From NCBI GenBank assembly GCA_017446095.1, contig JAFSRN010000008.1, forward strand, positions 1 through 64,000: a stretch of 64,000 bases of DNA, written 5' to 3'. This DNA comes from Eubacterium sp. Its GTDB lineage: Bacteria > Bacillota > Clostridia > Oscillospirales > Acutalibacteraceae. A program made the position numbers and the translations under genes. Shown in pieces: positions 1-64,000 of the stretch. Under the pieces are notes generated by a model. The model did not search any database and was not told the DNA's origin. It saw nothing but the letters and a program-made list of their open reading frames with translations. The first letter of the stretch is position 1. Every line of letters begins with the position of its first letter.

Positions 1-200
1 TATGGTAAGAGCTATCGTAGGCGCCAACTGGGGCGATGGCTCGTTTGTGACCGCTGCCGGTGGCAGATGAAGGGAGCAATAAGAGCTTCGTAGCGGTCAA
101 AATTTGTCGGCGCCTCAAGCCGAAACAAATTTTGGGAACCGCCCGGCGGGAAGTCGCCCGCAAATATACTAACCAAATTCATAAACCAAAGGAGTAAAAC
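1..200 (+). repeat. Unit 1 of a 200-bp tandem: broken purA start plus structured element A1
   Basis: Bases 2-37 repeat the first 12 codons of purA (MVRAIVGANWGD). The reading frame then runs into unrelated sequence and stops at 70. Bases 49-161 form element A1: a stem GACCGCT (49-55)/AGCGGTC (92-98) enclosing a small TGCC/GGCA hairpin, a second stem AAAATTTGT (99-107)/ACAAATTTT (125-133), and a third hairpin GCGGG (146-150)/CCCGC (157-161). Bases 162-200 look like a purA leader ending in GGAG before the next ATG. The array reaches the window edge and may continue to the left. It is probably non-coding. Confidence 0.85.
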
Positions 201-400
201 TATGGTAAGAGCTATCGTAGGCGCCAACTGGGGCGATGGCTCGTTTGTGACCGCTGCCGGTGGCAGATGAAGGGAGCAATAAGAGCTTCGTAGCGGTCAA
301 AATTTGTCGGCGCCTCAAGCCGAAACAAATTTTGCACACCGCCCGACGGGAAGTCGCCCGTCACAGACGTTAACTATTCATCACATTAAGGAGTAAGCAT
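201..400 (+). repeat. Unit 2 of the 200-bp tandem: broken purA start plus element A2
   Basis: This is a second copy, exactly 200 bp downstream. It has GGAG (191-194) before ATG 202, the same 12 purA codons, and stop TGA at 268-270. It is identical to unit 1 through the first two stems and then diverges. The third hairpin keeps pairing with changed bases: GACGGG (345-350)/CCCGTC (357-362). The leader from 363 to 400 also differs from that of unit 1 and carries the AAGGAG used by the intact purA. The two broken starts match each other and differ from the real gene only by synonymous third-position changes. Confidence 0.85.
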
Positions 401-401
401 T

Positions 402-1679
402 ATGGTAAGAGCTATCGTAGGAGCCAATTGGGGCGACGAAGGCAAAGGCAAAATCACCGATATGTTCGCTGAACAGAGCGACATCGTTATCCGCTTTCAG
501 GGCGGTGCCAATGCAGGACACACAATTATAAATGAGCACGGCAGATTTGCGCTGCACCTTATGCCGTCGGGCGTGTGCTACGACCACACCACCTGCATTA
601 TCGGCAACGGCGTTGCGCTTGATATCAACAAATTCATCAACGAGCTTGAGCAGGTTAAAAAGGCAGGGCTCAATCCGCATCTGCTTGTAAGCGAGAGGGC
701 GCAGATTCTTATGCCGTACCATATTCTGCTTGATGAGTACGAGGAAGAGCGCCTCGGCAAAAACGCATTCGGCTCAACAAAGAGCGGTATCGCGCCGTTT
801 TTCTCGGACAAATACAGCAAAATCGGTATTCAGGTTAACGAGCTGTTTGACGACGAGGTTCTGAAGGCAAAGCTCAAGAACATCTGCACGCTGAAAAACC
901 TTACCCTCGAGCACGTTTACCACAAGCCGCTGCTCAACGAGGACGAGCTTTTTGCCACCTGTACGGAGTATAAGGAAAAGATTGCACCTTACGTTTGCGA
1001 CACGCACACTTACCTTGCAAACGCTATCAAAGAGGGCAAAAACATCCTGCTTGAAGGTCAGCTCGGCACGCTCAAGGACCCCGATTTCGGCATCTACCCG
1101 ATGGTTACTTCATCCTCCACGCTTGCGGGCTACGGCGCAGTTGGCGCTGGTATTCCGCCGCACAAGATTGAGGACATCGTTGTTGTTACAAAGGCATACT
1201 CTTCGGCTGTAGGCGCAGGCGAATTTGTTAGCGAAATCTTTGGCGACGAGGCACAGGAACTGCGTATCCACGGCGGCGACAAGGGCGAATTCGGTGCAAC
1301 AACGGGCAGACCGCGCCGCGTTGGCTGGTTTGACTGCGTGGCTTCGCGCTACGGCATTGAGTGCCAGGGCGCAACGCAGGTTGTTATGACCGCGCTCGAC
1401 TGCCTGTCGTACCTTGAGGAAATCAAGGTTTGCGTGGGCTACGAAATCGACGGTGAGGTTACAAAGGACTTCCCGACCACGCCGCTCTTAAAGAAAGCAA
1501 AGCCCGTGCTTGTAACTATGAAGGGCTGGCATTGCGACATCCGCGGCATCAAGAATTACGACGAGCTTCCGCAGGAAACGCGCGACTACGTTGAGTTTAT
1601 TGAAAACGAAATGGGCTGCAACATCACAATGGTATCTAACGGCCCCGAGCGTGAGGCAATCATCTACAGAAACAAATAA
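402..1679 (+). CDS. purA: Adenylosuccinate synthetase
   Basis: This enzyme makes adenylosuccinate from IMP, aspartate and GTP, the first committed step to AMP, in the cytosol. The 425-residue length is normal for the family. The N-terminal GANWGDEGKGK is the GTP/IMP-binding loop with the catalytic Asp, GGANAGHT follows near residue 35, and the C-terminal region carries TTGRPRRVGWFD. The ATG at 402 has AAGGAG at 388-393. The usual upstream promoter region is replaced by the tandem of broken purA starts (1-400), and no clear promoter is visible there, so transcription may enter from outside the window or from within the elements. Confidence 0.97.
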   Translation: MVRAIVGANWGDEGKGKITDMFAEQSDIVIRFQGGANAGHTIINEHGRFALHLMPSGVCYDHTTCIIGNGVALDINKFINELEQVKKAGLNPHLLVSERAQILMPYHILLDEYEEERLGKNAFGSTKSGIAPFFSDKYSKIGIQVNELFDDEVLKAKLKNICTLKNLTLEHVYHKPLLNEDELFATCTEYKEKIAPYVCDTHTYLANAIKEGKNILLEGQLGTLKDPDFGIYPMVTSSSTLAGYGAVGAGIPPHKIEDIVVVTKAYSSAVGAGEFVSEIFGDEAQELRIHGGDKGEFGATTGRPRRVGWFDCVASRYGIECQGATQVVMTALDCLSYLEEIKVCVGYEIDGEVTKDFPTTPLLKKAKPVLVTMKGWHCDIRGIKNYDELPQETRDYVEFIENEMGCNITMVSNGPEREAIIYRNK

Positions 1680-1685
1680 GCATTA

Positions 1686-1716
1686 CGGGAGGGCGCAAAC
1701 CCTCCCGATATTTTTT
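1686..1716 (+). terminator. purA intrinsic terminator
   Basis: An 8-bp stem CGGGAGGG/CCCTCCCG with loop CGCAAA is followed by a T-rich tract, 6 bp after the purA stop. Confidence 0.9.
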
Positions 1717-1726
1717 AAAAAAAGTG

Positions 1727-1755
1727 TTGACATAGCAATTATTATTTGTTATTAT
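1727..1755 (+). promoter_or_regulatory. SigmaA promoter of tRNA-Asn
   Basis: TTGACA (1727-1732), a 17-bp spacer and TATTAT (1750-1755), about 25 bp before the tRNA. Confidence 0.85.
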
Positions 1756-1780
1756 ATTTAAGCACTCAAAAGTGAAACAT

Positions 1781-1856
1781 TCCTCTTTAGCTCAGTTGGT
1801 AGAGCACTCGGCTGTTAACCGAGTTGTCGTTGGTTCGAGTCCGACAAGGGGAGCCA
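1781..1856 (+). tRNA. tRNA-Asn (GTT)
   Basis: This is a 76-nt cloverleaf. Acceptor TCCTCTT pairs with AAGGGGA, the anticodon stem CTCGG/CCGAG holds loop CTGTTAA (anticodon GTT), the T arm is GTTGG-TTCGAGT-CCGAC, and the discriminator is G with an encoded CCA. It has its own promoter and terminator. A degraded patchwork of the same tRNA lies just downstream at 1903-1961. Confidence 0.96.
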
Positions 1857-1863
1857 AAAAAAG

Positions 1864-1894
1864 CAGATACCCATACGGGTATCTGTCTTTTTTT
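1864..1894 (+). terminator. tRNA-Asn terminator
   Basis: A perfect stem CAGATACCC/GGGTATCTG with loop ATAC is followed by CTTTTTTT. Confidence 0.9.
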
Positions 1895-1902
1895 GCCTTT
1901 TC

Positions 1903-2080
1903 TCCCCTGTCGTACTCGGCGCGACGCCGAGGTTAACAGACGAAGGCTGTTAACTGGTTCGTTCCCGACCGCTGCCAGTGGCAGATGAAGGGAGGGAAAA
2001 GAACTGCGTAGCGGTCTAAATTTTGGAGTGCCGTTTACGGTGCGAACAAAATTTAGGGCACCGCCCGCCGAGGTTGTCGC
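1903..2080 (+). repeat. Element A3 with tRNA-Asn-like left flank
   Basis: This is the third copy of the element found before purA. Stem GACCGCT (1967-1973)/AGCGGTC (2010-2016) encloses the same small TGCC/GGCA hairpin and the conserved GATGAAGGGAG. The second stem is TAAATTTTG (2017-2025)/CAAAATTTA (2047-2055), paired as in A1 but with different bases. The tail ACCGCCCGCCG (2060-2070) matches A1/A2. The left flank contains tRNA-Asn pieces: CTCCCCTGTCG (1903-1913) resembles the inverted 3' end, GAGGTTAACAG resembles the inverted anticodon arm, and GGCTGTTAAC then TGGTTCG (1944-1961) lie in direct order. Confidence 0.75.
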
Positions 2081-2092
2081 GTCCTGGCACTT

Positions 2093-2662
2093 TTATTGAT
2101 TAAGTGCTATCATTGCACCGATTATTGATACAATTATTTCTATAACAAGAATAATCGATGATACTTTTACACCTTTTTCATTATACTCAACTGCATCCGT
2201 AAGCGAATTATCAAGTTCGCTCGGGACCGCAGTCAAGCGTTCTCCGCGGGCTTTTCCAATTGTACCGCAAACCAAACCAATAATCGGATTTAAGAACGCA
2301 ATAACAATTGACATCAGACCCATAGTTCTAATAGAATTAATCTGCACAATAATATCTATCGTTTTATAATTAAAACCTTTTATATTATTATCTACAGCAT
2401 CGCTGTTGCCCATTTTAATTTCAATACCGTTTTGTTTGTTGACACTTTCTTGGGGCTGTTTTATATCGGTATTATCTTCTGAATTGTTTTTGCCGTTTGC
2501 GATAATCCATTGGTTATACTTTGCTACATATTCTTCTACAAAATAATCGTAAACATCAATTGAATTATGCTTTTCAAAGCAATCCAAATTATTTGTGCGT
2601 AAAAAATCTTCAAAATCAGCCTGATTCAGATTGTATTTTTGTGCAATTACTTTTGTTTTCAT
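2093..2662 (-). CDS. Hypothetical protein with two C-terminal membrane segments
   Basis: I do not recognise a family. The start was moved to the ATG at 2662, which has GGGAGGAAG just upstream; the longer reading frame adds 20 residues with no ribosome site. The protein of 189 residues begins MKTKVIAQKYNLNQADFEDFL, a helical stretch that could be a small helix-turn-helix. An Asn/Gln-rich linker follows, and two hydrophobic segments lie at about residues 115-135 and 163-187. It could therefore be a membrane-anchored regulator, but this is inference. The stop codon lies about 12 bp from the end of element A3. Confidence 0.6.
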   Translation of the reverse strand: MKTKVIAQKYNLNQADFEDFLRTNNLDCFEKHNSIDVYDYFVEEYVAKYNQWIIANGKNNSEDNTDIKQPQESVNKQNGIEIKMGNSDAVDNNIKGFNYKTIDIIVQINSIRTMGLMSIVIAFLNPIIGLVCGTIGKARGERLTAVPSELDNSLTDAVEYNEKGVKVSSIILVIEIIVSIIGAMIALNQ

Positions 2663-2896
2663 ATTACTTCCTCCCAAAAAAATGCGTACAGCCGAAACTG
2701 CACGCCAAAAACGCAGCTCCAACTATCGCCAAACATTTATCTTAGTTTCTCACAAGAAAGAATACCAAAGCAGAAGCATGCATTTTTATCAAAAAGATAA
2801 AAAGCATTCTTTGCCTGTGAGATTAAATTTTAAGATAAATATTTGGCACTTACATTTTAACACATATTATATTTGATTTCAATAACAAAAATCAGC

Positions 2897-2927
2897 ACAA
2901 AAAAGCACCGCCTATCTCGGCGGTGCT
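2897..2927 (-). terminator. Terminator of the large secreted protein gene
   Basis: Stem AGCACCGCC/GGCGGTGCT, read on the minus strand, is followed by TTTTTT and sits directly after the stop at 2932. Confidence 0.85.
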
Positions 2928-2931
2928 GAAT

Positions 2932-4686
2932 TTATTTTACTTTGACGGTAACGGTTACTGTTTTTGTTGCGGCTTTATAGCTGCTGTTGCCTGCCGCGGT
3001 AACCTTAACCTTTACCTTGTAAGTGCCTTTTTTTAAGCCTTTTTTAACGGTGATTTTACCGTTCTTTTTGTTTACGATAATCTTTTTGTTGCCGCTGGCT
3101 TTCTTGTAAGAGATTGCGCCCTTACCTTTTTTGATGAATTTAATAGATTTTTTAACGGCAATAATCTGCGACTTTTGAGCAACCTTAGACGCCTTAATCG
3201 TAACCTTTTTACCTTTGATTTTTAACGGATTTGCTTTCTTTGTCTTTTTGGTAGGTGTTACGGGCGTAACATCTGCGGGAGCCTTTTCAACGTCAACGCT
3301 TATATTAATTCCGCCGCCCTTGGGAACGATAATATAGAAGTTGCCGCTTTCGTCTTTCAGAAGCGGAACTTTTTCATCCGCGCAGTTATAAGCCGCTGTA
3401 ACACGGTAACCGCTTATGAGGTTCGGCATTACAACAACCTTGTCGCCCTCATGAGCAACAAAATAATCATTGACCTTTTTAAGCGCGATGCCGTTTTCGT
3501 CAACAAAGCTTAAAGTTCCGTATCCTTCCGGCTGCTGAGCTTTAATGATATAGTTGATTTTCTTTTCAAAATCCTTTGCGGCAACTGCTTCTTCCGAATC
3601 CACAATAATTTCTGCAACGTTTCCGTTTTTGTTAACGCTCATCTTCCACGCGGTAAGATTAAGCTGGTTGGCACTGTAACTGCTGCCGTCGTCCGCCTGA
3701 TCATATAGGGAAGACAAATCGCGAAGCAATACCGCGGTTTTTTCCGCTTTTACCTCGTTTTCAACAAGAAGGTCTGCCTTGCCGGTATCGTTGGATTTTT
3801 CAATACCGTAATCGTCGGATATAACGCTGTTTCCAACCTTAACATTGTAATAAGCAGGAGACAGCTCAAAGCCGCCGTTCAATGAATAAAAGCGAAGTCC
3901 CGTTGCCTTTCCAACTTCATTTTTTGCAATAACATTGCCTTTAAAATCGGCAGAGGTATTGCCGTAGCAAGTATTGAAGGAAACTGCTTCCGCTTCCGAA
4001 TTTACATCGTCGGAGGTACAAGTTGCATCAATGTCCTTACCTACGATTATGGTGTGCTGATTATTTTCCGCTGTATAAATGTACGCGCCGCAAGCGTAGT
4101 CGGTTCCTGTAGCTTTCAGGTTTCCGCCGATATTAATATTTGCTTCACAGTGGCTTTCAATACCTATTGCATTGTTTCCGGTTACGATTACGTCTTTTGT
4201 AACCGATACGTCTCCGTATTCATTATCAATTCCGCTGGCAGTTGCGTTTGAGGCAGTTGCAGTAAGGTTGCCGCCTATGTTAACAAATGCGCAACCGGTA
4301 CCGTTATATGAATGACCCCAGGTTTCCACTGCTCTTACATCACCACTGCCGGTTGCATTTAAGTTCCCCGTAATTGTTGCGGTTGCGTCGCCGTTTCGTC
4401 CTTCAACATATACTGCTGAAAATGAATTTTCGTTTGTTGCGGTAACGTCGCCGCGAACTTCAGCCGAAGCGCTTTTATCCTTGGCATTATCGGGAGCATG
4501 CGCTTCAACATAAACCGCATTTGTTTCGCCGTTAACTGATACATTATCGTTAATGGTAACATGCTGTTCCTGACCGTCTGAAAAGCCTGCGCTTACGGTT
4601 TTGGTTATATCCGCAAACGCATAAAGCGGTATTGACAGTACCATCGTCAGCGCAAGAAAAGCGCTTACAATTCTTTTTGTTTTCAT
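2932..4686 (-). CDS. Large secreted protein, repeat-rich with Lys-rich Ig-like C-terminus
   Basis: This is an exported protein of 584 residues with no recognised catalytic domain. The start is ATG 4686, with AAGGAGG seven bases before it; a TTG two codons upstream would sit too close to the ribosome site. Residues 1-26 are a signal peptide (Lys/Arg start, hydrophobic core, AFA cut site). Residues 40-300 hold irregular repeats of the form GN(L/V)xATGxxxx, consistent with a beta-solenoid. The last 110 residues are very Lys-rich (KKGKGAISYKKASGNKKI, GTYKVKVKVTAAG) and resemble bacterial Ig-like folds of secreted Clostridia proteins. A surface or adhesin role is inference. Confidence 0.85.
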   Translation of the reverse strand: MKTKRIVSAFLALTMVLSIPLYAFADITKTVSAGFSDGQEQHVTINDNVSVNGETNAVYVEAHAPDNAKDKSASAEVRGDVTATNENSFSAVYVEGRNGDATATITGNLNATGSGDVRAVETWGHSYNGTGCAFVNIGGNLTATASNATASGIDNEYGDVSVTKDVIVTGNNAIGIESHCEANINIGGNLKATGTDYACGAYIYTAENNQHTIIVGKDIDATCTSDDVNSEAEAVSFNTCYGNTSADFKGNVIAKNEVGKATGLRFYSLNGGFELSPAYYNVKVGNSVISDDYGIEKSNDTGKADLLVENEVKAEKTAVLLRDLSSLYDQADDGSSYSANQLNLTAWKMSVNKNGNVAEIIVDSEEAVAAKDFEKKINYIIKAQQPEGYGTLSFVDENGIALKKVNDYFVAHEGDKVVVMPNLISGYRVTAAYNCADEKVPLLKDESGNFYIIVPKGGGINISVDVEKAPADVTPVTPTKKTKKANPLKIKGKKVTIKASKVAQKSQIIAVKKSIKFIKKGKGAISYKKASGNKKIIVNKKNGKITVKKGLKKGTYKVKVKVTAAGNSSYKAATKTVTVTVKVK

Positions 4687-4759
4687 AAACAATCCTCCTT
4701 GATTTTAATATGTTTTTATTGTATCATTGTTTGTCGTTTCAGTCAATAAAAACACCGAA

Positions 4760-4811
4760 ATTATAAGCAAATAATACGAGTGTACCCACACCTTTAGAAG
4801 TGTACCCACAC
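4760..4811 (-). promoter_or_regulatory. Promoter with twin direct repeats upstream of the secreted-protein gene
   Basis: TATAAT (minus strand, 4765-4760) has no good -35 box. Instead GTGTGGGTACAC occurs twice (plus-strand 4780-4791 and 4800-4811) with a 20-bp period, overlapping the -35 region and extending upstream. The arrangement suggests an activator that binds a direct repeat on one DNA face. Confidence 0.55.
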
Positions 4812-4845
4812 AAATTTTTCTATCAAAATATGTAACTCAATTCAC

Positions 4846-5051
4846 AAAAAGGTCAGCTTCGGCTGACCTTTTTTGAATGATGTTTGCCCTGCGGACAAAT
4901 GATGTTGCCTGCGCCAATGATGTCGCTTCGCTAATGATGTGTGCCTTCGGCACGTTATTAGGCAAACATCGCATCATATCATCAAGAATTGATGATGCAT
5001 CATTTCGGCTTTGCCGATACATCATTTACCAAACGCACCGCCCGCCGTGCG
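4846..5051. repeat. Element E: AATGATGT-unit hairpin repeat
   Basis: The element starts with a strong hairpin (4846-4874, GGTCAGC/GCTGACC with A and T tails that could terminate both ways). Four AATGATGT units follow (4876, 4898, 4916, 4933), separated by short tetraloop hairpins such as GTGCCTTCGGCAC. The right half (4950-5030) holds inverted matches (GGCAAACATC, GATGCATCATTT), so the whole can fold into one branched structure. It ends in CGCACCGCCCGCCGTGCG, sharing ACCGCCCGCCG with the tail of element A3. No credible gene is present. Confidence 0.7.
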
Positions 5052-5082
5052 TCCAGCTTATTTTGCATATTTCATTAGCTAC

Positions 5083-5119
5083 ACACCCCCCTATCCCCCG
5101 TGGGGGGTTGTGTTTTTTT
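5083..5119 (+). terminator. Hairpin with T tract before the small membrane operon
   Basis: C-rich arm ACACCCCCC pairs with GGGGGGTTGTGT and is followed by TTTTTT. It lies about 45 bp before the ATG at 5166. It could end transcription coming from element E or act as a leader attenuator; I cannot tell which. Confidence 0.55.
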
Positions 5120-5165
5120 ATACAATACTATATAATATATACATCAATTAAAGGAGGATGTTTTT

Positions 5166-5585
5166 ATGGCATGTTTTATAGTTCCTGCTGCTGAGGCTAT
5201 TGTTGTTACAGCCGCTTACGTTGCAGCAAAGAAAAAAGAGCAAAAAATTCAGGCACCCAAGCTTGCAGACGGCGACAAGTTTGCAACAGAGGATGTAAAA
5301 ATCACCTGGTCAAAAAGACTCGGCTGGCTTTTGAGCCTGCTTTGGGGCGGCGTGCTGCTGCTTGCATTTGAGCATTTCTGGCATGGGGAGGTTGTACCGT
5401 TCCCGCCGTTCTTAACGGCAATGCTATCGCCGGAGGACACCACCAATATGCTGCACGAAATGTCGACGGTAGGCGTATCAATGGCTGTTACCGTTACTGC
5501 AGTATGGGGCGTTATCTGCGCTGTTGCAGAGGCAAAGGTTAAAAAAATCAGAGCTGGTCTTAAAAAAGGCACGGAACAGGGTTAA
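5166..5585 (+). CDS. Small membrane protein, family unknown
   Basis: This is a 139-residue protein with AAAGGAGG well placed before ATG 5166. Hydrophobic segments lie at about residues 3-20, 50-67 and 100-122, and basic tails (AAKKKEQK near residue 22; VKKIRAGLKKG at the end) suggest a cytoplasmic C-terminus. Six bases separate it from the next gene, another small membrane protein, so the two form an operon and may work as a pair. I do not recognise the family and assign no function. Confidence 0.7.
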   Translation: MACFIVPAAEAIVVTAAYVAAKKKEQKIQAPKLADGDKFATEDVKITWSKRLGWLLSLLWGGVLLLAFEHFWHGEVVPFPPFLTAMLSPEDTTNMLHEMSTVGVSMAVTVTAVWGVICAVAEAKVKKIRAGLKKGTEQG

Positions 5586-5591
5586 AGGATT

Positions 5592-5903
5592 ATGACATTA
5601 CTTATTACAATAATCGCCGCCATCATAGCCACTGTTGTGTGGTACGCTAACGAAAACAGGGATACCTACAAACTCGGTACGCTTTCGCTGATTTTCTGGG
5701 GCGCGTCGCTTATGTGGCTTATGGACTTTGTTGCGGAGTATGCAGAGCTTAAAGCAGACTACTTTGTGCAGGAATTTGCCGACATACTCAACGATTCGCT
5801 GCTTGGCTTGGCAGTAGTTGCACTTGGTATGATTGCGTGGATTGTTATTCTGCTTATCAAAGACCCCAAAGGCGTGTTTAAAAAGAAATTTACAAAGCAA
5901 TAA
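5592..5903 (+). CDS. Small membrane protein, partner of the preceding gene
   Basis: This 103-residue protein follows the previous gene by six bases, and its ribosome site (AAAGG) overlaps the upstream stop. Three hydrophobic stretches are visible: residues 2-18, 29-46 (LIFWGASLMWLMDFV) and 70-90. The tail is basic (KDPKGVFKKKF). There are no catalytic motifs. Function unknown; co-expression with the upstream membrane protein is likely. Confidence 0.7.
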   Translation: MTLLITIIAAIIATVVWYANENRDTYKLGTLSLIFWGASLMWLMDFVAEYAELKADYFVQEFADILNDSLLGLAVVALGMIAWIVILLIKDPKGVFKKKFTKQ

Positions 5904-5906
5904 GAT

Positions 5907-5937
5907 AAAAGCAAGGACTTGATTGTCCTTGCTTTTT
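5907..5937. terminator. Bidirectional terminator
   Basis: AAAAGCAAGGAC/GTCCTTGCTTTT stem-loop between convergent genes. Its right end touches the stop codon of the GH43 gene. Confidence 0.85.
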
Positions 5938-6820
5938 AAATTGAGTTAACCAGATTTTCGTACTGTTCGTCCGTGATTTTTATAACGCCGCCGTGGCGTT
6001 TTTTTCTTTTGCCCATATCGTATTCATCGTCGCCGAGAATTCTGAAATCGGCTGCCGCAAGGTCGCTTGCAAGCAGCGGAAGGTAGCCGTGGTTACCCAT
6101 AAACCTGTCCACAATTAGGCACCACTTGCCCGTTTGCTCAATGTAAAAGATTTCGGGTCCCTCAAGCCCCTCGTAGCCGTCAAGCGCGGAGCAGTACAGG
6201 GTTTCAAATTCGTCGGCAAGCAAGGTCTTTGCGCGCTGGATTGAGATAGTTTTTGTAACCTCGTCCTTTGAAAAGCGGTAGTAATAGCCACCGTGGCGGA
6301 CTATGCTTGTGTCGATAATATCCTTTTCGTTATCAATGTACAAAAAGGTCTTGCCGAAGGTGCAAAAATCCTTTGTAAAAGCGGCGTAAATGCGCTGCTT
6401 GTTATCAACGCAGGAGGCAAAAAACACCATCCACTCGCCGCGTTCTTCGCAATAGACAGCCTCCGGTGCCCACGCGCAGCCTGCGCCGTCAACGCCGAGT
6501 TCAACAAGCCGCTCTTTGCCCCAGTGAACAAGGTCTGCGGATTCCCACACAAGAATCGACCTGCTGCCCCTGTGGCTGAAATCGTACCAGTCGCCGCCCT
6601 GATTTGTGTTTAAATCGGTGGCGATGATAAAGTATTTTTGCAGCTTTTCATCGTAGACGATAAACGGGTCGCGGATACCCTTTGTACCCGAATTTGATGT
6701 AAGAAGCGGAGTATCGCCGCCCAGATCCTGCCAGTGCAGACCGTCGCGGCTGACGGAAAACCAGATGCTTTCCTTATCCGTTTTATCGCTTGAAAAATGA
6801 ACAAATAAATATGCAGACAT
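5936..6820 (-). CDS. Glycoside hydrolase family 43-like protein
   Basis: The start was set at ATG 6820 behind a G-rich ribosome site; the product is 294 residues with no signal peptide, so it is cytosolic. The five-bladed GH43 fold is suggested by IRDPFIVYD (residues ~50-58, candidate general base), GCAWAPEAVY (~115), DIIDTSIV (~173, pKa-tuning Asp) and LEGPEIFY (~221, candidate general acid Glu). The family removes arabinose or xylose from plant glycan oligomers; the exact substrate cannot be read from sequence. It may belong to the surface-polymer cluster only by position, since a terminator-like hairpin separates it from the next gene upstream. Confidence 0.85.
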   Translation of the reverse strand: MSAYLFVHFSSDKTDKESIWFSVSRDGLHWQDLGGDTPLLTSNSGTKGIRDPFIVYDEKLQKYFIIATDLNTNQGGDWYDFSHRGSRSILVWESADLVHWGKERLVELGVDGAGCAWAPEAVYCEERGEWMVFFASCVDNKQRIYAAFTKDFCTFGKTFLYIDNEKDIIDTSIVRHGGYYYRFSKDEVTKTISIQRAKTLLADEFETLYCSALDGYEGLEGPEIFYIEQTGKWCLIVDRFMGNHGYLPLLASDLAAADFRILGDDEYDMGKRKKRHGGVIKITDEQYENLVNSI

Positions 6821-6849
6821 AATATCCCCCCCGTTTTTCACAACACAAA

Positions 6850-6875
6850 AGCACAGCGAGCGCCGTGCTTTTTGC
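6850..6875 (-). terminator. Terminator of the surface-polymer operon
   Basis: AGCAC-GGCGCTCGC-TGTGCT hairpin followed by TTTT on the minus strand, just after the stop at 6877. Confidence 0.65.
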
Positions 6876-6876
6876 G

Positions 6877-8418
6877 TTAATAATGTACTATTTCCTTGCC
6901 CGCGCGCTTTGCCTCGGCTTCAACATCGGGATTATCGCCTATAACGTTGCACTTGCCGAAGTACTTAAGCAGCACGGAAAAATCCTTAAGCGATTCAATG
7001 CGCACCAGTTTACCGCCGCTAACGAACATAGTGTTGCCAAGCAGCGTGCCGTACGGGTCGATTACAAACAGCATCCTGTCCGTAGGCATTGAGTTGATAA
7101 TATCCACGTTCTGCTCGGCGGACAGATTGTAGTTAACCACCGCGTAGTCGGCTTGCTTATCCTCAAAATACGGAATTGTGGAAATAACCTTTGTGCCGAA
7201 AATGCCGCGGTTTTTGGAACTTATCAGCAGCCTTTTTTCGCCGTTCAGGAACACCGTTTTAACCTTGGATTTGTCATCCTCGCCTGCAAAGTACGGGAAC
7301 ACGCCGAAGGTGTCGGCAGCGCTATCTACGTCCTCGCAGTCCTGAATTGCGGCTGAGTACATATCCTCCCTGAGGAAATACACCTTTTCGTAATGCGACA
7401 GCGTGTGGTTGCGCGCAATGCGATCGGGGTCGCTGAGTATGGTATTTGCCAAGGTGTCAACATAAATGTAACTGTCGCTGACTCTTTTGAGCAGCAGCGT
7501 CCAGTAAAACGAGTTGTTCATCAGGTTGTACGCCTTGTCAAAACGCTCGTTGCCGAGCAGCCTTTTCTGCTCGTTTGCAAAAATATAATCAGGCAAAAAG
7601 TCGTATACATCGTCGGGATTTTCCAAAAACTGGAACTCTTTGCCGAGGAACATAACCTTGTCGTTATCCTCAACCTTACGCGGCAGCAAGCCCTGCTTTG
7701 GCAGAATACGTATGCTGCCCACCATTTTTTGCAGCTCGTCCTCGTATTCCCTTACCGACTTTGAGTCAATCAAAAGCGTAACTTGTGCATCATTGCGGTG
7801 CGAAAGTGCAACGCGCTTAAACATCTCAAACGCGTTGGGATCCTTTTGAATATTAGCGGCAATAAGGATTTTCTTCTTGCCGTTAGCAGGCTTTTCCTCT
7901 TTATATTCGTCAAGCTTCTGCGGATGATTGAAAATGGAAAGCAGCTTTGCATAGGCGATTTTACCCAAGCCCGAGCCTGCGCTGAAGTGGTAGCTTGTTT
8001 TAATCTCCGTACAGTTATTTGCGATTATTTCGTCAAGATTTGCGGGCTTTTTGTGAATTGCGTTAATAACAAACTGACCGTCGCGAGGGGCGAAAAACGC
8101 AGGCAGATACTCCATCACATAAACAAAACGTGAAGTTGCAACTGCGCGATAATACTCGTCGCTCTTGCCCTTAACGGGGATGCCTGTGCCAAGCTTTTCG
8201 CACACCGAGGGTGCGGCGTAGAGCTTGATACCCTTTGCCTTGAGCGCTTTTGCAACAACCGTAAACGCACCGAGCCTGCTGTCCTGACCTGCAACAAGGA
8301 ACACCGCCTTGTCGTCAATCGGCAGATCAAGAGCGCTTAAATAGGCGTTTTCCTTTGCAGGTTCGTCAGATGAAAAATCTTTAAATTCAATTCTGCTTGA
8401 AATAATATTGTCTGTCAT
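6877..8418 (-). CDS. TagB/TagF-like protein lacking the WHG motif
   Basis: The start is ATG 8418 with AAGGGG upstream, 16 bases after the previous stop; the product is 513 residues. It is not obvious by itself, but residues ~85-135 (SDEYYRAVATSRFVYV...GQFVINAIHKKP) align with the partner gene's SEEYFKYLASAKYLIT...GQILINTWHGIP. The invariant WHG of CDP-glycerol phosphotransferases is replaced by AIH. This looks like a diverged paralog that has lost at least one catalytic residue, possibly a non-catalytic partner or an enzyme with altered chemistry. It is translated from the same operon as the fusion enzyme at 8435-10945. Confidence 0.75.
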   Translation of the reverse strand: MTDNIISSRIEFKDFSSDEPAKENAYLSALDLPIDDKAVFLVAGQDSRLGAFTVVAKALKAKGIKLYAAPSVCEKLGTGIPVKGKSDEYYRAVATSRFVYVMEYLPAFFAPRDGQFVINAIHKKPANLDEIIANNCTEIKTSYHFSAGSGLGKIAYAKLLSIFNHPQKLDEYKEEKPANGKKKILIAANIQKDPNAFEMFKRVALSHRNDAQVTLLIDSKSVREYEDELQKMVGSIRILPKQGLLPRKVEDNDKVMFLGKEFQFLENPDDVYDFLPDYIFANEQKRLLGNERFDKAYNLMNNSFYWTLLLKRVSDSYIYVDTLANTILSDPDRIARNHTLSHYEKVYFLREDMYSAAIQDCEDVDSAADTFGVFPYFAGEDDKSKVKTVFLNGEKRLLISSKNRGIFGTKVISTIPYFEDKQADYAVVNYNLSAEQNVDIINSMPTDRMLFVIDPYGTLLGNTMFVSGGKLVRIESLKDFSVLLKYFGKCNVIGDNPDVEAEAKRAGKEIVHY

Positions 8419-8434
8419 TGCTTGATTTTTCCCC

Positions 8435-10945
8435 TTAGTTAATTGCTTTTTCAAATTCTTCCATTGCTTCGCGGTTGTACTGCTCGGCGTCGAACTTGTA
8501 CTCGTTCGGTACCTTGCCGTCCTTAAACGCAACAAGCGCCTCGTAAATATCGTCAACGCCTGTGCCGATGAGCATCTGACCGTTTTCGTACATACTGTCC
8601 TTAACCGTGTCAAAATCGGACACAACAATCGGCAGACCGATAACCCTTGCCTCTAAAAGCACCATTGGCTGACCTTCAAAAATTGAAGGCAGGAGGAAGC
8701 AGTCGCAGTCCGACATTATTGCAAACGGGTTGTTTACGTTGCCCGTAAGAATAACCTTGTCCTGCAGTTTAAAGCGGTCGCGTTCCTTTGCCGTTTTGTT
8801 TGCAATAGGACCGTCGCCGATAATATACAGCCTTGAATCGGGGTTCTTTTTCCGGAAGCGGTTGAACGCCCTGATAAGATTTATGTGGTTCTTCGCGTCG
8901 GCAAGGCGTCCCATTGTGACGAAGTTGATATTCTCCTTCTTCGGCGCAGGAACTGCAAGCTCGCCTTCGCTGTCGTCGTTGAGGTAAATATACTTTTCGC
9001 CGTCAATTTCAATGTATTCCTTTTCCTCAACGCCGCGCACAACTCTGTCCGCATTAATCATATTCTTTGCGTAAGAGAAGCGCGAATACGTTTCGTCAAT
9101 CGCAATATCCTTCCTGTTTTCAAGCATCGTTGTTTTTGAGCAGGCAACGTACTTGTCGTAATACGGATAGAGCTTGTAAATGCAGTCGAGATGACCCTTG
9201 AACACCTGCACGCCGTTTACGATTTTATCGTGCTCGCTGCGCAGAACGTTGTGCTGCCAGATAACCTTTTTGCAGTTTTTATCGGTATTCGCAACGTAAA
9301 TGTTTGCGTAGTAGGAATTCATACCGCTGAAATCCGCGATGCAGTCAAAGTGAATATCGCAGAACATACGCCTGTATTCATCGCGGTAGAACTGCGTCGG
9401 GAACATATCGTCGCCGTCAAAGGCGGTGAGCCCGTTTTCCTTGCTGTAGTTGATTCTTGCAATCGTTTCAACATTAGCGGTGTGACCGTCCGGCTTGTAG
9501 TATACCCTGATATCTTTAGGTATGCTCTTGATGTAATTTTCGGAATACGCTCTTGCACCTGTTGAAAAGAAAGTTACGTCGTACTTGTCCGTATCAATAT
9601 TATTCATCAGGTTGAAAAGCGAAAAGCTGATGCCGTTTGCAAGGATTGCGTCAAGGTGCAAAAGCAGCTTGAACTTGTCCGTTTTAAGCGAAACGCAGTT
9701 GCTCTCGTCGCCGAAGAAAACGGCGTTTGCCACCTTTTCGCAAACGTGGCCGTCATCGTTGCAGGTGTACTTCTGCGCCGCCGCCTGATACTTTTCTTTA
9801 TCAATAATACTGTCAAGCTCGTCGGGCTTTGAAACCCAGTCCGCAACCTGCTCTGCGCTTAAAGTAATCGGACCCGGCAAGTCCTCAACGGGCATATACA
9901 GACCTCTTGATTTTTTGTAATTTTCAACATCGGGGATGTAAAAAAGTATCGGTCTGCCTGTTACAAGGAAATCGAAGAAAATACTGCTGTAGTCGGAAAT
10001 AAGAATATCCGTGCCGCCGAGCAGCAGGTTTGTGTTGATGCCTGCAGGGACGTACTCTTTTTTGACGTTGCCGTTTCCCACCATTGTTTTGTAAACAAGC
10101 TGGTGCGGCTTAAATAGAATCTGGTATTTTTCGGTGTCAATTTTGCTGTAAAGGAGCGACAAAAACTTTTCGTACTCGCTGATTGTGTAGTCGGGAGTGC
10201 CGTACTTTTCGCCCTTCCAGGTGGGGGCGTAAAGGATGAGCTTTTTGGTTTCGTCATACGGTACGCCGAATTTATCAAGCTCTTTTTTAAGGGCTTTTTT
10301 ATCAAAATTAACAGTGTCGTCAATACGCGGATAGCCCGCCTCAATAACCTTGCCGGGGAAAATGCCGTCAAGCTTGAATGCGGTTTTAAAGTTTTCCGTA
10401 GTATAGGGAACGGGGCTGATGATATAGTCGCTTGACACCAGGTTCTTGAACATATTGCGCATATCAATGTCCGAACCGGGGATATCGTAACCGATGTTCT
10501 TAAGCGGAATACCGTGCCAGGTGTTGATTAAAATCTGCCCCTCTTTTTTGATGAAGTAGCTCTTGATTGTAACGTTTGTGATAAGATACTTTGCAGAGGC
10601 AAGGTACTTAAAGTATTCTTCCGACTGGGTTTCGATAAAAATAACGTTGTCCACGTCGGCATATTCCCTGTTAAGCGCTTCAATGTCCTCAACCTTTTCC
10701 AAGGACCATACGTGCGTGAAGTCCTTAAAACGCTCGTCGTGAAGCAAGTAATTGAAAATCGCGCCGGGATTACACGTAATACCCCTGCCGAAAAACGCCT
10801 CGTACAGAATCAGGTGGTCGTCGAGGTCGTATTTAAGGAATGCGTCGTAATAATCGCTTCTTGTTTTAACAATGGGATTGGTAAGGTACTTCACCTGCGC
10901 CTCTTCAAGAAAAGGCTTAAGAAGTTCCTGTGCTTCTTTGGTCAT
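8435..10945 (-). CDS. Fusion of TagF-like polyol-phosphate transferase and GT4 glycosyltransferase
   Basis: This 836-residue two-domain enzyme lacks a signal peptide. Residues ~50-410 match the CDP-glycerol glycerophosphotransferase family (INTWHGIPLK; ILYAPTWKG; FKPHQL; SDYSSIFFDFLVTGRPILFY), which polymerises polyol phosphates for teichoic-acid-like polymers at the inner membrane face. Residues ~425-836 are a GT-B family 4 glycosyltransferase (VTMGRLADAKNHINLI; FLLPSIFEGQPMVLLEA with the E-x7-E pair), which would add sugar to the chain. One protein could therefore build and decorate a repeating unit. The start has GGAG upstream and its own promoter. Confidence 0.9.
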   Translation of the reverse strand: MTKEAQELLKPFLEEAQVKYLTNPIVKTRSDYYDAFLKYDLDDHLILYEAFFGRGITCNPGAIFNYLLHDERFKDFTHVWSLEKVEDIEALNREYADVDNVIFIETQSEEYFKYLASAKYLITNVTIKSYFIKKEGQILINTWHGIPLKNIGYDIPGSDIDMRNMFKNLVSSDYIISPVPYTTENFKTAFKLDGIFPGKVIEAGYPRIDDTVNFDKKALKKELDKFGVPYDETKKLILYAPTWKGEKYGTPDYTISEYEKFLSLLYSKIDTEKYQILFKPHQLVYKTMVGNGNVKKEYVPAGINTNLLLGGTDILISDYSSIFFDFLVTGRPILFYIPDVENYKKSRGLYMPVEDLPGPITLSAEQVADWVSKPDELDSIIDKEKYQAAAQKYTCNDDGHVCEKVANAVFFGDESNCVSLKTDKFKLLLHLDAILANGISFSLFNLMNNIDTDKYDVTFFSTGARAYSENYIKSIPKDIRVYYKPDGHTANVETIARINYSKENGLTAFDGDDMFPTQFYRDEYRRMFCDIHFDCIADFSGMNSYYANIYVANTDKNCKKVIWQHNVLRSEHDKIVNGVQVFKGHLDCIYKLYPYYDKYVACSKTTMLENRKDIAIDETYSRFSYAKNMINADRVVRGVEEKEYIEIDGEKYIYLNDDSEGELAVPAPKKENINFVTMGRLADAKNHINLIRAFNRFRKKNPDSRLYIIGDGPIANKTAKERDRFKLQDKVILTGNVNNPFAIMSDCDCFLLPSIFEGQPMVLLEARVIGLPIVVSDFDTVKDSMYENGQMLIGTGVDDIYEALVAFKDGKVPNEYKFDAEQYNREAMEEFEKAIN

Positions 10946-10974
10946 ATTTGCAACTCCATAAAATAATTTTAAAT

Positions 10975-11003
10975 ATTATAACATAATTCGATATTATTTT
11001 CAA
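10975..11003 (-). promoter_or_regulatory. SigmaA promoter of the surface-polymer operon
   Basis: Minus strand TTGAAA (11003-10998), 17-bp spacer, TATAAT (10980-10975). It is divergent from the acyltransferase promoter. Confidence 0.85.
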
Positions 11004-11041
11004 CATATAAAACAAGTTATTGTGGTTTTGCGGATTTAGAC

Positions 11042-11070
11042 TTGCGATTTTGCACAATATTTATTATAAT
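11042..11070 (+). promoter_or_regulatory. SigmaA promoter of the acyltransferase gene
   Basis: TTGCGA (11042-11047), 17-bp spacer, TATAAT (11065-11070), 28 bp before the start codon. Confidence 0.8.
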
Positions 11071-11098
11071 GGCAACATAAATACAGGGGGTTGTATTT

Positions 11099-12139
11099 TT
11101 GAAAACGAAGAGAATTGAAAGCATTGACATTGCAAGAGGCATTGGCATACTGCTTGTAATCTGGGGGCATCTGACCGTTGACGGGCAGCTGAGCAGATAC
11201 ACGATTTTTACATTCCATATGCCGCTGTTTTTTATGCTGTCGGGCATATTTGCCGCCAAAAGCAAGGACCTTGCAAAAAGCGCGGTAAAGCTTGTGCGCA
11301 CAACGCTTGTGCCCTACCTGACTGTTGTTGCGCTTGACATACTGCCGCGTGCGTACCTTGCGGCAAAGGGCGGTAGCTTCAACCTTGAAACACTGATAAA
11401 AAGCACAATAATGTGCGCATTGGGAATCGGGTTAACATATAACCGCGCGGTGTGGTTTTTATTTTCGCTATTCATAATAAAAGCGGTGTTTTTGCTTGCA
11501 GAGCAGATAAAAAACAAAGTGGCAAAGGACAGCGTAATCCTTGCAATTTGCGCGGCAAGTCTGGTGTTTATACTTACGCGGCGGCTGCTTGAACTGCCGC
11601 AGTACAATATGTACCTTACAACCTGCGGCTGCTTTGTATTTTTCGGCGCGGGGTACTACCTGCGCGATGTGATACTGAACCTTGAGGACAGCGTGCGAAA
11701 ACATAAAATCCACCTTGTAATCGCACCTGCGCTTGCGGCAGTAGTTGTGCTGATTGCGCGTTACGTAAAGCTGTTTTTGATGCATACATATGAGTACACC
11801 GACCACCCGTTTTTGGCACTTATCGCGGCGGTGTGCGGCTGCTATGTAACGCTTGTTGCATCATCGTTTATTGCAACATTAACAAAAGCAGACGTGCTGA
11901 AAAAGCTGCTGATTTTTTACGGCAAAAACAGCATAGTGATTCTGCTGCTGCACTATCCGCTTGCACGGCGGTTTTACCCGTTGATTTTCGGCGCAATCGG
12001 GCTTGAAAAATACATCCACAACCCGGCTGCGGAAATAATACTGTTTGTAATAACCGCAGCGCTGATGATACCTGCAATATATTTGTTTAACAAGTACCTT
12101 TACTTTATCATAGGCAACAAAAAACCGGCTCGTCCTTAG
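11099..12139 (+). CDS. Acyltransferase family 3 membrane protein
   Basis: This 346-residue integral membrane protein of the OafA/WecH acyltransferase type moves acyl groups, usually acetyl, onto sugars of surface polymers. It starts at TTG 11099 after a GGGGG ribosome site. The N-terminus has the family signature RIESIDIARGIGILLVIWGH and the FHMPLFFMLSGIFA motif with its conserved His. About ten hydrophobic segments follow. Its divergent position next to the TagF-like/GT4 operon suggests that it acetylates that polymer (inference). The last few codons (KKPARP) lie inside the left arm of the inverted repeat at 12121-12428. Confidence 0.9.
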   Translation: MKTKRIESIDIARGIGILLVIWGHLTVDGQLSRYTIFTFHMPLFFMLSGIFAAKSKDLAKSAVKLVRTTLVPYLTVVALDILPRAYLAAKGGSFNLETLIKSTIMCALGIGLTYNRAVWFLFSLFIIKAVFLLAEQIKNKVAKDSVILAICAASLVFILTRRLLELPQYNMYLTTCGCFVFFGAGYYLRDVILNLEDSVRKHKIHLVIAPALAAVVVLIARYVKLFLMHTYEYTDHPFLALIAAVCGCYVTLVASSFIATLTKADVLKKLLIFYGKNSIVILLLHYPLARRFYPLIFGAIGLEKYIHNPAAEIILFVITAALMIPAIYLFNKYLYFIIGNKKPARP

Positions 12140-12428
12140 GGTGGGCGACTATGGGATTTAACAGCCTCAAAAAGCATCTTTTAGCGTAATGCTGCGTTAA
12201 AAAATGCTCGGAAGACAAAAAGTATTCCTGCGCTTTTTGCCTTGCCTTACACAAAAATCTGCATTTTTGAGATGCGAAGCAATTTTGAAATAGTAATTTT
12301 GCGTTAGAACAATGAATAAAAAGGTCTTAAGGCTGGCGCCTTAAGACCTTTTTTGAAGCGGTTATAGCGGAAAAGGGCATTTCAAAATCTATTAAATCCC
12401 TTAGTCGCCCACCCTTTGAGCCGGTTTT
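12121..12428. repeat. 308-bp MITE-like element with terminal inverted repeats
   Basis: The left arm (12121-12161) and right arm (12392-12428) are inverted copies sharing AAAACCGGCTC, AGGGTGGGCGACTA and GGGATTTAA. The left arm has four extra bases. The inside has no gene. It contains a strong hairpin at 12328-12356 and short self-matching A/T-rich stretches. It lies between convergent genes, and its left arm supplies the end of the acyltransferase gene. Confidence 0.75.
12328..12356. terminator. Bidirectional terminator inside the MITE-like element
   Basis: AAAAAGGTCTTAAGG/CCTTAAGACCTTTTTT stem-loop; able to stop transcription from both convergent neighbours. Confidence 0.8.
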
Positions 12429-12432
12429 GTTG

Positions 12433-13587
12433 TTAATTTTCAGGCGGTTGCGCAGGTTGCTGCGGCATTGGCGGAACCTGTGGCTGTGCAGGTGCCTGCA
12501 CAGGTTGCGGTGTGTATTGCTGCTGCACCGGCGGTGCCACGGGCTGCGGCGGTGCGGGCGGCGTGTAGTATGTCTGTGCCGTTTGCATTGGTGCAACGGG
12601 CGCTGCAGTTACGCTTGGATGATAGTACACATTTGTGTTTTGCACCTGCGCTGCAACGCTGCCATACTGCGCATATGACTGCTGATACATAGTCGTTTTC
12701 TGCTGGCTGCTCAGGAAATCGAACTGCGTAATCGCACCTTCCTGATACGCCCTGATTTTAAAGTTTTCGTAGTACAGCGCAACGGTTGTGCTGACGTACG
12801 GCGTAACATAAATGCTGATAAGTCCGATAGTCGGAATCATAAGCAGATACCAGCCGAGGAAGCTTAAATCAAGCACAAAAAGTTCCCACTTGTGACCTTT
12901 TGTCATTTTATCGGAAGCGCGCATTGCGTCGCCGAAAGACATCTCGGGATGCTCTGCAAGTATGTATGTGCTAAAGCGCCATTTGTACGAGAATATTACG
13001 CCTGGTATAATAAGCAGCATATAAAGCAGCGCGAGCAGAATTGATTTAACAAGCTGCAGCAGGAATTTCTGCCAGTAGTTTTTGTTAAACGTGTTTTTGA
13101 AAATGTACACAAATCCGTCGCCGAAACTCATATTGTTGCCGCGAATAAGCTGCCAGTAAAGTCCGTCGAGCATGACGGCAAGCGGTGCGAGCGCAAGCCT
13201 GATAATGCTGAAAATAATTATGATAAACAACACAATTATTGCCCCGATAGCCAGCCCTGCAATTGCAAACGGTGACGCTGCGAGTCCGACCTTGCCGTTG
13301 CCGTTAAAGCCGTCAAAGTGTCCCCAGTCGCTGGTGCCGCCCGAGTTATCGCTGTTGCCGAAGTTATCAAAATTATCAAAAAAATCTTCGTAATTATTGC
13401 TGCCGCCGTTATCGGAATAGGAATTTTTGTTGTTAAGCGCGTTTGAAATGCTGCTTGACAGGCTGCTTGCAGGGTTTGAGTTGCCGGCAAGCAAACCGAT
13501 AATCAGCGAAATAAAGAACAGCTTAAGCACGTTGCCGCGGATTAATTCTTTTGCCTGTTGTTTAACAAGCGGTCTGTTAATATCCAT
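12433..13587 (-). CDS. DUF975-type membrane protein with Pro/Gln-rich tail
   Basis: This protein has 384 residues. The start MDINRPLVKQQAKELIRGNVLKLF is typical of DUF975 proteins. Several membrane segments follow (residues ~18-35, 110-140, 165-195, 230-255), with the conserved YKWRFSTYILAEHPEMSFGDAMRASDKMTKGHKWELF block common in this family, a loop rich in Ser/Asn/Gly (40-90), and a cytosolic tail rich in Pro and Gln (300-384). Molecular role unknown. The start has AAAGGATG and lies 11 bp after the glyQS stop, so it is co-transcribed with the synthetase. Confidence 0.85.
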   Translation of the reverse strand: MDINRPLVKQQAKELIRGNVLKLFFISLIIGLLAGNSNPASSLSSSISNALNNKNSYSDNGGSNNYEDFFDNFDNFGNSDNSGGTSDWGHFDGFNGNGKVGLAASPFAIAGLAIGAIIVLFIIIIFSIIRLALAPLAVMLDGLYWQLIRGNNMSFGDGFVYIFKNTFNKNYWQKFLLQLVKSILLALLYMLLIIPGVIFSYKWRFSTYILAEHPEMSFGDAMRASDKMTKGHKWELFVLDLSFLGWYLLMIPTIGLISIYVTPYVSTTVALYYENFKIRAYQEGAITQFDFLSSQQKTTMYQQSYAQYGSVAAQVQNTNVYYHPSVTAAPVAPMQTAQTYYTPPAPPQPVAPPVQQQYTPQPVQAPAQPQVPPMPQQPAQPPEN

Positions 13588-13598
13588 ATCTGCATCCT

Positions 13599-14981
13599 TT
13601 AGAATTCAAGTTTTTCTGCAATAAAGCTTTCCAGTTCTGCAATCGGAAGTCTTACCTGATCCATAGTGTCGCGGTCGCGTACTGTTACGCAGCCGTCCTC
13701 AAGCGACTCAAAGTCGTATGTGATGCAGTAAGGCGTGCCGATTTCGTCCTGACGGCGATAACGCTTGCCGATTGAGCCTGCGTCGTCGTAGTCAACATTA
13801 AACTTCTTTGAAAGTGCTGTAAATACTTCCTCTGCCTGCTCGCCGAGCTTCTTTGAAAGCGGAAGCACTGCCGCCTTGAACGGTGCAAGCGCCGGGTGGA
13901 AGTGCATTACTACGCGGCTGTCGTTCTTCTCTGCGTCGATAACTTCCTCGTCGTACGCTTCGCAAAGCACTGCAAGGAACAGTCTTTCAACACCGAGCGA
14001 CGGCTCAATAACGTATGGAATGTACTTTTTGCCTGTTGCCTGGTCAAAGTATTCAAGGTTCTTGCCCGACACGTTGATGTGCTGGGTAAGGTCGTAGTTA
14101 GTTCTGTCCGCAATACCCCAGAGCTCGCCCCAGCCGAACGGGAACATATACTCAAAGTCAGTTGTTGCCTTTGAATAGAAGGAAAGTTCCTCGGGGTCGT
14201 GGTCGCGCAGGCGAAGATTTTCCTCGCTGATACCGAGCGCGTACAGCCAGTCGCGGCAGAAACCGCGCCAGTATGCAAACCACTCAAGGTCTGTGTCGGG
14301 TTCGCAGAAGAATTCAAGCTCCATCTGCTCAAATTCGCGCACGCGGAAGATGAACTTACCGGGCGTGATTTCGTTACGGAAAGACTTACCGATCTGCGCA
14401 ACGCCGAACGGAATCTTTTTACGCGTGGTGCGCTGGATGTTTGCAAAGTTTACGAAGATGCCCTGCGCAGTTTCGGGACGAAGATAGATTTCGTCCTTCG
14501 TGTCCTCGGTAACGCCCTGGAAGGTCTTGAACATCAGGTTGAACTGGCGGATATCGGTGAAGTTGTTCTTGCCGCAGTTCGGGCACGGGATGTTGTGCTC
14601 TTTGATATAAGCGCTCATCTCCTCATTCGACCAGCCTGCAACATTTGTGCCGTCAAAATTCTCAATAAGGTCATCGGCACGGTGACGTGTTTTACAGTCG
14701 CAGCAATCCATAAGCGGATCGGAGAAACCGCCGAGGTGACCCGAAGCAATCCATGTCTGCGGATTCATCAGGATAGCGGAATCAAGACCAACGTTGTACT
14801 TGTTTTCCTGAATAAACTTTTTGCGCCAAGCGGCTTTGATATTGGTTTTAAGCTCAACGCCGAGCGGACCGTAATCCCATGTGTTGGCAAGTCCACCGTA
14901 TATCTCCGAACCGGGATACACAAAGCCTCTGCCCTTGCAAAGGGTAACAATCTGGTCGAGCGATTTTTCAGTATTTTTCAT
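13599..14981 (-). CDS. glyQS: Glycyl-tRNA synthetase, dimeric type
   Basis: This 460-residue class II enzyme charges tRNA-Gly with glycine. It is the single-chain homodimer form rather than the GlyQ/GlyS tetramer. Visible motifs are [16 protein letters not shown] at the N-terminus, motif 2 ([20 protein letters not shown]), motif 3 ([14 protein letters not shown]) and a C-terminal anticodon-binding domain. Cysteine pairs (CCDC ~94, CPNCG ~137) may bind zinc. The start at 14981 has GGAGG. The promoter directly upstream is strong, and no long leader that could hold a T-box is present. Confidence 0.96.
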
Positions 14982-15012
14982 ATGTGTTGTACCTCCATAT
15001 ACAATTAGAGTT

Positions 15013-15041
15013 ATTATACTATTATTTTAGTTATTAGTCAA
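15013..15041 (-). promoter_or_regulatory. SigmaA promoter of glyQS
   Basis: Minus strand TTGACT (15041-15036), 17-bp spacer, TATAAT (15018-15013). Confidence 0.85.
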
Positions 15042-15044
15042 CAA

Positions 15045-15683
15045 TTACAATATATCTTCGCCAAAATAATCAAGCGCTTCGTTTACTTCAATCAGGTTGT
15101 AGGTTTTGTGCTCTATGCAGTAGCGCACTACCAGGTCGGCGGTGTCGGACAGCGACAGGCAGTAACCTGCGGTTTCGAGCAGGCGCTCTGTGTCCGCAAT
15201 ATCGAGCGACAGCGCAAGGCAGAGCTTGACCGCCGTGCTTTTTGACGGGTGGTAATCGATGTCCGCGCGGATTTTGGAAAACAGGCGGCGGTCGATATCC
15301 GCCTTTTTGTACACGGCGCTGTCCTTTACGCCACGCGCGTCAATCAGCGCAAACAGGTTTTGCTGGAAGGTCGGCTGCTTTTCTGGCAGGACAATTCCTG
15401 CCTGTGCAAGCATCGGCGCATAGCTTGGCGCTTCCCTTTCCGCCGCTTTGTTGCCGACAAAATGCCGCATTGCTTTGGACTTCGGCGCAGGTGCAGACTC
15501 CGCAGGCGCGGCAAATCCGCCCGGTGTATTCAGCGCACACGATTCCTCGTAGAGTTCGTCAATCGCTTCGTACGCGCTCTCAACAACCGCGTTGTGCTCG
15601 CTGCCGTGCAGCGATAAATATGTATTTACATACGATGTCAGGTCGTCGAAAAATCCTTTTTTGAGCTTTTTAAAATGTCGCAT
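15045..15683 (-). CDS. Helical regulator-like protein, partner of the VWA gene
   Basis: The protein has 212 residues. Residues ~105-212 (LFALIDARGVKDSAVYKKADIDRRLFSKIRAD) form an all-helical, HTH-like module that I have seen as the C-terminal part of some macro-domain proteins and as a stand-alone neighbour of VWA genes in Clostridia. No macro domain is present here. Residues 1-45 are helical and 46-95 form an Ala/Pro-rich linker. The gene is divergent from the VWA gene with about 90 bp between the starts. A regulatory or stress-response pairing is inference. A ribosome site (AAAGGA) lies about 13 bases before the ATG. Confidence 0.75.
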   Translation of the reverse strand: MRHFKKLKKGFFDDLTSYVNTYLSLHGSEHNAVVESAYEAIDELYEESCALNTPGGFAAPAESAPAPKSKAMRHFVGNKAAEREAPSYAPMLAQAGIVLPEKQPTFQQNLFALIDARGVKDSAVYKKADIDRRLFSKIRADIDYHPSKSTAVKLCLALSLDIADTERLLETAGYCLSLSDTADLVVRYCIEHKTYNLIEVNEALDYFGEDIL

Positions 15684-15775
15684 TGAAGGTGACCATTCCT
15701 TTCGCGTTAACTGGTATTATTGTATCAAACGGGGAACGAAAAATCAAATAACCCCGAAGAAAGGATTTGAAAATT

Positions 15776-16360
15776 ATGAAAAAAGGATTAACTGAAATTA
15801 TCTATGTACTCGACAGATCAGGCTCGATGGGACACCTGACGGGTGACACAATCGGCGCGTACAACGCCTATCTTGACGAACAGAAAAACTTTGATGGCGA
15901 AACGAGAATCACCACCGTGCTGTTTGACGACAGGTACGAGCTGATGTTTAACGGCGCAAGGATTGAGGACGCGTACCTCGACCACGAAAAGTACTATGTT
16001 CGCGGTATGACCGCGCTGTACGACGCAGTGGGCAAAACGATACTTGACGTAGGTCACAGACTCAGCGTTACGCCCGAAAGCGAGCGCCCCGAAAAGGTGA
16101 TTTTTATCATCACAACAGACGGGTACGAGAACGCGAGCAGAGAGTTTTCGCAGCGCAAGGTACGCCAAATGATTAAGCACCAGCGCGATAAGTACAACTG
16201 GGAATTCCTGTTCTTCGGTGCGAACATTGACAGCGAAGCAGTTGCCGACACAATCGGTGTTTGCCCGAGTCAGGCGTTCAACTTTGAGGCTTCGAGCAAA
16301 GGCATTAAGCGCATGAACGAAGCCTGCTGCCAGGCGACTGCGGTATTCCGCAACAACTAA
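15776..16360 (+). CDS. Stand-alone VWA domain protein
   Basis: This 194-residue protein is essentially one von Willebrand A domain in the cytosol. The metal-binding MIDAS site is complete: DRSGSMG (DxSxS, ~11), the Thr in RGMTALYDA (~76) and the Asp in TTDGYENAS (~110). The start is ATG 15776, ten bases after AAAGGA; the TTG at 15767 is too close to it. VWA domains of this TerY-like type bind partner proteins in a metal-dependent way. The natural partner candidate is the divergent helical protein. The exact role is unknown. Confidence 0.85.
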   Translation: MKKGLTEIIYVLDRSGSMGHLTGDTIGAYNAYLDEQKNFDGETRITTVLFDDRYELMFNGARIEDAYLDHEKYYVRGMTALYDAVGKTILDVGHRLSVTPESERPEKVIFIITTDGYENASREFSQRKVRQMIKHQRDKYNWEFLFFGANIDSEAVADTIGVCPSQAFNFEASSKGIKRMNEACCQATAVFRNN

Positions 16361-16373
16361 ACGGCACAAAAAA

Positions 16374-16693
16374 CGGGGTTGCAATGCAACTCCGCAGCGT
16401 GTCGAAAAACCGAAGAAACAAATTCGACACGCTGTGAGGATGAACGAAAAAGATGCAGAATCCCGTTTTCTTGCGAACTTTGCTGTACGACGGTACCGCT
16501 TGTGAGCAAAAAACGGGAAACGCAAGAACCCGCAGGAACTCAATGTTTCTGCGGGTTTTCATAGATTTTATTTATCGTGTGCTTCGCATGCGGAGCGTCG
16601 GAGTCGCCGCTCCCTACTATTTCTCCTAAATAGTATTTCGGCGTGGTTATGCACTTTTTCGACAGCCTCAGGGGTTGCAATGCAACCCCTTTT
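16374..16693. repeat. Element C: structured insertion flanked by duplicated terminator sequence
   Basis: GGGGTTGCAATGCAAC occurs at both ends (16375-16390 and 16669-16684). On the right it forms the full hairpin GGGGTTGCAATGCAACCCC with a T tract; on the left the hairpin is incomplete. Between them are CAGCGTGTCGA/TCGACACGCTG (16395-16434), CCCGTTTT/AAAACGGG (16463-16519), a terminator GAACCCGCAG/CTGCGGGTTTT (16526-16559) that serves the VWA gene, and one palindrome ending in CCCTAC (16591-16617). No gene is present in this 340-bp gap. Confidence 0.65.
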
Positions 16694-16702
16694 GATTATT
16701 TA

Positions 16703-17203
16703 CTACATATTTGCGGCAACGCCGATAATCATAGCAATAATATAGAAAATGATAGCCAACACGCACAGCACAATGCTGATTATAATGCCGATTTTGTTGA
16801 GCTTTTTAGCCTGCTCTGCTTCCTGCAGAAGCTGCATATCGCCAACCTGGTTTGCGTAGTTGATTGCGCTGTTAGCCTTGCTGATGCCAATACCGCCGCA
16901 AATCCACGAAACGAGCTGTGAGAAAAATGCAAAAACGATAGCTATAATGCCAAGCGTTTTAGCCGTGCTGACATCCTTTGCCGCCGGGCTTACAGGTGCC
17001 TGCGGATACTGCTGCTGATACTGCTGCTGCGGCGCCTGCTGATATTGCGGCTGCTGATACTGCTGTTGTGGTGCCTGCTGGTACTGCTGCTGTGGTTGCT
17101 GATACTGTGGCTGCGGTGCAGGTGCGCCTGCTACAAAACCGCAAGCAGGACATACGCTGATGCCGTCGGCAAAGCTTGCCCCGCATTTTGGACATACTGC
17201 CAT
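16703..17203 (-). CDS. Zinc-ribbon, Gln/Pro-rich membrane protein (paralog 1)
   Basis: The 166-residue protein has three parts. A zinc ribbon (CPKCG...CPACG, residues 4-22) leads, followed by a tail of YQQ/PQQ repeats (27-70). Two membrane helices (~83-105 and 135-160) frame a short amphipathic loop with AxxxAxxxGD, a layout reminiscent of CD225/dispanin or DUF4190 proteins. The neighbouring gene is a paralog with the same order, and a third related protein lies at 60007. The leader GGGGTAAAATTTT before the ATG is shared among them. The molecular role is not known. Confidence 0.8.
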   Translation of the reverse strand: MAVCPKCGASFADGISVCPACGFVAGAPAPQPQYQQPQQQYQQAPQQQYQQPQYQQAPQQQYQQQYPQAPVSPAAKDVSTAKTLGIIAIVFAFFSQLVSWICGGIGISKANSAINYANQVGDMQLLQEAEQAKKLNKIGIIISIVLCVLAIIFYIIAMIIGVAANM

Positions 17204-17237
17204 AAAATTTACCCCCTGTTAATATGTAAAATTTTTA

Positions 17238-17894
17238 TTATTTAACCTGCATATACGCAATAATTATGCGTGCAACAATTAAGATTATTGTGAAAACAAT
17301 GCTTAAAATAAGACCGATTGTGCAGAGCTTTTTAGCGCTTTTTGCATCCGCTTCAAGCTGCGAATCGCCTGCTGCCTCTGCAGAAGCGATAACCTTTTTG
17401 GACTTTGCCATACCGATAATTGAGCAGATAAACGCTGCGAGCGGGAAGAAGATGGAAAGGATTATGGAAGTAATGCCGATTCCCTTCGGTGCGCCCGAGC
17501 TCTTTTTCTCCGTTTCAACTGCGCCCTGCTGCGGTGCAGGATTGTACTGCTGCTGCGGTTGTGCCTGCGACTGCTGATACTGCTGCGGTTGTGCCTGCGG
17601 CTGCTGATACTGCTGCTGTTGCGGTTGCGGCTGATACTGCTGCTGTGGCTGCGGTGCAGGACGGTATTGCTGCTGTGGCGCCTGCTGCGGTGCAGGACGG
17701 TATTGCTGCTGCTGTGCCTGCTGATACTGCGGCTGCTGAACAGGACGGTACTGCTGTTGCGGTTGCTGCGGTTGTTGCTGCGGTGCCGGACGGTACTGCT
17801 GCTGTGGTTGCTGACCGCCTACTACCATTCCGCAAGCGGGACAAACGTTGATGCCATCCATAAAGTTGTTTCCGCACTTAGGACAAATTGCCAT
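17238..17894 (-). CDS. Zinc-ribbon, Gln/Pro-rich membrane protein (paralog 2)
   Basis: The start was set at ATG 17894 behind AAAGGGGTAAAAATT; the product is 218 residues. The zinc ribbon CPKCG...CPACG at the N-terminus is nearly the same as in the next gene. The PQQQYRPAPQQ repeat region is longer (residues 28-125). Two membrane helices at ~143-165 and ~187-213 frame SKKVIASAEAAGDSQLEADAKSAKK. The tandem arrangement and shared layout point to a gene duplication in which the repeat region grew. Probable membrane sensor or scaffold; no enzyme motif is present. Confidence 0.8.
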   Translation of the reverse strand: MAICPKCGNNFMDGINVCPACGMVVGGQQPQQQYRPAPQQQPQQPQQQYRPVQQPQYQQAQQQQYRPAPQQAPQQQYRPAPQPQQQYQPQPQQQQYQQPQAQPQQYQQSQAQPQQQYNPAPQQGAVETEKKSSGAPKGIGITSIILSIFFPLAAFICSIIGMAKSKKVIASAEAAGDSQLEADAKSAKKLCTIGLILSIVFTIILIVARIIIAYMQVK

Positions 17895-17920
17895 AATTTT
17901 TACCCCTTTCATCATGACGG

Positions 17921-18790
17921 TTAATCGTCGTCATCTTTCTTTTCTTTCTTCTTTTTCTCTTTTTTCTCGCTCTTTTTGGTGGTTGTTACCTGCTCTTTGT
18001 AGGTGCTATAGGTCTGGTAATTCTGCGTGCCGTTAACGGTGCGTGTGAGCACATAAGAATTTCCGTTTTTCGTGATGCTGATATCAACATCGCCGACCTC
18101 AACCTTGCTTTTGCCGTAAAGCGAGCAAACAAGCTGACCGTTATCCGTGTACATACGAAGCATTACATCTGTGCCTGTGTTGTTTTTCCACTGAAAATCC
18201 TGTGAATTCCACTGCACGGTTGCGTCGCCGCCGAGCGGTACATAGCTGATTTTAAGCGAGTGCGCGCTGCGGTCAATAATCTCCACATTTGCGCGCAGCA
18301 CACATTCAAAAATAGTTGAACTAACCTGGCATACACCGCCGCCGAGACCGTCCACAAACTCGTCGCCGCGGATAATCTTGGCTGTCTGGAAGCCTGACGT
18401 TACGGTGCGCTTACCGACGTTCTGGTTAAAGCTGAAAACTCTGCCCTCGGGCACTACGAGCCTATTGATTTTGGAAACGGCGTTGTTAAGGTTTGCCGTA
18501 CGCGTTTCCTCATACGCATTATAATATGTAGTGTAGGTGGCAAGCTGATAAGGATAATCGTCCGTATCGCCCTTGCTTAACCCCTTGTAAATCTTATTTG
18601 TGTACGTTTCCGGGAAGGTTGTGCTTAAATCTTCCGTAGTTGTTACGGTTGTGGTTTCCGTAGTGGTGGTAGTTGTGGTTTCGGTAGTTGATGACGACGT
18701 TTTGTCCTCGTCCGCCTGCTGTGCCGTGCACGAGCAGAGTGCCGAAATTAAAACAATCACCGCCAGAATTATACATATTTTTCTTTTCAT
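17921..18790 (-). CDS. VanW-family lipoprotein
   Basis: This 289-residue exported protein has a lipobox (LISALCSC, Cys ~20), so it is probably anchored outside the membrane. A Thr-rich linker (30-55) leads into the VanW domain (~65-230), marked by GRVFSFNQNVG, GGGVCQVSSTIFECVLRA and the Arg/His stretch DRSAHSLKISYVPLGGDATVQW. VanW proteins occur with cell-wall genes, but their reaction is not established. The tail is an extreme run of Lys/Glu ending in four Asp. The position upstream of the zinc-ribbon pair and downstream of glmU on the same strand suggests shared cell-wall context. Confidence 0.88.
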   Translation of the reverse strand: MKRKICIILAVIVLISALCSCTAQQADEDKTSSSTTETTTTTTTETTTVTTTEDLSTTFPETYTNKIYKGLSKGDTDDYPYQLATYTTYYNAYEETRTANLNNAVSKINRLVVPEGRVFSFNQNVGKRTVTSGFQTAKIIRGDEFVDGLGGGVCQVSSTIFECVLRANVEIIDRSAHSLKISYVPLGGDATVQWNSQDFQWKNNTGTDVMLRMYTDNGQLVCSLYGKSKVEVGDVDISITKNGNSYVLTRTVNGTQNYQTYSTYKEQVTTTKKSEKKEKKKKEKKDDDD

Positions 18791-18866
18791 TTACTGTCCT
18801 CTGTGATTTATAGTCTGAAAACTGAATTCTGAAAACTGAAAACTGAATCAATAATTCATTTGAGAA

Positions 18867-20252
18867 TTATTGATTTTTATAAGGCTTCTTCTTCCTTACC
18901 CAGCCCTCTTTATTAACCTGCTTTGCGCGGGCGATTGAAAGCGATTCCTCGGGAATATCGTCCGTAATCGTTGAGCCTGCCGCAATGTAAGCCTTGTCGC
19001 CGACTTCAACGGGTGCGATGAGGTTGGTGTTGCAGCCGATGAACGCGCCGTCGCCGATTTTGCAGCGCGTTTTGTTTTTGCCGTCGTAGTTGCAGGTAAC
19101 CGTGCCGCAACCGAAGTTAACGCCTGCGCCGACATCGCTGTCGCCGATATAGGTGAGGTGCGCGGACTTTGTGCCTTCGCCGACAATTGAGTTCTTAACC
19201 TCAACAAAGTTGCCGATATGCACGCCCTTTTTGAGCACCGAATTTGCACGAACTTTAACAAACGGGCCGCAGTCAACGCCGTCCTCAACAGTTGAGTCGA
19301 GAATCTTGCAATTATCAAGGATAACATCGTCGCCGATAGTGCCGTTGTCGATATAAGTGTTGGGGCCGATCACGCAGTTTTCGCCGATTTCGGTGTCGCC
19401 GATAATAATTGTGTTAGGCAGAATGCGCGTTGAGTTGCCGATTTTTACGTTTTTGCCGATCATAACGCCGTCCGTGCAGGGGATGTCAATACCTGCAAGC
19501 ATATGCGCGTTATTGATATTACGGCGCATAATGCTGTTGAGGTCCTTGAGCTGCACGCGGTCGTTCGCACCGAGGATAACCTCACTGTTTTCCGCAATAA
19601 ACGCACCCTTGTTTTCGCCCTTATGAATAAGGATTTCAAGCGCGTCGGTGAGGTAATACTCCTTCTGCGCGTTGTCGTTTGTGATGTTGTCAATCGCATA
19701 GAGCAGGCTCGAGCCCTTGAACCAGTAGGTTCCCGAGTTTGCTTCCATAATCTTCTTTTCGTACTCGTTTGCGTCCTTGTCCTCGATAATACGCAGCAGC
19801 GTGCCGTTTTTATCGCGCTTGATATGACCGATGCCGTGAGTGTCGTCAACAACAGCGCTGATAAGCGTGATGCCGTTGTTGTTGCTCTTGTGGTAATTGT
19901 ACGCCTTGTTTACGGTGTACGAGTCCATAAGCGGACCGTCGCCGTTGAGGATAAGAATATCGTCATTCTTGTGGTTGCTGATGAAGTCGCGCGCCTGCAT
20001 AACAGCGTGACCTGTGCCAAGCTGAGGCGACTGCAGCGCGGTTTTGATGTTCACGTCCACGCCTTTAAGATAGTTTTCAACCACTTCATGCTCATAGCCG
20101 GTGATTACGCAGATGTCTTTAACGCCTGCTTCCTTAACCGCGTCGAGCACATATTTTATCATAGGAACAAAAAGCACCTCGCACATAACCTTTGGCTTTT
20201 CGCTTTTCATTCGTGTTCCCTTGCCGCCGGCAAGGATAATTGCACATTTCAT
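18867..20252 (-). CDS. glmU: Bifunctional UDP-GlcNAc pyrophosphorylase / GlcN-1-P acetyltransferase
   Basis: This 461-residue cytosolic enzyme makes UDP-GlcNAc, the precursor of peptidoglycan and wall polymers. The N-terminal uridyltransferase domain has LAGGKGTRMKSEKPKVM (residues 6-22) and NGDGPL (~100). From about residue 250 a left-handed beta helix of hexapeptide repeats carries the acetyltransferase site (HIGNFVEVKNS, HLTYIGDSDVGAGVNFGCGTVTCNYDG). The start has GGAGG. The last 25 residues are basic. It is the main precursor supply for the wall genes in this window. Confidence 0.97.
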   Translation of the reverse strand: MKCAIILAGGKGTRMKSEKPKVMCEVLFVPMIKYVLDAVKEAGVKDICVITGYEHEVVENYLKGVDVNIKTALQSPQLGTGHAVMQARDFISNHKNDDILILNGDGPLMDSYTVNKAYNYHKSNNNGITLISAVVDDTHGIGHIKRDKNGTLLRIIEDKDANEYEKKIMEANSGTYWFKGSSLLYAIDNITNDNAQKEYYLTDALEILIHKGENKGAFIAENSEVILGANDRVQLKDLNSIMRRNINNAHMLAGIDIPCTDGVMIGKNVKIGNSTRILPNTIIIGDTEIGENCVIGPNTYIDNGTIGDDVILDNCKILDSTVEDGVDCGPFVKVRANSVLKKGVHIGNFVEVKNSIVGEGTKSAHLTYIGDSDVGAGVNFGCGTVTCNYDGKNKTRCKIGDGAFIGCNTNLIAPVEVGDKAYIAAGSTITDDIPEESLSIARAKQVNKEGWVRKKKPYKNQ

Positions 20253-20301
20253 AATAAAACCTCCATAATTCCGAATTCCGCATTCCGAATTATTTTATAT
20301 A

Positions 20302-20330
20302 ATTATGCACCAAAATCAAAATAATTTCAA
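20302..20330 (-). promoter_or_regulatory. SigmaA promoter of glmU
   Basis: Minus strand TTGAAA (20330-20325), 17-bp spacer, CATAAT (20307-20302). Confidence 0.75.
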
Positions 20331-20368
20331 CACTTTTTAATAAAGATTGCTAAAATTATTAAAAAACA

Positions 20369-20397
20369 TTGTAATTTACAAATTCCTGTGTTATATT
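20369..20397 (+). promoter_or_regulatory. SigmaA promoter of ppdK
   Basis: TTGTAA (20369-20374), 17-bp spacer, TATATT (20392-20397). It leaves a leader of about 75 nt. Confidence 0.75.
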
Positions 20398-20479
20398 AAT
20401 AATGCAAAATACTGTGAGTATGCATATGCTTGCAAGTATGTTGGCTACATTTGTAAATTATTTTAGGGAGGTTTTTCCA

Positions 20480-23107
20480 ATGGGTAAGAAATTCTGTTAC
20501 CTCTTTTCAGAAGGTAACGCAGACATGAGAGAGCTTCTTGGTGGTAAGGGTGCTAACCTTGCAGAGATGACCAACATCGGTCTTCCTGTACCACAGGGCT
20601 TCACCATCACAACAGAGGCTTGTACTCAGTATTATGAGGACGGCAGACAGATCAATCCTGAAATCATGGCAGAGATTGAAGAGTACATCGTTAAGATGGA
20701 AGAAATCAACGGCAAAAAGTTCGGCGATAAAGAGAATCCGCTTCTCGTATCCGTACGTTCAGGCGCACGCGCATCTATGCCGGGTATGATGGATACCATC
20801 CTCAACCTCGGTCTTAACGAAGAGGTTGTTGAGGCTATTGCTGAAAAGTCAGGCAATCCGCGTTGGGCTTATGACTGCTACAGAAGATTCATCCAGATGT
20901 ATTCCGACGTAGTTATGGAAGTTGGTAAGAAGTACTTTGAGCAGCTTATCGACGAGATGAAAGAAGACAGAGGCGTAACTCAGGACGTTGAGCTTACTGC
21001 TGATGACCTTAAAGAGCTTGCAGAGCAGTTTAAGGCTGAATACAAAGAGAAGATCGGTCAGGACTTCCCGACTGATCCTAAAGAGCAGCTTATGGGCGCT
21101 GTTAAGGCTGTATTCCGTTCATGGGACAACCCGCGTGCAAACGTATATCGCCGTGATAACGATATTCCTTATTCATGGGGTACTGCAGTTAACGTACAGG
21201 CAATGGCATTCGGTAACATGGGTGACGATTGCGGTACCGGCGTTGCATTCACACGTGACCCTGCAACAGGCGCAAAGGGTCTCTTTGGTGAGTTCCTTAC
21301 AAACGCACAGGGCGAGGACGTAGTAGCAGGTGTTCGTACACCTATGCACATCAGCGAGATGGAGCAGAAGTTCCCTGAGGCATTTGCTGAATTCACAAAG
21401 GTTTGCTCAATCCTTGAAAATCACTACAGAGATATGCAGGATATGGAATTTACTGTTGAACACGGTAAGCTCTATATGCTTCAGACAAGAAACGGTAAGA
21501 GAACTGCACAGGCTGCACTTCAGATCGCTTGCGACCTCGTTGACGAAGGTATGAGAACTGAAGAAGAAGCTGTTGCAATGATCGACCCGCGTAACCTTGA
21601 CACACTTCTTCACCCGCAGTTCGACGCTGCTGCTCTTAAGGCTGCAACACCTATCGGCAAGGGTCTCGGCGCTTCTCCCGGTGCTGCTTGCGGTAAGGTT
21701 GTATTCACTGCAGAGGACGCAGAGGTTTGGAACAACAACGGCGAAAAGGTTGTACTTGTTCGTCTTGAAACTTCACCTGAGGACATCACAGGTATGAAGG
21801 CTTCACAGGGTATCCTCACAGTTCGCGGCGGTATGACATCACACGCTGCAGTAGTTGCCCGCGGTATGGGTACTTGCTGCGTATCAGGCTGCTCGGACAT
21901 CATTATGGATGAGGACAACAAGGTATTTACTCTCGCAGGTAAGGAATTCCACGAGGGCGACTATATTTCAATCGACGGTTCAACAGGTAATATCTACGAC
22001 GGTATTATCGAAACCAAGGACGCTGAAATCGCAGGCACATTCGGCAGAATCATGGGCTGGGCTGACAAGTACAGAACTCTCAAGGTTCGCACAAATGCTG
22101 ACACACCTGCTGACGCAAAGAGAGCAAGAGAGCTCGGCGCAGAGGGTATCGGTCTTTGCCGTACAGAGCATATGTTCTTTGAAGAGGACAGAATCGCTGC
22201 ATTCCGCGAGATGATCTGCTCAACAAAGGTTGAGGATAGAGAAGCAGCTCTTGAAAAGATTCTTCCTTATCAGCAGAACGACTTTGAGCAGCTTTACGAA
22301 GCACTTGAAGGCTGCCCTGTTACTATCAGATTCCTTGACCCGCCGCTTCACGAGTTCGTACCTACCGAAGAGGCAGATATCGAAAAGCTCGCTAAGGCAA
22401 AGAACAAGAGTGTTGAGGAAATCAAAGCTATCATCGCTTCACTCCATGAGTTCAACCCGATGATGGGTCACCGCGGACTTCGTCTTGCAGTAACATATCC
22501 CGAGATTGCAAAGATGCAGACAAGAGCCGTAATCCGTGCCGCTATCAATGTTAAGAAGGCTCATCCGGACTGGGATATGGTTCCGGAAATTATGATTCCT
22601 CTTTCATGCGACACCAAGGAACTCAAGTACGTTAAGGACATCGTTGTTGCAGTTGCTGATGAAGAAATCGCTGCTGCAGGCTCTGACATGAAGTACGAAG
22701 TTGGTACTATGATCGAGATTCCGCGTGCTGCTCTTACAGCAGGCGACATCGCTAAGGAAGCTGAATTCTTCTGCTTCGGTACTAACGACCTTACTCAGAT
22801 GACCTTCGGCTTCAGCCGTGACGACGCTGGTAAGTTCCTTGACGCTTACTACGATGCAAAGATTTTCGAGAACGATCCGTTTGCAAAGCTTGACCAGACA
22901 GGCGTTGGCCAGCTTATGGAAATGGCAGTTAAGAACGGTAAGGCTACCCGTCCTTCGCTCCACTGCGGTATCTGCGGTGAGCACGGCGGCGACCCGAGTT
23001 CTGTAGAATTCTGCCACAAGATTGGTCTTGACTATGTATCTTGCTCACCGTTCAGAGTACCGATCGCACGCCTTGCTGCTGCACAGGCTGCAATCGCTTC
23101 TAAATAA
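20480..23107 (+). CDS. ppdK: Pyruvate, phosphate dikinase
   Basis: This 875-residue enzyme interconverts PEP, AMP and PPi with pyruvate, ATP and Pi; in anaerobic Clostridia it often serves glycolysis. The start is ATG 20480 with GGGAGG; the longer reading frame has no ribosome site. The N-terminal ATP-grasp domain has LLGGKGANLAEM. The swivelling domain carries the phosphorylated His in GGMTSHAAVVARGMG (His455). The C-terminal PEP domain has GTNDLTQMTFGFSRDD and the Cys of HCGICGEHGGDP. Codon choice (GGT, GCT, CGT, AAG) differs from neighbours and matches gap, a sign of high expression rather than transfer. Confidence 0.97.
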   Translation: MGKKFCYLFSEGNADMRELLGGKGANLAEMTNIGLPVPQGFTITTEACTQYYEDGRQINPEIMAEIEEYIVKMEEINGKKFGDKENPLLVSVRSGARASMPGMMDTILNLGLNEEVVEAIAEKSGNPRWAYDCYRRFIQMYSDVVMEVGKKYFEQLIDEMKEDRGVTQDVELTADDLKELAEQFKAEYKEKIGQDFPTDPKEQLMGAVKAVFRSWDNPRANVYRRDNDIPYSWGTAVNVQAMAFGNMGDDCGTGVAFTRDPATGAKGLFGEFLTNAQGEDVVAGVRTPMHISEMEQKFPEAFAEFTKVCSILENHYRDMQDMEFTVEHGKLYMLQTRNGKRTAQAALQIACDLVDEGMRTEEEAVAMIDPRNLDTLLHPQFDAAALKAATPIGKGLGASPGAACGKVVFTAEDAEVWNNNGEKVVLVRLETSPEDITGMKASQGILTVRGGMTSHAAVVARGMGTCCVSGCSDIIMDEDNKVFTLAGKEFHEGDYISIDGSTGNIYDGIIETKDAEIAGTFGRIMGWADKYRTLKVRTNADTPADAKRARELGAEGIGLCRTEHMFFEEDRIAAFREMICSTKVEDREAALEKILPYQQNDFEQLYEALEGCPVTIRFLDPPLHEFVPTEEADIEKLAKAKNKSVEEIKAIIASLHEFNPMMGHRGLRLAVTYPEIAKMQTRAVIRAAINVKKAHPDWDMVPEIMIPLSCDTKELKYVKDIVVAVADEEIAAAGSDMKYEVGTMIEIPRAALTAGDIAKEAEFFCFGTNDLTQMTFGFSRDDAGKFLDAYYDAKIFENDPFAKLDQTGVGQLMEMAVKNGKATRPSLHCGICGEHGGDPSSVEFCHKIGLDYVSCSPFRVPIARLAAAQAAIASK

Positions 23108-23129
23108 GAGCAAAGCATAATACAACCGC

Positions 23130-23165
23130 AAAAGGGGTAGTTTAGGCTACCCCTTTTATTTTTTT
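23130..23165 (+). terminator. ppdK terminator
   Basis: AAAAGGGGTAG/CTACCCCTTTT stem with loop TTTAGG, then a T-rich tail. Confidence 0.9.
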
Positions 23166-23166
23166 C

Positions 23167-23195
23167 TTGTAGATTGCCGATATAAGTGATATAAT
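23167..23195 (+). promoter_or_regulatory. SigmaA promoter of the GT-C/GtrA operon
   Basis: TTGTAG (23167-23172), 17-bp spacer, TATAAT (23190-23195). It begins right after the ppdK terminator. Confidence 0.8.
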
Positions 23196-23223
23196 TAAAT
23201 ATATTATATTTAGGGGGGTTACT

Positions 23224-24732
23224 ATGCCTGATAAAAAGCGTCTTAATGTCAACGACGCGCCTAAATGGTTTAAGATACTTCTTGTGCTGTTTCCGCTTGT
23301 GGGAATTGCGCTTGTAAATGTCGGTTTTCACAACGACCTGTATTTCCTTTACCCTACGGGCGAATACATTGTTAATAACGGAATACCGCACAGCGACATA
23401 CTTTCCATGCACAGCAATATGCATATAGTTGTGCAGCAGTGGCTGTCAAGCGTAGTATTCTACTTTGTTTATTCACGCTTTGGCACATTGGGCGTTTCCG
23501 TAATGACATATATCTGTTACATAGCGCTTGTGCTTCTTGTTAACAAGCTGTGCCGCACTATTACGGATAACTTTGGCATTGCGTGTATATTTACATTTGT
23601 AATATGCCTTATTATGTCGGCAATGTTTATTGCTGCCAGACCGCAGATTTTTACTTATTTACTTGTGCTTTTTGAAATACTGTGCCTTGAAAATTTTGTA
23701 AAAACAAAAAAGACATACCTCCTTTTCTTTATACCGCTTATCTCGCTGGCGTTAATTAATCTGCACGCCGCGATGTGGGGTATGATGTTTGTATTTGCAA
23801 TGCCTTACGCCGCAGCAGCGCTGCCGATAAAAGCAGGCAAAATAAAGCAGGAACCGTGTTGCAGTTTTGTTAAGCTGCTTATCTGCGGCATAGTATCGTT
23901 CGCAGTCGGATTCTGCAATCCATACGGATGGGAATCAATGTCGTATATTCTTACATCTTTCGGATTAAGCGCGATTAACAACCGTGTTTACGAAATGAAT
24001 CCCGTTTCGTTTTCAGACGGTGCAGGCGTGATTACAATCACTCTTGTTGCAGTGCTTTTGGTTCTGGCAATAATAAGGAAAGACAAGGCGTTCACCACCC
24101 GTTTTGTGCTGATGTTTGCAGGGACTCTGATTCTGGCGCTGCTCAACATCAAATCAATAGCGTATTTTCTTATTGCAGGTGTGCCGGCATATTCTTATAT
24201 GATGAAATCGGCAAAAATAGAAATCCCTCTGCCCGATAACACAAAATCAACCGGCTCAAACAAAAAGCGCATTGTGCTGCTTTGCACGCTTATTGTTGCG
24301 CTTGGCGCGCTTGCAGGTGTGCTGGCAATGCGGCAAAGCGACGCGCCTGCGGAAAACGAAGCCGCGCCTGTAAAAAACACATATGAATATATGGACGATA
24401 TGGTTGAGATTCTTGATAAATCCGATGAGGAAGTGGTTCTGTTTGCAGGCTTTGACTGGGGACAGTATCTTGAATACAAAGGCTACCACCCGTATATTGA
24501 CGGCAGGGCAGAACTCTTTATGAAGCAAAACAATAAAGATTTTGACTACCTTACCGAATACAACCACATAATCAGCGGTACGCTTTATTACAAAGATTTT
24601 ATTGACAAATACAACTTTAACTACCTTATTGTAAGCGACCGCGAAATCTATTTGCGCTCTGCGCTTTTGCGCGACGACGACTACACTGTTTTAGTTGACA
24701 GTGGCGAAATAACCCTGTTCAAAGCAAAATAA
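23224..24732 (+). CDS. Polytopic membrane protein, GT-C-like (copy 1)
   Basis: This 502-residue membrane protein has about ten hydrophobic helices and a soluble C-terminal domain of ~110 residues. The first outer loop has GEYIVNNGIPHSDILSMH...VVQQWLSSV, which resembles the acceptor/donor loop of GT-C proteins with acidic residues (polyprenyl-phosphate sugar transferases). The C-terminal part ends with DWGQYLEYKGYHPYIDGRAELF, conserved in the next gene. GGGGGG before the ATG is the ribosome site. With the GtrA-like gene it probably glycosylates a surface polymer using a lipid-linked sugar (inference). Confidence 0.75.
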   Translation: MPDKKRLNVNDAPKWFKILLVLFPLVGIALVNVGFHNDLYFLYPTGEYIVNNGIPHSDILSMHSNMHIVVQQWLSSVVFYFVYSRFGTLGVSVMTYICYIALVLLVNKLCRTITDNFGIACIFTFVICLIMSAMFIAARPQIFTYLLVLFEILCLENFVKTKKTYLLFFIPLISLALINLHAAMWGMMFVFAMPYAAAALPIKAGKIKQEPCCSFVKLLICGIVSFAVGFCNPYGWESMSYILTSFGLSAINNRVYEMNPVSFSDGAGVITITLVAVLLVLAIIRKDKAFTTRFVLMFAGTLILALLNIKSIAYFLIAGVPAYSYMMKSAKIEIPLPDNTKSTGSNKKRIVLLCTLIVALGALAGVLAMRQSDAPAENEAAPVKNTYEYMDDMVEILDKSDEEVVLFAGFDWGQYLEYKGYHPYIDGRAELFMKQNNKDFDYLTEYNHIISGTLYYKDFIDKYNFNYLIVSDREIYLRSALLRDDDYTVLVDSGEITLFKAK

Positions 24733-24752
24733 CAAACTACGAGGTATCTGCT

Positions 24753-26291
24753 ATGCCGCAAAGTAATCGAATTAACATAAACGACGCACCTAAATGGTTT
24801 AAAGCGTTTTTCGTGTTTGCGCCTGTAATCGGTTGCCTTTTGATCGCAACACATCTGGATAACGACTTCTTCTTTATCTGCAAAACGGGCGAATACATTG
24901 TAAATAACGGCTTACCTACCACTGATTTTCTGTCTATGCATTCAACCATGCATATCATTGTGCAGCAGTGGCTGAGCACCGTTATTTACTACTACATATT
25001 TAAATATCTCGGCACTGTGGGCGTTCTTGGTTTTGTTTTTATGTGCTACGCGCTGTTCTGCGTGCTGATGCACAGGCTGACAAAGCTGATAACCGGCAAT
25101 CTTTTTGTTGCAAGCATGGTTTCCCTTCTTGCGGATTTGTTTGCCGCGGTTATGTTTGAGCGTTCAAGACCGCAGGCAATGACAATGCTGCTGATTCTGC
25201 TTGTGCTGTATTTGCTTGAAAGCTTTGTGCAGAAGGGCAAAATCATTTACCTTTGCTTGTTGCCGCTTGTTTCGCTTGCGCTTATTAACCTGCACGCTGC
25301 GATGTGGGCAATGCTGTTTGTGTTTGCCGCACCTTACGGCGTGGCAGCAATTCCGTTTAAGTTTAAAAACATTAAGCAGGAACCGTGCTGCAGCTTTGTC
25401 AAGCTCGCCGTTTGCGGCATTATATGCTTTGCTGTCGGATTCATCAATCCCTACGGATTTGAAGCGATGAAGTACATAACCTCCTCTTTCGGCTATGACG
25501 AGATTAACGGCTTAATCGTTGAGATGAAGGCGCCCGCTATAACTGACGCGTGGGGATTTGCGCTTTTTGCAGTTCTCGGCGTGTTTGCGTGCTTTGCGAT
25601 TTTTTACAAAAAGCGCGCGTTTACCACAAGGTTTGTGCTGCTTTTTGCAGGCACCGCGTTTATGTCGCTTCTCACTACAAAATCCATTGCGTACTTTATT
25701 GTAGGCGGCATTCCTGCATTTTCGTATATGCTTAAAGACGCGGTTGTTACGCTGAAAATTGACAATAATCAGAAACGAGACAAAAAGGATAAGAAGAAGC
25801 TTATAATTCTCGTTGCCGCATTTATTCTTATGCTCGGTGTACTCGGCGCAGTTCTGGCTTTGCAGCCTGCGGACAGTGCAAATATCGCAGAGTCGTCAAA
25901 CACAGCCGAAGCAAGCGACGAGGACGACTATGCCGCTTTGAGAGAGATGGTAAAAATCCTTGATAAAGAGAACAAAGACGACGTTGTGCTTTACGCAAGC
26001 TTTAACCACGGTCAGTTCTTTGAATACTACGACTACCATCCGTACATTGACGGCAGAGCTGAACTGTTTTTGAAGGACAACAACAAAGAGTTTGATTATC
26101 TTGAGGAATACGGCAGCCTGCGAAGCGGATCGCTTTATTACAAGGACTTTGTTGATAAATACCACTTTACGTACATTGCAACCGATTCAACAGACGTATT
26201 TTTGCAGGCGTCGCTGCTGCACGATAACGACTACGAAATCGTATACAAATCGGGCAAAAATATACTGTTCAAACTCAAGGATAACAAATAA
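24753..26291 (+). CDS. Polytopic membrane protein, GT-C-like (copy 2)
   Basis: This 512-residue paralog of the preceding gene has the same layout. It shares RINxNDAPKWFK at the N-terminus, GEYIVNNGLPTTDFLSMHSTMHIIVQQWLS in the first outer loop, INLHAAMW, and HPYIDGRAELFLKDNNKEFDYL in the soluble C-terminal domain. The two copies differ most in the charged linker before the C-terminal domain. It starts 20 bases after the previous stop and overlaps the next gene by one base, so all three form an operon. The substrate is unknown. Confidence 0.75.
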   Translation: MPQSNRININDAPKWFKAFFVFAPVIGCLLIATHLDNDFFFICKTGEYIVNNGLPTTDFLSMHSTMHIIVQQWLSTVIYYYIFKYLGTVGVLGFVFMCYALFCVLMHRLTKLITGNLFVASMVSLLADLFAAVMFERSRPQAMTMLLILLVLYLLESFVQKGKIIYLCLLPLVSLALINLHAAMWAMLFVFAAPYGVAAIPFKFKNIKQEPCCSFVKLAVCGIICFAVGFINPYGFEAMKYITSSFGYDEINGLIVEMKAPAITDAWGFALFAVLGVFACFAIFYKKRAFTTRFVLLFAGTAFMSLLTTKSIAYFIVGGIPAFSYMLKDAVVTLKIDNNQKRDKKDKKKLIILVAAFILMLGVLGAVLALQPADSANIAESSNTAEASDEDDYAALREMVKILDKENKDDVVLYASFNHGQFFEYYDYHPYIDGRAELFLKDNNKEFDYLEEYGSLRSGSLYYKDFVDKYHFTYIATDSTDVFLQASLLHDNDYEIVYKSGKNILFKLKDNK

Positions 26292-26764
26292 TGATTGAAA
26301 CGATAAAAAAACTGATAATCAAATACAAAGAAATCATCACCTACGTGATTGCGGGCGCGCTTGCCACGTTTGTGAACTGGGCGGCGTATGCAATCTGCAC
26401 GCGGATAATTCCGCCTGCTACGCCCACGGGCTTAAGCGAATTCCAGCTCGGCATATGCAATGCAATCGCATGGGTTGCCGGCGTGCTGTTTGCGTTTTTC
26501 ACAAATAAATTATGGGTGTTTGAGAGCAAAAGCTTTGCACCGAAATTACTTGTAAAGGAATTCATATCCTTCGTTGCTGCAAGAGGCGTTACAGGCGTTA
26601 TGGAAACTGTAGGTCCGCCGCTGCTCGTTAAAGCAGGTCTTAACCAGACCGTCTTAGGCATTGAGGGTATGCTTGCAAAGCTGATTGTTTCCGTAATAGT
26701 GGTAATACTCAACTACGTTTTCAGCAAGCTCATAGTGTTCCGCAAGAAAAAAGAAGATAAATAG
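26291..26764 (+). CDS. GtrA-family membrane protein
   Basis: The 157-residue protein has four membrane helices typical of the GtrA family: IAGALATFVNWAAYAICTR, NAIAWVAGVLFAFFTNKLWVF, the middle EFISFVAARG helix and a last helix ending LNYVFSKLIVFRKK. Family members are linked to moving lipid-linked sugars across the membrane. The ATG shares one base with the upstream TAA (TAATG), which implies translational coupling to the GT-C-like genes, a natural pairing of flippase-like and transferase functions. Confidence 0.88.
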   Translation: MIETIKKLIIKYKEIITYVIAGALATFVNWAAYAICTRIIPPATPTGLSEFQLGICNAIAWVAGVLFAFFTNKLWVFESKSFAPKLLVKEFISFVAARGVTGVMETVGPPLLVKAGLNQTVLGIEGMLAKLIVSVIVVILNYVFSKLIVFRKKKEDK

Positions 26765-26838
26765 CAGGGTGACATTGTTAAAATGTTCACGATGCACGGT
26801 AAATATTTTGTATAAAGTGTAAAATTTACATTTTTTTC

Positions 26839-26867
26839 TTGATTATTACTGTAAAACAGTATAAAAT
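26839..26867 (+). promoter_or_regulatory. gap promoter with internal operator
   Basis: TTGATT (26839-26844), 17-bp spacer, TAAAAT (26862-26867). The spacer contains a perfect inverted repeat TACTGT-AAA-ACAGTA at 26846-26860, the right place for a repressor to block polymerase. I cannot name the regulator. Confidence 0.65.
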
Positions 26868-26913
26868 AAAAATGCAAAAAAGCAAAAATTTTATTTAACG
26901 GAGGTACAATCCA

Positions 26914-27942
26914 ATGGTTAAAGTTGCTATTAATGGTTTCGGCCGTATCGGTCGTCTCGCATTCCGTCAGATGTTCGATGCAGAGGGCTACGAAGTAGTT
27001 GCTATCAACGACCTTACAGATCCTAAGATGCTCGCTCACCTTCTCAAGTACGATACAGCACAGAGAGGTTACGCAGGCGTTATCGGTGAGGGTAAGCACA
27101 CTGTTGAAGCTACAGAGAACTCAATCATCGTAGACGGCAAGGAAATCACAATCTATGCTAAACCAAACGCTGCAGAACTTCCCTGGGGCGAACTTGATGT
27201 AGACGTTGTTCTTGAGTGTACAGGTTTCTACTGCTCAAAGGACAAGGCACAGGCTCACATTGACGCCGGTGCAAAGAAAGTTGTTATTTCTGCACCTGCA
27301 GGTAACGATCTTCCTACAATCGTATTCAACGTAAACCACGAAACACTTACAGCTGATGACAAAATCATCTCCGCTGCATCCTGCACAACAAACTGCCTTG
27401 CACCTATGGCAAAGGCTCTCAACGACTTCGCTGAGATTCAGAGCGGTATTATGTGCACAATCCACGCTTACACAGGCGACCAGATGATTCTTGACGGTCC
27501 TCACAGAAAGGGCGACCTCAGAAGAGCAAGAGCAGGCGCTGCTAACATCGTACCTAACTCAACAGGTGCTGCAAAGGCTATCGGTCTTGTAATTCCTGAG
27601 CTCAACGGCAAGCTTATCGGTGCTGCACAGCGTGTACCTACTCCGACAGGTTCAACAACTATCCTTACAGCAGTTGTTAAGGGCGACAATGTAACTGTTG
27701 ACGCTATCAACGACGCTATGAAGGCTGCTTCAAACGAGAGCTTTGGTTACAACACAGACCAGATCGTATCAATGGATATCGTTGGTATGAGATTCGGCTC
27801 ACTCTTTGACGCTACACAGACAATGGTTCTTCCTATCGGCGACGGCAAGTACGAAGTACAGGTTGTTTCATGGTATGACAATGAAAACAGCTACACATCA
27901 CAGATGGTTAGAACTATCAAGTACTTCGCAGAGCTTGGCTAA
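26914..27942 (+). CDS. gap: Glyceraldehyde-3-phosphate dehydrogenase
   Basis: This 342-residue glycolytic enzyme oxidises and phosphorylates glyceraldehyde-3-phosphate with NAD. The NAD fold starts with [13 protein letters not shown]. The catalytic Cys is in [12 protein letters not shown] (Cys157). Further family blocks are THAYTGDQ-like IHAYTGDQ, the [20 protein letters not shown] loop and [16 protein letters not shown] near the end. The ribosome site is CGGAGG. Codon use resembles ppdK (high expression). It stands as a single-gene unit with its own promoter and terminator. Confidence 0.97.
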
Positions 27943-27963
27943 ACCATTAATCAAAACAAACAA

Positions 27964-27994
27964 AACGCAACCGTTAATTCGGTTGCGTTTTTTG
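27964..27994. terminator. Bidirectional terminator of gap and the LRR protein gene
   Basis: AACGCAACCG/CGGTTGCGTT stem with T tract after it and A tract before it. Confidence 0.88.
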
Positions 27995-28008
27995 TTATTC
28001 GTTCCATG

Positions 28009-29655
28009 CTATGCAAAGTTTATTGTAACCTCTGTTTTAACGCCTGAAGCGTGGTGGCTTTCGGTAAATGTGATTGTGTCGCCGTCGTCCTTAAGCTTAT
28101 CCATCATCTTATCAGATATACCGTAACTTGTGCCGGCGTCGATATAATCCTTTTTGCTCATATTCAGATTAATCTCCACCTTGGGGTAATTGTAAATCAT
28201 CTCGCCGAGGTCGTATAGGTCTGTCACCGTTTTGGTATTAACGGTAAGCGTGACGTTATCGTTTTCGTTCTTGCTGCGAACATCCTCGTCAAAGTCGCCG
28301 AGCGGCGTCCAGATATTACACTCTTTGCCAAGGTTCACCGTCTGCAGCTTTGAAGCGGTACCCAATACACTGTTATCGCTGCCGATAGTACACATCCCAT
28401 CGGGCATAGTAAGCTCTTTAATCGGGCAATCTGCAAAAGCGCCGCCGCGCATTTGACCGACTCCGTCCTCAAACGTAACCGCTTCAACGCCCGAATATGC
28501 AAAAGCGTATTCGTCAATGCAGCTTATGCTGCTGTCAATAGTCACCGACTTTTTGTTACCGAAACAGAGATATATTATGCGTTGATTTTCCGCGTCGTAA
28601 ACCGTGTTGTCCTTAACCGTATACCCCAAGCCGTCGGCAATGGTAATTGTTTTAAACTTATCCCTGTTTTCTGCAAGGTGCTTAAAAAATACGTTCGAGT
28701 CCGAAACCGAAACATGTCTTTCGCGTAGCATTACCTTTTTGCCGTTCAGCGTCGCGGGAACAACTATATTTTCCGATGAAAAGTCGTAGCTTTCAACAAG
28801 GCAGATGTCGCCGTCTTTGTAAGGAATGCAGGCGGACTGCTTTGTTTCGTACGCGTAGTAGCCCTCAAAGCCGTCAATGCTGAAGTGTGCGCGTTCCTTT
28901 TCCTTGCCGTCGTTACTGCCGACGTAGGTATAGCCGCGTTTTTCCCATGCCATACGCGTAGTCCTGTCGTAATATAAGTACATATCGCCAAATGTCATCA
29001 CGCCCATAAGCAGCACGCAGAAAACGGAAACGGGAACCGCCCACCACCTGCTTTTTGCTTGAGCCTCGCCGCCGCACCAGACAAAAGTAATGATTACCGA
29101 AACAACTGACAGCACAATTGTGCAGCCTATTGCAATTTCATCGCACAGCCAACAAATCAAGTTTGTATAAAAAACGTTAATCGCACCTGCAATTCCGATT
29201 GTTGTCAAGCTTGCGGCTTTGCTCTTTTTAACCATCGACACAATAAACAGAATTGTTACCACGGGTGCCGTGCCGAGGAAAAACGGTATAGCAGCTAACA
29301 TTTCAAACCCTTCGCCCGGCATTTCCACAGTAAAGGTTGCAACCGCTGTCATAGCATATGCAGCAAAGCTTGCAATCTTTGCAACAGTTGTTAATCTTTG
29401 CCCTGCATTATTAACGTGCGCCAGAACCGCATAGAGAATAAGCACTAAAACGGTGACGGCAAATATAACCATCAAGGTCGGCGACCAAGAAATATCTTGA
29501 ATAAAATCGCTTATAATATTGTCATATGTATTTTCTGTTCCGCCGCCTTCATACTTGTTGCCGGCAAGGTACTCCAAGGGCTCTTTGAAGAACAGGAACA
29601 CGGAGACCGCAACGCCGATAACCGACAGCGCGACAGTTGAAACACGTTTAAGCAT
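28009..29655 (-). CDS. Membrane protein with extracellular leucine-rich (BspA-like) repeats
   Basis: The start was chosen at ATG 29655; the GGGAG that would serve it lies inside the longer reading frame. The product is 548 residues. Six or seven membrane helices fill residues ~1-220. The C-terminal half holds irregular LRR_5-type repeats such as CIDEYAFAYSGVEAVTFEDGVGQMRGGAFADCPIKELTMPDG, which usually form an adhesive or sensory surface. A last ~80-residue domain follows. The function is unknown; adhesion or signal sensing is inference. Confidence 0.75.
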   Translation of the reverse strand: MLKRVSTVALSVIGVAVSVFLFFKEPLEYLAGNKYEGGGTENTYDNIISDFIQDISWSPTLMVIFAVTVLVLILYAVLAHVNNAGQRLTTVAKIASFAAYAMTAVATFTVEMPGEGFEMLAAIPFFLGTAPVVTILFIVSMVKKSKAASLTTIGIAGAINVFYTNLICWLCDEIAIGCTIVLSVVSVIITFVWCGGEAQAKSRWWAVPVSVFCVLLMGVMTFGDMYLYYDRTTRMAWEKRGYTYVGSNDGKEKERAHFSIDGFEGYYAYETKQSACIPYKDGDICLVESYDFSSENIVVPATLNGKKVMLRERHVSVSDSNVFFKHLAENRDKFKTITIADGLGYTVKDNTVYDAENQRIIYLCFGNKKSVTIDSSISCIDEYAFAYSGVEAVTFEDGVGQMRGGAFADCPIKELTMPDGMCTIGSDNSVLGTASKLQTVNLGKECNIWTPLGDFDEDVRSKNENDNVTLTVNTKTVTDLYDLGEMIYNYPKVEINLNMSKKDYIDAGTSYGISDKMMDKLKDDGDTITFTESHHASGVKTEVTINFA

Positions 29656-29756
29656 AATATAATCAACTCCCATCTATTATGTGCTTATTATACCATATCC
29701 GCCGCGACAACAAAAGTGTTTAGCCGTTTATTTTATTATTTGTTTAGAAATAAAAA

Positions 29757-29784
29757 TAGGGCGGAGGATATCCGCCCTTAATTT
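29757..29784 (-). terminator. DAHP synthase terminator
   Basis: AAGGGCGGATATCC/TCCGCCCT hairpin followed by TTTTT on the minus strand. Confidence 0.8.
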
Positions 29785-29792
29785 GTTTTAGC

Positions 29793-30833
29793 TTACAGCT
29801 GGTCTGCGATTGAGTAAATGAGGTCTCTCGTCTTATCCCAACCGAGGCACGGGTCGGTGATGGACTTGCCGTAAACGCCGTCCTCGACCTTCTGCGCGCC
29901 GTCCTCGATGTACGATTCAATCATAAAGCCCTTGACCATGCTCTTAATATCGTCGTTGTGGCTCATTGAATACAGCACGTCGTTTGCAATACGAATCTGC
30001 TCAAGGTAGTTCTTGCCCGAGTTAGAGTGGTTTGTGTCCACAATAACAGCAGGGTTCTTGTAGCCGCCTGTGCAGTACATATCGTAGAGGATGCGCAGAT
30101 CCTCGTAGTGGTAGTTCTGGTGGTTTACGCCGTGCTTTGTAACGCTGCCGCGCAGAATTGCGTGCGCGAGCTCGTTGCCGCTGCTCTCGACCTCCCAACC
30201 ACGATAAAGGAAGGTGTGGCCGCTCTGCGCCGCCTTAATTGCGTTGAGCATAATTGAAAAGTCGCCGCTTGTGGGGTTCTTCATACCAACCGGGATAGTC
30301 AGCGAGCTCGACACAAGTCGGTGCTCCTGATTCTCTACCGAGCGCGCGCCAACCGCAACGTAGGAAATAATGTCGGAAAGATAGCGGTGGTTTTCGGGAT
30401 AAAGCATCTCGTCCGCGCAGGTAAGACCTGTCTGCTCGATTGCGTCCGCGTGAAGCTGACGGATTGCCACAATGCCCTCAAGCATATCGGGCTTTTTGTC
30501 CGGGTCGGGCTGGTGAAGCATACCCTTGTAGCCTGCGCCCGTGGTGCGCGGCTTGCCGGTGTAGATGCGCGGAATAATCATCAGCTTGTCGTTGACTTCC
30601 TTTTCCACCTCTGCAAGGCGGTGGATGTAGTCAAGCACGCTGTCGGCTCTGTCAGCCGAGCAGGGGCCGATTACAAGTACAAACTTGTCGCTCTCGCCGC
30701 GGAAAATCCTTGCGATTTCCTCATCCCTTACCTCTTTAGCCGCAATAGCTTTAGCGGACAGCGGATACTGCTCCTTAACGTCCTTCGGTACAGGGAGCTT
30801 CCTTTTGAATTGTTCTTTTGGCATATTGTCCAT
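29793..30833 (-). CDS. 3-deoxy-7-phosphoheptulonate synthase (DAHP synthase)
   Basis: This enzyme joins PEP and erythrose-4-phosphate, the first step of the shikimate pathway. The start at ATG 30833 has GAGG; the longer frame lacks a ribosome site. At 346 residues it fits the AroF/G/H class. Motifs are VLVIGPCSADRADSVLDY, the PEP-binding KPRTTGAGYKG, GARSVENQEHR, VGMKNPTSGDF and the metal site in VDTNHSNSGKNY. Feedback-sensing specificity (Phe, Tyr or Trp) cannot be read confidently. It stands alone, away from other shikimate genes. Confidence 0.95.
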   Translation of the reverse strand: MDNMPKEQFKRKLPVPKDVKEQYPLSAKAIAAKEVRDEEIARIFRGESDKFVLVIGPCSADRADSVLDYIHRLAEVEKEVNDKLMIIPRIYTGKPRTTGAGYKGMLHQPDPDKKPDMLEGIVAIRQLHADAIEQTGLTCADEMLYPENHRYLSDIISYVAVGARSVENQEHRLVSSSLTIPVGMKNPTSGDFSIMLNAIKAAQSGHTFLYRGWEVESSGNELAHAILRGSVTKHGVNHQNYHYEDLRILYDMYCTGGYKNPAVIVDTNHSNSGKNYLEQIRIANDVLYSMSHNDDIKSMVKGFMIESYIEDGAQKVEDGVYGKSITDPCLGWDKTRDLIYSIADQL

Positions 30834-30904
30834 AACGTTTACCTCATAGTTTGTTATTTCGGTTATGTATAATACCACGATTGCCGGCAATAGTCAACAA
30901 ATTT

Positions 30905-31000
30905 GTAGGGAGCGGCGTCCCCGACGCTCCGCCATAATTGTTCGAGCAAAGCGAGTACCCGATAATTCCGCATTTGCAAACGACCAATGGTCGCCCCTAC
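30905..31000. repeat. GTAGGG palindromes (two copies)
   Basis: GTAGGGAGCGGCGTC...GACGCTCC (30905-30930) and CGACCAATGGTCG-CCCCTAC (30981-31000) belong to the dispersed palindrome family seen at six further sites in this window. The second copy runs into the neighbouring gene: the TAG stop of the membrane protein (30997-30999) is the CTA of its CCCCTAC end. Confidence 0.8.
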
Positions 31001-31755
31001 GAATGCTCTTCGTAAAAATCGGTAAGCTCCTGCCACCTAAACACAAGGTTGCCGTCCTTGTCCCACGAGCAGTCCTCGGGGTTGTAGTAATAATTGCCCT
31101 TGTCGTCCTTCCAGACGTAATAATAATCGTCGTCAAATTCATAATCGGGGATACCAATTTCCTTCATCTTTTCATAATCCCCTTGGGCAAGGTATCCCTC
31201 GCTGTCAACGCGCACTTGCGATACATCTAAAAATTTGCTGCCGCATTTGTAGCAATTGCCGTCATCAATATACTTTTTGCCGTCCTTTGTGTAAAGCGGC
31301 ATAAAATACTCGTCATAGGCGTATTCGTTCCCCATCTTGTCATAGAGTATATAATGCGTACCGTCCGCGTTAAGATACGCCTTGCCGTTTGCTTCCTCAT
31401 ATTCTGCGCGCAGGTTTGCCTGCTTGTTTTCATAAACGAACAGCGGGGTAATCGCTACGGAAATAATAAGCGCAACTGCGCACATAATAACAGCGTTGCG
31501 CTGCACGGTTTTTGCTTCTTTATCGCTTGGCTTAACGCCGAGCCCTTTGTTCATAAGGAAGTACAGCGCAACCACGGGCACGCTGAAAAAGAACGACATA
31601 ACCGCCCACAGCTTGCCGTTGTCAAGCTCTCTGCTGTCAGCATTACGCTTAACAATATACGCAAGGCAAACATTGATACAAAGCAGCATCAGCGACCAAA
31701 CGCACATTGAAATCGGCGTGCGCAGCGTCAGCCCTAAAAATAATACAATAATCAT
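30997..31755 (-). CDS. Membrane protein with Asp/Tyr-rich outer domain
   Basis: This protein has 252 residues. Two or three hydrophobic helices lie at ~12-32, 48-68 and 88-108. A hydrophilic C-terminal domain (115-252) is rich in Tyr, Asp and Gly with periodic YxxDGxxY motifs and one CYKCG pair. The ATG overlaps the upstream stop as ATGA, so it is translationally coupled to the HAAS gene. No known family was recognised. The stop codon is supplied by a GTAGGG palindrome. Confidence 0.7.
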   Translation of the reverse strand: MIIVLFLGLTLRTPISMCVWSLMLLCINVCLAYIVKRNADSRELDNGKLWAVMSFFFSVPVVALYFLMNKGLGVKPSDKEAKTVQRNAVIMCAVALIISVAITPLFVYENKQANLRAEYEEANGKAYLNADGTHYILYDKMGNEYAYDEYFMPLYTKDGKKYIDDGNCYKCGSKFLDVSQVRVDSEGYLAQGDYEKMKEIGIPDYEFDDDYYYVWKDDKGNYYYNPEDCSWDKDGNLVFRWQELTDFYEEHS

Positions 31756-32543
31756 AACGCTTCACCAATAAAAACTATTACAAAATATATGAATATCGCA
31801 GTCTCTGCAATCTTGCTGACTATCGTCACTCGGTTTATCCAATCCATAAAGCGGTACCGCTTTATTATATTTGTTCTGGCGGTGCCGTTGATAACTGATT
31901 TAATCTGCGCGGCATACAAAATCCCGACAATTCCCGCAACTGCCAAATAAACATATCCAAATACGGTAATAACTGCATAAGCAAGTGATAGTGGGTAGTT
32001 GAGTTGTATCACTTTGCCACCAAGAATACTGCCTGCGGTTATCAACGGTGATATTAATTCGGTCCTCGAGAACTCAATTCCATGAAACATAACCATTGCA
32101 ATCATCAAGAACAAATTGGTAGCCGAAACTACTGTTAGTGCTTTATGATTACGGTGCTTTGAAGCGAGCAAAAACGCAAGTGCGCTCACCAATACTTCTG
32201 CGCGGCAGGCAAAGTCCGCATAATCAAATACCATATAGTTAAATGTTGTTCTTGGACCAAAATACGTAAACAGTGCCAGAACAACATTGAGCCACACCAG
32301 TGCCCATATGAGCCCGTTGACCGTTGTTGTGTCGTACAGGTTATTCATCTGCGAGCCGACGGTGGAGGTGTCTCCCATTCTGCCGATTGCCTTGTCGAGC
32401 GCGTTGTAGTAGTCGTAGCCCGCGTCGGTGTAAAACGCAATGCGGTCGTCGAGGTGCGCCTCTATCTCGCGCCTGAACTCCGCACGCGCCGCCTTGTCGT
32501 CAATCTGCGACACAATGCTTTCAATGTATTCTTCTTTAGTCAT
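31752..32543 (-). CDS. HAAS-domain membrane protein (copy 1)
   Basis: This 263-residue protein has an N-terminal HAAS/DUF1700-like helical module (MTKEEYIESIVSQIDDKAARAEFRR...HLDDRIAFYTDAGYDYY...AIGRMGDT, residues 1-65), then about five membrane helices. Such modules typically sit with PadR regulators and are thought to pass membrane state to them. The first 75 residues are nearly the same as those of the next gene upstream, while the membrane part is different. The ribosome site AAGGA precedes the ATG. Operon order is padR, HAAS copy 2, HAAS copy 1, then the membrane protein at 30997. Confidence 0.8.
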   Translation of the reverse strand: MTKEEYIESIVSQIDDKAARAEFRREIEAHLDDRIAFYTDAGYDYYNALDKAIGRMGDTSTVGSQMNNLYDTTTVNGLIWALVWLNVVLALFTYFGPRTTFNYMVFDYADFACRAEVLVSALAFLLASKHRNHKALTVVSATNLFLMIAMVMFHGIEFSRTELISPLITAGSILGGKVIQLNYPLSLAYAVITVFGYVYLAVAGIVGILYAAQIKSVINGTARTNIIKRYRFMDWINRVTIVSKIAETAIFIYFVIVFIGEAL

Positions 32544-32568
32544 ATAATTATCCTTATTCTTTGTATAC

Positions 32569-32667
32569 GGGCGATTCGTGAATCGCCCCTACGCTCTTTT
32601 GCGGACGACCAATGGTCGTCCCTACGGTTGCGCATATTGTTTGCGGGCGGATGGTATCCGCCCCTAC
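32569..32667. repeat. GTAGGG palindromes (three copies)
   Basis: GGGCGATTCGTGAATCGCCC (32569-32588) plus CTAC, GGACGACCAATGGTCGTCC-CTAC (32603-32625), and GGGCGGATGGTATCCGCCC-CTAC (32645-32667). The palindrome cores differ but each ends in CCCTAC or CCCCTAC. A decayed relative follows at about 32680-32706. The block fills the gap between the two HAAS genes. Confidence 0.85.
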
Positions 32668-32710
32668 ACAATGAGCTGCAGGGATCGGCACCCCGGGCGA
32701 CCCGTGCTAA

Positions 32711-33574
32711 TCAAAATTTTCCTTCAAATAAAACATTGACTATAAAAATAAAAATGCTTGCTATGAAAGTAAGAATATTTATTACCGTGCAAGCGATATT
32801 AAAAACGTTAATTTTTGAAAGCCGTTTTAACATCTTTGCCTTTTGTTTTCCGTCAATAAATTTCTTTATTGCTATGGCATAGATTATCCCGAAAATGGAT
32901 GAAATAGGGTAGAACGCAGCTCTTAATGCACCTTCCGCATAATAACTCACCTGATATAAACCTGATAGCTTGTAACTTATAGGAAGAAAATGTTCATAAT
33001 AACCGTGGAAACCGTATTTCTTCATCGCAAAATATTCTGTCAAGGACTCTATTACCGATGCAGAGCCCCATCCTGCAATTATTTCACGAAAATTATCGTG
33101 AAACATAGTTTCCGAAAACACATCAAACGACAGCGGAAACAGGCAAAAACCGACAATGCTTGCAAGCGAAATCACACAAAACTGAATGTACTTTTTATGC
33201 TTTGCGGCAAGTAAAAAGGTTACAGTAAATAATATATAGCTGACATTGATTATTATATACGGTGTAAAAAAATAGTAATCTGCGCCGCTAATTGCAAAAA
33301 CTGCCGCCATAACACACTGAATAACAGTCATTATCCATATGGCTTTATTAACCTTTGTCGTATCGTAAAGGTTATTCATCTGCGAGCCGACGGCGGCGGT
33401 GTCTCCCATTCTGCCGATTGCCTTGTCGAGCGCGTAGTAGTAGTCGTAGCCCGCGTCGGTGTAAAACGCAATGCGGTCGTCGAGGTGCGCCTCAAGCTCG
33501 CGCCTGAATTCCGCACGCGCCGCCTTGTCGTCTATCTGCGACACAATGCTTTCGATGTATTCTTCTTTAGTCAT
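32711..33574 (-). CDS. HAAS-domain membrane protein (copy 2)
   Basis: The start was moved to ATG 33574 with AAGGGA; the 21 extra residues of the longer frame come from the palindrome block. The 287-residue product has the HAAS helical module (1-75) nearly the same as copy 1, then about six membrane helices of unrelated sequence. Near-identity of the 5' ends with diverged 3' parts suggests duplication or gene conversion of the module alone. It is the first gene after padR in the operon and probably its signalling partner. Confidence 0.8.
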   Translation of the reverse strand: MTKEEYIESIVSQIDDKAARAEFRRELEAHLDDRIAFYTDAGYDYYYALDKAIGRMGDTAAVGSQMNNLYDTTKVNKAIWIMTVIQCVMAAVFAISGADYYFFTPYIIINVSYILFTVTFLLAAKHKKYIQFCVISLASIVGFCLFPLSFDVFSETMFHDNFREIIAGWGSASVIESLTEYFAMKKYGFHGYYEHFLPISYKLSGLYQVSYYAEGALRAAFYPISSIFGIIYAIAIKKFIDGKQKAKMLKRLSKINVFNIACTVINILTFIASIFIFIVNVLFEGKF

Positions 33575-33590
33575 AGATTTTTCCCTTATC

Positions 33591-33762
33591 TCACGGCGCG
33601 ATGTGCCCTTGGAGCGGGCTCCTAACCCTTTTGTCACCTATGGTGACATTTCCCCTCACAGGGGAATCTCATCGCGCCCTACAAAGTGTGTATTTGCGGG
33701 CGATTCGTGAATCGCCCCTACGTTGTGCGTATGTTTGTGTAGGGACGAGCAGTGCTCGTCCG
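33591..33762. repeat. GTAGGG palindromes and nested hairpin block
   Basis: A long nested structure GGCGCGATG...CATCGCGCC-CTAC (33597-33681) contains inner hairpins, including GTCACCTATGGTGAC. It is followed by GGGCGATTCGTGAATCGCCC (33698-33717, plus CTAC) and GTAGGGACGAGCAGTGCTCGTCC (33739-33761). It lies between padR and HAAS copy 2. Confidence 0.8.
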
Positions 33763-33790
33763 TTATAATTGTCCGAGCGCAGCGAGTAAC

Positions 33791-34117
33791 CTACGCGTAA
33801 TTGAGCACCTTTGTAACGCTTGACGAAAACGACTGCCATTCCTCTTTTTTTGCGCCAAGCTCTTTTTTGCCCTTTTTGGTGATGTGGTAATACTTGCGGT
33901 TTCTGCCGTCTACTTCCTGCCAGTAGCTTTCAAGATACTTTTCCTTCTCCAGCGCGTGAAGAATCGGGTACAGTGTACCCTCGCTCATTTCAAACGCATT
34001 TTCGCTGCGGATTTCAAGCTCGCGGATAATGCGGTAACCGTACATATCCTGGTTTTCAAGTACGCTTAACACAAGCGTACCCGTGCTCCCCTTTAATAAT
34101 TCCTTGCTGTATTTCAT
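33791..34117 (-). CDS. PadR-family transcriptional regulator
   Basis: This 108-residue protein is a winged-helix repressor of the short PadR type. Visible signature blocks are LLKGSTGTLVLSVLENQDMYGYRIIREL (with GYRI in the recognition region), EGTLYPILHALEKEKYLESYW and GRNRKYYHITKKGKKEL. GAGGTGA before the ATG at 34117 is the ribosome site. It leads an operon with two HAAS proteins and a membrane protein. A 42-bp palindrome over its own promoter strongly suggests self-regulation. Confidence 0.93.
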   Translation of the reverse strand: MKYSKELLKGSTGTLVLSVLENQDMYGYRIIRELEIRSENAFEMSEGTLYPILHALEKEKYLESYWQEVDGRNRKYYHITKKGKKELGAKKEEWQSFSSSVTKVLNYA

Positions 34118-34136
34118 AAAATCACCTCAAATAAAT

Positions 34137-34190
34137 ATACCTTGTGTTACAATGCATATACATTGTATCACAAGGTATGCCGTTTGTCAA
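34137..34190 (-). promoter_or_regulatory. padR promoter and 42-bp palindromic operator
   Basis: Minus strand TTGACA (34190-34185), 17-bp spacer, TACAAT (34167-34162). A nearly perfect palindrome at 34137-34178 has arms ATACCTTGTG...CACAAGGTAT and inner arms TACAATG...CATTGTA around TATATG. It covers the -10 box and start region. Confidence 0.85.
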
Positions 34191-34220
34191 CCGAAAACCG
34201 AACACCGAAAACGGAAAACT

Positions 34221-34247
34221 AAAAACGGCTTCGTGTGAAGCCGTTTT
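34221..34247 (-). terminator. Terminator of the YabE/3D gene
   Basis: AAAACGGCTTC/GAAGCCGTTTT stem-loop just after the stop at 34254 on the minus strand. Confidence 0.85.
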
Positions 34248-34253
34248 GAATAA

Positions 34254-35603
34254 TTACCAACCGAATCTTACGATTTCTATTGTGCAGGAACCGCAGCCGA
34301 GGCGGTAGCAAGCCGCGTGGCCTTCCGGTGTGAATACGTCTGCTGTACCTACTGCGGAAAGTCCTCCGCCGCCACGGTCAACAACCGTGTAGTTTGTGCC
34401 GTTGAGCTTGATTACAGAGCCCATTGGCAGCCAGTTAAGTGCAACATAGTGCGGGTCGGGCATATTGTACCATACGCGCTTGCCGCTTGCTGTAACGCCT
34501 GTTTCAACGCCGCAGCACTGTGCGCACATGCAGTAACGTGTGTATCTGCCTTCAAACTTCTGACCTAAAGTCATACCGTTGTAGGACTTAACGCCGTTAG
34601 GTGTAACGTCTGTGTTTGATGATGACTTAGATGCAGATTTTTTAGTGCCTGATTTCTTGTTTGATGTGGTTGCAGTTGAACTTGTGCTTGCAGCCTGAGT
34701 AGTGGTTTCCTGCTCGGGTTCAGCCTCTGCAACCTCAACCTGCTTTGTGCCTACTTTAACAACCTGAGCTTTTGCCTTGCTTTTAACAACCTCTTTAAGA
34801 ACCGTCTTTTTTGCAGCCTTGCCGTTAACATACTTAACCTCATATGTCATGCTCTTGCTGCCGTTCTTACCCTTGGTTACAACCTGGGTTTCGCCAACCT
34901 CAAGCTCGCTGTCCTCTTTTTCAACAGTTTTGAACTTGATTTTTTCGTTCTTTGTTTCAGTGAGGTAAACAACCTTAAAGAACTTTACGGTCATACCCTC
35001 TTTGAGCTGTGCGTCGAGCGCAGGCTCTGTGTAGTCATACTTTGCAAGCTTGATGCCTACGAGTTTAATCAGATCTTCTACCGTGCCGCTTGTTTTAGCG
35101 TACTTGGCAGTGCTGTCGCCCGTTACAAGAGTAACGTAAGGCGCTGACTTAATTTCGATTACCATACCGTCCTTAACGATATCGCTGAACTTGTAGTTTG
35201 CCGAGCTTTCGTCAGGTACAGTAAGACCGATTTCGTCAATTGCTTCGCCAACTGTTGGCGCGTAAACATCATAAGTCTGCACTTTTCCGTCAAACTTAAC
35301 GTTAACGGTGTTGAGGCGGTTGATAACGATTGTGCCGCCTTCGCCGCCTGCAAATGCAGTGATGTCCATTTTATCATCCGAGGCAAGTGTGATGCCTGCT
35401 GTTTTTAAGATGTCGATAGGTTCTTTGGCTGTTGTTACAATTGTTGTCTTTTCGCCGCCGTCTACAATAGTAACATTATATTTGCCGTATGAATCTGCAA
35501 ATACAGTGCTTGTGAATACTGCGAGAACGACTAAAGTTGCAATTGCTGTTGCAATAAGCTTTTTTGTTCTTGACTTAGCTGCAACATTACTTTGCTTTTT
35601 CAT
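34254..35603 (-). CDS. Secreted YabE/Rpf-like protein with G5 and 3D domains
   Basis: This 449-residue exported cell-wall protein has a signal peptide at 1-36. Three DUF348 (YabE-type) modules are visible (~40-95, 98-150, 155-210). A G5-like domain (~210-285) contains KNEKIKFKTVEKEDSELEVGETQVV, followed by a Thr/Ser/Lys-rich linker (295-345). The C-terminal 3D domain (~350-449) has YCMCAQCCG, TGVTASGKR, ALNWLPMGSVI and VVDRGG. Members act on peptidoglycan during growth or spore wake-up. A GGAG ribosome site and a GC-rich leader hairpin precede the ATG. Confidence 0.92.
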   Translation of the reverse strand: MKKQSNVAAKSRTKKLIATAIATLVVLAVFTSTVFADSYGKYNVTIVDGGEKTTIVTTAKEPIDILKTAGITLASDDKMDITAFAGGEGGTIVINRLNTVNVKFDGKVQTYDVYAPTVGEAIDEIGLTVPDESSANYKFSDIVKDGMVIEIKSAPYVTLVTGDSTAKYAKTSGTVEDLIKLVGIKLAKYDYTEPALDAQLKEGMTVKFFKVVYLTETKNEKIKFKTVEKEDSELEVGETQVVTKGKNGSKSMTYEVKYVNGKAAKKTVLKEVVKSKAKAQVVKVGTKQVEVAEAEPEQETTTQAASTSSTATTSNKKSGTKKSASKSSSNTDVTPNGVKSYNGMTLGQKFEGRYTRYCMCAQCCGVETGVTASGKRVWYNMPDPHYVALNWLPMGSVIKLNGTNYTVVDRGGGGLSAVGTADVFTPEGHAACYRLGCGSCTIEIVRFGW

Positions 35604-35621
35604 TTCTATCTCCTTTACTTT

Positions 35622-35687
35622 CGGGCGACTGATTACCGCATTTCGCCCGATGCGCCGCCATTATAGCACATATAACTAATCTGTCAA
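35622..35687 (-). promoter_or_regulatory. Promoter and leader hairpin of the YabE/3D gene
   Basis: Minus strand TTGACA (35687-35682), 16-bp spacer, TATAAT (35665-35660). The short leader holds a stem CGGGCGA/TCGCCCG (35649-35622) that ends about 6 nt before the ribosome site; it could control translation. The next 390 bp upstream (35690-36077) is AT-rich with no gene that I can support. Confidence 0.75.
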
Positions 35688-36077
35688 TAAAATATATGTT
35701 TGCGTTTTGTGCAATATGTATATGTTGTCCATTTGAATTTGTGCTAATTATACAATGAGCACCTAAATGTTGTGGTTTTCCGTTTTAAATTGCTAAAGCG
35801 CTAAAGCGAAATTTTGTAAAATCGTTAAAAATCGGGCTCGGCAAATCGCCGTTTTGTAACTATTTTTCATTAAAAAATCGCAAAAATACAACATATTGTT
35901 AACGCTTTGTAGCATAGCTATTCTGTTTTCAAGATATAGACAGGTTATGAATTTTTACAGATTTTTGCTTGTGTAAACAACTCGAAAAGTGTCTATAACA
36001 CTATATTATGATATAATTTATATATTATAATATGCAGGGCGCAACGCACCCTGCAGTGGACAGTGGATCGTGAATAA

Positions 36078-36306
36078 TAGCCAAAAACACGGTACACCGA
36101 ATGGTGTACCGTGTTGACTATGTTTTGACGTTTTTGGCGTCCCTCGTCAAAACACATTCCGTGATTAAACTATTTTGCAAGCAAAACAGTAACAATCACT
36201 ACATATGTTTTTCCTCTCCGTGCAAAATTTCGCTTCGCTGCTTTTTGCACGGCATTATGGGTTTATAGCCAAAAACACGGTACACCCCAATGGTGTACCG
36301 TGTTTT
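36078..36306 (-). repeat. Element B1 with duplicated tRNA-Arg 3' end and terminator
   Basis: The tRNA-Arg terminator and 3' tail occur twice. One copy is decayed (36078-36143, ending in TTTTTGGCGTCCC); the other is real (36266-36315). Between them lies element B1: outer stem AAAACACAT (36149-36157)/ATATGTTTT (36203-36211), inner stem GTGATT (36161-36166)/AATCAC (36194-36199), an apical hairpin around TTTTGC/GCAAAA, then TCCTCTCC and a hairpin GTGCAAAA/TTTTGCAC (36219-36250). It contains no gene. The same element, with paired base changes, sits beside rpsI. Confidence 0.8.
36271..36305 (-). terminator. tRNA-Arg terminator
   Basis: AAAAACACGGTACACC/GGTGTACCGTGTTTTT stem-loop directly after the tRNA CCA end on the minus strand. 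Confidence 0.88.
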
Positions 36307-36383
36307 TGGCGTCCCAGAAGGGAGTCGAACCCCCGACCTTTCGCTTAGGAGGCGAACGCTCTATCCTACTGAGCTACTGAGAC
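36307..36383 (-). tRNA. tRNA-Arg (CCT)
   Basis: This is a 77-nt cloverleaf. Acceptor GTCTCAG pairs with CTGGGAC, the anticodon loop is CTCCTAA (anticodon CCT), the T loop has TTCGACT, and discriminator G is followed by an encoded CCA. It has its own promoter and terminator. The last bases (GGGACGCCA) are copied 172 bp away next to element B1. Confidence 0.95.
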
Positions 36384-36394
36384 ATTGCTTACAT

Positions 36395-36423
36395 ATTATA
36401 TATTTAAATGTATCATTTGTCAA
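36395..36423 (-). promoter_or_regulatory. tRNA-Arg promoter
   Basis: Minus strand TTGACA (36423-36418), 17-bp spacer, TATAAT (36400-36395). Confidence 0.88.
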
Positions 36424-36447
36424 ACAATATATTGAATAATCGCAAAC

Positions 36448-36475
36448 TTGATGTAAACAATATTACTACTATATT
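36448..36475 (+). promoter_or_regulatory. Promoter of the four-helix protein gene
   Basis: TTGATG (36448-36453), 16-bp spacer, TATATT (36470-36475), divergent from tRNA-Arg. Confidence 0.6.
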
Positions 36476-36492
36476 ACAAAGGTGGTAAGATT

Positions 36493-36942
36493 ATGCAGGA
36501 ATATGTGGGCAAGGACGGCGACACAATTAAGCTGCTGCGCGAGTGCGACGCAGGCATAAAAATGGGTGTTGATTCGATTAACGAAGTTGTAAATGATGTG
36601 CACAATCCCGATTTTAAGCGCCTGCTTGTTGACTGCCGCGCGCAGCACGAAAAGCTTGGCACGGAGGTTGGCGAGCTGCTTGATTTACACGCTGACAGCG
36701 GCAAGAACCCTAACCCCATGGCAAAGAGCATGAGCTGGATTAAAACCAATGCAAAAATGCTTGCAGACAGCAGCGACGCGACGATTGCCGACCTGATGAC
36801 AGACGGCTGCAATATGGGCGTTAAATCCCTTTCGCGCTATTTTAATCAATACTCAAGCGCAGATAAAAAGTCACGGGATATCTGCGAACGTCTTGTTGAG
36901 GTTGAGCTGAACCTCACAAACGACATAAGACAATATCTGTAA
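36493..36942 (+). CDS. Ferritin-like four-helix bundle protein (DUF2383-like)
   Basis: This 149-residue soluble protein is predicted all-helical. Long amphipathic helices at ~6-35, 40-66, 80-108 and 118-149 fit a four-helix bundle like DUF2383/PA2169-type proteins. Acidic and His residues (ECDAGIKMG, CRAQHEKLGTEV) are present, but a full di-iron EXXH pair set is not clear. The ribosome site is AAAGGTGG. The gene stands alone and ends next to a GTAGGG palindrome. A stress or sporulation link is only a guess. Confidence 0.65.
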   Translation: MQEYVGKDGDTIKLLRECDAGIKMGVDSINEVVNDVHNPDFKRLLVDCRAQHEKLGTEVGELLDLHADSGKNPNPMAKSMSWIKTNAKMLADSSDATIADLMTDGCNMGVKSLSRYFNQYSSADKKSRDICERLVEVELNLTNDIRQYL

Positions 36943-36946
36943 TGTT

Positions 36947-36972
36947 ACGGGCGGACGGCAAATCCGCCCTAC
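36947..36972. repeat. GTAGGG palindrome
   Basis: GGGCGGA/TCCGCCC stem around CGGCAAA, followed by TAC and a T tract; it could also terminate the preceding gene. Confidence 0.75.
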
Positions 36973-36989
36973 TTTTTTTCGCATTTTTA

Positions 36990-37018
36990 TTGAAAAATCG
37001 TATTACATTATATATAAT
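36990..37018 (+). promoter_or_regulatory. SigmaA promoter of ddh
   Basis: TTGAAA (36990-36995), 17-bp spacer, TATAAT (37013-37018). Confidence 0.85.
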
Positions 37019-37050
37019 AGTGTTGTTAATGTTTAAAGGAGGACCAAATT

Positions 37051-38028
37051 ATGAGCATTAAAATTGGTATTTTAGGTTACGGCAATCTTGGCAGAGGCGT
37101 TGAGGCTGCTGTAAAAAAGAATGACGATATGGAACTTGTGGCTGTTTACACAAGGCGCGCACCCGAAACGCTTACTGTTGCAAGCGGCGCAGCTGTTAAA
37201 AGCGTGAGCGACCTTGAAACCGGCAACGAGGACATCGACGTGCTTGTTATCTGCGGCGGCAGCGCAACCGACCTGCCGGAAATGACGCCGAAGTTCGCGG
37301 CAATGTACAATGTAATTGATTCGTTTGACACGCACGCTAACATCCCCACACATTTTGCAAATGTTGACGCGGCTGCAAAGGCTGCAGGCAAAATCGGCAT
37401 TATCTCCTGCGGATGGGACCCGGGTATGTTCTCCGTTAACCGTCTGTATTCAACCTGCATCCTGCCCGACGGCAAGGATTACACATTCTGGGGCAAGGGC
37501 GTTAGCCAGGGACACAGCGACGCCGTTAGGCGTATTGAGGGCGTTGTTGACTGCCGTCAGTACACAATCCCCGTTCCCGCTGCGCTTGACAAGGTTAGAA
37601 GCGGTGCAGACCCAGACCTCACCACGCGTGAAAAGCATACAAGAGAGTGCTTTGTTGTTGCCGAAGAGGGCGCAGACCTTGCTCGCATTGAAAACGATAT
37701 TAAGACTATGCCTAACTACTTTGCTGATTACGACACAACTGTTCACTTTATCAGCGCAGAGGAAATGGCACGCGACCACAGCGGACTTCCGCACGGCGGC
37801 TCTGTAATCTATTCCGGCACAACAAGCGAGGGCACAAAGCACGTTATTGAGTACAGCCTCAAGCTTGACTCCAACCCGGAATTCACAGGCTCGGTTATTA
37901 TGGCTTACGCACGCGCTGCGTACAGGCTCAACTGCGAAGGTCAGAGCGGTGCAAAAACTGTATTTGACATCGCGCCTGCTTATCTTTCCGCAAAGTCGGG
38001 CGACGAGCTTCGCGCACATTATCTGTAA
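37051..38028 (+). CDS. ddh: meso-Diaminopimelate dehydrogenase
   Basis: This 325-residue NADPH-dependent enzyme makes meso-DAP directly from tetrahydrodipicolinate and ammonia, giving lysine and the peptidoglycan cross-link residue in one step. The Rossmann start IGILGYGNLGRGVE binds the cofactor. Family blocks are DSFDTHANIPTH, SCGWDPGMFS, GKGVSQGHSDAVRRI and DCRQYTIPVP. The ribosome site AAAGGAGG and own promoter indicate a single-gene unit. It implies meso-DAP peptidoglycan, in keeping with murT/gatD at the right end. Confidence 0.96.
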   Translation: MSIKIGILGYGNLGRGVEAAVKKNDDMELVAVYTRRAPETLTVASGAAVKSVSDLETGNEDIDVLVICGGSATDLPEMTPKFAAMYNVIDSFDTHANIPTHFANVDAAAKAAGKIGIISCGWDPGMFSVNRLYSTCILPDGKDYTFWGKGVSQGHSDAVRRIEGVVDCRQYTIPVPAALDKVRSGADPDLTTREKHTRECFVVAEEGADLARIENDIKTMPNYFADYDTTVHFISAEEMARDHSGLPHGGSVIYSGTTSEGTKHVIEYSLKLDSNPEFTGSVIMAYARAAYRLNCEGQSGAKTVFDIAPAYLSAKSGDELRAHYL

Positions 38029-38052
38029 GCAGCCATAGATTACAGCAATTAT

Positions 38053-38137
38053 TGTAGGGAATGCTGACCACAGCGTTCCACGGGCGATTCGTGAATCGCC
38101 CCTACAATAACCCATAGGGGCGGATGTTATCCGCCCG
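38053..38137. repeat. GTAGGG palindromes (three copies)
   Basis: GTAGGGAATGCTG/CAGCGTTCC (38053-38079), GGGCGATTCGTGAATCGCCC (38082-38101, plus CTAC) and TAGGGGCGGATGTTATCCGCCC (38115-38136) lie back to back between ddh and the secreted-protein pair. Confidence 0.85.
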
Positions 38138-38162
38138 ATTATTTTCTAAGAAGGTAAAAAAT

Positions 38163-39452
38163 ATGAAAAAGGTATTATCCGTACTGCTCGCAATCACGAT
38201 GCTGTTCACCACAATGGCGGCAGTCGGCGCGGAGGCGTTTGCTGCGGTGCCTGCCACGAGCATTACAAAACTCACACCGTTCAAAAAACAGATTAAAGTT
38301 TTTGTTAAGAAAAACAGCAAGGTTTCCGGCTATCAGGTAAAGTACGCAGCGAACAAGCAGTTCAAAAACGCAAAAACAAAAACGCTCAAGGGTGCAAACA
38401 AAACTATGCTGCGCCTGATTAAGCTCGGCAACAAAAAGACCTACTACTTTAAGGTGCGCACCTACAAGCAGAAGGGTAAGAAAAAGACGTATTCAAAGTG
38501 GTCGAAGGTGAAGTCCGCAAAGACTAACGCACGTATGGACGAGCGTTACCTCGCGCTTATAGATGAGGTTTATCAGGCTGCAAAATACGGCTACGCACCG
38601 ACTGAAGAAGAGGCAAAGAAGGTTCTGTCCAAGAACGCATACACCTTCTTTACTGCATGGAATTCATACAGCAGCAGGTCTGTTGACGGTTATGACGATT
38701 TAAAATACACTTTTGTGGATTTGGATAGCAACGGTATTGATGAGTTGGTACTCGGTGACCAATACACCATTTACGGTATTTTCACTATCAGCGGCGGCAA
38801 GCTCACCTTTGTTTACGGTCGGTTCGGCAGAATGCACATCATCATTTACGGCAAAACGGTATACACATACTGCCACGGCGGTTATCAGAACTGGTGGGAA
38901 GAATTTGACGTTCTGCCAAAGAATACAGCCAAGCTAAAGGTTAAAAAGTATTTTGTATACGCCGAAGGTCATTATTATGTTGGCGATAAAGAGGTGCCGG
39001 CATCCACATACGAAAACTATTTTGCAAACGTTAAAAAGGGTGCCGAACCGAAGTACAAGTATGTAAAAGACCTGCTTGCTGCTGCTAAAGCTAACGTTGC
39101 AGATGTTACGGGCGCGCAGTGCCATTTTGGCAGCGCGTTTGAACATATGGCAATCCTGATGGATTACAAAAAGGTCAGCGGCGCGACAGGCTACCAGTAC
39201 AAAACAACAACCTCAACCGGCACGAAGTACGACTTTCTCAAAGGCGCGGGCAAAACAAAGGTTATGGTTTACGATTCAACCGGCGGCGACATTTACGTGC
39301 GCGCATACAAGAAAACGTCCAAGGGTACTGTGTACAGCAAGAACTGGACAAAGCTTTATACCGACGGCAAGCAGTACTCGTACAACAATAAAATCAACTC
39401 GTTTGACGACGTAACAAAAGCAGGTTACGTTGAGTTGAACGGCTTATATTAA
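38163..39452 (+). CDS. Secreted fibronectin-like protein (twin 1)
   Basis: The start was set at ATG 38163 after AAGAAGG; the product is 429 residues. A signal peptide (residues 1-27, ending TEAFA-like GAEAFA) leads into a Lys-rich fibronectin-type module (28-118: SKVSGYQVKYA, YYFKVRTYKQKGKKKTYSKW). A middle domain contains YTFVDLDSNGIDELVLGD, a Dx(D/N)xNG-type calcium-binding-like loop. A second fibronectin-like module ends the protein (~335-410). The first ~115 residues are nearly identical to the next gene. Probably a surface protein; ligand unknown. Confidence 0.85.
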   Translation: MKKVLSVLLAITMLFTTMAAVGAEAFAAVPATSITKLTPFKKQIKVFVKKNSKVSGYQVKYAANKQFKNAKTKTLKGANKTMLRLIKLGNKKTYYFKVRTYKQKGKKKTYSKWSKVKSAKTNARMDERYLALIDEVYQAAKYGYAPTEEEAKKVLSKNAYTFFTAWNSYSSRSVDGYDDLKYTFVDLDSNGIDELVLGDQYTIYGIFTISGGKLTFVYGRFGRMHIIIYGKTVYTYCHGGYQNWWEEFDVLPKNTAKLKVKKYFVYAEGHYYVGDKEVPASTYENYFANVKKGAEPKYKYVKDLLAAAKANVADVTGAQCHFGSAFEHMAILMDYKKVSGATGYQYKTTTSTGTKYDFLKGAGKTKVMVYDSTGGDIYVRAYKKTSKGTVYSKNWTKLYTDGKQYSYNNKINSFDDVTKAGYVELNGLY

Positions 39453-39466
39453 AAGGTGGATGAAAT

Positions 39467-40426
39467 ATGAAAAAGGTATTATCCGTACTGCTCGCAATCA
39501 CGATGCTGTTCACCACAATGGCGGCAGTCGGCACAGAGGCGTTTGCCGCGGTGCCTGCTACGAGCATTACAAAACTCACGCCGTTCAAAAAGCAGATTAA
39601 GGTTTTTGTTAAAAAGAACAGCAAGGTATCGGGCTATCAGATTAAGTACTCAACGGACAAAAAGTTCAAGGGTGCAAAAACAAAGACGCTCAAAGGTGCA
39701 AACAAAACTATGGCACGCCTGATGAAGCTCGGCAACAAAAAGACATACTACTTTAAGGTGCGCACATACAAGCAGAAGGGCAAGAAAAAGACATACTCAA
39801 AGTGGTCGAAGGTCAAAAAGACCACCACTAACAACAAAATGGACGAGCGTTATAACAAATTGATTAAAGAAATTTATAACGCTTACAGGAATCATACGGA
39901 TAGAGATTTGCTTTCAAAAAATGCGCTGTCATTTGTAGAAGGCAGATTTCAAGATGCGTATGTTAGTTATGAAAAAGACAACAAAGCAGCAAATGAGCTC
40001 CGCTATATGTTAATTGACCTTGATAACAATGGTATTGATGAACTGATATTAAGCGGAACTGTGCATGAAAAGAACAATATAACCGTTTCGTACACTATCG
40101 TAAGCGGTAAGGTTAAATACTTAGTCACCAGCAACAGCGAATACGACGACGGTAGTTACGGTTATCGCAACCAAGCAAGATTTCACGGCAAAGTGCTATA
40201 TAATTATGGTTCAAGCGGCGCAGCATATTATAGCGAAACCTTTTACAAACTTAAAAAGAACACAAACCGTTATGTAGTTGTTGATGAAATTTCGCAAGAA
40301 TACGATACTTATTTTGATAAGAACAGGAATACTATTACCGAATATCAGGCAAGTGCTATCAGAAACAAATATCTCAAAACTCCTGTAACGGCTAATTACA
40401 AGTACGCAAAGAATTTGTTTAAATAA
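39467..40426 (+). CDS. Secreted fibronectin-like protein (twin 2)
   Basis: This 319-residue exported protein lies 14 bp after twin 1, with its own AAGGTGG ribosome site. The signal peptide and first fibronectin-like module copy those of twin 1 almost base for base up to about 39835, after which the sequences part. The middle domain has the matching YMLIDLDNNGIDELILSG loop. The final fibronectin module of twin 1 is missing. The pattern suggests tandem duplication with ongoing conversion of the 5' part and free change of the rest. Confidence 0.85.
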   Translation: MKKVLSVLLAITMLFTTMAAVGTEAFAAVPATSITKLTPFKKQIKVFVKKNSKVSGYQIKYSTDKKFKGAKTKTLKGANKTMARLMKLGNKKTYYFKVRTYKQKGKKKTYSKWSKVKKTTTNNKMDERYNKLIKEIYNAYRNHTDRDLLSKNALSFVEGRFQDAYVSYEKDNKAANELRYMLIDLDNNGIDELILSGTVHEKNNITVSYTIVSGKVKYLVTSNSEYDDGSYGYRNQARFHGKVLYNYGSSGAAYYSETFYKLKKNTNRYVVVDEISQEYDTYFDKNRNTITEYQASAIRNKYLKTPVTANYKYAKNLFK

Positions 40427-40430
40427 GAAT

Positions 40431-40537
40431 CGGGAGGCTCAGGAGAGCCTCCCCTACTTTTGCGCCAATATGACCACACATTTGTATGGGCTGGTTTCCA
40501 TGCCTGCTCACGGAGCGCTGTGGTCAGCGCTCCCTAC
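40431..40537. repeat. GTAGGG palindromes flanking a decayed spacer
   Basis: GGGAGGCTCAGGAGAGCCTCCC (40432-40453, plus CTAC) and GGAGCGCTGTGGTCAGCGCTCC (40512-40533, plus CTAC), with a decayed hairpin between them. Confidence 0.8.
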
Positions 40538-40543
40538 AATGAT

Positions 40544-40575
40544 AAAAAACGCTTCCCGATTTGGGAAGCGTTTTT
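40544..40575. terminator. Bidirectional terminator of twin 2 and secA
   Basis: AAAAAACGCTTCCC/GGGAAGCGTTTTTG stem-loop between convergent genes. Confidence 0.88.
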
Positions 40576-40584
40576 GTTGTTATG

Positions 40585-43356
40585 TTAGTCCTCAATAGGC
40601 TTGTCAAGAGGTGTGGTGCAGCCGGGTGCGCCGTGGCACTTCTTGTACTTTTTGCCGCTGCCGCACGGACACGGATCGTTAGGACCGATCTTCTTTTCCT
40701 TGCGGACTGTAACCTGCTTAGCGTTTGATTCGGTTTCGCTTGAAGATGTTGCAGTAACTCTTGCAACGGCTCTTCTCTGTACGTCTGCCTTATGGCGAGG
40801 CATAAGAGTGAGCATCATCTTTGCTGTATCCTCACGGATCATAGCAGTCATCTCTTCAAACATATCGTAGGATTCCATACGGTAAGCAACTACCGGGTCG
40901 CGCTGTGCGTAGGAACGAAGGTGGATACCGCGCTTGAGGTCCTCCATAGCGTCGATGTGATCCATCCAGTAAGTATCTACGTTGCGCAGAAGAATCATAC
41001 GCTCGAACTCGCCGAACATATCGTCGCCGAGAATCTTCTTCTTTTCGTCAAGGCGCTCTCTGCCTCTGCTCTGAAGAAGCTCGATAACGTCAACAGGATT
41101 AACTTCCTCTCTGTCCTTAAAGTCGTCATCATCGCAGATAAGCCATGACTTATACTTTTCACGAAGGCCGTCAAGGTTCCAGTCGTCCTTGCTTTCGCCT
41201 GACAGGTAGTTATTAACGTTCTCTTCGATATTCTGGTCGAGCATCTTAAGGATCGTTTCCGTAAGGTCAAGACCTTCAAGCACCTGGTCACGCTGCGTGT
41301 AGATAAGTTCACGCATACGGTTCATAACATCATCGTACTGCAGGGTGTTCTTACGGATACCGAAGTTCCTGCCCTCAACCTTCTTCTGTGAAGATTCAAC
41401 AGTTCTGGAGATGAATTTTGATTCGATAGGAAGATTTTCGTCGTCGGTGAGCTTTGCCATCATAACCTGCATTCTGTCGCCGCCGAACAGACGCATAAGG
41501 TCGTCCTCGCAGGACAGATAGAACTGGCTTGCACCCGGGTCGCCCTGACGTCCCGAACGTCCGCGCAGCTGGTTATCGATACGGCGTGCGTCGTGACGCT
41601 CTGTACCGAGGATAAACAGACCGCCTGCTTCGCGTACCTTGTCAGCCTCTTCTTTAATTTCTTCCTTATATTTAGCTTCGAGGTCGATGAACTTCTGCCT
41701 TGCCTTGAGGATATCCTCGTCATCAGTCTCGGCAAAACCTGTTGCCTCGTCAATCTGCTCGTTTGTAAAGGACATCTTCTTAAGGTCAGCCTTTGCAAGG
41801 AACTCTGCGTTACCGCCGAGCATAATATCGGTACCACGGCCAGCCATGTTTGTAGCGATTGTTACAGCGCCGAACTTACCTGCCTGTGCGATGATAGCAG
41901 CCTCACGCTCGTGGTTCTTTGCGTTAAGTACGTTATGCTCAATGCCCTCTTTTTTGAGCAGCTTGGAAAGATGTTCACTCTTTTCAATGCTGATTGTGCC
42001 GACAAGGACAGGCTGTCCCTTTTCATGGCACTCTTTAATCTGCTCAATAACATTGTGGTACTTGCCCTTTTCCGTCTGGAAAATAACATCCGGTTTGTCG
42101 TCACGGATAAGCGGCTTGTTTGTAGGAATCTCAACAACGTCGAGCTTATAGATTTCGTCAAATTCAGGTGCTTCGGTAGCAGCCGTACCTGTCATACCGG
42201 AAAGCTTTTTGTAAAGACGGAAGTAGTTCTGGAAGGTGATGGTTGCAAGAGTCTTGCTCTCGTGCTCAACCTTAACGTTTTCCTTTGCTTCCAGAGCCTG
42301 GTGCAGACCTTCGTTATAACGTCTGCCTTCCATAATACGGCCTGTGAACTCGTCTACGATTTTAACCTGACCCTCTTTGACAACGTAGTCGATGTCGCGA
42401 GTCATAACACCGTGAGCCTTGATAGCCTGGTCGATATGGTGACGAAGCGTAGTGTTATCGATTGACATAAGGTCCTCAACGTTAAAGAACTTTTCAGCCT
42501 TTTCAACACCGCTCTTGAGCAGGGTTGCAGTTTTAGCCTTTTCGTCAACGATGTAGTCGCCGTCGTAATTATCTTCAATATCTTCCTTATCGTCGGTCTT
42601 TGCAACCTTAACCATTTTAAGGGACTTTGCAAAAACGTTTGCCTGACGGTAAAGGTCTGTTGATGCGTCGCCCTTACCGCTGATGATAAGCGGAGTACGC
42701 GCCTCATCTATAAGAATGGAGTCGACCTCATCGACAATAGCGAAGATGTGACCGCGCTGTACCTTCTGCTCTTTATACTGAACCATATTATCACGAAGAT
42801 AGTCAAAGCCCATCTCGTTATTGGTACCGTATGTGATATCGCAGTTGTACGCTTCCTGGCGCTGCGCATTATTCTTTTCGTGAACAATAAGACCTACCTT
42901 AAGACCGAGGAAACGGTAAACCTTGCCCATCCACTCGGAGTCACGCTTTGCAAGGTAGTCATTAACGGTTACGATGTGAACGCCCTCGCCCGTAAGTGCG
43001 TTAAGGTAAGCGGGAAGGGTCGCAACGAGCGTTTTACCTTCACCTGTTTTCATCTCGGCGATTCTGCCCTGATGAAGAACGATACCGCCGATTAACTGTA
43101 CGTCGAAGTGGCGCAGACCGATTACACGGTCAGCAGCCTCACGGCATACCGCAAACGCATCGGGAAGGATATCGTCAAGAGTTTCACCGTCTGCAAGTCT
43201 GCCCTTGAGCAGTTCAGTCTGCGAGGACAGCTCTTTGTCGTCCATCTCTGCATACTTGTCTGCCAAGTCGTTAATTTTGTCCACAGTTTTGCGGAGCTTT
43301 TTAACTTCCTTTTTGGAGTAATCGCCAAAAATTGCAGTTACAAATTTGTTAGCCAT
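40585..43356 (-). CDS. secA: Preprotein translocase ATPase SecA
   Basis: This 923-residue motor drives unfolded preproteins through SecYEG using ATP. The start is ATG 43356 with AGAGGTG upstream; the longer frame adds 23 residues without support. Walker A MKTGEGKT lies at ~102-109, with VDEVDSILIDEARTPLIISG as the Walker B region, the preprotein cross-linking domain in the middle, and IATNMAGRGTDI plus QLRGRSGRQGDPG in the second ATPase half. The C-terminal zinc tail (DPCPCGSGKKYKKCHG) is complete. The many exported proteins in this window depend on it. Confidence 0.98.
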   Translation of the reverse strand: MANKFVTAIFGDYSKKEVKKLRKTVDKINDLADKYAEMDDKELSSQTELLKGRLADGETLDDILPDAFAVCREAADRVIGLRHFDVQLIGGIVLHQGRIAEMKTGEGKTLVATLPAYLNALTGEGVHIVTVNDYLAKRDSEWMGKVYRFLGLKVGLIVHEKNNAQRQEAYNCDITYGTNNEMGFDYLRDNMVQYKEQKVQRGHIFAIVDEVDSILIDEARTPLIISGKGDASTDLYRQANVFAKSLKMVKVAKTDDKEDIEDNYDGDYIVDEKAKTATLLKSGVEKAEKFFNVEDLMSIDNTTLRHHIDQAIKAHGVMTRDIDYVVKEGQVKIVDEFTGRIMEGRRYNEGLHQALEAKENVKVEHESKTLATITFQNYFRLYKKLSGMTGTAATEAPEFDEIYKLDVVEIPTNKPLIRDDKPDVIFQTEKGKYHNVIEQIKECHEKGQPVLVGTISIEKSEHLSKLLKKEGIEHNVLNAKNHEREAAIIAQAGKFGAVTIATNMAGRGTDIMLGGNAEFLAKADLKKMSFTNEQIDEATGFAETDDEDILKARQKFIDLEAKYKEEIKEEADKVREAGGLFILGTERHDARRIDNQLRGRSGRQGDPGASQFYLSCEDDLMRLFGGDRMQVMMAKLTDDENLPIESKFISRTVESSQKKVEGRNFGIRKNTLQYDDVMNRMRELIYTQRDQVLEGLDLTETILKMLDQNIEENVNNYLSGESKDDWNLDGLREKYKSWLICDDDDFKDREEVNPVDVIELLQSRGRERLDEKKKILGDDMFGEFERMILLRNVDTYWMDHIDAMEDLKRGIHLRSYAQRDPVVAYRMESYDMFEEMTAMIREDTAKMMLTLMPRHKADVQRRAVARVTATSSSETESNAKQVTVRKEKKIGPNDPCPCGSGKKYKKCHGAPGCTTPLDKPIED

Positions 43357-43434
43357 ATTTTTACACCTCTTGTGGTTTTTACTTTTTTGCAATATACCCG
43401 CATACGCCGCGCGGGCAATTTGCACGCAGATAAT

Positions 43435-43463
43435 ATATTAACACAAATGACAGTCAATGTCAA
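43435..43463 (-). promoter_or_regulatory. SigmaA promoter of secA
   Basis: Minus strand TTGACA (43463-43458), 17-bp spacer, TAATAT (43440-43435). A second TTGACT lies 7 bp downstream and could give an alternative start. Confidence 0.75.
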
Positions 43464-43495
43464 TTATATATTATATATAATTTATTACCGCCTGA

Positions 43496-44098
43496 TTATA
43501 CGCCGAATACTGATTTAATAGCGGAAAGCGCGTCGCCCGAAACTGCGTCCTCGCCTTCCTCGTCAAATGCAAGCATTAGGTTTTTCTTGCCGTTTTTAAC
43601 CTTGAGGGTGATTTCCGTCTTTTCCTTCTTCATTTCGGCGGAGTCGATTTTTTCAATAAGCGGGTTAAGATTTTCGTTAATAAAGTTATCGTCGTCAAGC
43701 TTTGTAAGCAGCTGCGCATTTGAGTAGTTGGACTTAAGGTCGTACGCAAACGCGGTGGCAGGAACCATCAGATCCTTGTTGATTACCTCTAAAGTAACGG
43801 TTGCATTTTCCGCGTCGATGCTTTTTATTTCCATGGTAAGGTTGCTGAACATCGCCTGACCGAGAGTTTTAAACGCCTCTTTTTTATCCGCAATCGGGAT
43901 AATTACGTCGAGCGTTTTTGAGTCGACATACTTTTTGAGCGCCTTTGTGTCGAACTCTTTGAGCGCCTGTTCCGCCTTTTCCACCGTTTTGGTGATGTTT
44001 TCGTCAGTCATTTCCACGTTTGCAGAGCAGCCGCCGAAGCCGCATGCAACGCCAGCAAGCAGCAAAACACACAAAAACAGGCTGATAATTCTTTTCAT
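43496..44098 (-). CDS. Lipoprotein, family not assigned
   Basis: This 200-residue exported protein has a lipobox FGGCS (Cys 24), so it is likely anchored on the outer membrane face. The mature part is a mixed alpha/beta domain with alternating charged and hydrophobic strands (LTMEIKSIDAENATVTLEVIN, EKTEITLKVKNGKKNLMLAF), resembling DUF5105/NTF2-like lipoproteins of Firmicutes, though I am not sure. AAGGGG precedes the ATG. It sits upstream of secA on the same strand but has a separate promoter region between. Confidence 0.75.
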   Translation of the reverse strand: MKRIISLFLCVLLLAGVACGFGGCSANVEMTDENITKTVEKAEQALKEFDTKALKKYVDSKTLDVIIPIADKKEAFKTLGQAMFSNLTMEIKSIDAENATVTLEVINKDLMVPATAFAYDLKSNYSNAQLLTKLDDDNFINENLNPLIEKIDSAEMKKEKTEITLKVKNGKKNLMLAFDEEGEDAVSGDALSAIKSVFGV

Positions 44099-44205
44099 AA
44101 TTGCACCCCTTAATAAAAAATTTAAAAATAACTTGCATAATTTCTTTAAATATTATATATTTTATGGACAAACATTGCAACAATAAATTTGAATAAATAA
44201 AAAAA

Positions 44206-44234
44206 TTGCTTTTTTGGTTGATATATGGTATAAT
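44206..44234 (+). promoter_or_regulatory. Promoter of the sugar transferase gene
   Basis: TTGCTT (44206-44211), 17-bp spacer, TATAAT (44229-44234). It leaves a leader of about 57 nt. Confidence 0.75.
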
Positions 44235-44298
44235 GCTATGGATTGAACCACTTTATATTGTTACACTAATGATTTTTTCTACACTTTAGGTAATTGGT

Positions 44299-44916
44299 AT
44301 GAAAGAGATTTTACACAAATATTTCGGCGCAACGAAATGGAAGCGGCTTTTTGACATAGTTGCCTCGTTTCTTGCATTAATAGTATTGTCGCCTGTTTTT
44401 CTGGTGATTTGCACGATTATATTCTTCACACCGGACTGCAAGGTATTCTTCAGCCACGAAAGGCGCGGCAGGCGCGGCAAGCCGTTTACGATGTACAAGT
44501 TCCAGACGATGAAAAGCACCGCACCGAACTGTGCAACGGCTGACCTGGAAAACCCTGAGCAGTACATCACAAAAATCGGCAGGGTGCTGCGCAAGACGAG
44601 TCTTGACGAGCTTCCGCAGCTGTGGAACATCCTTAAAGGCGATATGAGCTTTGTGGGGCCGCGACCGCTGATTTCAAGCGAGATGCGCGCACACAGGCTG
44701 AGGCTGGAATACGGCGTTTACCGTTTCAGACCGGGGCTTACGGGCTGGGCGCAGGTAAACGGACGCGACGATATTTCGCTGATGAAAAAGATGAAGCTTG
44801 ACAAGGAATACAGCGATAACTGGTCTATCGGGCTTGATATTAAAATTATGATTCGCTCGGTTAAGACGGTTATCACGCAGGAGGGCTTCCATGAAGGCAA
44901 GTTCCACAGGCGTTAA
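44299..44916 (+). CDS. Undecaprenyl-phosphate sugar transferase (bacterial sugar transferase family)
   Basis: This 205-residue membrane-bound enzyme starts a surface polysaccharide by placing a sugar phosphate on undecaprenyl phosphate. One hydrophobic segment (23-45, [19 protein letters not shown]) is the re-entrant anchor. The catalytic core follows with FMYKFQTM-like [39 protein letters not shown] and [16 protein letters not shown]. The ribosome site is weak (TAGGTAATTGGT). The next gene is beta-galactosidase; a functional link is not obvious. Confidence 0.92.
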
Positions 44917-44954
44917 TCGCAGTTTTGAGTTTTTAGTTTTTAGTTTTGAGCTAG

Positions 44955-48026
<3,072 letters not shown>

Positions 48027-48043
48027 ATTTTTGTTGATTTCTC

Positions 48044-48072
48044 TTGACATTTGTAGATTAAAGTGCTATATA
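48044..48072 (+). promoter_or_regulatory. Promoter of the radical SAM gene
   Basis: TTGACA (48044-48049), 17-bp spacer, TATATA (48067-48072). Confidence 0.8.
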
Positions 48073-48116
48073 TGGCATTACTACAATATATTTTTAGTAG
48101 ATGAGAGGAAAGAATT

Positions 48117-49544
48117 ATGGGTATTAAGGATTCTGCTATGTCCTTTGCTGTTAAAAACGCAGTAAAGTATGCAAGAAAAGATTTTAATAAAAATGCGCCC
48201 AAAATCCTCAGCCTTCTTGAAATGGCTGACGTAAAAAAAGTAAACCGTTCCACCTATGCAGGTCTGCACAAGGTAATGGACGATCCCGATAACAACTGGA
48301 TGCGTTTTGCAAAGAGCGTTATCTGCGACACTGACGAAAAAGTGCTTGAAAAAATGATTCCGCCGCTTATGAACGTTGCAATCAACAGCTACGACGTCCG
48401 TATGGCGAATATTGAAAAGTACGGCTGCAACGTGCCGTGGGCTATCCTTATGGACCCGACCGCTGCCTGCAACCTTAAATGCACAGGCTGCTGGGCTGCA
48501 GAGTACGGTCACTCAAGCCAGCTTACTTACGACGACCTTGCAAGAATCATCAGCCAGGCAAAAGAGCTTGGCACATATATGTTCCTTTACACAGGCGGCG
48601 AGCCGACAATGCGCAAGGACGACCTTATGCGCCTTTGCCGTGAGAATCCGGACTGTATCTTTATGAGCTTTACAAACGGCACGCTGATTGACGACGACCT
48701 TGCAGATAAAATCGGTGAGGTTGGCAACTTCTTCCCCGCTTTCTCAATTGAAGGCTATGAGGAGGAAAACGACTTCCGCCGCGGCAAGGGTACGTTTAAA
48801 AAATGCACAGCCGCTATGAAAAGGCTTAAGGACAGAGGCATCCCGTTCGGCGCTTCGCTTTGCTACACAAGCAAAAACACCGAGCTGCTTGCTTCGGACG
48901 AGTATATGGACTGGCTCATTGACCAGGGCGTTAAGTTTGCATGGTTCTTCACCTATATGCCAACCGGCAACGGCGCTGTAACCGAGCTTATGGTATCCCC
49001 CGAGCAGAGAGCGCTTATGTTCAAAAAGATGCGCGAATGGCGCGAAACAAAGCCGATTTTTGCGCTTGACTTCTGGAACGACGGCGAGTACGTTCAGGGC
49101 TGTATCGCAGGCGGCAGACACTACTTCCACATCAATTCAAACGGCGACTGCGAGCCGTGCGCATTTGTGCATTACTCAAATGTGAACATAAAGGAATGTT
49201 CCGTGCTTGAAGCACTGCAGAGTCCGCTGTTTATGGCGTACAAGCGCAATCAGCCGTTCTCAAACAATATGCTTCGTCCCTGCCCCGTTCTCGACAACCC
49301 GGGCGCTATCAGCAAAATGGTTGCGGAAACAGGCGCTTACTCAACAGAGATGCAGCATCCCGAATCCGCAAACGAGCTGTTTGACAAGACTATCGGCGCT
49401 GCAAAGGCTTGGAAAGTTAAGGCTGACGAGCTGTTTGACCGTGACGAGTACATTGCAAATCACGTTAAAGATGAGAATATGTACAACTACGAAAAGGACG
49501 ATTCCGAGCGCGAGTTCAACGAATTTGAAAAGACAGAAGCGTAG
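48117..49544 (+). CDS. Radical SAM protein with SPASM-like C-terminus
   Basis: This 475-residue iron-sulfur enzyme has the cluster motif CNLKCTGC (Cys118, 122, 125), which cleaves S-adenosylmethionine, and YTGGEPTMR downstream as the SAM-binding GGE motif. A C-terminal Cys-rich part (GCIAGGRHYFHINSNGDCEPCAFVHYSN) looks like a SPASM or twitch extension binding another cluster. The N-terminal ~100 residues are helical and specific to this subgroup. The substrate is unknown: no small precursor peptide is visible nearby, and neighbours are lacZ and pth. GAGGAAAG precedes the ATG. Confidence 0.88.
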   Translation: MGIKDSAMSFAVKNAVKYARKDFNKNAPKILSLLEMADVKKVNRSTYAGLHKVMDDPDNNWMRFAKSVICDTDEKVLEKMIPPLMNVAINSYDVRMANIEKYGCNVPWAILMDPTAACNLKCTGCWAAEYGHSSQLTYDDLARIISQAKELGTYMFLYTGGEPTMRKDDLMRLCRENPDCIFMSFTNGTLIDDDLADKIGEVGNFFPAFSIEGYEEENDFRRGKGTFKKCTAAMKRLKDRGIPFGASLCYTSKNTELLASDEYMDWLIDQGVKFAWFFTYMPTGNGAVTELMVSPEQRALMFKKMREWRETKPIFALDFWNDGEYVQGCIAGGRHYFHINSNGDCEPCAFVHYSNVNIKECSVLEALQSPLFMAYKRNQPFSNNMLRPCPVLDNPGAISKMVAETGAYSTEMQHPESANELFDKTIGAAKAWKVKADELFDRDEYIANHVKDENMYNYEKDDSEREFNEFEKTEA

Positions 49545-49559
49545 AAAAACCACATAACA

Positions 49560-49591
49560 AAGGGGGCATATCACCGCGATATGCCCCTTAA
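49560..49591 (+). terminator. Hairpin after the radical SAM gene
   Basis: GGGGCATATC/GATATGCCCC stem with loop ACCGC; it has no strong T tract, so termination may be partial and pth may be partly co-transcribed. Confidence 0.55.
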
Positions 49592-49613
49592 AGACATATA
49601 ACGAGGTAGTAAA

Positions 49614-50201
49614 ATGTTTTTCAGACGAGGAAAGATTGAGTACATCGTTGCAGGGCTCGGCAACCCCGGCAAAAAGTATGAAAAGACGCGCCACAACGCA
49701 GGCTTTATGGCGATTGACCTGCTTGCAAAAAAGCACGGCTTTGCGTTTAAAAAGGCAAAGTTTCAGGCGCTGATTGCGGACGAAACCATTGACGGCACGC
49801 GCTGCCTGTTTATGAAGCCGCAGACGATGATGAACCTGTCCGGCGAGGCGATTATTGACGCCGCAAATTACTACAATATTCCCGACGAGAATATCATTAT
49901 AATATATGATGATGTGTCGCTTGACGTGGGCAAGGTTCGCTGCCGCCGCAAGGGCAGCGCAGGCGGTCACAACGGAATCAAGAGCATTATCTCCTGCCTC
50001 GGCAGCGAGGATTTTCCGCGTGTAAAAATCGGCGTGGGCAAAAAGCCTACGGGCGATTACGATATGGTTAAGTGGGTGCTCGGCGAGTTCCCGAAGGATA
50101 AGCAGAGCGACCTTGACAAAGCGCTTGAGGACGCAGTCGGCGCGACAGAAGCGATTATCACCGACGGCATCGACAGCGCGATGAATAAATACAATTCTTA
50201 A
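49614..50201 (+). CDS. pth: Peptidyl-tRNA hydrolase
   Basis: This 195-residue enzyme frees tRNA from peptidyl-tRNA lost by ribosomes. Key blocks are VAGLGNPGKKYEKTRHNAGF with the catalytic His, FMKPQTMMNLSGEA with the substrate Asn, YDDVSLDVGKVRCRRKGSAGGHNGIKSI, and RVKIGVGKKP. The N-terminal MFFRRGKIE extension is short. GAGGTAG precedes the ATG. It is followed by mfd on the same strand, the pth-mfd order common in Firmicutes. Confidence 0.96.
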   Translation: MFFRRGKIEYIVAGLGNPGKKYEKTRHNAGFMAIDLLAKKHGFAFKKAKFQALIADETIDGTRCLFMKPQTMMNLSGEAIIDAANYYNIPDENIIIIYDDVSLDVGKVRCRRKGSAGGHNGIKSIISCLGSEDFPRVKIGVGKKPTGDYDMVKWVLGEFPKDKQSDLDKALEDAVGATEAIITDGIDSAMNKYNS

Positions 50202-50330
50202 CAGGCTTTAAGTTTTAAGTGTTGAGTGTTAAGCCTGCGGTAACTCGCTTCGCTCAAACAAATAATCAGGTGTGGACAGAGTCCGCCATTAAGCATAAAA
50301 CTCAAAACCTAAAACTTAACACTATTGTTT
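50202..50330. other. Low-complexity spacer with inverted arms between pth and mfd
   Basis: Short words TTTAAGTTTTAAGTGTTGAG and AAACTCAAAACCTAAAACTT make up both ends and are inverted relatives of each other. Similar word-shuffled spacers occur at 18820-18850, 34195-34225 and 44920-44955. No ribosome site for mfd is visible within it. Confidence 0.6.
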
Positions 50331-53300
50331 ATGACTTGCTTTTCAAAAGTATTAACAAATAACGAAGAATTTAAGAGCCTCGCGGGCAGCATTAACACCC
50401 TTAATGCGCCTGTCGGGGCTATTGGTGTTGCCGATATTAACAAGGTGCATCTTGTTCACTCCCTCTGCGCCGAAACGGGCAAAAAGGGCTTTATCATCAC
50501 GCCTGACGAAGCAAGCGCTGTGCGGTTTTACGAGGATTTAGCGCAGATGCAAAAGGGCGTTTTGCTGTACCCGAAGCGTGAATTCACCTTCCTTGAGGTT
50601 GAGGGTATAAGCCGCGAATTTGAGCAAATCCGCCTTGGTGTGCTGTCAAAAATCGTTAAGGGCAACTACTCCGCGGTGGTTATGTCCGCAGCGGCGGCGG
50701 TGCAGCTTACCATGCCGCCCGACGCGCTTAAAAGCCGCACGTTCAGCATAACAACAGGCGATGAAATTGACATTGACGCCGCCGTTGACAGCCTGATTAA
50801 AGCAGGCTACACGCGGTTTGACCAGGTAGACGGCACAAGCCAGTTTGCCGTGCGCGGCGGACTTATAGACATCTTTCCGCCCGGCGCAGACGAGCCCGTG
50901 CGCATTGAGCTGTGGGGCGACACGGTGGATTCCATCACTCACTTTGACATTGCAACACAGCGCCGCAACAAAATGGTTGATTCGGTAGAGATTATTCCGT
51001 CCACCGAAGTGCTGTTTGAAAACCGCACAAAGCAGGCGAAGGCTATCCGCACGCTTGCCGAAAGCCTTAAGGGCAAGGCGGTCAAGGCGCGTGAAAAGCT
51101 GTACGCCGACTGCGACAAGCTTGAGCAGGGTGTTTCGCTGCACTGCAACGACAAATATCTGCCGCTTGCCTACGATTCGCGCGGTATATTCGACTACCTT
51201 GAGGGCATCCTTTTTGTGTGCGAAAGCGCAAAGGTTAAAGAAAAAACCACCAACGCGCAGAAGCTGCTGAATGAGGAAATTAAGTGGCTGCTTGACGACG
51301 GCGTGCTGTGCAAGGGTATAGACAAGTTTGCGCTTGATTTTGACGACCTTACCGCAGAGTACGAAAAACACGCCGCCGTGTACCTTGATTCCCTTCCGCG
51401 CGGCACGTTTGACACACCGATACGCCACCTGGCAAACTTCAGAAGTCAGAGCCTCAACGTCTGGTCGGGCACGCTCAGCCAGCTTAAGGACGAAATTTAT
51501 CCGCTGCTTAAAACAAACTACGCGGTTGTTGTTATGGCAGGCACTTCGCGCGCAGGCAAGGCGCTCGCGTACGATATTGGCGAAATGGGCTTTGCCGCAA
51601 CCTACTTTGAATCGCGCCCGTCGCAATTCGATAAAGGCAAGGTCAGCGTAATCACGGGCACACTTTCGTCGGGCTTCCAGCTTAGCGACTCAAAGTTTGC
51701 GCTTATAACGCTTGCAAAATCTAACCAGTCCAAAAAAAAGCACAAGCGATTTTCGTCAAAAGACGCGGTGCGTTCGCTTGACGAGCTTTCCGCAGGCGAC
51801 TACATTGTGCACAACGTCCACGGCATCGGCGTTTTTGACGGCATAAAAACAATGGATATAAGCGGCGTGCGCAAGGATTACATCAAAATCAGCTACGCCA
51901 AGGGCGACGCGCTTTATGTGCCTGTAACCCAGCTTGATATGGTGTCAAAATACATCGGTCCGAACGACAACGCGAGGGTTAAGGTTAACCGCCTCGGCTC
52001 TGGCGACTGGAAAAAAATCAAGTCGCGCGTACGCGAAAGTGTGCGCGATATGGCAAAGGAACTTATTGCGCTGTACGCAAAACGCATAAGCACCAAGGGC
52101 TACGCATTCAGCGAGGACACCGATTTGCAGCGCGACTTTGAGCTGCGCTTTGAATACGAGGAAACAGAGGATCAGCTGCGCTGCGCGGACGAAATCAAGG
52201 GCGATATGGAAAAGCCTGCGCCGATGGACAGACTGCTTTGCGGCGACGTCGGTTTCGGCAAAACAGAGGTTGCTCTGCGCGCCTGCTTTAAGTGCATCGG
52301 CGACGGCAAGCAATGCGCAATCCTTGTGCCCACCACGGTTCTTGCAATGCAGCACTACCAGACTGCGCTGCGGCGTATGCAGGCGTTCCCCGTGCGCGTG
52401 GAAATGCTGTCGCGCTTTGTGTCCCCCACCAAGCAAAAGCAGATACTTGAGGATCTGGCAGACGGCAAGGTCGACCTGCTTGTAGGCACGCACCGCATAA
52501 TCAGCAAGGACATCGCGTTTAAGGATTTAGGCTTGCTTGTGGTTGACGAAGAACAGCGTTTCGGCGTGGCGCAAAAAGAAAAAATCAAGGAAAAATTCCC
52601 AAAGGTTGACGTACTTACACTCTCGGCAACACCGATTCCGCGCACGCTGAATATGGCGATGAGCGGCATACGCGATATGTCGCTGCTTGAGGAAGCACCC
52701 GGCGACCGCTACCCCGTGCAGACCTACGTTGTTGAGTACGATTTCGGTATGCTTGTTGAGGCTATGGAAAAGGAGCTTGCGCGCGGCGGTCAATGCTACT
52801 ACCTGCATAACAATATTGACACAATCGACCACGTTGCAGTGCAGATTAAAAAGGCAATTCCCGACGCGACTATCGGCATAGCGCACGGCAGAATGAGTGA
52901 AGAGCAGTTAAGCGACGTCTGGCAAAAGCTGATTAACGGCGAGATTGATATACTCGTCTGCACCACGATTATTGAAACAGGCGTGGACGTTGCAAACGTA
53001 AACACGCTGATTATAGAAAATGCAGACCGCATGGGGCTTGCGCAGCTGCACCAGATACGCGGCAGAGTCGGCAGGTCGTCGCGCCGCGGCTATGCATACT
53101 TTACCTTTGTGCGCGGCAAGGAACTCAGCGAAATTGCGCGCAAGCGTCTTGAGGCAATACGCGAATACACGGAGTTCGGTTCAGGCTTTAAAATCGCAAT
53201 GCGCGATTTGGAAATCCGTGGCGCCGGTTCCCTGCTCGGCAACAAGCAGCACGGTCATATGGAAGCGGTCGGCTACGATATGTACCTTAAGCTGCTTGAA

Positions 53301-53777
53301 GAGGCGGTTGCAGAGGAAAAGGGCGAAAAGGAAGAGGACAAAACCGAGCAGAACTGCCTTATCGACATCCCCGTTGACGCAAATATTCCCGAGGATTACA
53401 TCACCTCAACGCCTGTGCGCCTTGAGATGTACAAGGCGATTGCAGGCATACGCAGCGACGCGGACGCAAACGATGTTTACGATGAGCTTACGGACAGATT
53501 CGGCGTGCCGCCTGCGCCCGTTTACGGACTTGTGGAAATCGCGCTTATGCGCAACACGGCGCTCGGGCTCGGCATTAACGAAATCCGCCAGAACGTCGGC
53601 AGCGTTAATATGTACCTTGACGACGTTAAGGTGGAATACCTTGTTGCGCTTAACGAAAAAATGCGCGGCAGGGCGACGTTTACGGCTTCAAAACGCCCGT
53701 ATATCTCTATAAAACTCGCGGGCGAAACCGCAGTTGACACAGTGCGCAACACATTAAATATTCTGCAAAATGCATAA
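50331..53777 (+). CDS. mfd: Transcription-repair coupling factor
   Basis: This ~1148-residue ATPase removes stalled RNA polymerase at DNA damage and recruits UvrA. A UvrB-like N-terminal part (~20-380) is followed by the polymerase-interacting CarD-like domain (~485-550: [16 protein letters not shown]), the RecG-type motor with Walker [13 protein letters not shown] (~640) and DEEQRFG (~740), and a C-terminal TRCF domain (~1000-1120). The ATG at 50331 has no ribosome site; a TTG lies two codons earlier and has none either, so the start is uncertain. Confidence 0.96.
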
Positions 53778-53780
53778 AAC

Positions 53781-53816
53781 AAAACACTTCGGTCAATAAT
53801 ACGACCGAGGTGTTTT
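53781..53816 (+). terminator. Hairpin covering the ribosome site of the M23 gene
   Basis: AAAACACTTCGGTC (53781-53794) pairs with GACCGAGGTGTTTT (53803-53816). It looks like the mfd terminator, but its 3' arm contains GAGGTG (53807-53812), the ribosome site for ATG 53820. Confidence 0.8.
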
Positions 53817-53819
53817 ACT

Positions 53820-54515
53820 ATGTCTACATCAAATTCAAAAAAAGAAAACAAAAATATCAAGGCGCTGTTTTCCGTGGTGTGCCTGTGCATTATCGCGCTC
53901 GGGCTGATTGTATACTTTTCCGCAAACGATAAGGTCAAGACGGAAAACGAGGTTAACAAGCAGACCACGCTTGAGGTTACAACGGAGGTACAAAACCCCG
54001 TTACCGTAAAGGAAACCACAACCGCCGCAACCACAAAACCAAAAACCACAAAGCCGCAGCCGACAGAGCCTGCATCTATGGAACAGGGCGAAAGTAACAC
54101 GCCGTACAAGAGCTACTACAAATATCCGCTTGGCGAAACCGTGCAAAGCGGCTACAGCGAAGAACTTGTTTACAACAAAACCATGGGCGACTGGCGCGCG
54201 CATGCCGCTATTGACTTTAAGGGCAATGAGGGCGACACTGTTGTTGCGATAAACGACGGGCTTGTGCTTGACGTATACAGCGACAGTATGTACGGTCAGG
54301 TTGTTGTGATTGACCACGGCGGCAAGCTTGTTGCAAAGTACTGCGGACTAAAAAGCGCAAGCGTTAAAAAAGGCAGCCGCGTCACCATCGGCAAGGCAAT
54401 CGGCACGCTTGGCAAGGTACCGTGCGAAGCGGAGGAGGAACCTCACCTGCACTTTGAAACAGCGCTTGACGGCAAGAGCGTAAATCCGCTTGACGTGATG
54501 AGCAAACTTGAATAG
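53820..54515 (+). CDS. M23 (LytM-type) peptidase, SpoIIQ-like
   Basis: This 231-residue membrane-anchored protein has one N-terminal helix (15-35), a Thr/Lys/Pro-rich stalk (45-90) and a C-terminal M23 domain outside the membrane. The zinc ligands appear complete: His and Asp in RAHAAIDFKG and the HLHFE motif. Active members cut peptide bridges in peptidoglycan; SpoIIQ-type members act in sporulation engulfment. The layout (short helix, stalk, M23) favours the latter, but a general wall role is possible. The ribosome site is buried in a hairpin. Confidence 0.87.
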   Translation: MSTSNSKKENKNIKALFSVVCLCIIALGLIVYFSANDKVKTENEVNKQTTLEVTTEVQNPVTVKETTTAATTKPKTTKPQPTEPASMEQGESNTPYKSYYKYPLGETVQSGYSEELVYNKTMGDWRAHAAIDFKGNEGDTVVAINDGLVLDVYSDSMYGQVVVIDHGGKLVAKYCGLKSASVKKGSRVTIGKAIGTLGKVPCEAEEEPHLHFETALDGKSVNPLDVMSKLE

Positions 54516-54540
54516 AATAATGTAATTATTTACAATTAAA

Positions 54541-54584
54541 AACAACGGTTTTATAGTGACAACCGTTGTTTTTTATGTTATAAT
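54541..54584 (+). promoter_or_regulatory. Terminator hairpin with an embedded promoter
   Basis: AACAACGGTT/AACCGTTGTT plus a T tract (54541-54574) ends the M23 gene. GTGACA (54556-54561) in its loop, a 17-bp spacer and TATAAT (54579-54584) form the promoter of the next gene. Confidence 0.7.
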
Positions 54585-54616
54585 CTACTTACAAATATAT
54601 TTTAAGGAGTAGATTT

Positions 54617-55315
54617 ATGAAAAAAGTATTGTCAATTATTCTGTCCGTGCTTATGCTTGTAAGCGTTATGGCAGGGCTGAATGTAACATCCTTTGCCGAA
54701 GAGCATCAGTGGAAGCTTACCGATATCGACAGAGCTACACTCGGCAAAGACGGCAAAAAGTATTACACGTGCGAAAAGTGCGGTGATACAAAAATAGTAA
54801 AAATTGCCAAAATCACCTCAATCAAGCTGTCAACTGCCAAGTATGTTTACGACGGCAAGGTTAAGACTCCAAAGCTGGTTGTTACCGATGCTAACGGCAG
54901 GACACTCACTGAAAAATGCTACCTTACCGGCTATGACGACGGTCGCAAGAAAGTAGGCACCTACAGCGTGGACGCAACGCTTAAAGGCAGCTACTACGGC
55001 ATTTTTGTAAGAGAGTTCAAAATCGTTCCCAAGGGCACATCGATTTATGAGGTTATCCCCGGTAAAAAGCAGATGACCGTTCACTGGGGCACGCAGAAAA
55101 CGCAGACAACGGGCTATCAGCTCCAGTATGCGACTAATGCAAAATTCACCAAGGGCACAATTATTACCGTAAAGGACAACACGAACACCAAGAGAGTTGT
55201 AAAAAACCTCACTTCCGGCAAAAAGTATTACGTAAGAGTTCGCACTTACAAATCGGTTGACGGCGAAACATACCGTTCAGCTTGGTCAAAGGTAAAGTAT
55301 ACTACTGTTAAATAA
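54617..55315 (+). CDS. Secreted protein with Cys pair and fibronectin-like module
   Basis: This 232-residue exported protein has a signal peptide (1-27, SFA cut site). Residues 28-65 include YYTCEKCGDTK, a short Cys-pair motif seen in Ig-like repeats of Clostridia surface proteins. An Ig-like stretch (65-140) and a fibronectin-like module (140-232; GYQLQYATNAKF, YYVRVRTYKSVDGETYRSAWSKV) follow. The last module is related to those in the twin proteins at 38163 and 39467. Surface role is inference; GGAG precedes the ATG. Confidence 0.82.
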   Translation: MKKVLSIILSVLMLVSVMAGLNVTSFAEEHQWKLTDIDRATLGKDGKKYYTCEKCGDTKIVKIAKITSIKLSTAKYVYDGKVKTPKLVVTDANGRTLTEKCYLTGYDDGRKKVGTYSVDATLKGSYYGIFVREFKIVPKGTSIYEVIPGKKQMTVHWGTQKTQTTGYQLQYATNAKFTKGTIITVKDNTNTKRVVKNLTSGKKYYVRVRTYKSVDGETYRSAWSKVKYTTVK

Positions 55316-55333
55316 TCTGAAAGGAGATTTATT

Positions 55334-56377
55334 ATGGCACTTTTTGAAAAGAAATTCTGCGACGTTTGCGGAGAAAAAATCGGTATGCTCGGCAACAGAA
55401 AGCTCGACGACGGCAACCTTTGCAAGGACTGTGCTAAAAAGCTTTCCCCCTGGTTTTCCGAAAGAAGGCACTCCACTGTTCAGGACATCAAGAATCAGCT
55501 TGAATACAGAGAGCAGAACAGGCAGAACCTCAACTACTTTAACCCCACGCGCGTAATCGGCGACGACTGGAAGCTTTACATAGACGACAATCAGGGCAAG
55601 TTCTGCGTTTGCAGGCGCGATATCCGCAGCGAAAATGCTGATATCATCGACCTTTCGCAGGTAAGCAACGTTAGAAGCGAAGTCCGCGAGGACAGGGATG
55701 AGATTTATGACCGTGATTCCGAGGGCAACCAGGTTTCCTACAACCCGCCGCGCTATGAGTACAAGTACGAAATCTTTATTATAATCAACGTTAACACACC
55801 GTACTTTGACGAGATTAAGTTTGAAGTTACAGGCGTTGGCGAGGGCTACGACCGCTACACAGAGCAGTTCAGACGCTATGAGCAGATTGCAGACGATATG
55901 GTTCGCGCGCTCGGCGGAAGCGGCTTTGTTAACAGCAACATGGGCGGTATGAACGGCGGCTACGCAGGCGGCATGAACAACAATATGGGCGGCTTTGCAG
56001 GCGCTGCAATGGCAGGTGTTATGAACGCTGTTAACGGCATGAATAACAACAATATGAATAACGGCGGCTACAACCGTATGAACAACCAGCAGGGCTATAA
56101 TAACCAGCAGCAGTATAATCAGCAGGGTTACAACAACCAGCAGGGCTTCAATCAGCAGCAAGGTTACAATCAGCCGCAGCAGGGTTATAACCAGCAGGGC
56201 TTCAACCAGCAGCAGAATTTTAACCAACAGCAGCAGTACAATCAGCAGAGCGGCTACAATCAGCAACAGCAGTTTAATCAGCAGCCCCAGCAGCAGGGCG
56301 GACAGTGGTTCTGCCCGAACTGCGGCACACAGAACAACGGCGCGTTCTGCGAAGGCTGCGGAACACCAAGGCAGTAA
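55334..56377 (+). CDS. DUF4428-type protein with Gln/Asn repeats and zinc ribbon
   Basis: This 347-residue cytosolic protein opens with a treble-clef-like zinc site FCDVCGEKIG...LCKDCAKKL (DUF4428 type, 7-40). A beta-rich domain (70-190) follows. Residues 195-320 are Gly/Asn/Gln repeats (GYNNQQ, QQYNQ) that may be disordered or phase-separating. The end is a zinc ribbon FCPNCGTQNNGAFCEGCG. The reading frame is intact through the repeats. AAGGAG lies before the ATG, 18 bp after the previous stop. Role unknown. Confidence 0.82.
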   Translation: MALFEKKFCDVCGEKIGMLGNRKLDDGNLCKDCAKKLSPWFSERRHSTVQDIKNQLEYREQNRQNLNYFNPTRVIGDDWKLYIDDNQGKFCVCRRDIRSENADIIDLSQVSNVRSEVREDRDEIYDRDSEGNQVSYNPPRYEYKYEIFIIINVNTPYFDEIKFEVTGVGEGYDRYTEQFRRYEQIADDMVRALGGSGFVNSNMGGMNGGYAGGMNNNMGGFAGAAMAGVMNAVNGMNNNNMNNGGYNRMNNQQGYNNQQQYNQQGYNNQQGFNQQQGYNQPQQGYNQQGFNQQQNFNQQQQYNQQSGYNQQQQFNQQPQQQGGQWFCPNCGTQNNGAFCEGCGTPRQ

Positions 56378-56391
56378 TATAGTGTATAATA

Positions 56392-56420
56392 CGCCTCCCT
56401 TGTGTAAAGGGAGGCGTTTT
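56392..56420. repeat. Left hairpin of a small cassette; terminator
   Basis: CGCCTCCC/GGGAGGCG hairpin with TTTT. The 21-bp hairpin at 56394-56414 is the exact reverse complement of the one at 57553-57573, so the two frame the AT-rich cassette as an inverted pair. Confidence 0.75.
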
Positions 56421-56480
56421 GCAAATCGAAAATAACAAATAAAAATGTGGCAGTCTAACGATTTAACAAAAGTTATCCTG

Positions 56481-56684
56481 TCACTTGTTTTTTAATCCCA
56501 AAATATAATCTGAGGATACATTATATAATTTACATAGCTTTATCAAATGTCTTATCGGCAATTCATTTGCACCACGCTCATAACGAGCGTACATAGTCTG
56601 CGAAGTACCAAGATAGTCCGCGACATCCTGTTGAGTTAAATCATTATCTTCACGCAAATCTTTTATTCTTTTGATATATTTCAT
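56481..56684 (-). CDS. XRE-family repressor-like protein
   Basis: This 67-residue protein is a single Cro/C1-type helix-turn-helix (IKDLREDNDLTQQDVADYLGTSQTMYARYERGANELPI), with residues 17-38 as the core helices. It faces away from the small protein genes at 56789 and 56961. Two near-identical palindromes lie between the divergent starts. AT-rich codons differ from the surrounding genes, which suggests transfer. It probably represses its own cassette. Confidence 0.88.
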   Translation of the reverse strand: MKYIKRIKDLREDNDLTQQDVADYLGTSQTMYARYERGANELPIRHLIKLCKLYNVSSDYILGLKNK

Positions 56685-56699
56685 ATCATCACCAAGAAT

Positions 56700-56754
56700 A
56701 TTATACCAAGTAAATATATTTACTATTGACTTTAGTAAATATTTTTACTATACT
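56700..56754 (+). promoter_or_regulatory. Divergent promoter with two XRE operators
   Basis: Plus promoter TTGACT (56726-56731), 17-bp spacer, TATACT (56749-56754). Operator 1 AGTAAATATATTTACT (56709-56724) is a perfect palindrome; operator 2 AGTAAATATTTTTACT (56734-56749) fills the spacer. A minus-strand TATAAT (56705-56700) would serve the repressor gene. Confidence 0.8.
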
Positions 56755-56788
56755 AAAAGTGAAAGCTGTTGTTGAAAGGGGAAGTGAT

Positions 56789-56947
56789 ATGGCTGATATG
56801 GGAACAAAAGAAGCCTCAGAATTATGGGGTGTACCTCAATGGAAGGTGCAAAAATGGTGCCGTAATTGTGGAGATTCAAAAATAACACAAGACAAACCAA
56901 GAAGTCCTTGGCATATACCAAAAAACTATCCAAACCCATTTAAATAA
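56789..56947 (+). CDS. Small MerR/excisionase-like protein
   Basis: The start was set at ATG 56789 after AAAGGGG; the product is 52 residues. MADMGTKEASELWGVPQWKVQKWCRNCG matches the short DNA-binding fold of excisionase/AlpA-type proteins (helix-turn-helix at 5-22), followed by a Pro-rich tail typical of such proteins (SPWHIPKNYPNPF). It could direct excision of the cassette or regulate it, but no recombinase gene is present in the window. It stands 13 bp before the lipoprotein gene, so they share a transcript. Confidence 0.72.
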   Translation: MADMGTKEASELWGVPQWKVQKWCRNCGDSKITQDKPRSPWHIPKNYPNPFK

Positions 56948-56960
56948 AAGGAGGAAAATA

Positions 56961-57440
56961 ATGAAAAGAATACTTATAATAACGAGTTCACTTTTAATGG
57001 TGCTACTTGTTTTTGCTGGTTGCACAACAGCCGGAACACAAAGCGATTCAACCGACGATGGATCAATAGTGATTACTCCAGAAAATGCTGAAGATTATTT
57101 GGAAATGAATTTAGAAATAGAACGATTTGATTATAATAGTATGAATGGTAAAGTATATACTGATCACGAAAGCCATAATGCGTTTATAATATCGGGAGAT
57201 ATCAATGGAATTAGCGGTTATAGATATGAAAATGTGGAATTAACTATTGAATGTATAGTTAACAGTGATGTGCCTATTGTTAACACAAACACTAAAGGTC
57301 GAGAGTTTAAAACAACAGTTTCTCTTAGTTCTGCAGGTAACGCCACAGTAGAAGAGGGATTTCAGTGTTGGATTGGAAAAGAAACAGATTCTACTATTAC
57401 TTATAAAATAGTTGAAGCAAGCGGTACAGTTTATCACTAA
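56961..57440 (+). CDS. Small lipoprotein of the AT-rich cassette
   Basis: This 159-residue exported protein has a lipobox FAGC (Cys 21) followed by a short Ser/Thr/Asp linker and one beta-rich domain (45-159) with alternating strands (YRYENVELTIECIVN, GREFKTTVSLSSAG). No family recognised. The ribosome site AAAGGAGG is strong. Codon use is much more AT-rich than in the flanking genes. It is the cargo of the XRE-controlled cassette; a role in surface protection or fitness is only a guess. Confidence 0.75.
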   Translation: MKRILIITSSLLMVLLVFAGCTTAGTQSDSTDDGSIVITPENAEDYLEMNLEIERFDYNSMNGKVYTDHESHNAFIISGDINGISGYRYENVELTIECIVNSDVPIVNTNTKGREFKTTVSLSSAGNATVEEGFQCWIGKETDSTITYKIVEASGTVYH

Positions 57441-57494
57441 TTTGATATGTAGAAAAAGAAAAAAATAGAGAGACGGTTCCCACATAGAATGGGA

Positions 57495-57583
57495 GCTGTC
57501 GCATTTATGCGACGGATTGTAACAACCCCTCCGTCTTGCCTTCGGCAATCCCCCTCCCTTTACACAAGGGAGGCGTTTTTTTG
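57495..57583. repeat. Right hairpin block of the cassette
   Basis: Three hairpins in a row: GTCGCATTTATGCGAC (57498-57513), TTGCC/GGCAA (57536-57549) and CCTCCCTT/AAGGGAGG (57553-57573) with a following T tract. The last one mirrors the hairpin at 56394-56414. Confidence 0.7.
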
Positions 57584-57594
57584 CAAAAACTTTT

Positions 57595-58008
57595 CCGCCG
57601 CGCAAAAATAAAACGTCCCTGCTTTTTGCAAGGACGTTGTAATCTGTAAAACTATCTCTTTGAGAACTGTCGAAACGTTAAGAAAACAGTCCGGTGGACT
57701 GTTTTTAGTTTCGACCGCAGCGGCTAAGCCGCGAGGACCCGCAGTTTTTGCGATTTCAAAAAAGAAAAAACGCTCCCTTTTCGGAAGCGTTTGTGAAAAA
57801 CTATCTCTTGCTGAACTGCGGTGCGCATCGTCCAAACAGCCTGCGTGATTAAATGTATTTGCTTTGCAAACACATAACAATCACTACGGCTGTTTCTCCT
57901 CTCCCCAAAAAATCTGCGATTTTTCGGGGACCCCGATGATTTTGAAGCAGCCCGCCGCGCAAAAATAAAACGTCCCTGCTTTTTGCAAGGACGTTGTAAT
58001 CTGTAAAA
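57595..58008 (-). repeat. Stacked rpsI 3'-end copies with elements D and B2
   Basis: The rpsI 3' end plus terminator (57952-58027) is repeated perfectly, 76 bp, at 57595-57670. A third, changed copy at 57801-57827 still encodes RCAPQFSKR-stop on the minus strand and has its own small terminator. Between copies lie element D (57671-57766; CGAAAC/GTTTCG stem with AAAACAGTCC/GGACTGTTTT) and element B2 (57828-57951). B2 has outer stem AAACAGCC/GGCTGTTT, inner GTGATT/AATCAC, TCCTCTCC and a GGGG-closed hairpin, the same plan as B1. There is no gene inside. Confidence 0.85.
57967..57995 (-). terminator. rpsI terminator
   Basis: Minus strand AACGTCC/GGACGTT stem with T-rich tail, within the duplicated 76-bp block. 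Confidence 0.85.
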
Positions 58009-58407
58009 CTATCTCTTTGAGAACTGTGGTGCACGGCGGGCTGCTTTGAGACCGTACTTCTTTCTTTCCTTCATACGTGGGTCACGAGTGAGGAAGCCAG
58101 CCTTCTTGAGTGCAGGACGAAGGTTTTCGTCATACTGAAGGAGAGCTCTTGAAAGACCGTGGCGGATTGCACCTGCCTGACCTGTTACACCGCCGCCGTT
58201 AACGCGGCAAACGATGTCAAACTTTTCAGCTGTATCGGTGAGAACGAGCGGCTGACGAACGATGAGCTTAAGTGTTTCAAGACCAAAGTAATCGTCGATA
58301 TCTCTGTCGTTAATAGTGATTTTGCCGGTACCTGCATATACGCGTACGCGTGCTACAGATTCTTTTCTTCTGCCTGTTCCGTAGAAATAAGGATTTGATT
58401 CGTACAT
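58009..58407 (-). CDS. rpsI: Ribosomal protein S9
   Basis: This 132-residue protein of the small subunit has a C-terminal tail that reaches the P-site tRNA. Blocks are [34 protein letters not shown] and the basic end [14 protein letters not shown]. The ribosome site AGGGAGG precedes the ATG at 58407. The gene follows rplM by 16 bp in the universal L13-S9 operon. Its 3' end is a target site: two more copies of the end lie downstream beside structured elements. Confidence 0.97.
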
Positions 58408-58423
58408 ATGCTACATACCTCCC

Positions 58424-58852
58424 TTAAAATTCCCAAGCTTCAGGCTTCTGAGCCTCGTGCTTGTGCTCTGCATTTTTGAAAATTCTGCATCTTGTGAGCT
58501 GCTTTCTGCCGAGAGTTGTGTCAGGAATCATACCCTTAACAGCAAGTTTCATAGCGAAATCGCTCTTGTCCTTCATCAGGGTGCCGTACTTAACCTCTTT
58601 GAGGTTTCCGATATAACCGGAGTGGTGCTGATAAAGCTTTTTGTTGAGTTTGTCACCGGTAAGAACAACCTTGTCGGTGTTAATAATAATTACGAAATCA
58701 CCGCAGTCTACGTTAGGTGTGAAGATTGCCTTGTGCTTACCTCTGAGAAGTACAGCAGCCTCTGCAGCAACTCTGCCGAGCGGCTTGTCAGCGGCATCAA
58801 TCACATACCACTTGCGTTCGATTTCGTCAGCTTTTGGCATAAATGTTGACAT
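58424..58852 (-). CDS. rplM: Ribosomal protein L13
   Basis: The start was set at ATG 58852 with GGAGG; the long frame adds 46 residues that read through the promoter and cannot be real. The 142-residue product carries KWYVIDAADKPLGRVAAEAAVLLRGKHK, NVDCGDFVIIINTDKVVLTGDK and GMIPDTTLGRKQLTRCRIF. It assembles early into the large subunit. It forms an operon with rpsI and has a strong promoter. Confidence 0.97.
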   Translation of the reverse strand: MSTFMPKADEIERKWYVIDAADKPLGRVAAEAAVLLRGKHKAIFTPNVDCGDFVIIINTDKVVLTGDKLNKKLYQHHSGYIGNLKEVKYGTLMKDKSDFAMKLAVKGMIPDTTLGRKQLTRCRIFKNAEHKHEAQKPEAWEF

Positions 58853-58888
58853 AATCGTGTCCTCCAAAATTATTTTTAATGCTTGGTT

Positions 58889-58917
58889 ATCATACCAAAA
58901 CACATAAAAAAAGTCAA
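58889..58917 (-). promoter_or_regulatory. SigmaA promoter of rplM-rpsI
   Basis: Minus strand TTGACT (58917-58912), 17-bp spacer, TATGAT (58894-58889). Confidence 0.85.
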
Positions 58918-59010
58918 TACTTAAATTAAAATAATTTAGGGTTGCTCGCGTTTCCTCGCTTTTTCTTCGTTTTTCTATGCATTTACTCATTTATAATTTA
59001 CACAAAAAAG

Positions 59011-59039
59011 TTGACCTGCGCCCCATATATAGGTATAAT
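59011..59039 (+). promoter_or_regulatory. SigmaA promoter of the PfkB kinase gene
   Basis: TTGACC (59011-59016), 17-bp spacer, TATAAT (59034-59039). Confidence 0.85.
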
Positions 59040-59084
59040 ATAAACAGCAGGCTTCACATAAAAATACAAGAAAGGAATGATTAT

Positions 59085-59984
59085 ATGGTATATACCGTAA
59101 CATTTAACCCTGCACTTGACTACACACTTAACACAGACAACCTGAAAAACGGAACAGGTGTAATTAACCGCGCAAAGACAGCCGACCTGCACTACGGCGG
59201 CAAGGGCATTAACGTTTCGGCTGTGCTGACTATGCTCGGCGTGCCCAACAAAGCGCTCGGCTTTGTGGCAGGCTTTACAGGCAGAGAGCTTGAATCCCTG
59301 CTTAATGCAGACAACATCAACTGCGACTTCATCAGACTTGAGCAAGGTCAGACGCGTATTAACGTTAAAATCAAATCCGATGACGAAATGGAAATCAACG
59401 CCCCCGGTCCGGAAATCGGCGACGATGATATAGAAAAACTTATGTCCAAGCTCGGCAAGATGGACAGCGGCGATTTTCTTGTGCTGTCCGGCTCTGTGCC
59501 GAAAAACCTGCCTGCTGATATTTACGAGCAGATTCTCAGCAAGCTTGAAGGCAAGGATATCAAAGTAATCGTTGACGCAACAGGCAGCCTGCTGACGGAA
59601 ACACTTAAACACAAGCCGTTCCTTATTAAGCCGAACCGTACCGAGCTTGGCGAAATCTTTAATACGGAAATCAAAACAGGTACGGACGTAGATAACTACG
59701 CGGCAGAATTGCAGCGTATGGGTGCGCAAAACGTGCTTGTTTCCCTTTCAAAAAACGGCGCGATGCTGCTTGACGAAAGCGGAAAAATCCACCGCGTAAG
59801 CGCAATTAAGGGCAAGCGCGTTAACAGCGTAGGCTGCGGCGACAGTATGGTTGCAGGCTTTATTGCAGGCTACATCAACACAAACGACTTTGAGTACGCG
59901 CTCAAGCTCGGTAACGCCTGCGGCGGCGCAACCGCATTTTCCGAAGCACTTGCAAGCAAGGAAGAACTTGCCAAATATATTTAA
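59085..59984 (+). CDS. fruK: PfkB-family sugar-phosphate kinase, likely 1-phosphofructokinase
   Basis: The start was set at ATG 59085 with AAAGGA; the product is 299 residues. The family signatures are complete: N-terminal FNPALDYTLNTDNLKNGTGVINRAKTADLHYGGKGINVSAVL and C-terminal GKRVNSVGCGDSMVAGFIAGYI with the catalytic Asp in GCGDS. The closest functional match by motif is 1-phosphofructokinase (fructose-1-phosphate to the bisphosphate). No fruA transporter or regulator is adjacent, so tagatose-6-phosphate kinase remains possible; lacZ in the window would fit the latter loosely. Confidence 0.88.
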   Translation: MVYTVTFNPALDYTLNTDNLKNGTGVINRAKTADLHYGGKGINVSAVLTMLGVPNKALGFVAGFTGRELESLLNADNINCDFIRLEQGQTRINVKIKSDDEMEINAPGPEIGDDDIEKLMSKLGKMDSGDFLVLSGSVPKNLPADIYEQILSKLEGKDIKVIVDATGSLLTETLKHKPFLIKPNRTELGEIFNTEIKTGTDVDNYAAELQRMGAQNVLVSLSKNGAMLLDESGKIHRVSAIKGKRVNSVGCGDSMVAGFIAGYINTNDFEYALKLGNACGGATAFSEALASKEELAKYI

Positions 59985-60006
59985 CATAAGATAAGGGGTA
60001 AAAATT

Positions 60007-61584
60007 ATGTATTGTCCAAAGTGCGGCAGCCAACTGCCGAATAACTCACAATTCTGCGGCGCGTGCGGATTCAATATGCAGCAGGGCGCACCTGCACCGC
60101 AACCGCAACAGCAGATGCCGCAGCAGCCGCAACCCAACCCGCAACCGCAGTATCAGCAGCCAAACCAAATGCCTCAACAGCAGTATCAGATGCCGCAGCA
60201 GCAATATAATATGCAACCGCAGCAGCAGGTTTACAACCCTGCAGCGTACGGCGGTGCTGCCGCTGTGCAGCCTAAAAAGAAAAGTAAGGCGCCGCTGATT
60301 ATCTTAATCGTAGTTGCCGTATTTGCCGTATTTGCAATTTTAGGCGTTGCGTGCAAAACCGTTATTTCAAAGGCGATAATGGGCGAGGTAGGCTATTACG
60401 CAGTGGCGGAAGCCGAAACAATGTCCCAAATCCTTAAAAACGACGAGTTTGCCAAGCTGCTTGAAACCGAAGATTTCAGCGTTGACGCGGACGGCACCGT
60501 TGCATTTATGGAGAGTGAAGAAGGCAAGCTGCAGCTCAAGGGCGGCTACAGCGGCGAGGATGATAAAGCAACCGCAAAACTCACGCTGCTCGGCGACTCC
60601 GCTGACGATAATATGGATATTATCATCAATATGGGTAACGGCAAGCTTGGCGTTGAAACAAACGGCGAAACCACTACCATTCCGCTGTCGCCGGAGGTTA
60701 ACACGGACGAATTCAGCGAGCTTGTAACCAAGATTTACCCGATAATCAAGGACGCGGAAAAGGCTCACCTTGCGGACGGCATTTCCACTTCCAAGGAGGA
60801 GATTGACGGCATTTCGTGCAAAGTTACCACGTTTTCCGTTAAAGAGAGCGACCTGCTTTACGCAGTTGCCGACGTGCTTGAGGCTGCGCAGGGCGACGAG
60901 GAAATTATGGAATCCATCAAGAAGGTGCTTGAGGATAACGCCGCGCTTATCAGCCAGTTTTCCGACGAGTTCTCGGGCAAAACCGCGAGCGAAATCTACA
61001 GCGAGCTCACAACCTCGATTCCCACCGCAATCACTTCGCTCAGAAGCGAGGCGGACGCGCTTGTTGCAAAGGGCGACACAACTATGTTCACCTACAAGGT
61101 TGCGTATAAGAATAAAAAGGAAATCCTGCAAAGGCAGTTCTCCGCAGGCGATACCTCGTTCACGATTAAAACCATCATTAACGGCGACGTTGCAACTGTG
61201 TCCTACACGAAGGACAGCAACAACAACGTGATGTATGTAAGAACAATCGACGGCGGCAAAACCACCATTCAGCTTACAGGCGTTATTGACGGCATTTCGT
61301 TCAGCGCAACGGGTTCCGACCTTGAAACCGAAACCGTTAACGGCGTGGCTGTTCCCATCGGCACAATCAACTTTGCGTTTTCCGACGTATCGAGCGGCAA
61401 AATCACAATGACTGCGGACGACCGCTTCCACATCAATGCGGAATACTACACGGGCGAGGGCAAGGCGCTTGACGCAAAGCTCAACTTTACGCTCAGCGAC
61501 AAGGCTGACCTTTCGGACTACAAGGAACCGGCAGAGCCGGACAGCAATTCCGCAAGCGATTTTTCCAGCTTCTTTGATATGTAA
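60007..61584 (+). CDS. Zinc-ribbon, Gln/Pro-rich membrane protein with large outer domain (paralog 3)
   Basis: The 525-residue protein has a zinc ribbon CPKCG...CGACG (3-20), a Gln/Pro/Met repeat region (25-80), one membrane helix (~95-120, APLIILIVVAVFAVFAILGVA) and a ~400-residue outside domain rich in beta strands and acidic residues. The N-terminal plan and the leader AAGGGGTAAAAATT match the pair at 16703 and 17238. The outer domain has no recognised motif. Possibly a signal or scaffold protein linking cytosolic metal-bound ribbon to a surface domain (inference). Confidence 0.8.
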   Translation: MYCPKCGSQLPNNSQFCGACGFNMQQGAPAPQPQQQMPQQPQPNPQPQYQQPNQMPQQQYQMPQQQYNMQPQQQVYNPAAYGGAAAVQPKKKSKAPLIILIVVAVFAVFAILGVACKTVISKAIMGEVGYYAVAEAETMSQILKNDEFAKLLETEDFSVDADGTVAFMESEEGKLQLKGGYSGEDDKATAKLTLLGDSADDNMDIIINMGNGKLGVETNGETTTIPLSPEVNTDEFSELVTKIYPIIKDAEKAHLADGISTSKEEIDGISCKVTTFSVKESDLLYAVADVLEAAQGDEEIMESIKKVLEDNAALISQFSDEFSGKTASEIYSELTTSIPTAITSLRSEADALVAKGDTTMFTYKVAYKNKKEILQRQFSAGDTSFTIKTIINGDVATVSYTKDSNNNVMYVRTIDGGKTTIQLTGVIDGISFSATGSDLETETVNGVAVPIGTINFAFSDVSSGKITMTADDRFHINAEYYTGEGKALDAKLNFTLSDKADLSDYKEPAEPDSNSASDFSSFFDM

Positions 61585-61638
61585 AAACCAAAGCATCGCG
61601 TGCCTTTTTACTGTTCACTGTCCCCTGTTCACTATACA

Positions 61639-61672
61639 CTAAAACACCGACGGCATTCCGTCGGTGTTTTCT
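61639..61672. terminator. Bidirectional terminator
   Basis: AAAACACCGACGG/CCGTCGGTGTTTT stem-loop between the convergent zinc-ribbon gene and gatD. Confidence 0.85.
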
Positions 61673-62394
61673 TACTTAATATACAGTTTCATAACCTGCT
61701 GCTGTGCTTTTTCCTCAAGCGTGTCGTCAAGCGGCGCAAGGTCGGCTTTGCCGTACTTATTTTCAAGCGCTTTTGCTATAAGCAGGTCGGCAAACTTCGG
61801 GTTCTTCGGCAGCACGGGACCGTGCGAATACGTACCGAAGGTGTTTTTGTACCTCACTCCCTCTGTGCCGTCCTCGCCGTTGTTGCCGTAGCCCTTAATC
61901 ATTTTGCCAAGCGGCTCAACGGATTCGCCGAGGTAGGTTCTGCCGCTGTGATTTTCAAAGCCGACAACCTCAATGCCCTCTTTTGTCTTGTAGGCATAGT
62001 TGCCAATCATTCGCTCGGGTTTGCCCTCGGTGTAAAAATCAAGCGCGCCCATATATTCAAGCATTTTGCCGTCGTAGGTTTTGTAGTACTTGCCGAGCAT
62101 CTGGTAGCCGCCGCAGATTGCAAGCATAACCTTGCCGCTTTCAATAGCGTTGTGAATCTGCACGTCCTTGCCCTTTTTGAGGTCGTCAAGCAGCACGTCC
62201 TGCTCAAAGTCCTGACCTCCGCCGATAAACAGAATATCGTAATCATCGGCGTTAAAGGTTTTGCCCATTGTGATGGCGTCCGTCTGCACTTCGATGCCGC
62301 GCGCGTTCATGCGCTCTGTCAGCGCGATAATGTTGCCCCTGTCGCCGTAGAGGTTGAGCATATCGGGATAGAGGTGAGCAATTTTAATCATCAT
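61672..62394 (-). CDS. gatD: Glutamine amidotransferase GatD
   Basis: This 240-residue class I glutaminase supplies ammonia for amidation of D-isoglutamate in lipid II. The nucleophile is Cys94 in MLAICGGYQMLG, and the His of TYSHGPVLP (~190) completes the CobB/CobQ-type site. AAAGGAG serves ATG 62394, which overlaps the murT stop by four bases (ATGA); a second ATG directly follows and is equally possible. Translational coupling with murT reflects the heterodimer they form. Confidence 0.94.
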   Translation of the reverse strand: MMIKIAHLYPDMLNLYGDRGNIIALTERMNARGIEVQTDAITMGKTFNADDYDILFIGGGQDFEQDVLLDDLKKGKDVQIHNAIESGKVMLAICGGYQMLGKYYKTYDGKMLEYMGALDFYTEGKPERMIGNYAYKTKEGIEVVGFENHSGRTYLGESVEPLGKMIKGYGNNGEDGTEGVRYKNTFGTYSHGPVLPKNPKFADLLIAKALENKYGKADLAPLDDTLEEKAQQQVMKLYIK

Positions 62395-63767
62395 TCCCAG
62401 AACTCCTTTCCGCCAAGACGTTTGGCAATCACGGGGCGCATCGTCATCATTGAGGTGTAGGTCGGGATAATATAAACATCCCTGCCCTGACTCGTTGCAA
62501 TGTCGCACAGTTTTTCGTAATCCTCGTTTTCAATAACCTTGATTTCCCTGCCCTCGGTGCCCTCGTACTTAATGCGGATAGCCATATCGTAGCAGCGCTT
62601 GCCGGAAACGTAGATATCCTTGATGTTCTCCTTCTTGAAGATGCCGGAAAAATCGACGTCCCAGATCCAGCTGACGTCGGTGCCGTCCGCGTCGTTGTCA
62701 TTAAGGCTGAAAATCACGGTAAAATCATCGTCAATATCGGACAGATATTTCGTCGTCTGGCTGAAGCCCGTGGGGTTTTTAACAAGAATGAGGTTTACGT
62801 TGTGCTCGCCGTCGCCCGCTTCAAAAAACTCCATCCTGCCAAACGCGCCGTTGAAGCTTGCAAGCGCGGAGATAATCGTGGCATTGTCGATACCGAGCGC
62901 GGACAGACCGCACGCGCAGCCGACTGCATTGTAGACGTTATAGTAGCCGCCAATGTTGATTTTTACGGTGTTTGCTTCGCCGCCGAAATCAGCATCAACA
63001 ACGGAATAATGCATACACGTTTTCTTTACTGCCGTAACTGCAAAATCCGCCTGAGGGCGCTTGTAGCCGCATTCGGGGCACTCAAAGCCGCCGAGGTGAC
63101 CGTAGGTGTGGTACGAATACTCGTACTCGTGCTTGCAGAAAATGCAGTATTTTGCGTCCGAGATTTCGGGCGGCTCTGCGTCCTTATCAAACGGAACATC
63201 CACGCCGTAGGTCATAATCTTATTCGGAATCTCGCGCGACATTGAATACGTCAGCGAGCAGTCGCCGTTAAGGCAAACGATAGCGTCCGGCAGATTTTTA
63301 ACCGACTCCTTTATAGCATTGAGCGTGTGAGTAACCTCGCCGTAGCGGTCAAGCTGGTCGCGGAACACGTTGGTGACAAGCACAACGTCCGCGCGGATGT
63401 ACCTTGAAACTTCCTTAAACGCATTCTCGTCGCACTCAACAATGGCGTATTCCTTTTTCGCTTTGCCGGTAATGCCTGAATTCATAATGAACGAAGCCGT
63501 TATGCCCGTAATCAGGTTTGCGCCCGACTTGTTGTTAAAGTAAGTCTTGCCGGCTTTCTTCAGCCCCTCCTCGATAATACGGCAGGAGGTGGTTTTGCCG
63601 TTGGTGCCCGTAACGATAATAACCTTAACGTTTTTAGACAGGTCGGCAAGCACGTTGCGCTTGATTTTGATTGCAACTCTGCCGGGCATAGTGGTTGCGC
63701 CCCTGCCCATTTTTTGCAGTATAAACGCAACAATCCTGCACGCAAGGCAGCTTAAAAATACTCTCAT
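62391..63767 (-). CDS. murT: Lipid II isoglutaminyl synthase subunit MurT
   Basis: This 458-residue Mur-ligase-like protein amidates the stem peptide of lipid II with GatD. The ATP loop is VTGTNGKTTSCRI (~53-65). An inserted zinc ribbon has CIFC and CPEC pairs (~205-235). The Mur central block VTNVFRDQLDRYGE and a DUF1727-type C-terminal domain follow. Unlike true Mur ligases it does not add an amino acid. GGGAG precedes the ATG. Amidation affects cross-linking and lysozyme resistance in Gram-positive bacteria. Confidence 0.95.
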   Translation of the reverse strand: MRVFLSCLACRIVAFILQKMGRGATTMPGRVAIKIKRNVLADLSKNVKVIIVTGTNGKTTSCRIIEEGLKKAGKTYFNNKSGANLITGITASFIMNSGITGKAKKEYAIVECDENAFKEVSRYIRADVVLVTNVFRDQLDRYGEVTHTLNAIKESVKNLPDAIVCLNGDCSLTYSMSREIPNKIMTYGVDVPFDKDAEPPEISDAKYCIFCKHEYEYSYHTYGHLGGFECPECGYKRPQADFAVTAVKKTCMHYSVVDADFGGEANTVKINIGGYYNVYNAVGCACGLSALGIDNATIISALASFNGAFGRMEFFEAGDGEHNVNLILVKNPTGFSQTTKYLSDIDDDFTVIFSLNDNDADGTDVSWIWDVDFSGIFKKENIKDIYVSGKRCYDMAIRIKYEGTEGREIKVIENEDYEKLCDIATSQGRDVYIIPTYTSMMTMRPVIAKRLGGKEFWE

Positions 63768-63856
63768 AGTATCACTCCCGTGAGAAAAATCTTATCTTTT
63801 TTATTTTAAACTATACAAAATTTTTAGTCAAGCGTTTATTGTCTTTTTGTTAGTTA

Positions 63857-63898
63857 AAAAACAGCAACCATAACGAATACTTTCATTACGGTTGCGTT
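63857..63898 (-). terminator. Terminator of the gene entering from the right edge
   Basis: Minus strand AACGCAACCGTAATG pairs with CGTTATGGTTGCTG-type arm (63861-63898), followed by TTTTTT. Confidence 0.75.
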
Positions 63899-63902
63899 AG
63901 TA

Positions 63903-64000
63903 TTATAGATTGTTTTTTGCGGTTTTGCACGAAGCAATAAGCATTACACGAATCGACGCACATTTTTCACTTAACTGTTTAAAGGTCGTTTCATCAATAT
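63903..64000 (-). CDS. C-terminal end of a gene cut by the window edge
   Basis: A minus-strand frame open from the edge ends at TAA 63903-63905, giving about 31 residues (IDETTFKQLSEKCASIRVML...). A proper terminator follows within 5 bp, which supports a real gene. Too short to identify. Confidence 0.5.
   Translation of the reverse strand, partial: IDETTFKQLSEKCASIRVMLIASCKTAKNNL

Follow-up and report, generated by a model that had tools for sequence, protein, structure and literature searches.

Behind the gene for ribosomal protein S9 (rpsI) in the 64,000-nucleotide stretch of DNA analysed here (the window), from Eubacterium sp., a bacterium of gut or rumen, the 3' end of the gene occurs three times around two folded sequences. 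The live gene (58009–58407, minus strand, as are the other parts of this locus) encodes 132 amino acids and ends in RRAPQFSKR. Along the direction of rpsI, its end is followed by terminator 1, an antisense copy of the gene end and element B, and then by a changed rpsI end, terminator 2, element D, a third rpsI end and terminator 3. The two outermost ends and their terminators are identical and belong to a perfect 76-bp repeat, the first member of which (57952–58027) also includes the start of the antisense copy, while the second (57595–57670) contains the third end and terminator 3. The hairpin of terminator 1 (57970–57994) is followed by a T-run (57961–57969). The antisense copy (AAGCAGCCCGCCGCGCA, 57945–57961) pairs with positions 58030–58046 over 17 nt at 94%. 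Element B (57828–57929) is composed of a P1 hairpin, the sequence GAGAGGA, a P2 hairpin and the right end GACGA. P2 is a stack of three helices interrupted by small internal loops, and it has unpaired spacers and a variable tip. The changed rpsI end (57801–57827) starts directly after the GACGA of B, and is followed by terminator 2 (57770–57790) of the type AACGCTTCC..GGAGCGTT and by element D (57670–57744), which forms two hairpins and is unrelated to B.

The initial annotation had described the perfect repeat, a diverged rpsI end enclosed by it, and the order of the parts, all of which we find as stated; the antisense copy had been overlooked. The changed end also keeps the protein reading, as had been claimed: it has its stop codon at 57801–57803 and can be read back to 57827 as APQFSKR-stop, with CAGTTCAGCAAGAGATAG in place of the live CAGTTCTCAAAGAGATAG. 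The motif AACTATCTCTTTGAGAACTG, with up to three mismatches allowed, occurs in the window at 57650, 57799 (three mismatches) and 58007 only, and 100 shuffled sequences gave a mean and a maximum of zero sites. Folded as single-stranded DNA, positions 57800–58050 reach −61 kcal/mol (z −8.55, none of 200 shuffles as low) in two parts: a long hairpin of the antisense copy that encloses terminator 1, and the two hairpins of B. The live rpsI is intact. By reading, the 433-bp interval 57595–58027 appears to hold no gene; its listed frames are mechanical and overlap the repeats. Searches of the whole window against Rfam 15 gave two tRNAs at the gathering score and no intron, and within 57000–59500 the matches were weak, below gathering, and indicated no family. 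A common intergenic palindrome, CCCTCCCTTTACACAAGGGAGGCG, is located just past the third rpsI end (57520–57582), and similar sequences flank copies of B in genomes G034 and G039.

Both B and D are repeated. The B sequence has 12 matches at E <1e-9 in the window's own genome, and D has 6 at E <1e-3, the last of them a fragment. An alignment of 15 B copies contains 28 predicted pairs, 16 of which have changes on both sides. The predicted partners give a covariation score of 0.461, shuffled ones 0.158 (none of 500 shuffles reached the value of the predicted ones) and slid ones 0.05–0.10; the fold of B is thus conserved rather than its sequence, as in integron attC sites. For D, an alignment of 15 rpsI loci gives 24 consensus pairs, of which 13 have changed on both sides. 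A model search detected B in 39 of 60 genomes of the same genus, with up to 42 copies per genome (G039 42, G002 27, G034 23, G029 17, G050 15, G005 14, G007 13, G000 12, G031 12). Across the order, 9 of 147 genomes match, of which two belong to the genus itself and seven, outside it, have single weak matches of 32–39 bits that are probably due to chance, and B looks restricted to the genus. A strict B pattern was found in 36 stretches of named genome records, mostly labelled as Eubacterium, Oscillospiraceae, Ruminococcaceae, Clostridiales or Clostridia MAGs, several of them from rumen or gut. One contig is labelled Bacteroides sp. (L217, JAMPEQ010000002.1) and is perhaps a mis-binned record, or a case of transfer. 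Viral contigs contained no match to one strict B pattern.

The right end of B is nearly invariant. We collected 100 loci from the best matches, sampling the model matches in part and leaving out L090, L109–L111, L113, L117–L125 and L135, mostly near-duplicates, as well as L179–L188. The set comprises 121 matches, 118 of them unique and 108 with enough flanking sequence. The last five bases of the unique copies are GACGA in 96, GACGC in 10 and GACGT in 7. At 44 of the 108 sites (46 in another run of the test), the sequence to the right of B has a direct copy within 320 nt to its left that scores above the best of 100 shuffles, compared with 5 of 106 for a control query taken 80–150 nt further on; at 64 of the 108 there is no significant flanking copy. 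In 35 of the 108, the direct target copy starts 0–1 base after B. Outside arrays the duplications are 13–103 bp long, which differs from the short target duplication of fixed length expected of MITE/DDE elements. Many run as far as the terminator's T-run: the copy in L051, 73 bp without a difference, ends exactly there, and by reading the homology stops at the same feature in L042 and L060. Between the T-run and the body, many sites contain an antisense copy that spans the junction.

More than 10 different sequences follow the right end of B. The junctions in tRNA genes are GGTTC|AAGTCC in tRNA-Leu and GGTTC|GAGTCC in tRNA-Arg, and tRNA-Ser and tRNA-Val are also among the targets. Other junctions are CGTC|GCGCACC in rpsI, AAGAAG|AGCGAAGC in rpsU, TACTTGG|AGGGCAGC in the end of a 5S-like rRNA and GCAAGA|CACGGTAAGG in a rubrerythrin-like gene, the last three targets being named as read from sequence. 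The two elements at rpsI in the window are members of a genus-wide set of small, gene-less repeated elements of roughly 100–250 bp that share one layout: a gene 3' end, a terminator, a junction-spanning antisense copy, a folded body, and a second gene end with its terminator.

A second B copy in the window (36144–36252) lies behind tRNA-Arg(CCT) and is followed by a diverged copy of the tRNA 3' end with a terminator (36081–36143), identified by reading and present as a direct repeat in L023. Positions 36081–36310 hold the tRNA gene, a terminator, B, and the diverged tRNA end with a terminator that contains an inverted copy of the B end. When this site was surveyed in 30 loci by way of its neighbouring gene, tRNA-Arg(CCT) was there in two only, too few for statistics: the window's own and L292, which by reading has a different body again at tRNA-Arg. 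The window's genome contains 39 tRNA genes, 30 of them testable. Nine of the 30 are followed within 300 nt by a copy of their own 3' end; four of these nine also have an antisense copy that scores above the best of 200 shuffles, and two further genes have the antisense copy only. By reading, other bodies occur in the same layout at tRNA-Gly, tRNA-Trp and tRNA-Gln of this genome and at rpsI in L062 and L199. Units are also found in arrays, of 178 bp repeated 3.3 times behind tRNA-Ser in G039 and of 172 bp repeated 2.2 times at 99% identity behind tRNA-Trp in the window's genome (L339, G000:C16, about 60.8 kb). The body of the latter array is unlike B and D, and the array looks recent.

The earlier proposal that extra rpsI ends accompany gene-less elements holds across the genus. 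Of 60 genomes, 55 gave a match to rpsI; we read 50 of these loci and left out the partial-match genomes G004, G006, G011, G021 and G026. An element or its remnant is present in 24 of the 50 (49 loci scored by script and L207 by eye): B in 6, D in 16, both in 3, E-like sequences in 3 and other antisense-bearing sequences in 2. A short TCAAGAGATAA behind the terminator of L075 was left out of this count. In L207, an assembly gap covers the live rpsI end, and D was counted there with no judgement on the number of ends. The number of rpsI ends varies from one to three, with a second end in 20 loci by script and three ends in the window (L050), L052 and L056, all with B followed by D.

The initial annotation had suggested that the changed end came from another strain. 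Four of 49 loci (L068, L071, L079 and L201) have an end of its AGC-AAG-AGA type on their live rpsI, which fits an outside origin; all four carry a TAA stop, and a live TAG occurs in the window only. One comparison shows that an element can bring its own gene end. The proximal terminator of L062 scores 7.0 and 6.0 against the element-free relatives L064 (rpsI identity 98.0%) and L065 (93.2%), while its distal terminator scores 20.5 and 22.5. The proximal terminator is thus foreign and the distal one ancestral, so that in this case both a gene end and a terminator came in with the insertion. Locus L077 points weakly in the same direction (19.5 versus 28.0), and L062 is the only sister pair with a clearly foreign proximal terminator. 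In 9 of the 20 loci with a second end (L051, L059, L060, L189, L191, L195, L199, L201, L208), terminators 1 and 2 hardly differ (score at least 35), which would fit local duplication or conversion. The history of D speaks against distant strains as a frequent source. In a tree of 48 rpsI genes, of which 12 of 45 inner branches are starred and which has weak support, the presence of D in 14 of 48 rows requires 12 changes, compared with a mean of 12.3 for shuffled rows, and the identity of D follows that of rpsI with r 0.72 over 91 pairs. Locus L208, with 64 N in rpsI at an assembly gap, was excluded from the tree and the correlation. As its presence is scattered and its sequence follows rpsI, D is suggested to be an old resident that was often lost, or one re-inserted within the lineage, and recent transfer is less likely. 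For the window, we infer that D was inserted before B and that ends 1 and 3 were homogenised afterwards.

We scored the antisense region of each locus against its own rpsI end and against the ends of 48 other genomes. The six B loci (L050, L051, L052, L053, L056, L057) and L062, L076, L079 and L199 score 11.0–17.0 with their own end, equalled by 0–4 of the 48 foreign ends. At B and E loci the arm therefore matches the codons of its own genome, either because it was copied there or because the pairing is under selection. Loci with D only have no preference for their own genome, except for L201. The element-free L064 reached 10.0, with 1 of 48 foreign ends as high.

The gene end, terminator and antisense arm are common to unrelated bodies, and on this basis we propose that a small circle was inserted by site-specific strand exchange, the leading explanation, which we favour only tentatively. 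The unit of gene 3' part, terminator, antisense arm and body would move as a small, perhaps single-stranded, circle. Its antisense arm would pair with the half-site in the gene end and in this way contribute to a folded site for recombination. One strand might then be exchanged at the junction, for example at GGTTC|AAGTCC in the T-loops of tRNA genes, by a tyrosine recombinase provided in trans. After the exchange both half-sites would match the antisense arm, which could drive the reaction forward, and replication would resolve the product. The cassette would act like the folded site of an integron cassette, with gene 3' ends as acceptors. We count for strand exchange the fixed right end of B with its adjoining direct copies, the covariation in B and D, the host-fitted antisense arms, the end and terminator carried into L062, the scattered presence of D, the arrays, and the Phage_integrase domains in 56 of 60 genomes. 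Counted against it are the B sites that lack a flanking copy, the D-only arms without preference, the swap score of the element-free L064, the single clear pair at L062, the weak signal at L077, and the nine loci with near-identical terminators. The body end GACGA is dissimilar to the gene half-site that it would replace, and fixed-overlap integration by a tyrosine recombinase does not explain why B has more than 10 right flanks. Neither an integrase nor any other recombinase could be linked to the elements. Two copies of B near integrase genes (G039:C42, G013:C5) were considered as an autonomous form and were read as neighbours, not as ends of one element.

The comparison with integrons has limits. 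The proposed exchange resembles the one described for integron sites, in which a strand folded on itself recombines with duplex DNA and replication resolves the product (PMC4792948). The elements described here resemble integron cassettes and attC arrays, including clusters without an integrase, in that small cassettes occur in arrays and fold is conserved more than sequence, and P2 of B is like such sites in its stacked helices, spacers and tip; unlike those, they have no cargo genes, use the 3' end of a host gene as acceptor, and carry a target-specific antisense arm. The integron R box has the consensus GTTRRRY, which the B ends GTTTGGACGA, GTTTTGACGA, GTTTAGACGA and GTTCTGACGA do not follow. 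None of the 60 genomes has an integron integrase (TIGR02249) above the curated cut-off, with sub-threshold matches in 55 of them, and because of this and of the different end box the elements are not an integron. Phages integrated by Xer and IMEX of the CTX type also combine a folded single-strand substrate with a borrowed host recombinase, as proposed here; they insert at dif and carry genes, whereas the present elements occupy many gene ends and carry none.

Template switching is an alternative that we consider only slightly less probable. A replication fork stalled at the terminator would first copy a short stretch of the gene end in antisense and next a folded element located elsewhere, before it resumed in the gene; the product would be inherited, homogenised and often lost. 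The near-identical first two terminators in nine loci agree with this, as do the homology that ends at the T-run in L051 (and by reading in L042 and L060), the host-specific antisense arms, and the way D follows the divergence of its hosts. The tracking of rpsI by D slightly lowered our estimate for strand exchange and slightly raised that for template switching. However, template switching does not account well for the same bodies with a fixed right end and compensatory changes at many loci, nor for the non-local proximal terminator of L062.

It is quite unlikely that the elements spread through RNA, with an element RNA pairing through its antisense arm with a transcript, being joined to the 3' part of that transcript, and entering the genome as cDNA. 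Such a route would explain why duplications stop where a transcript does, and they do reach the T-run, in L051 exactly; the bodies also fold as RNA, and the RNAs of several target genes are usually abundant. However, a reverse transcriptase, which a retroelement would need in copy-rich genomes, is unsupported as the driver of B: RVT_1 (PF00078) is present in 16 of the 60 genomes and in none of the nine with at least 12 B copies, of which G002, G034 and G050 are 81–88% complete. Group IIC introns use terminators and antisense pairing to the target, as the present elements may. The latter differ in the duplicated target, the absence of an Rfam intron match in the window, and the absence of RVT_1 from the genomes richest in B.

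We give little credence to the view that the elements are deletion remnants of ICEs or islands that decayed at rpsI and tRNA 3' ends and left their attachment-site flanks. The 3' end of the target is duplicated on both sides of the inserted DNA, in the window repeats and at B sites, as it is at ICE/IME elements, yet as far as can be read the 433-bp interval has mechanical frames only and no integrase gene of its own. Integrase-like genes, read from frames, lie shortly behind rpsI in L070, L200 and L204/L288, and integrative elements seem to use the rpsI site in this genus. This part of the earlier suggestion, that the rpsI 3' end is a target of integrative elements, thus finds support. Its narrower form does not: tRNA genes, too, carry B and D in the same layout, and B is found at 5S-like, rpsU and rubrerythrin-like genes; B and D moreover begin their duplications at different points of rpsI. 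Taken as a whole, the initial interpretation is partly supported. The streptococcal ICEs use the same class of target, in that rpsI and tRNA 3' ends are among their known sites (PMC4701971); they carry integrase and conjugation genes, unlike the small gene-less units found here. An island-end-like partial tRNA-Arg fragment, from the anticodon loop onward, lies beside an element in L043, where there is no intact tRNA, and a similar fragment lies in L103. Both fragments, next to D or B, are like island attachment ends with a junction different from that of B and D. Against decay stand the bodies themselves, which form conserved families, covary in structure, have fixed ends and are common to unrelated targets, and the order of B followed by D in the three genomes with three rpsI ends.

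The least probable origin, which we consider hardly credible, is that a Y1/RAYT transposase moves B as a hairpin of the REP or IS200/IS605 type: the hairpins of B with an unpaired 5' foot, the head-to-head B pairs in G039 and the Y1_Tnp domains in 31 of 60 genomes speak for it, but none of the 20 loci fetched among the 70 matches listed has B at E ≤0.01 (best E 0.28), different palindromes lie beside the gene in 8 of 9 loci with flanks read, and the B-rich G034 and G029 have no Y1_Tnp match, which leaves Y1/RAYT unsupported as the driver of B. The RAYT-like genes of L266–L281 (185–249 amino acids in the eight that were read) have palindromes such as TTGGGGACTGTCCCCAA nearby. MITEs, REP/BIME, ERIC and BOX sequences are short, dispersed, palindromic and non-coding. 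B shares these properties and differs in duplications of variable length that start from the fixed end of the body and in many cases extend to the terminator, in the antisense arm to the target, and in the several unrelated bodies that share one layout.

The units may even be a new kind of mobile element, a reading that we regard as unlikely and that the tracking of rpsI by D made slightly less likely still. They would be gene-less cassettes in single-stranded form that carry their own guide, the antisense arm, matched to the two halves of the target; a borrowed recombinase would let them move on from tRNA genes to those for ribosomal proteins and 5S RNA. Our literature search found no report of gene-less elements with a target-matched antisense arm and exchangeable bodies, which is weak evidence because subscription journals and bioRxiv were mostly outside its coverage. 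Were the elements mobile, 9 of 30 testable tRNA genes of a single genome would carry tiny, easily missed insertions that duplicate the gene end, often with its terminator, and we know of no smaller site-specific integrating elements. The target-matched antisense arm suggests that the target is chosen by base pairing, and the identity of the mover becomes a directly testable question. Where tRNA and ribosomal genes are followed by several 3' ends or by sequences that look like attachment sites, such elements offer an explanation as well.

Some B copies are part of larger assemblies. In G039 and G034, many near-identical copies (L109–L128) are embedded in composite repeats of larger size. Several of the copies lie where a contig ends and some form head-to-head pairs. 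This suggests a recent spread by another route, without clear duplication of gene ends. Behind tRNA-Ser(GGA) in L289 (G000:C13:76500-79500) and L021, the tip of P1 contains repeat C (TTCG..GACCGCTGCC..GGCACCGCCCGCCGT), an element nested in an element, and a sequence related to repeat C follows tRNA-Asn behind window 1853 (L336). In L025 (G000:C2:167604-167713), B is located between two palindromes, TGTTTCATGTGAAACA and TGTTTCACGTGAAACA, which we take to be parS-like.
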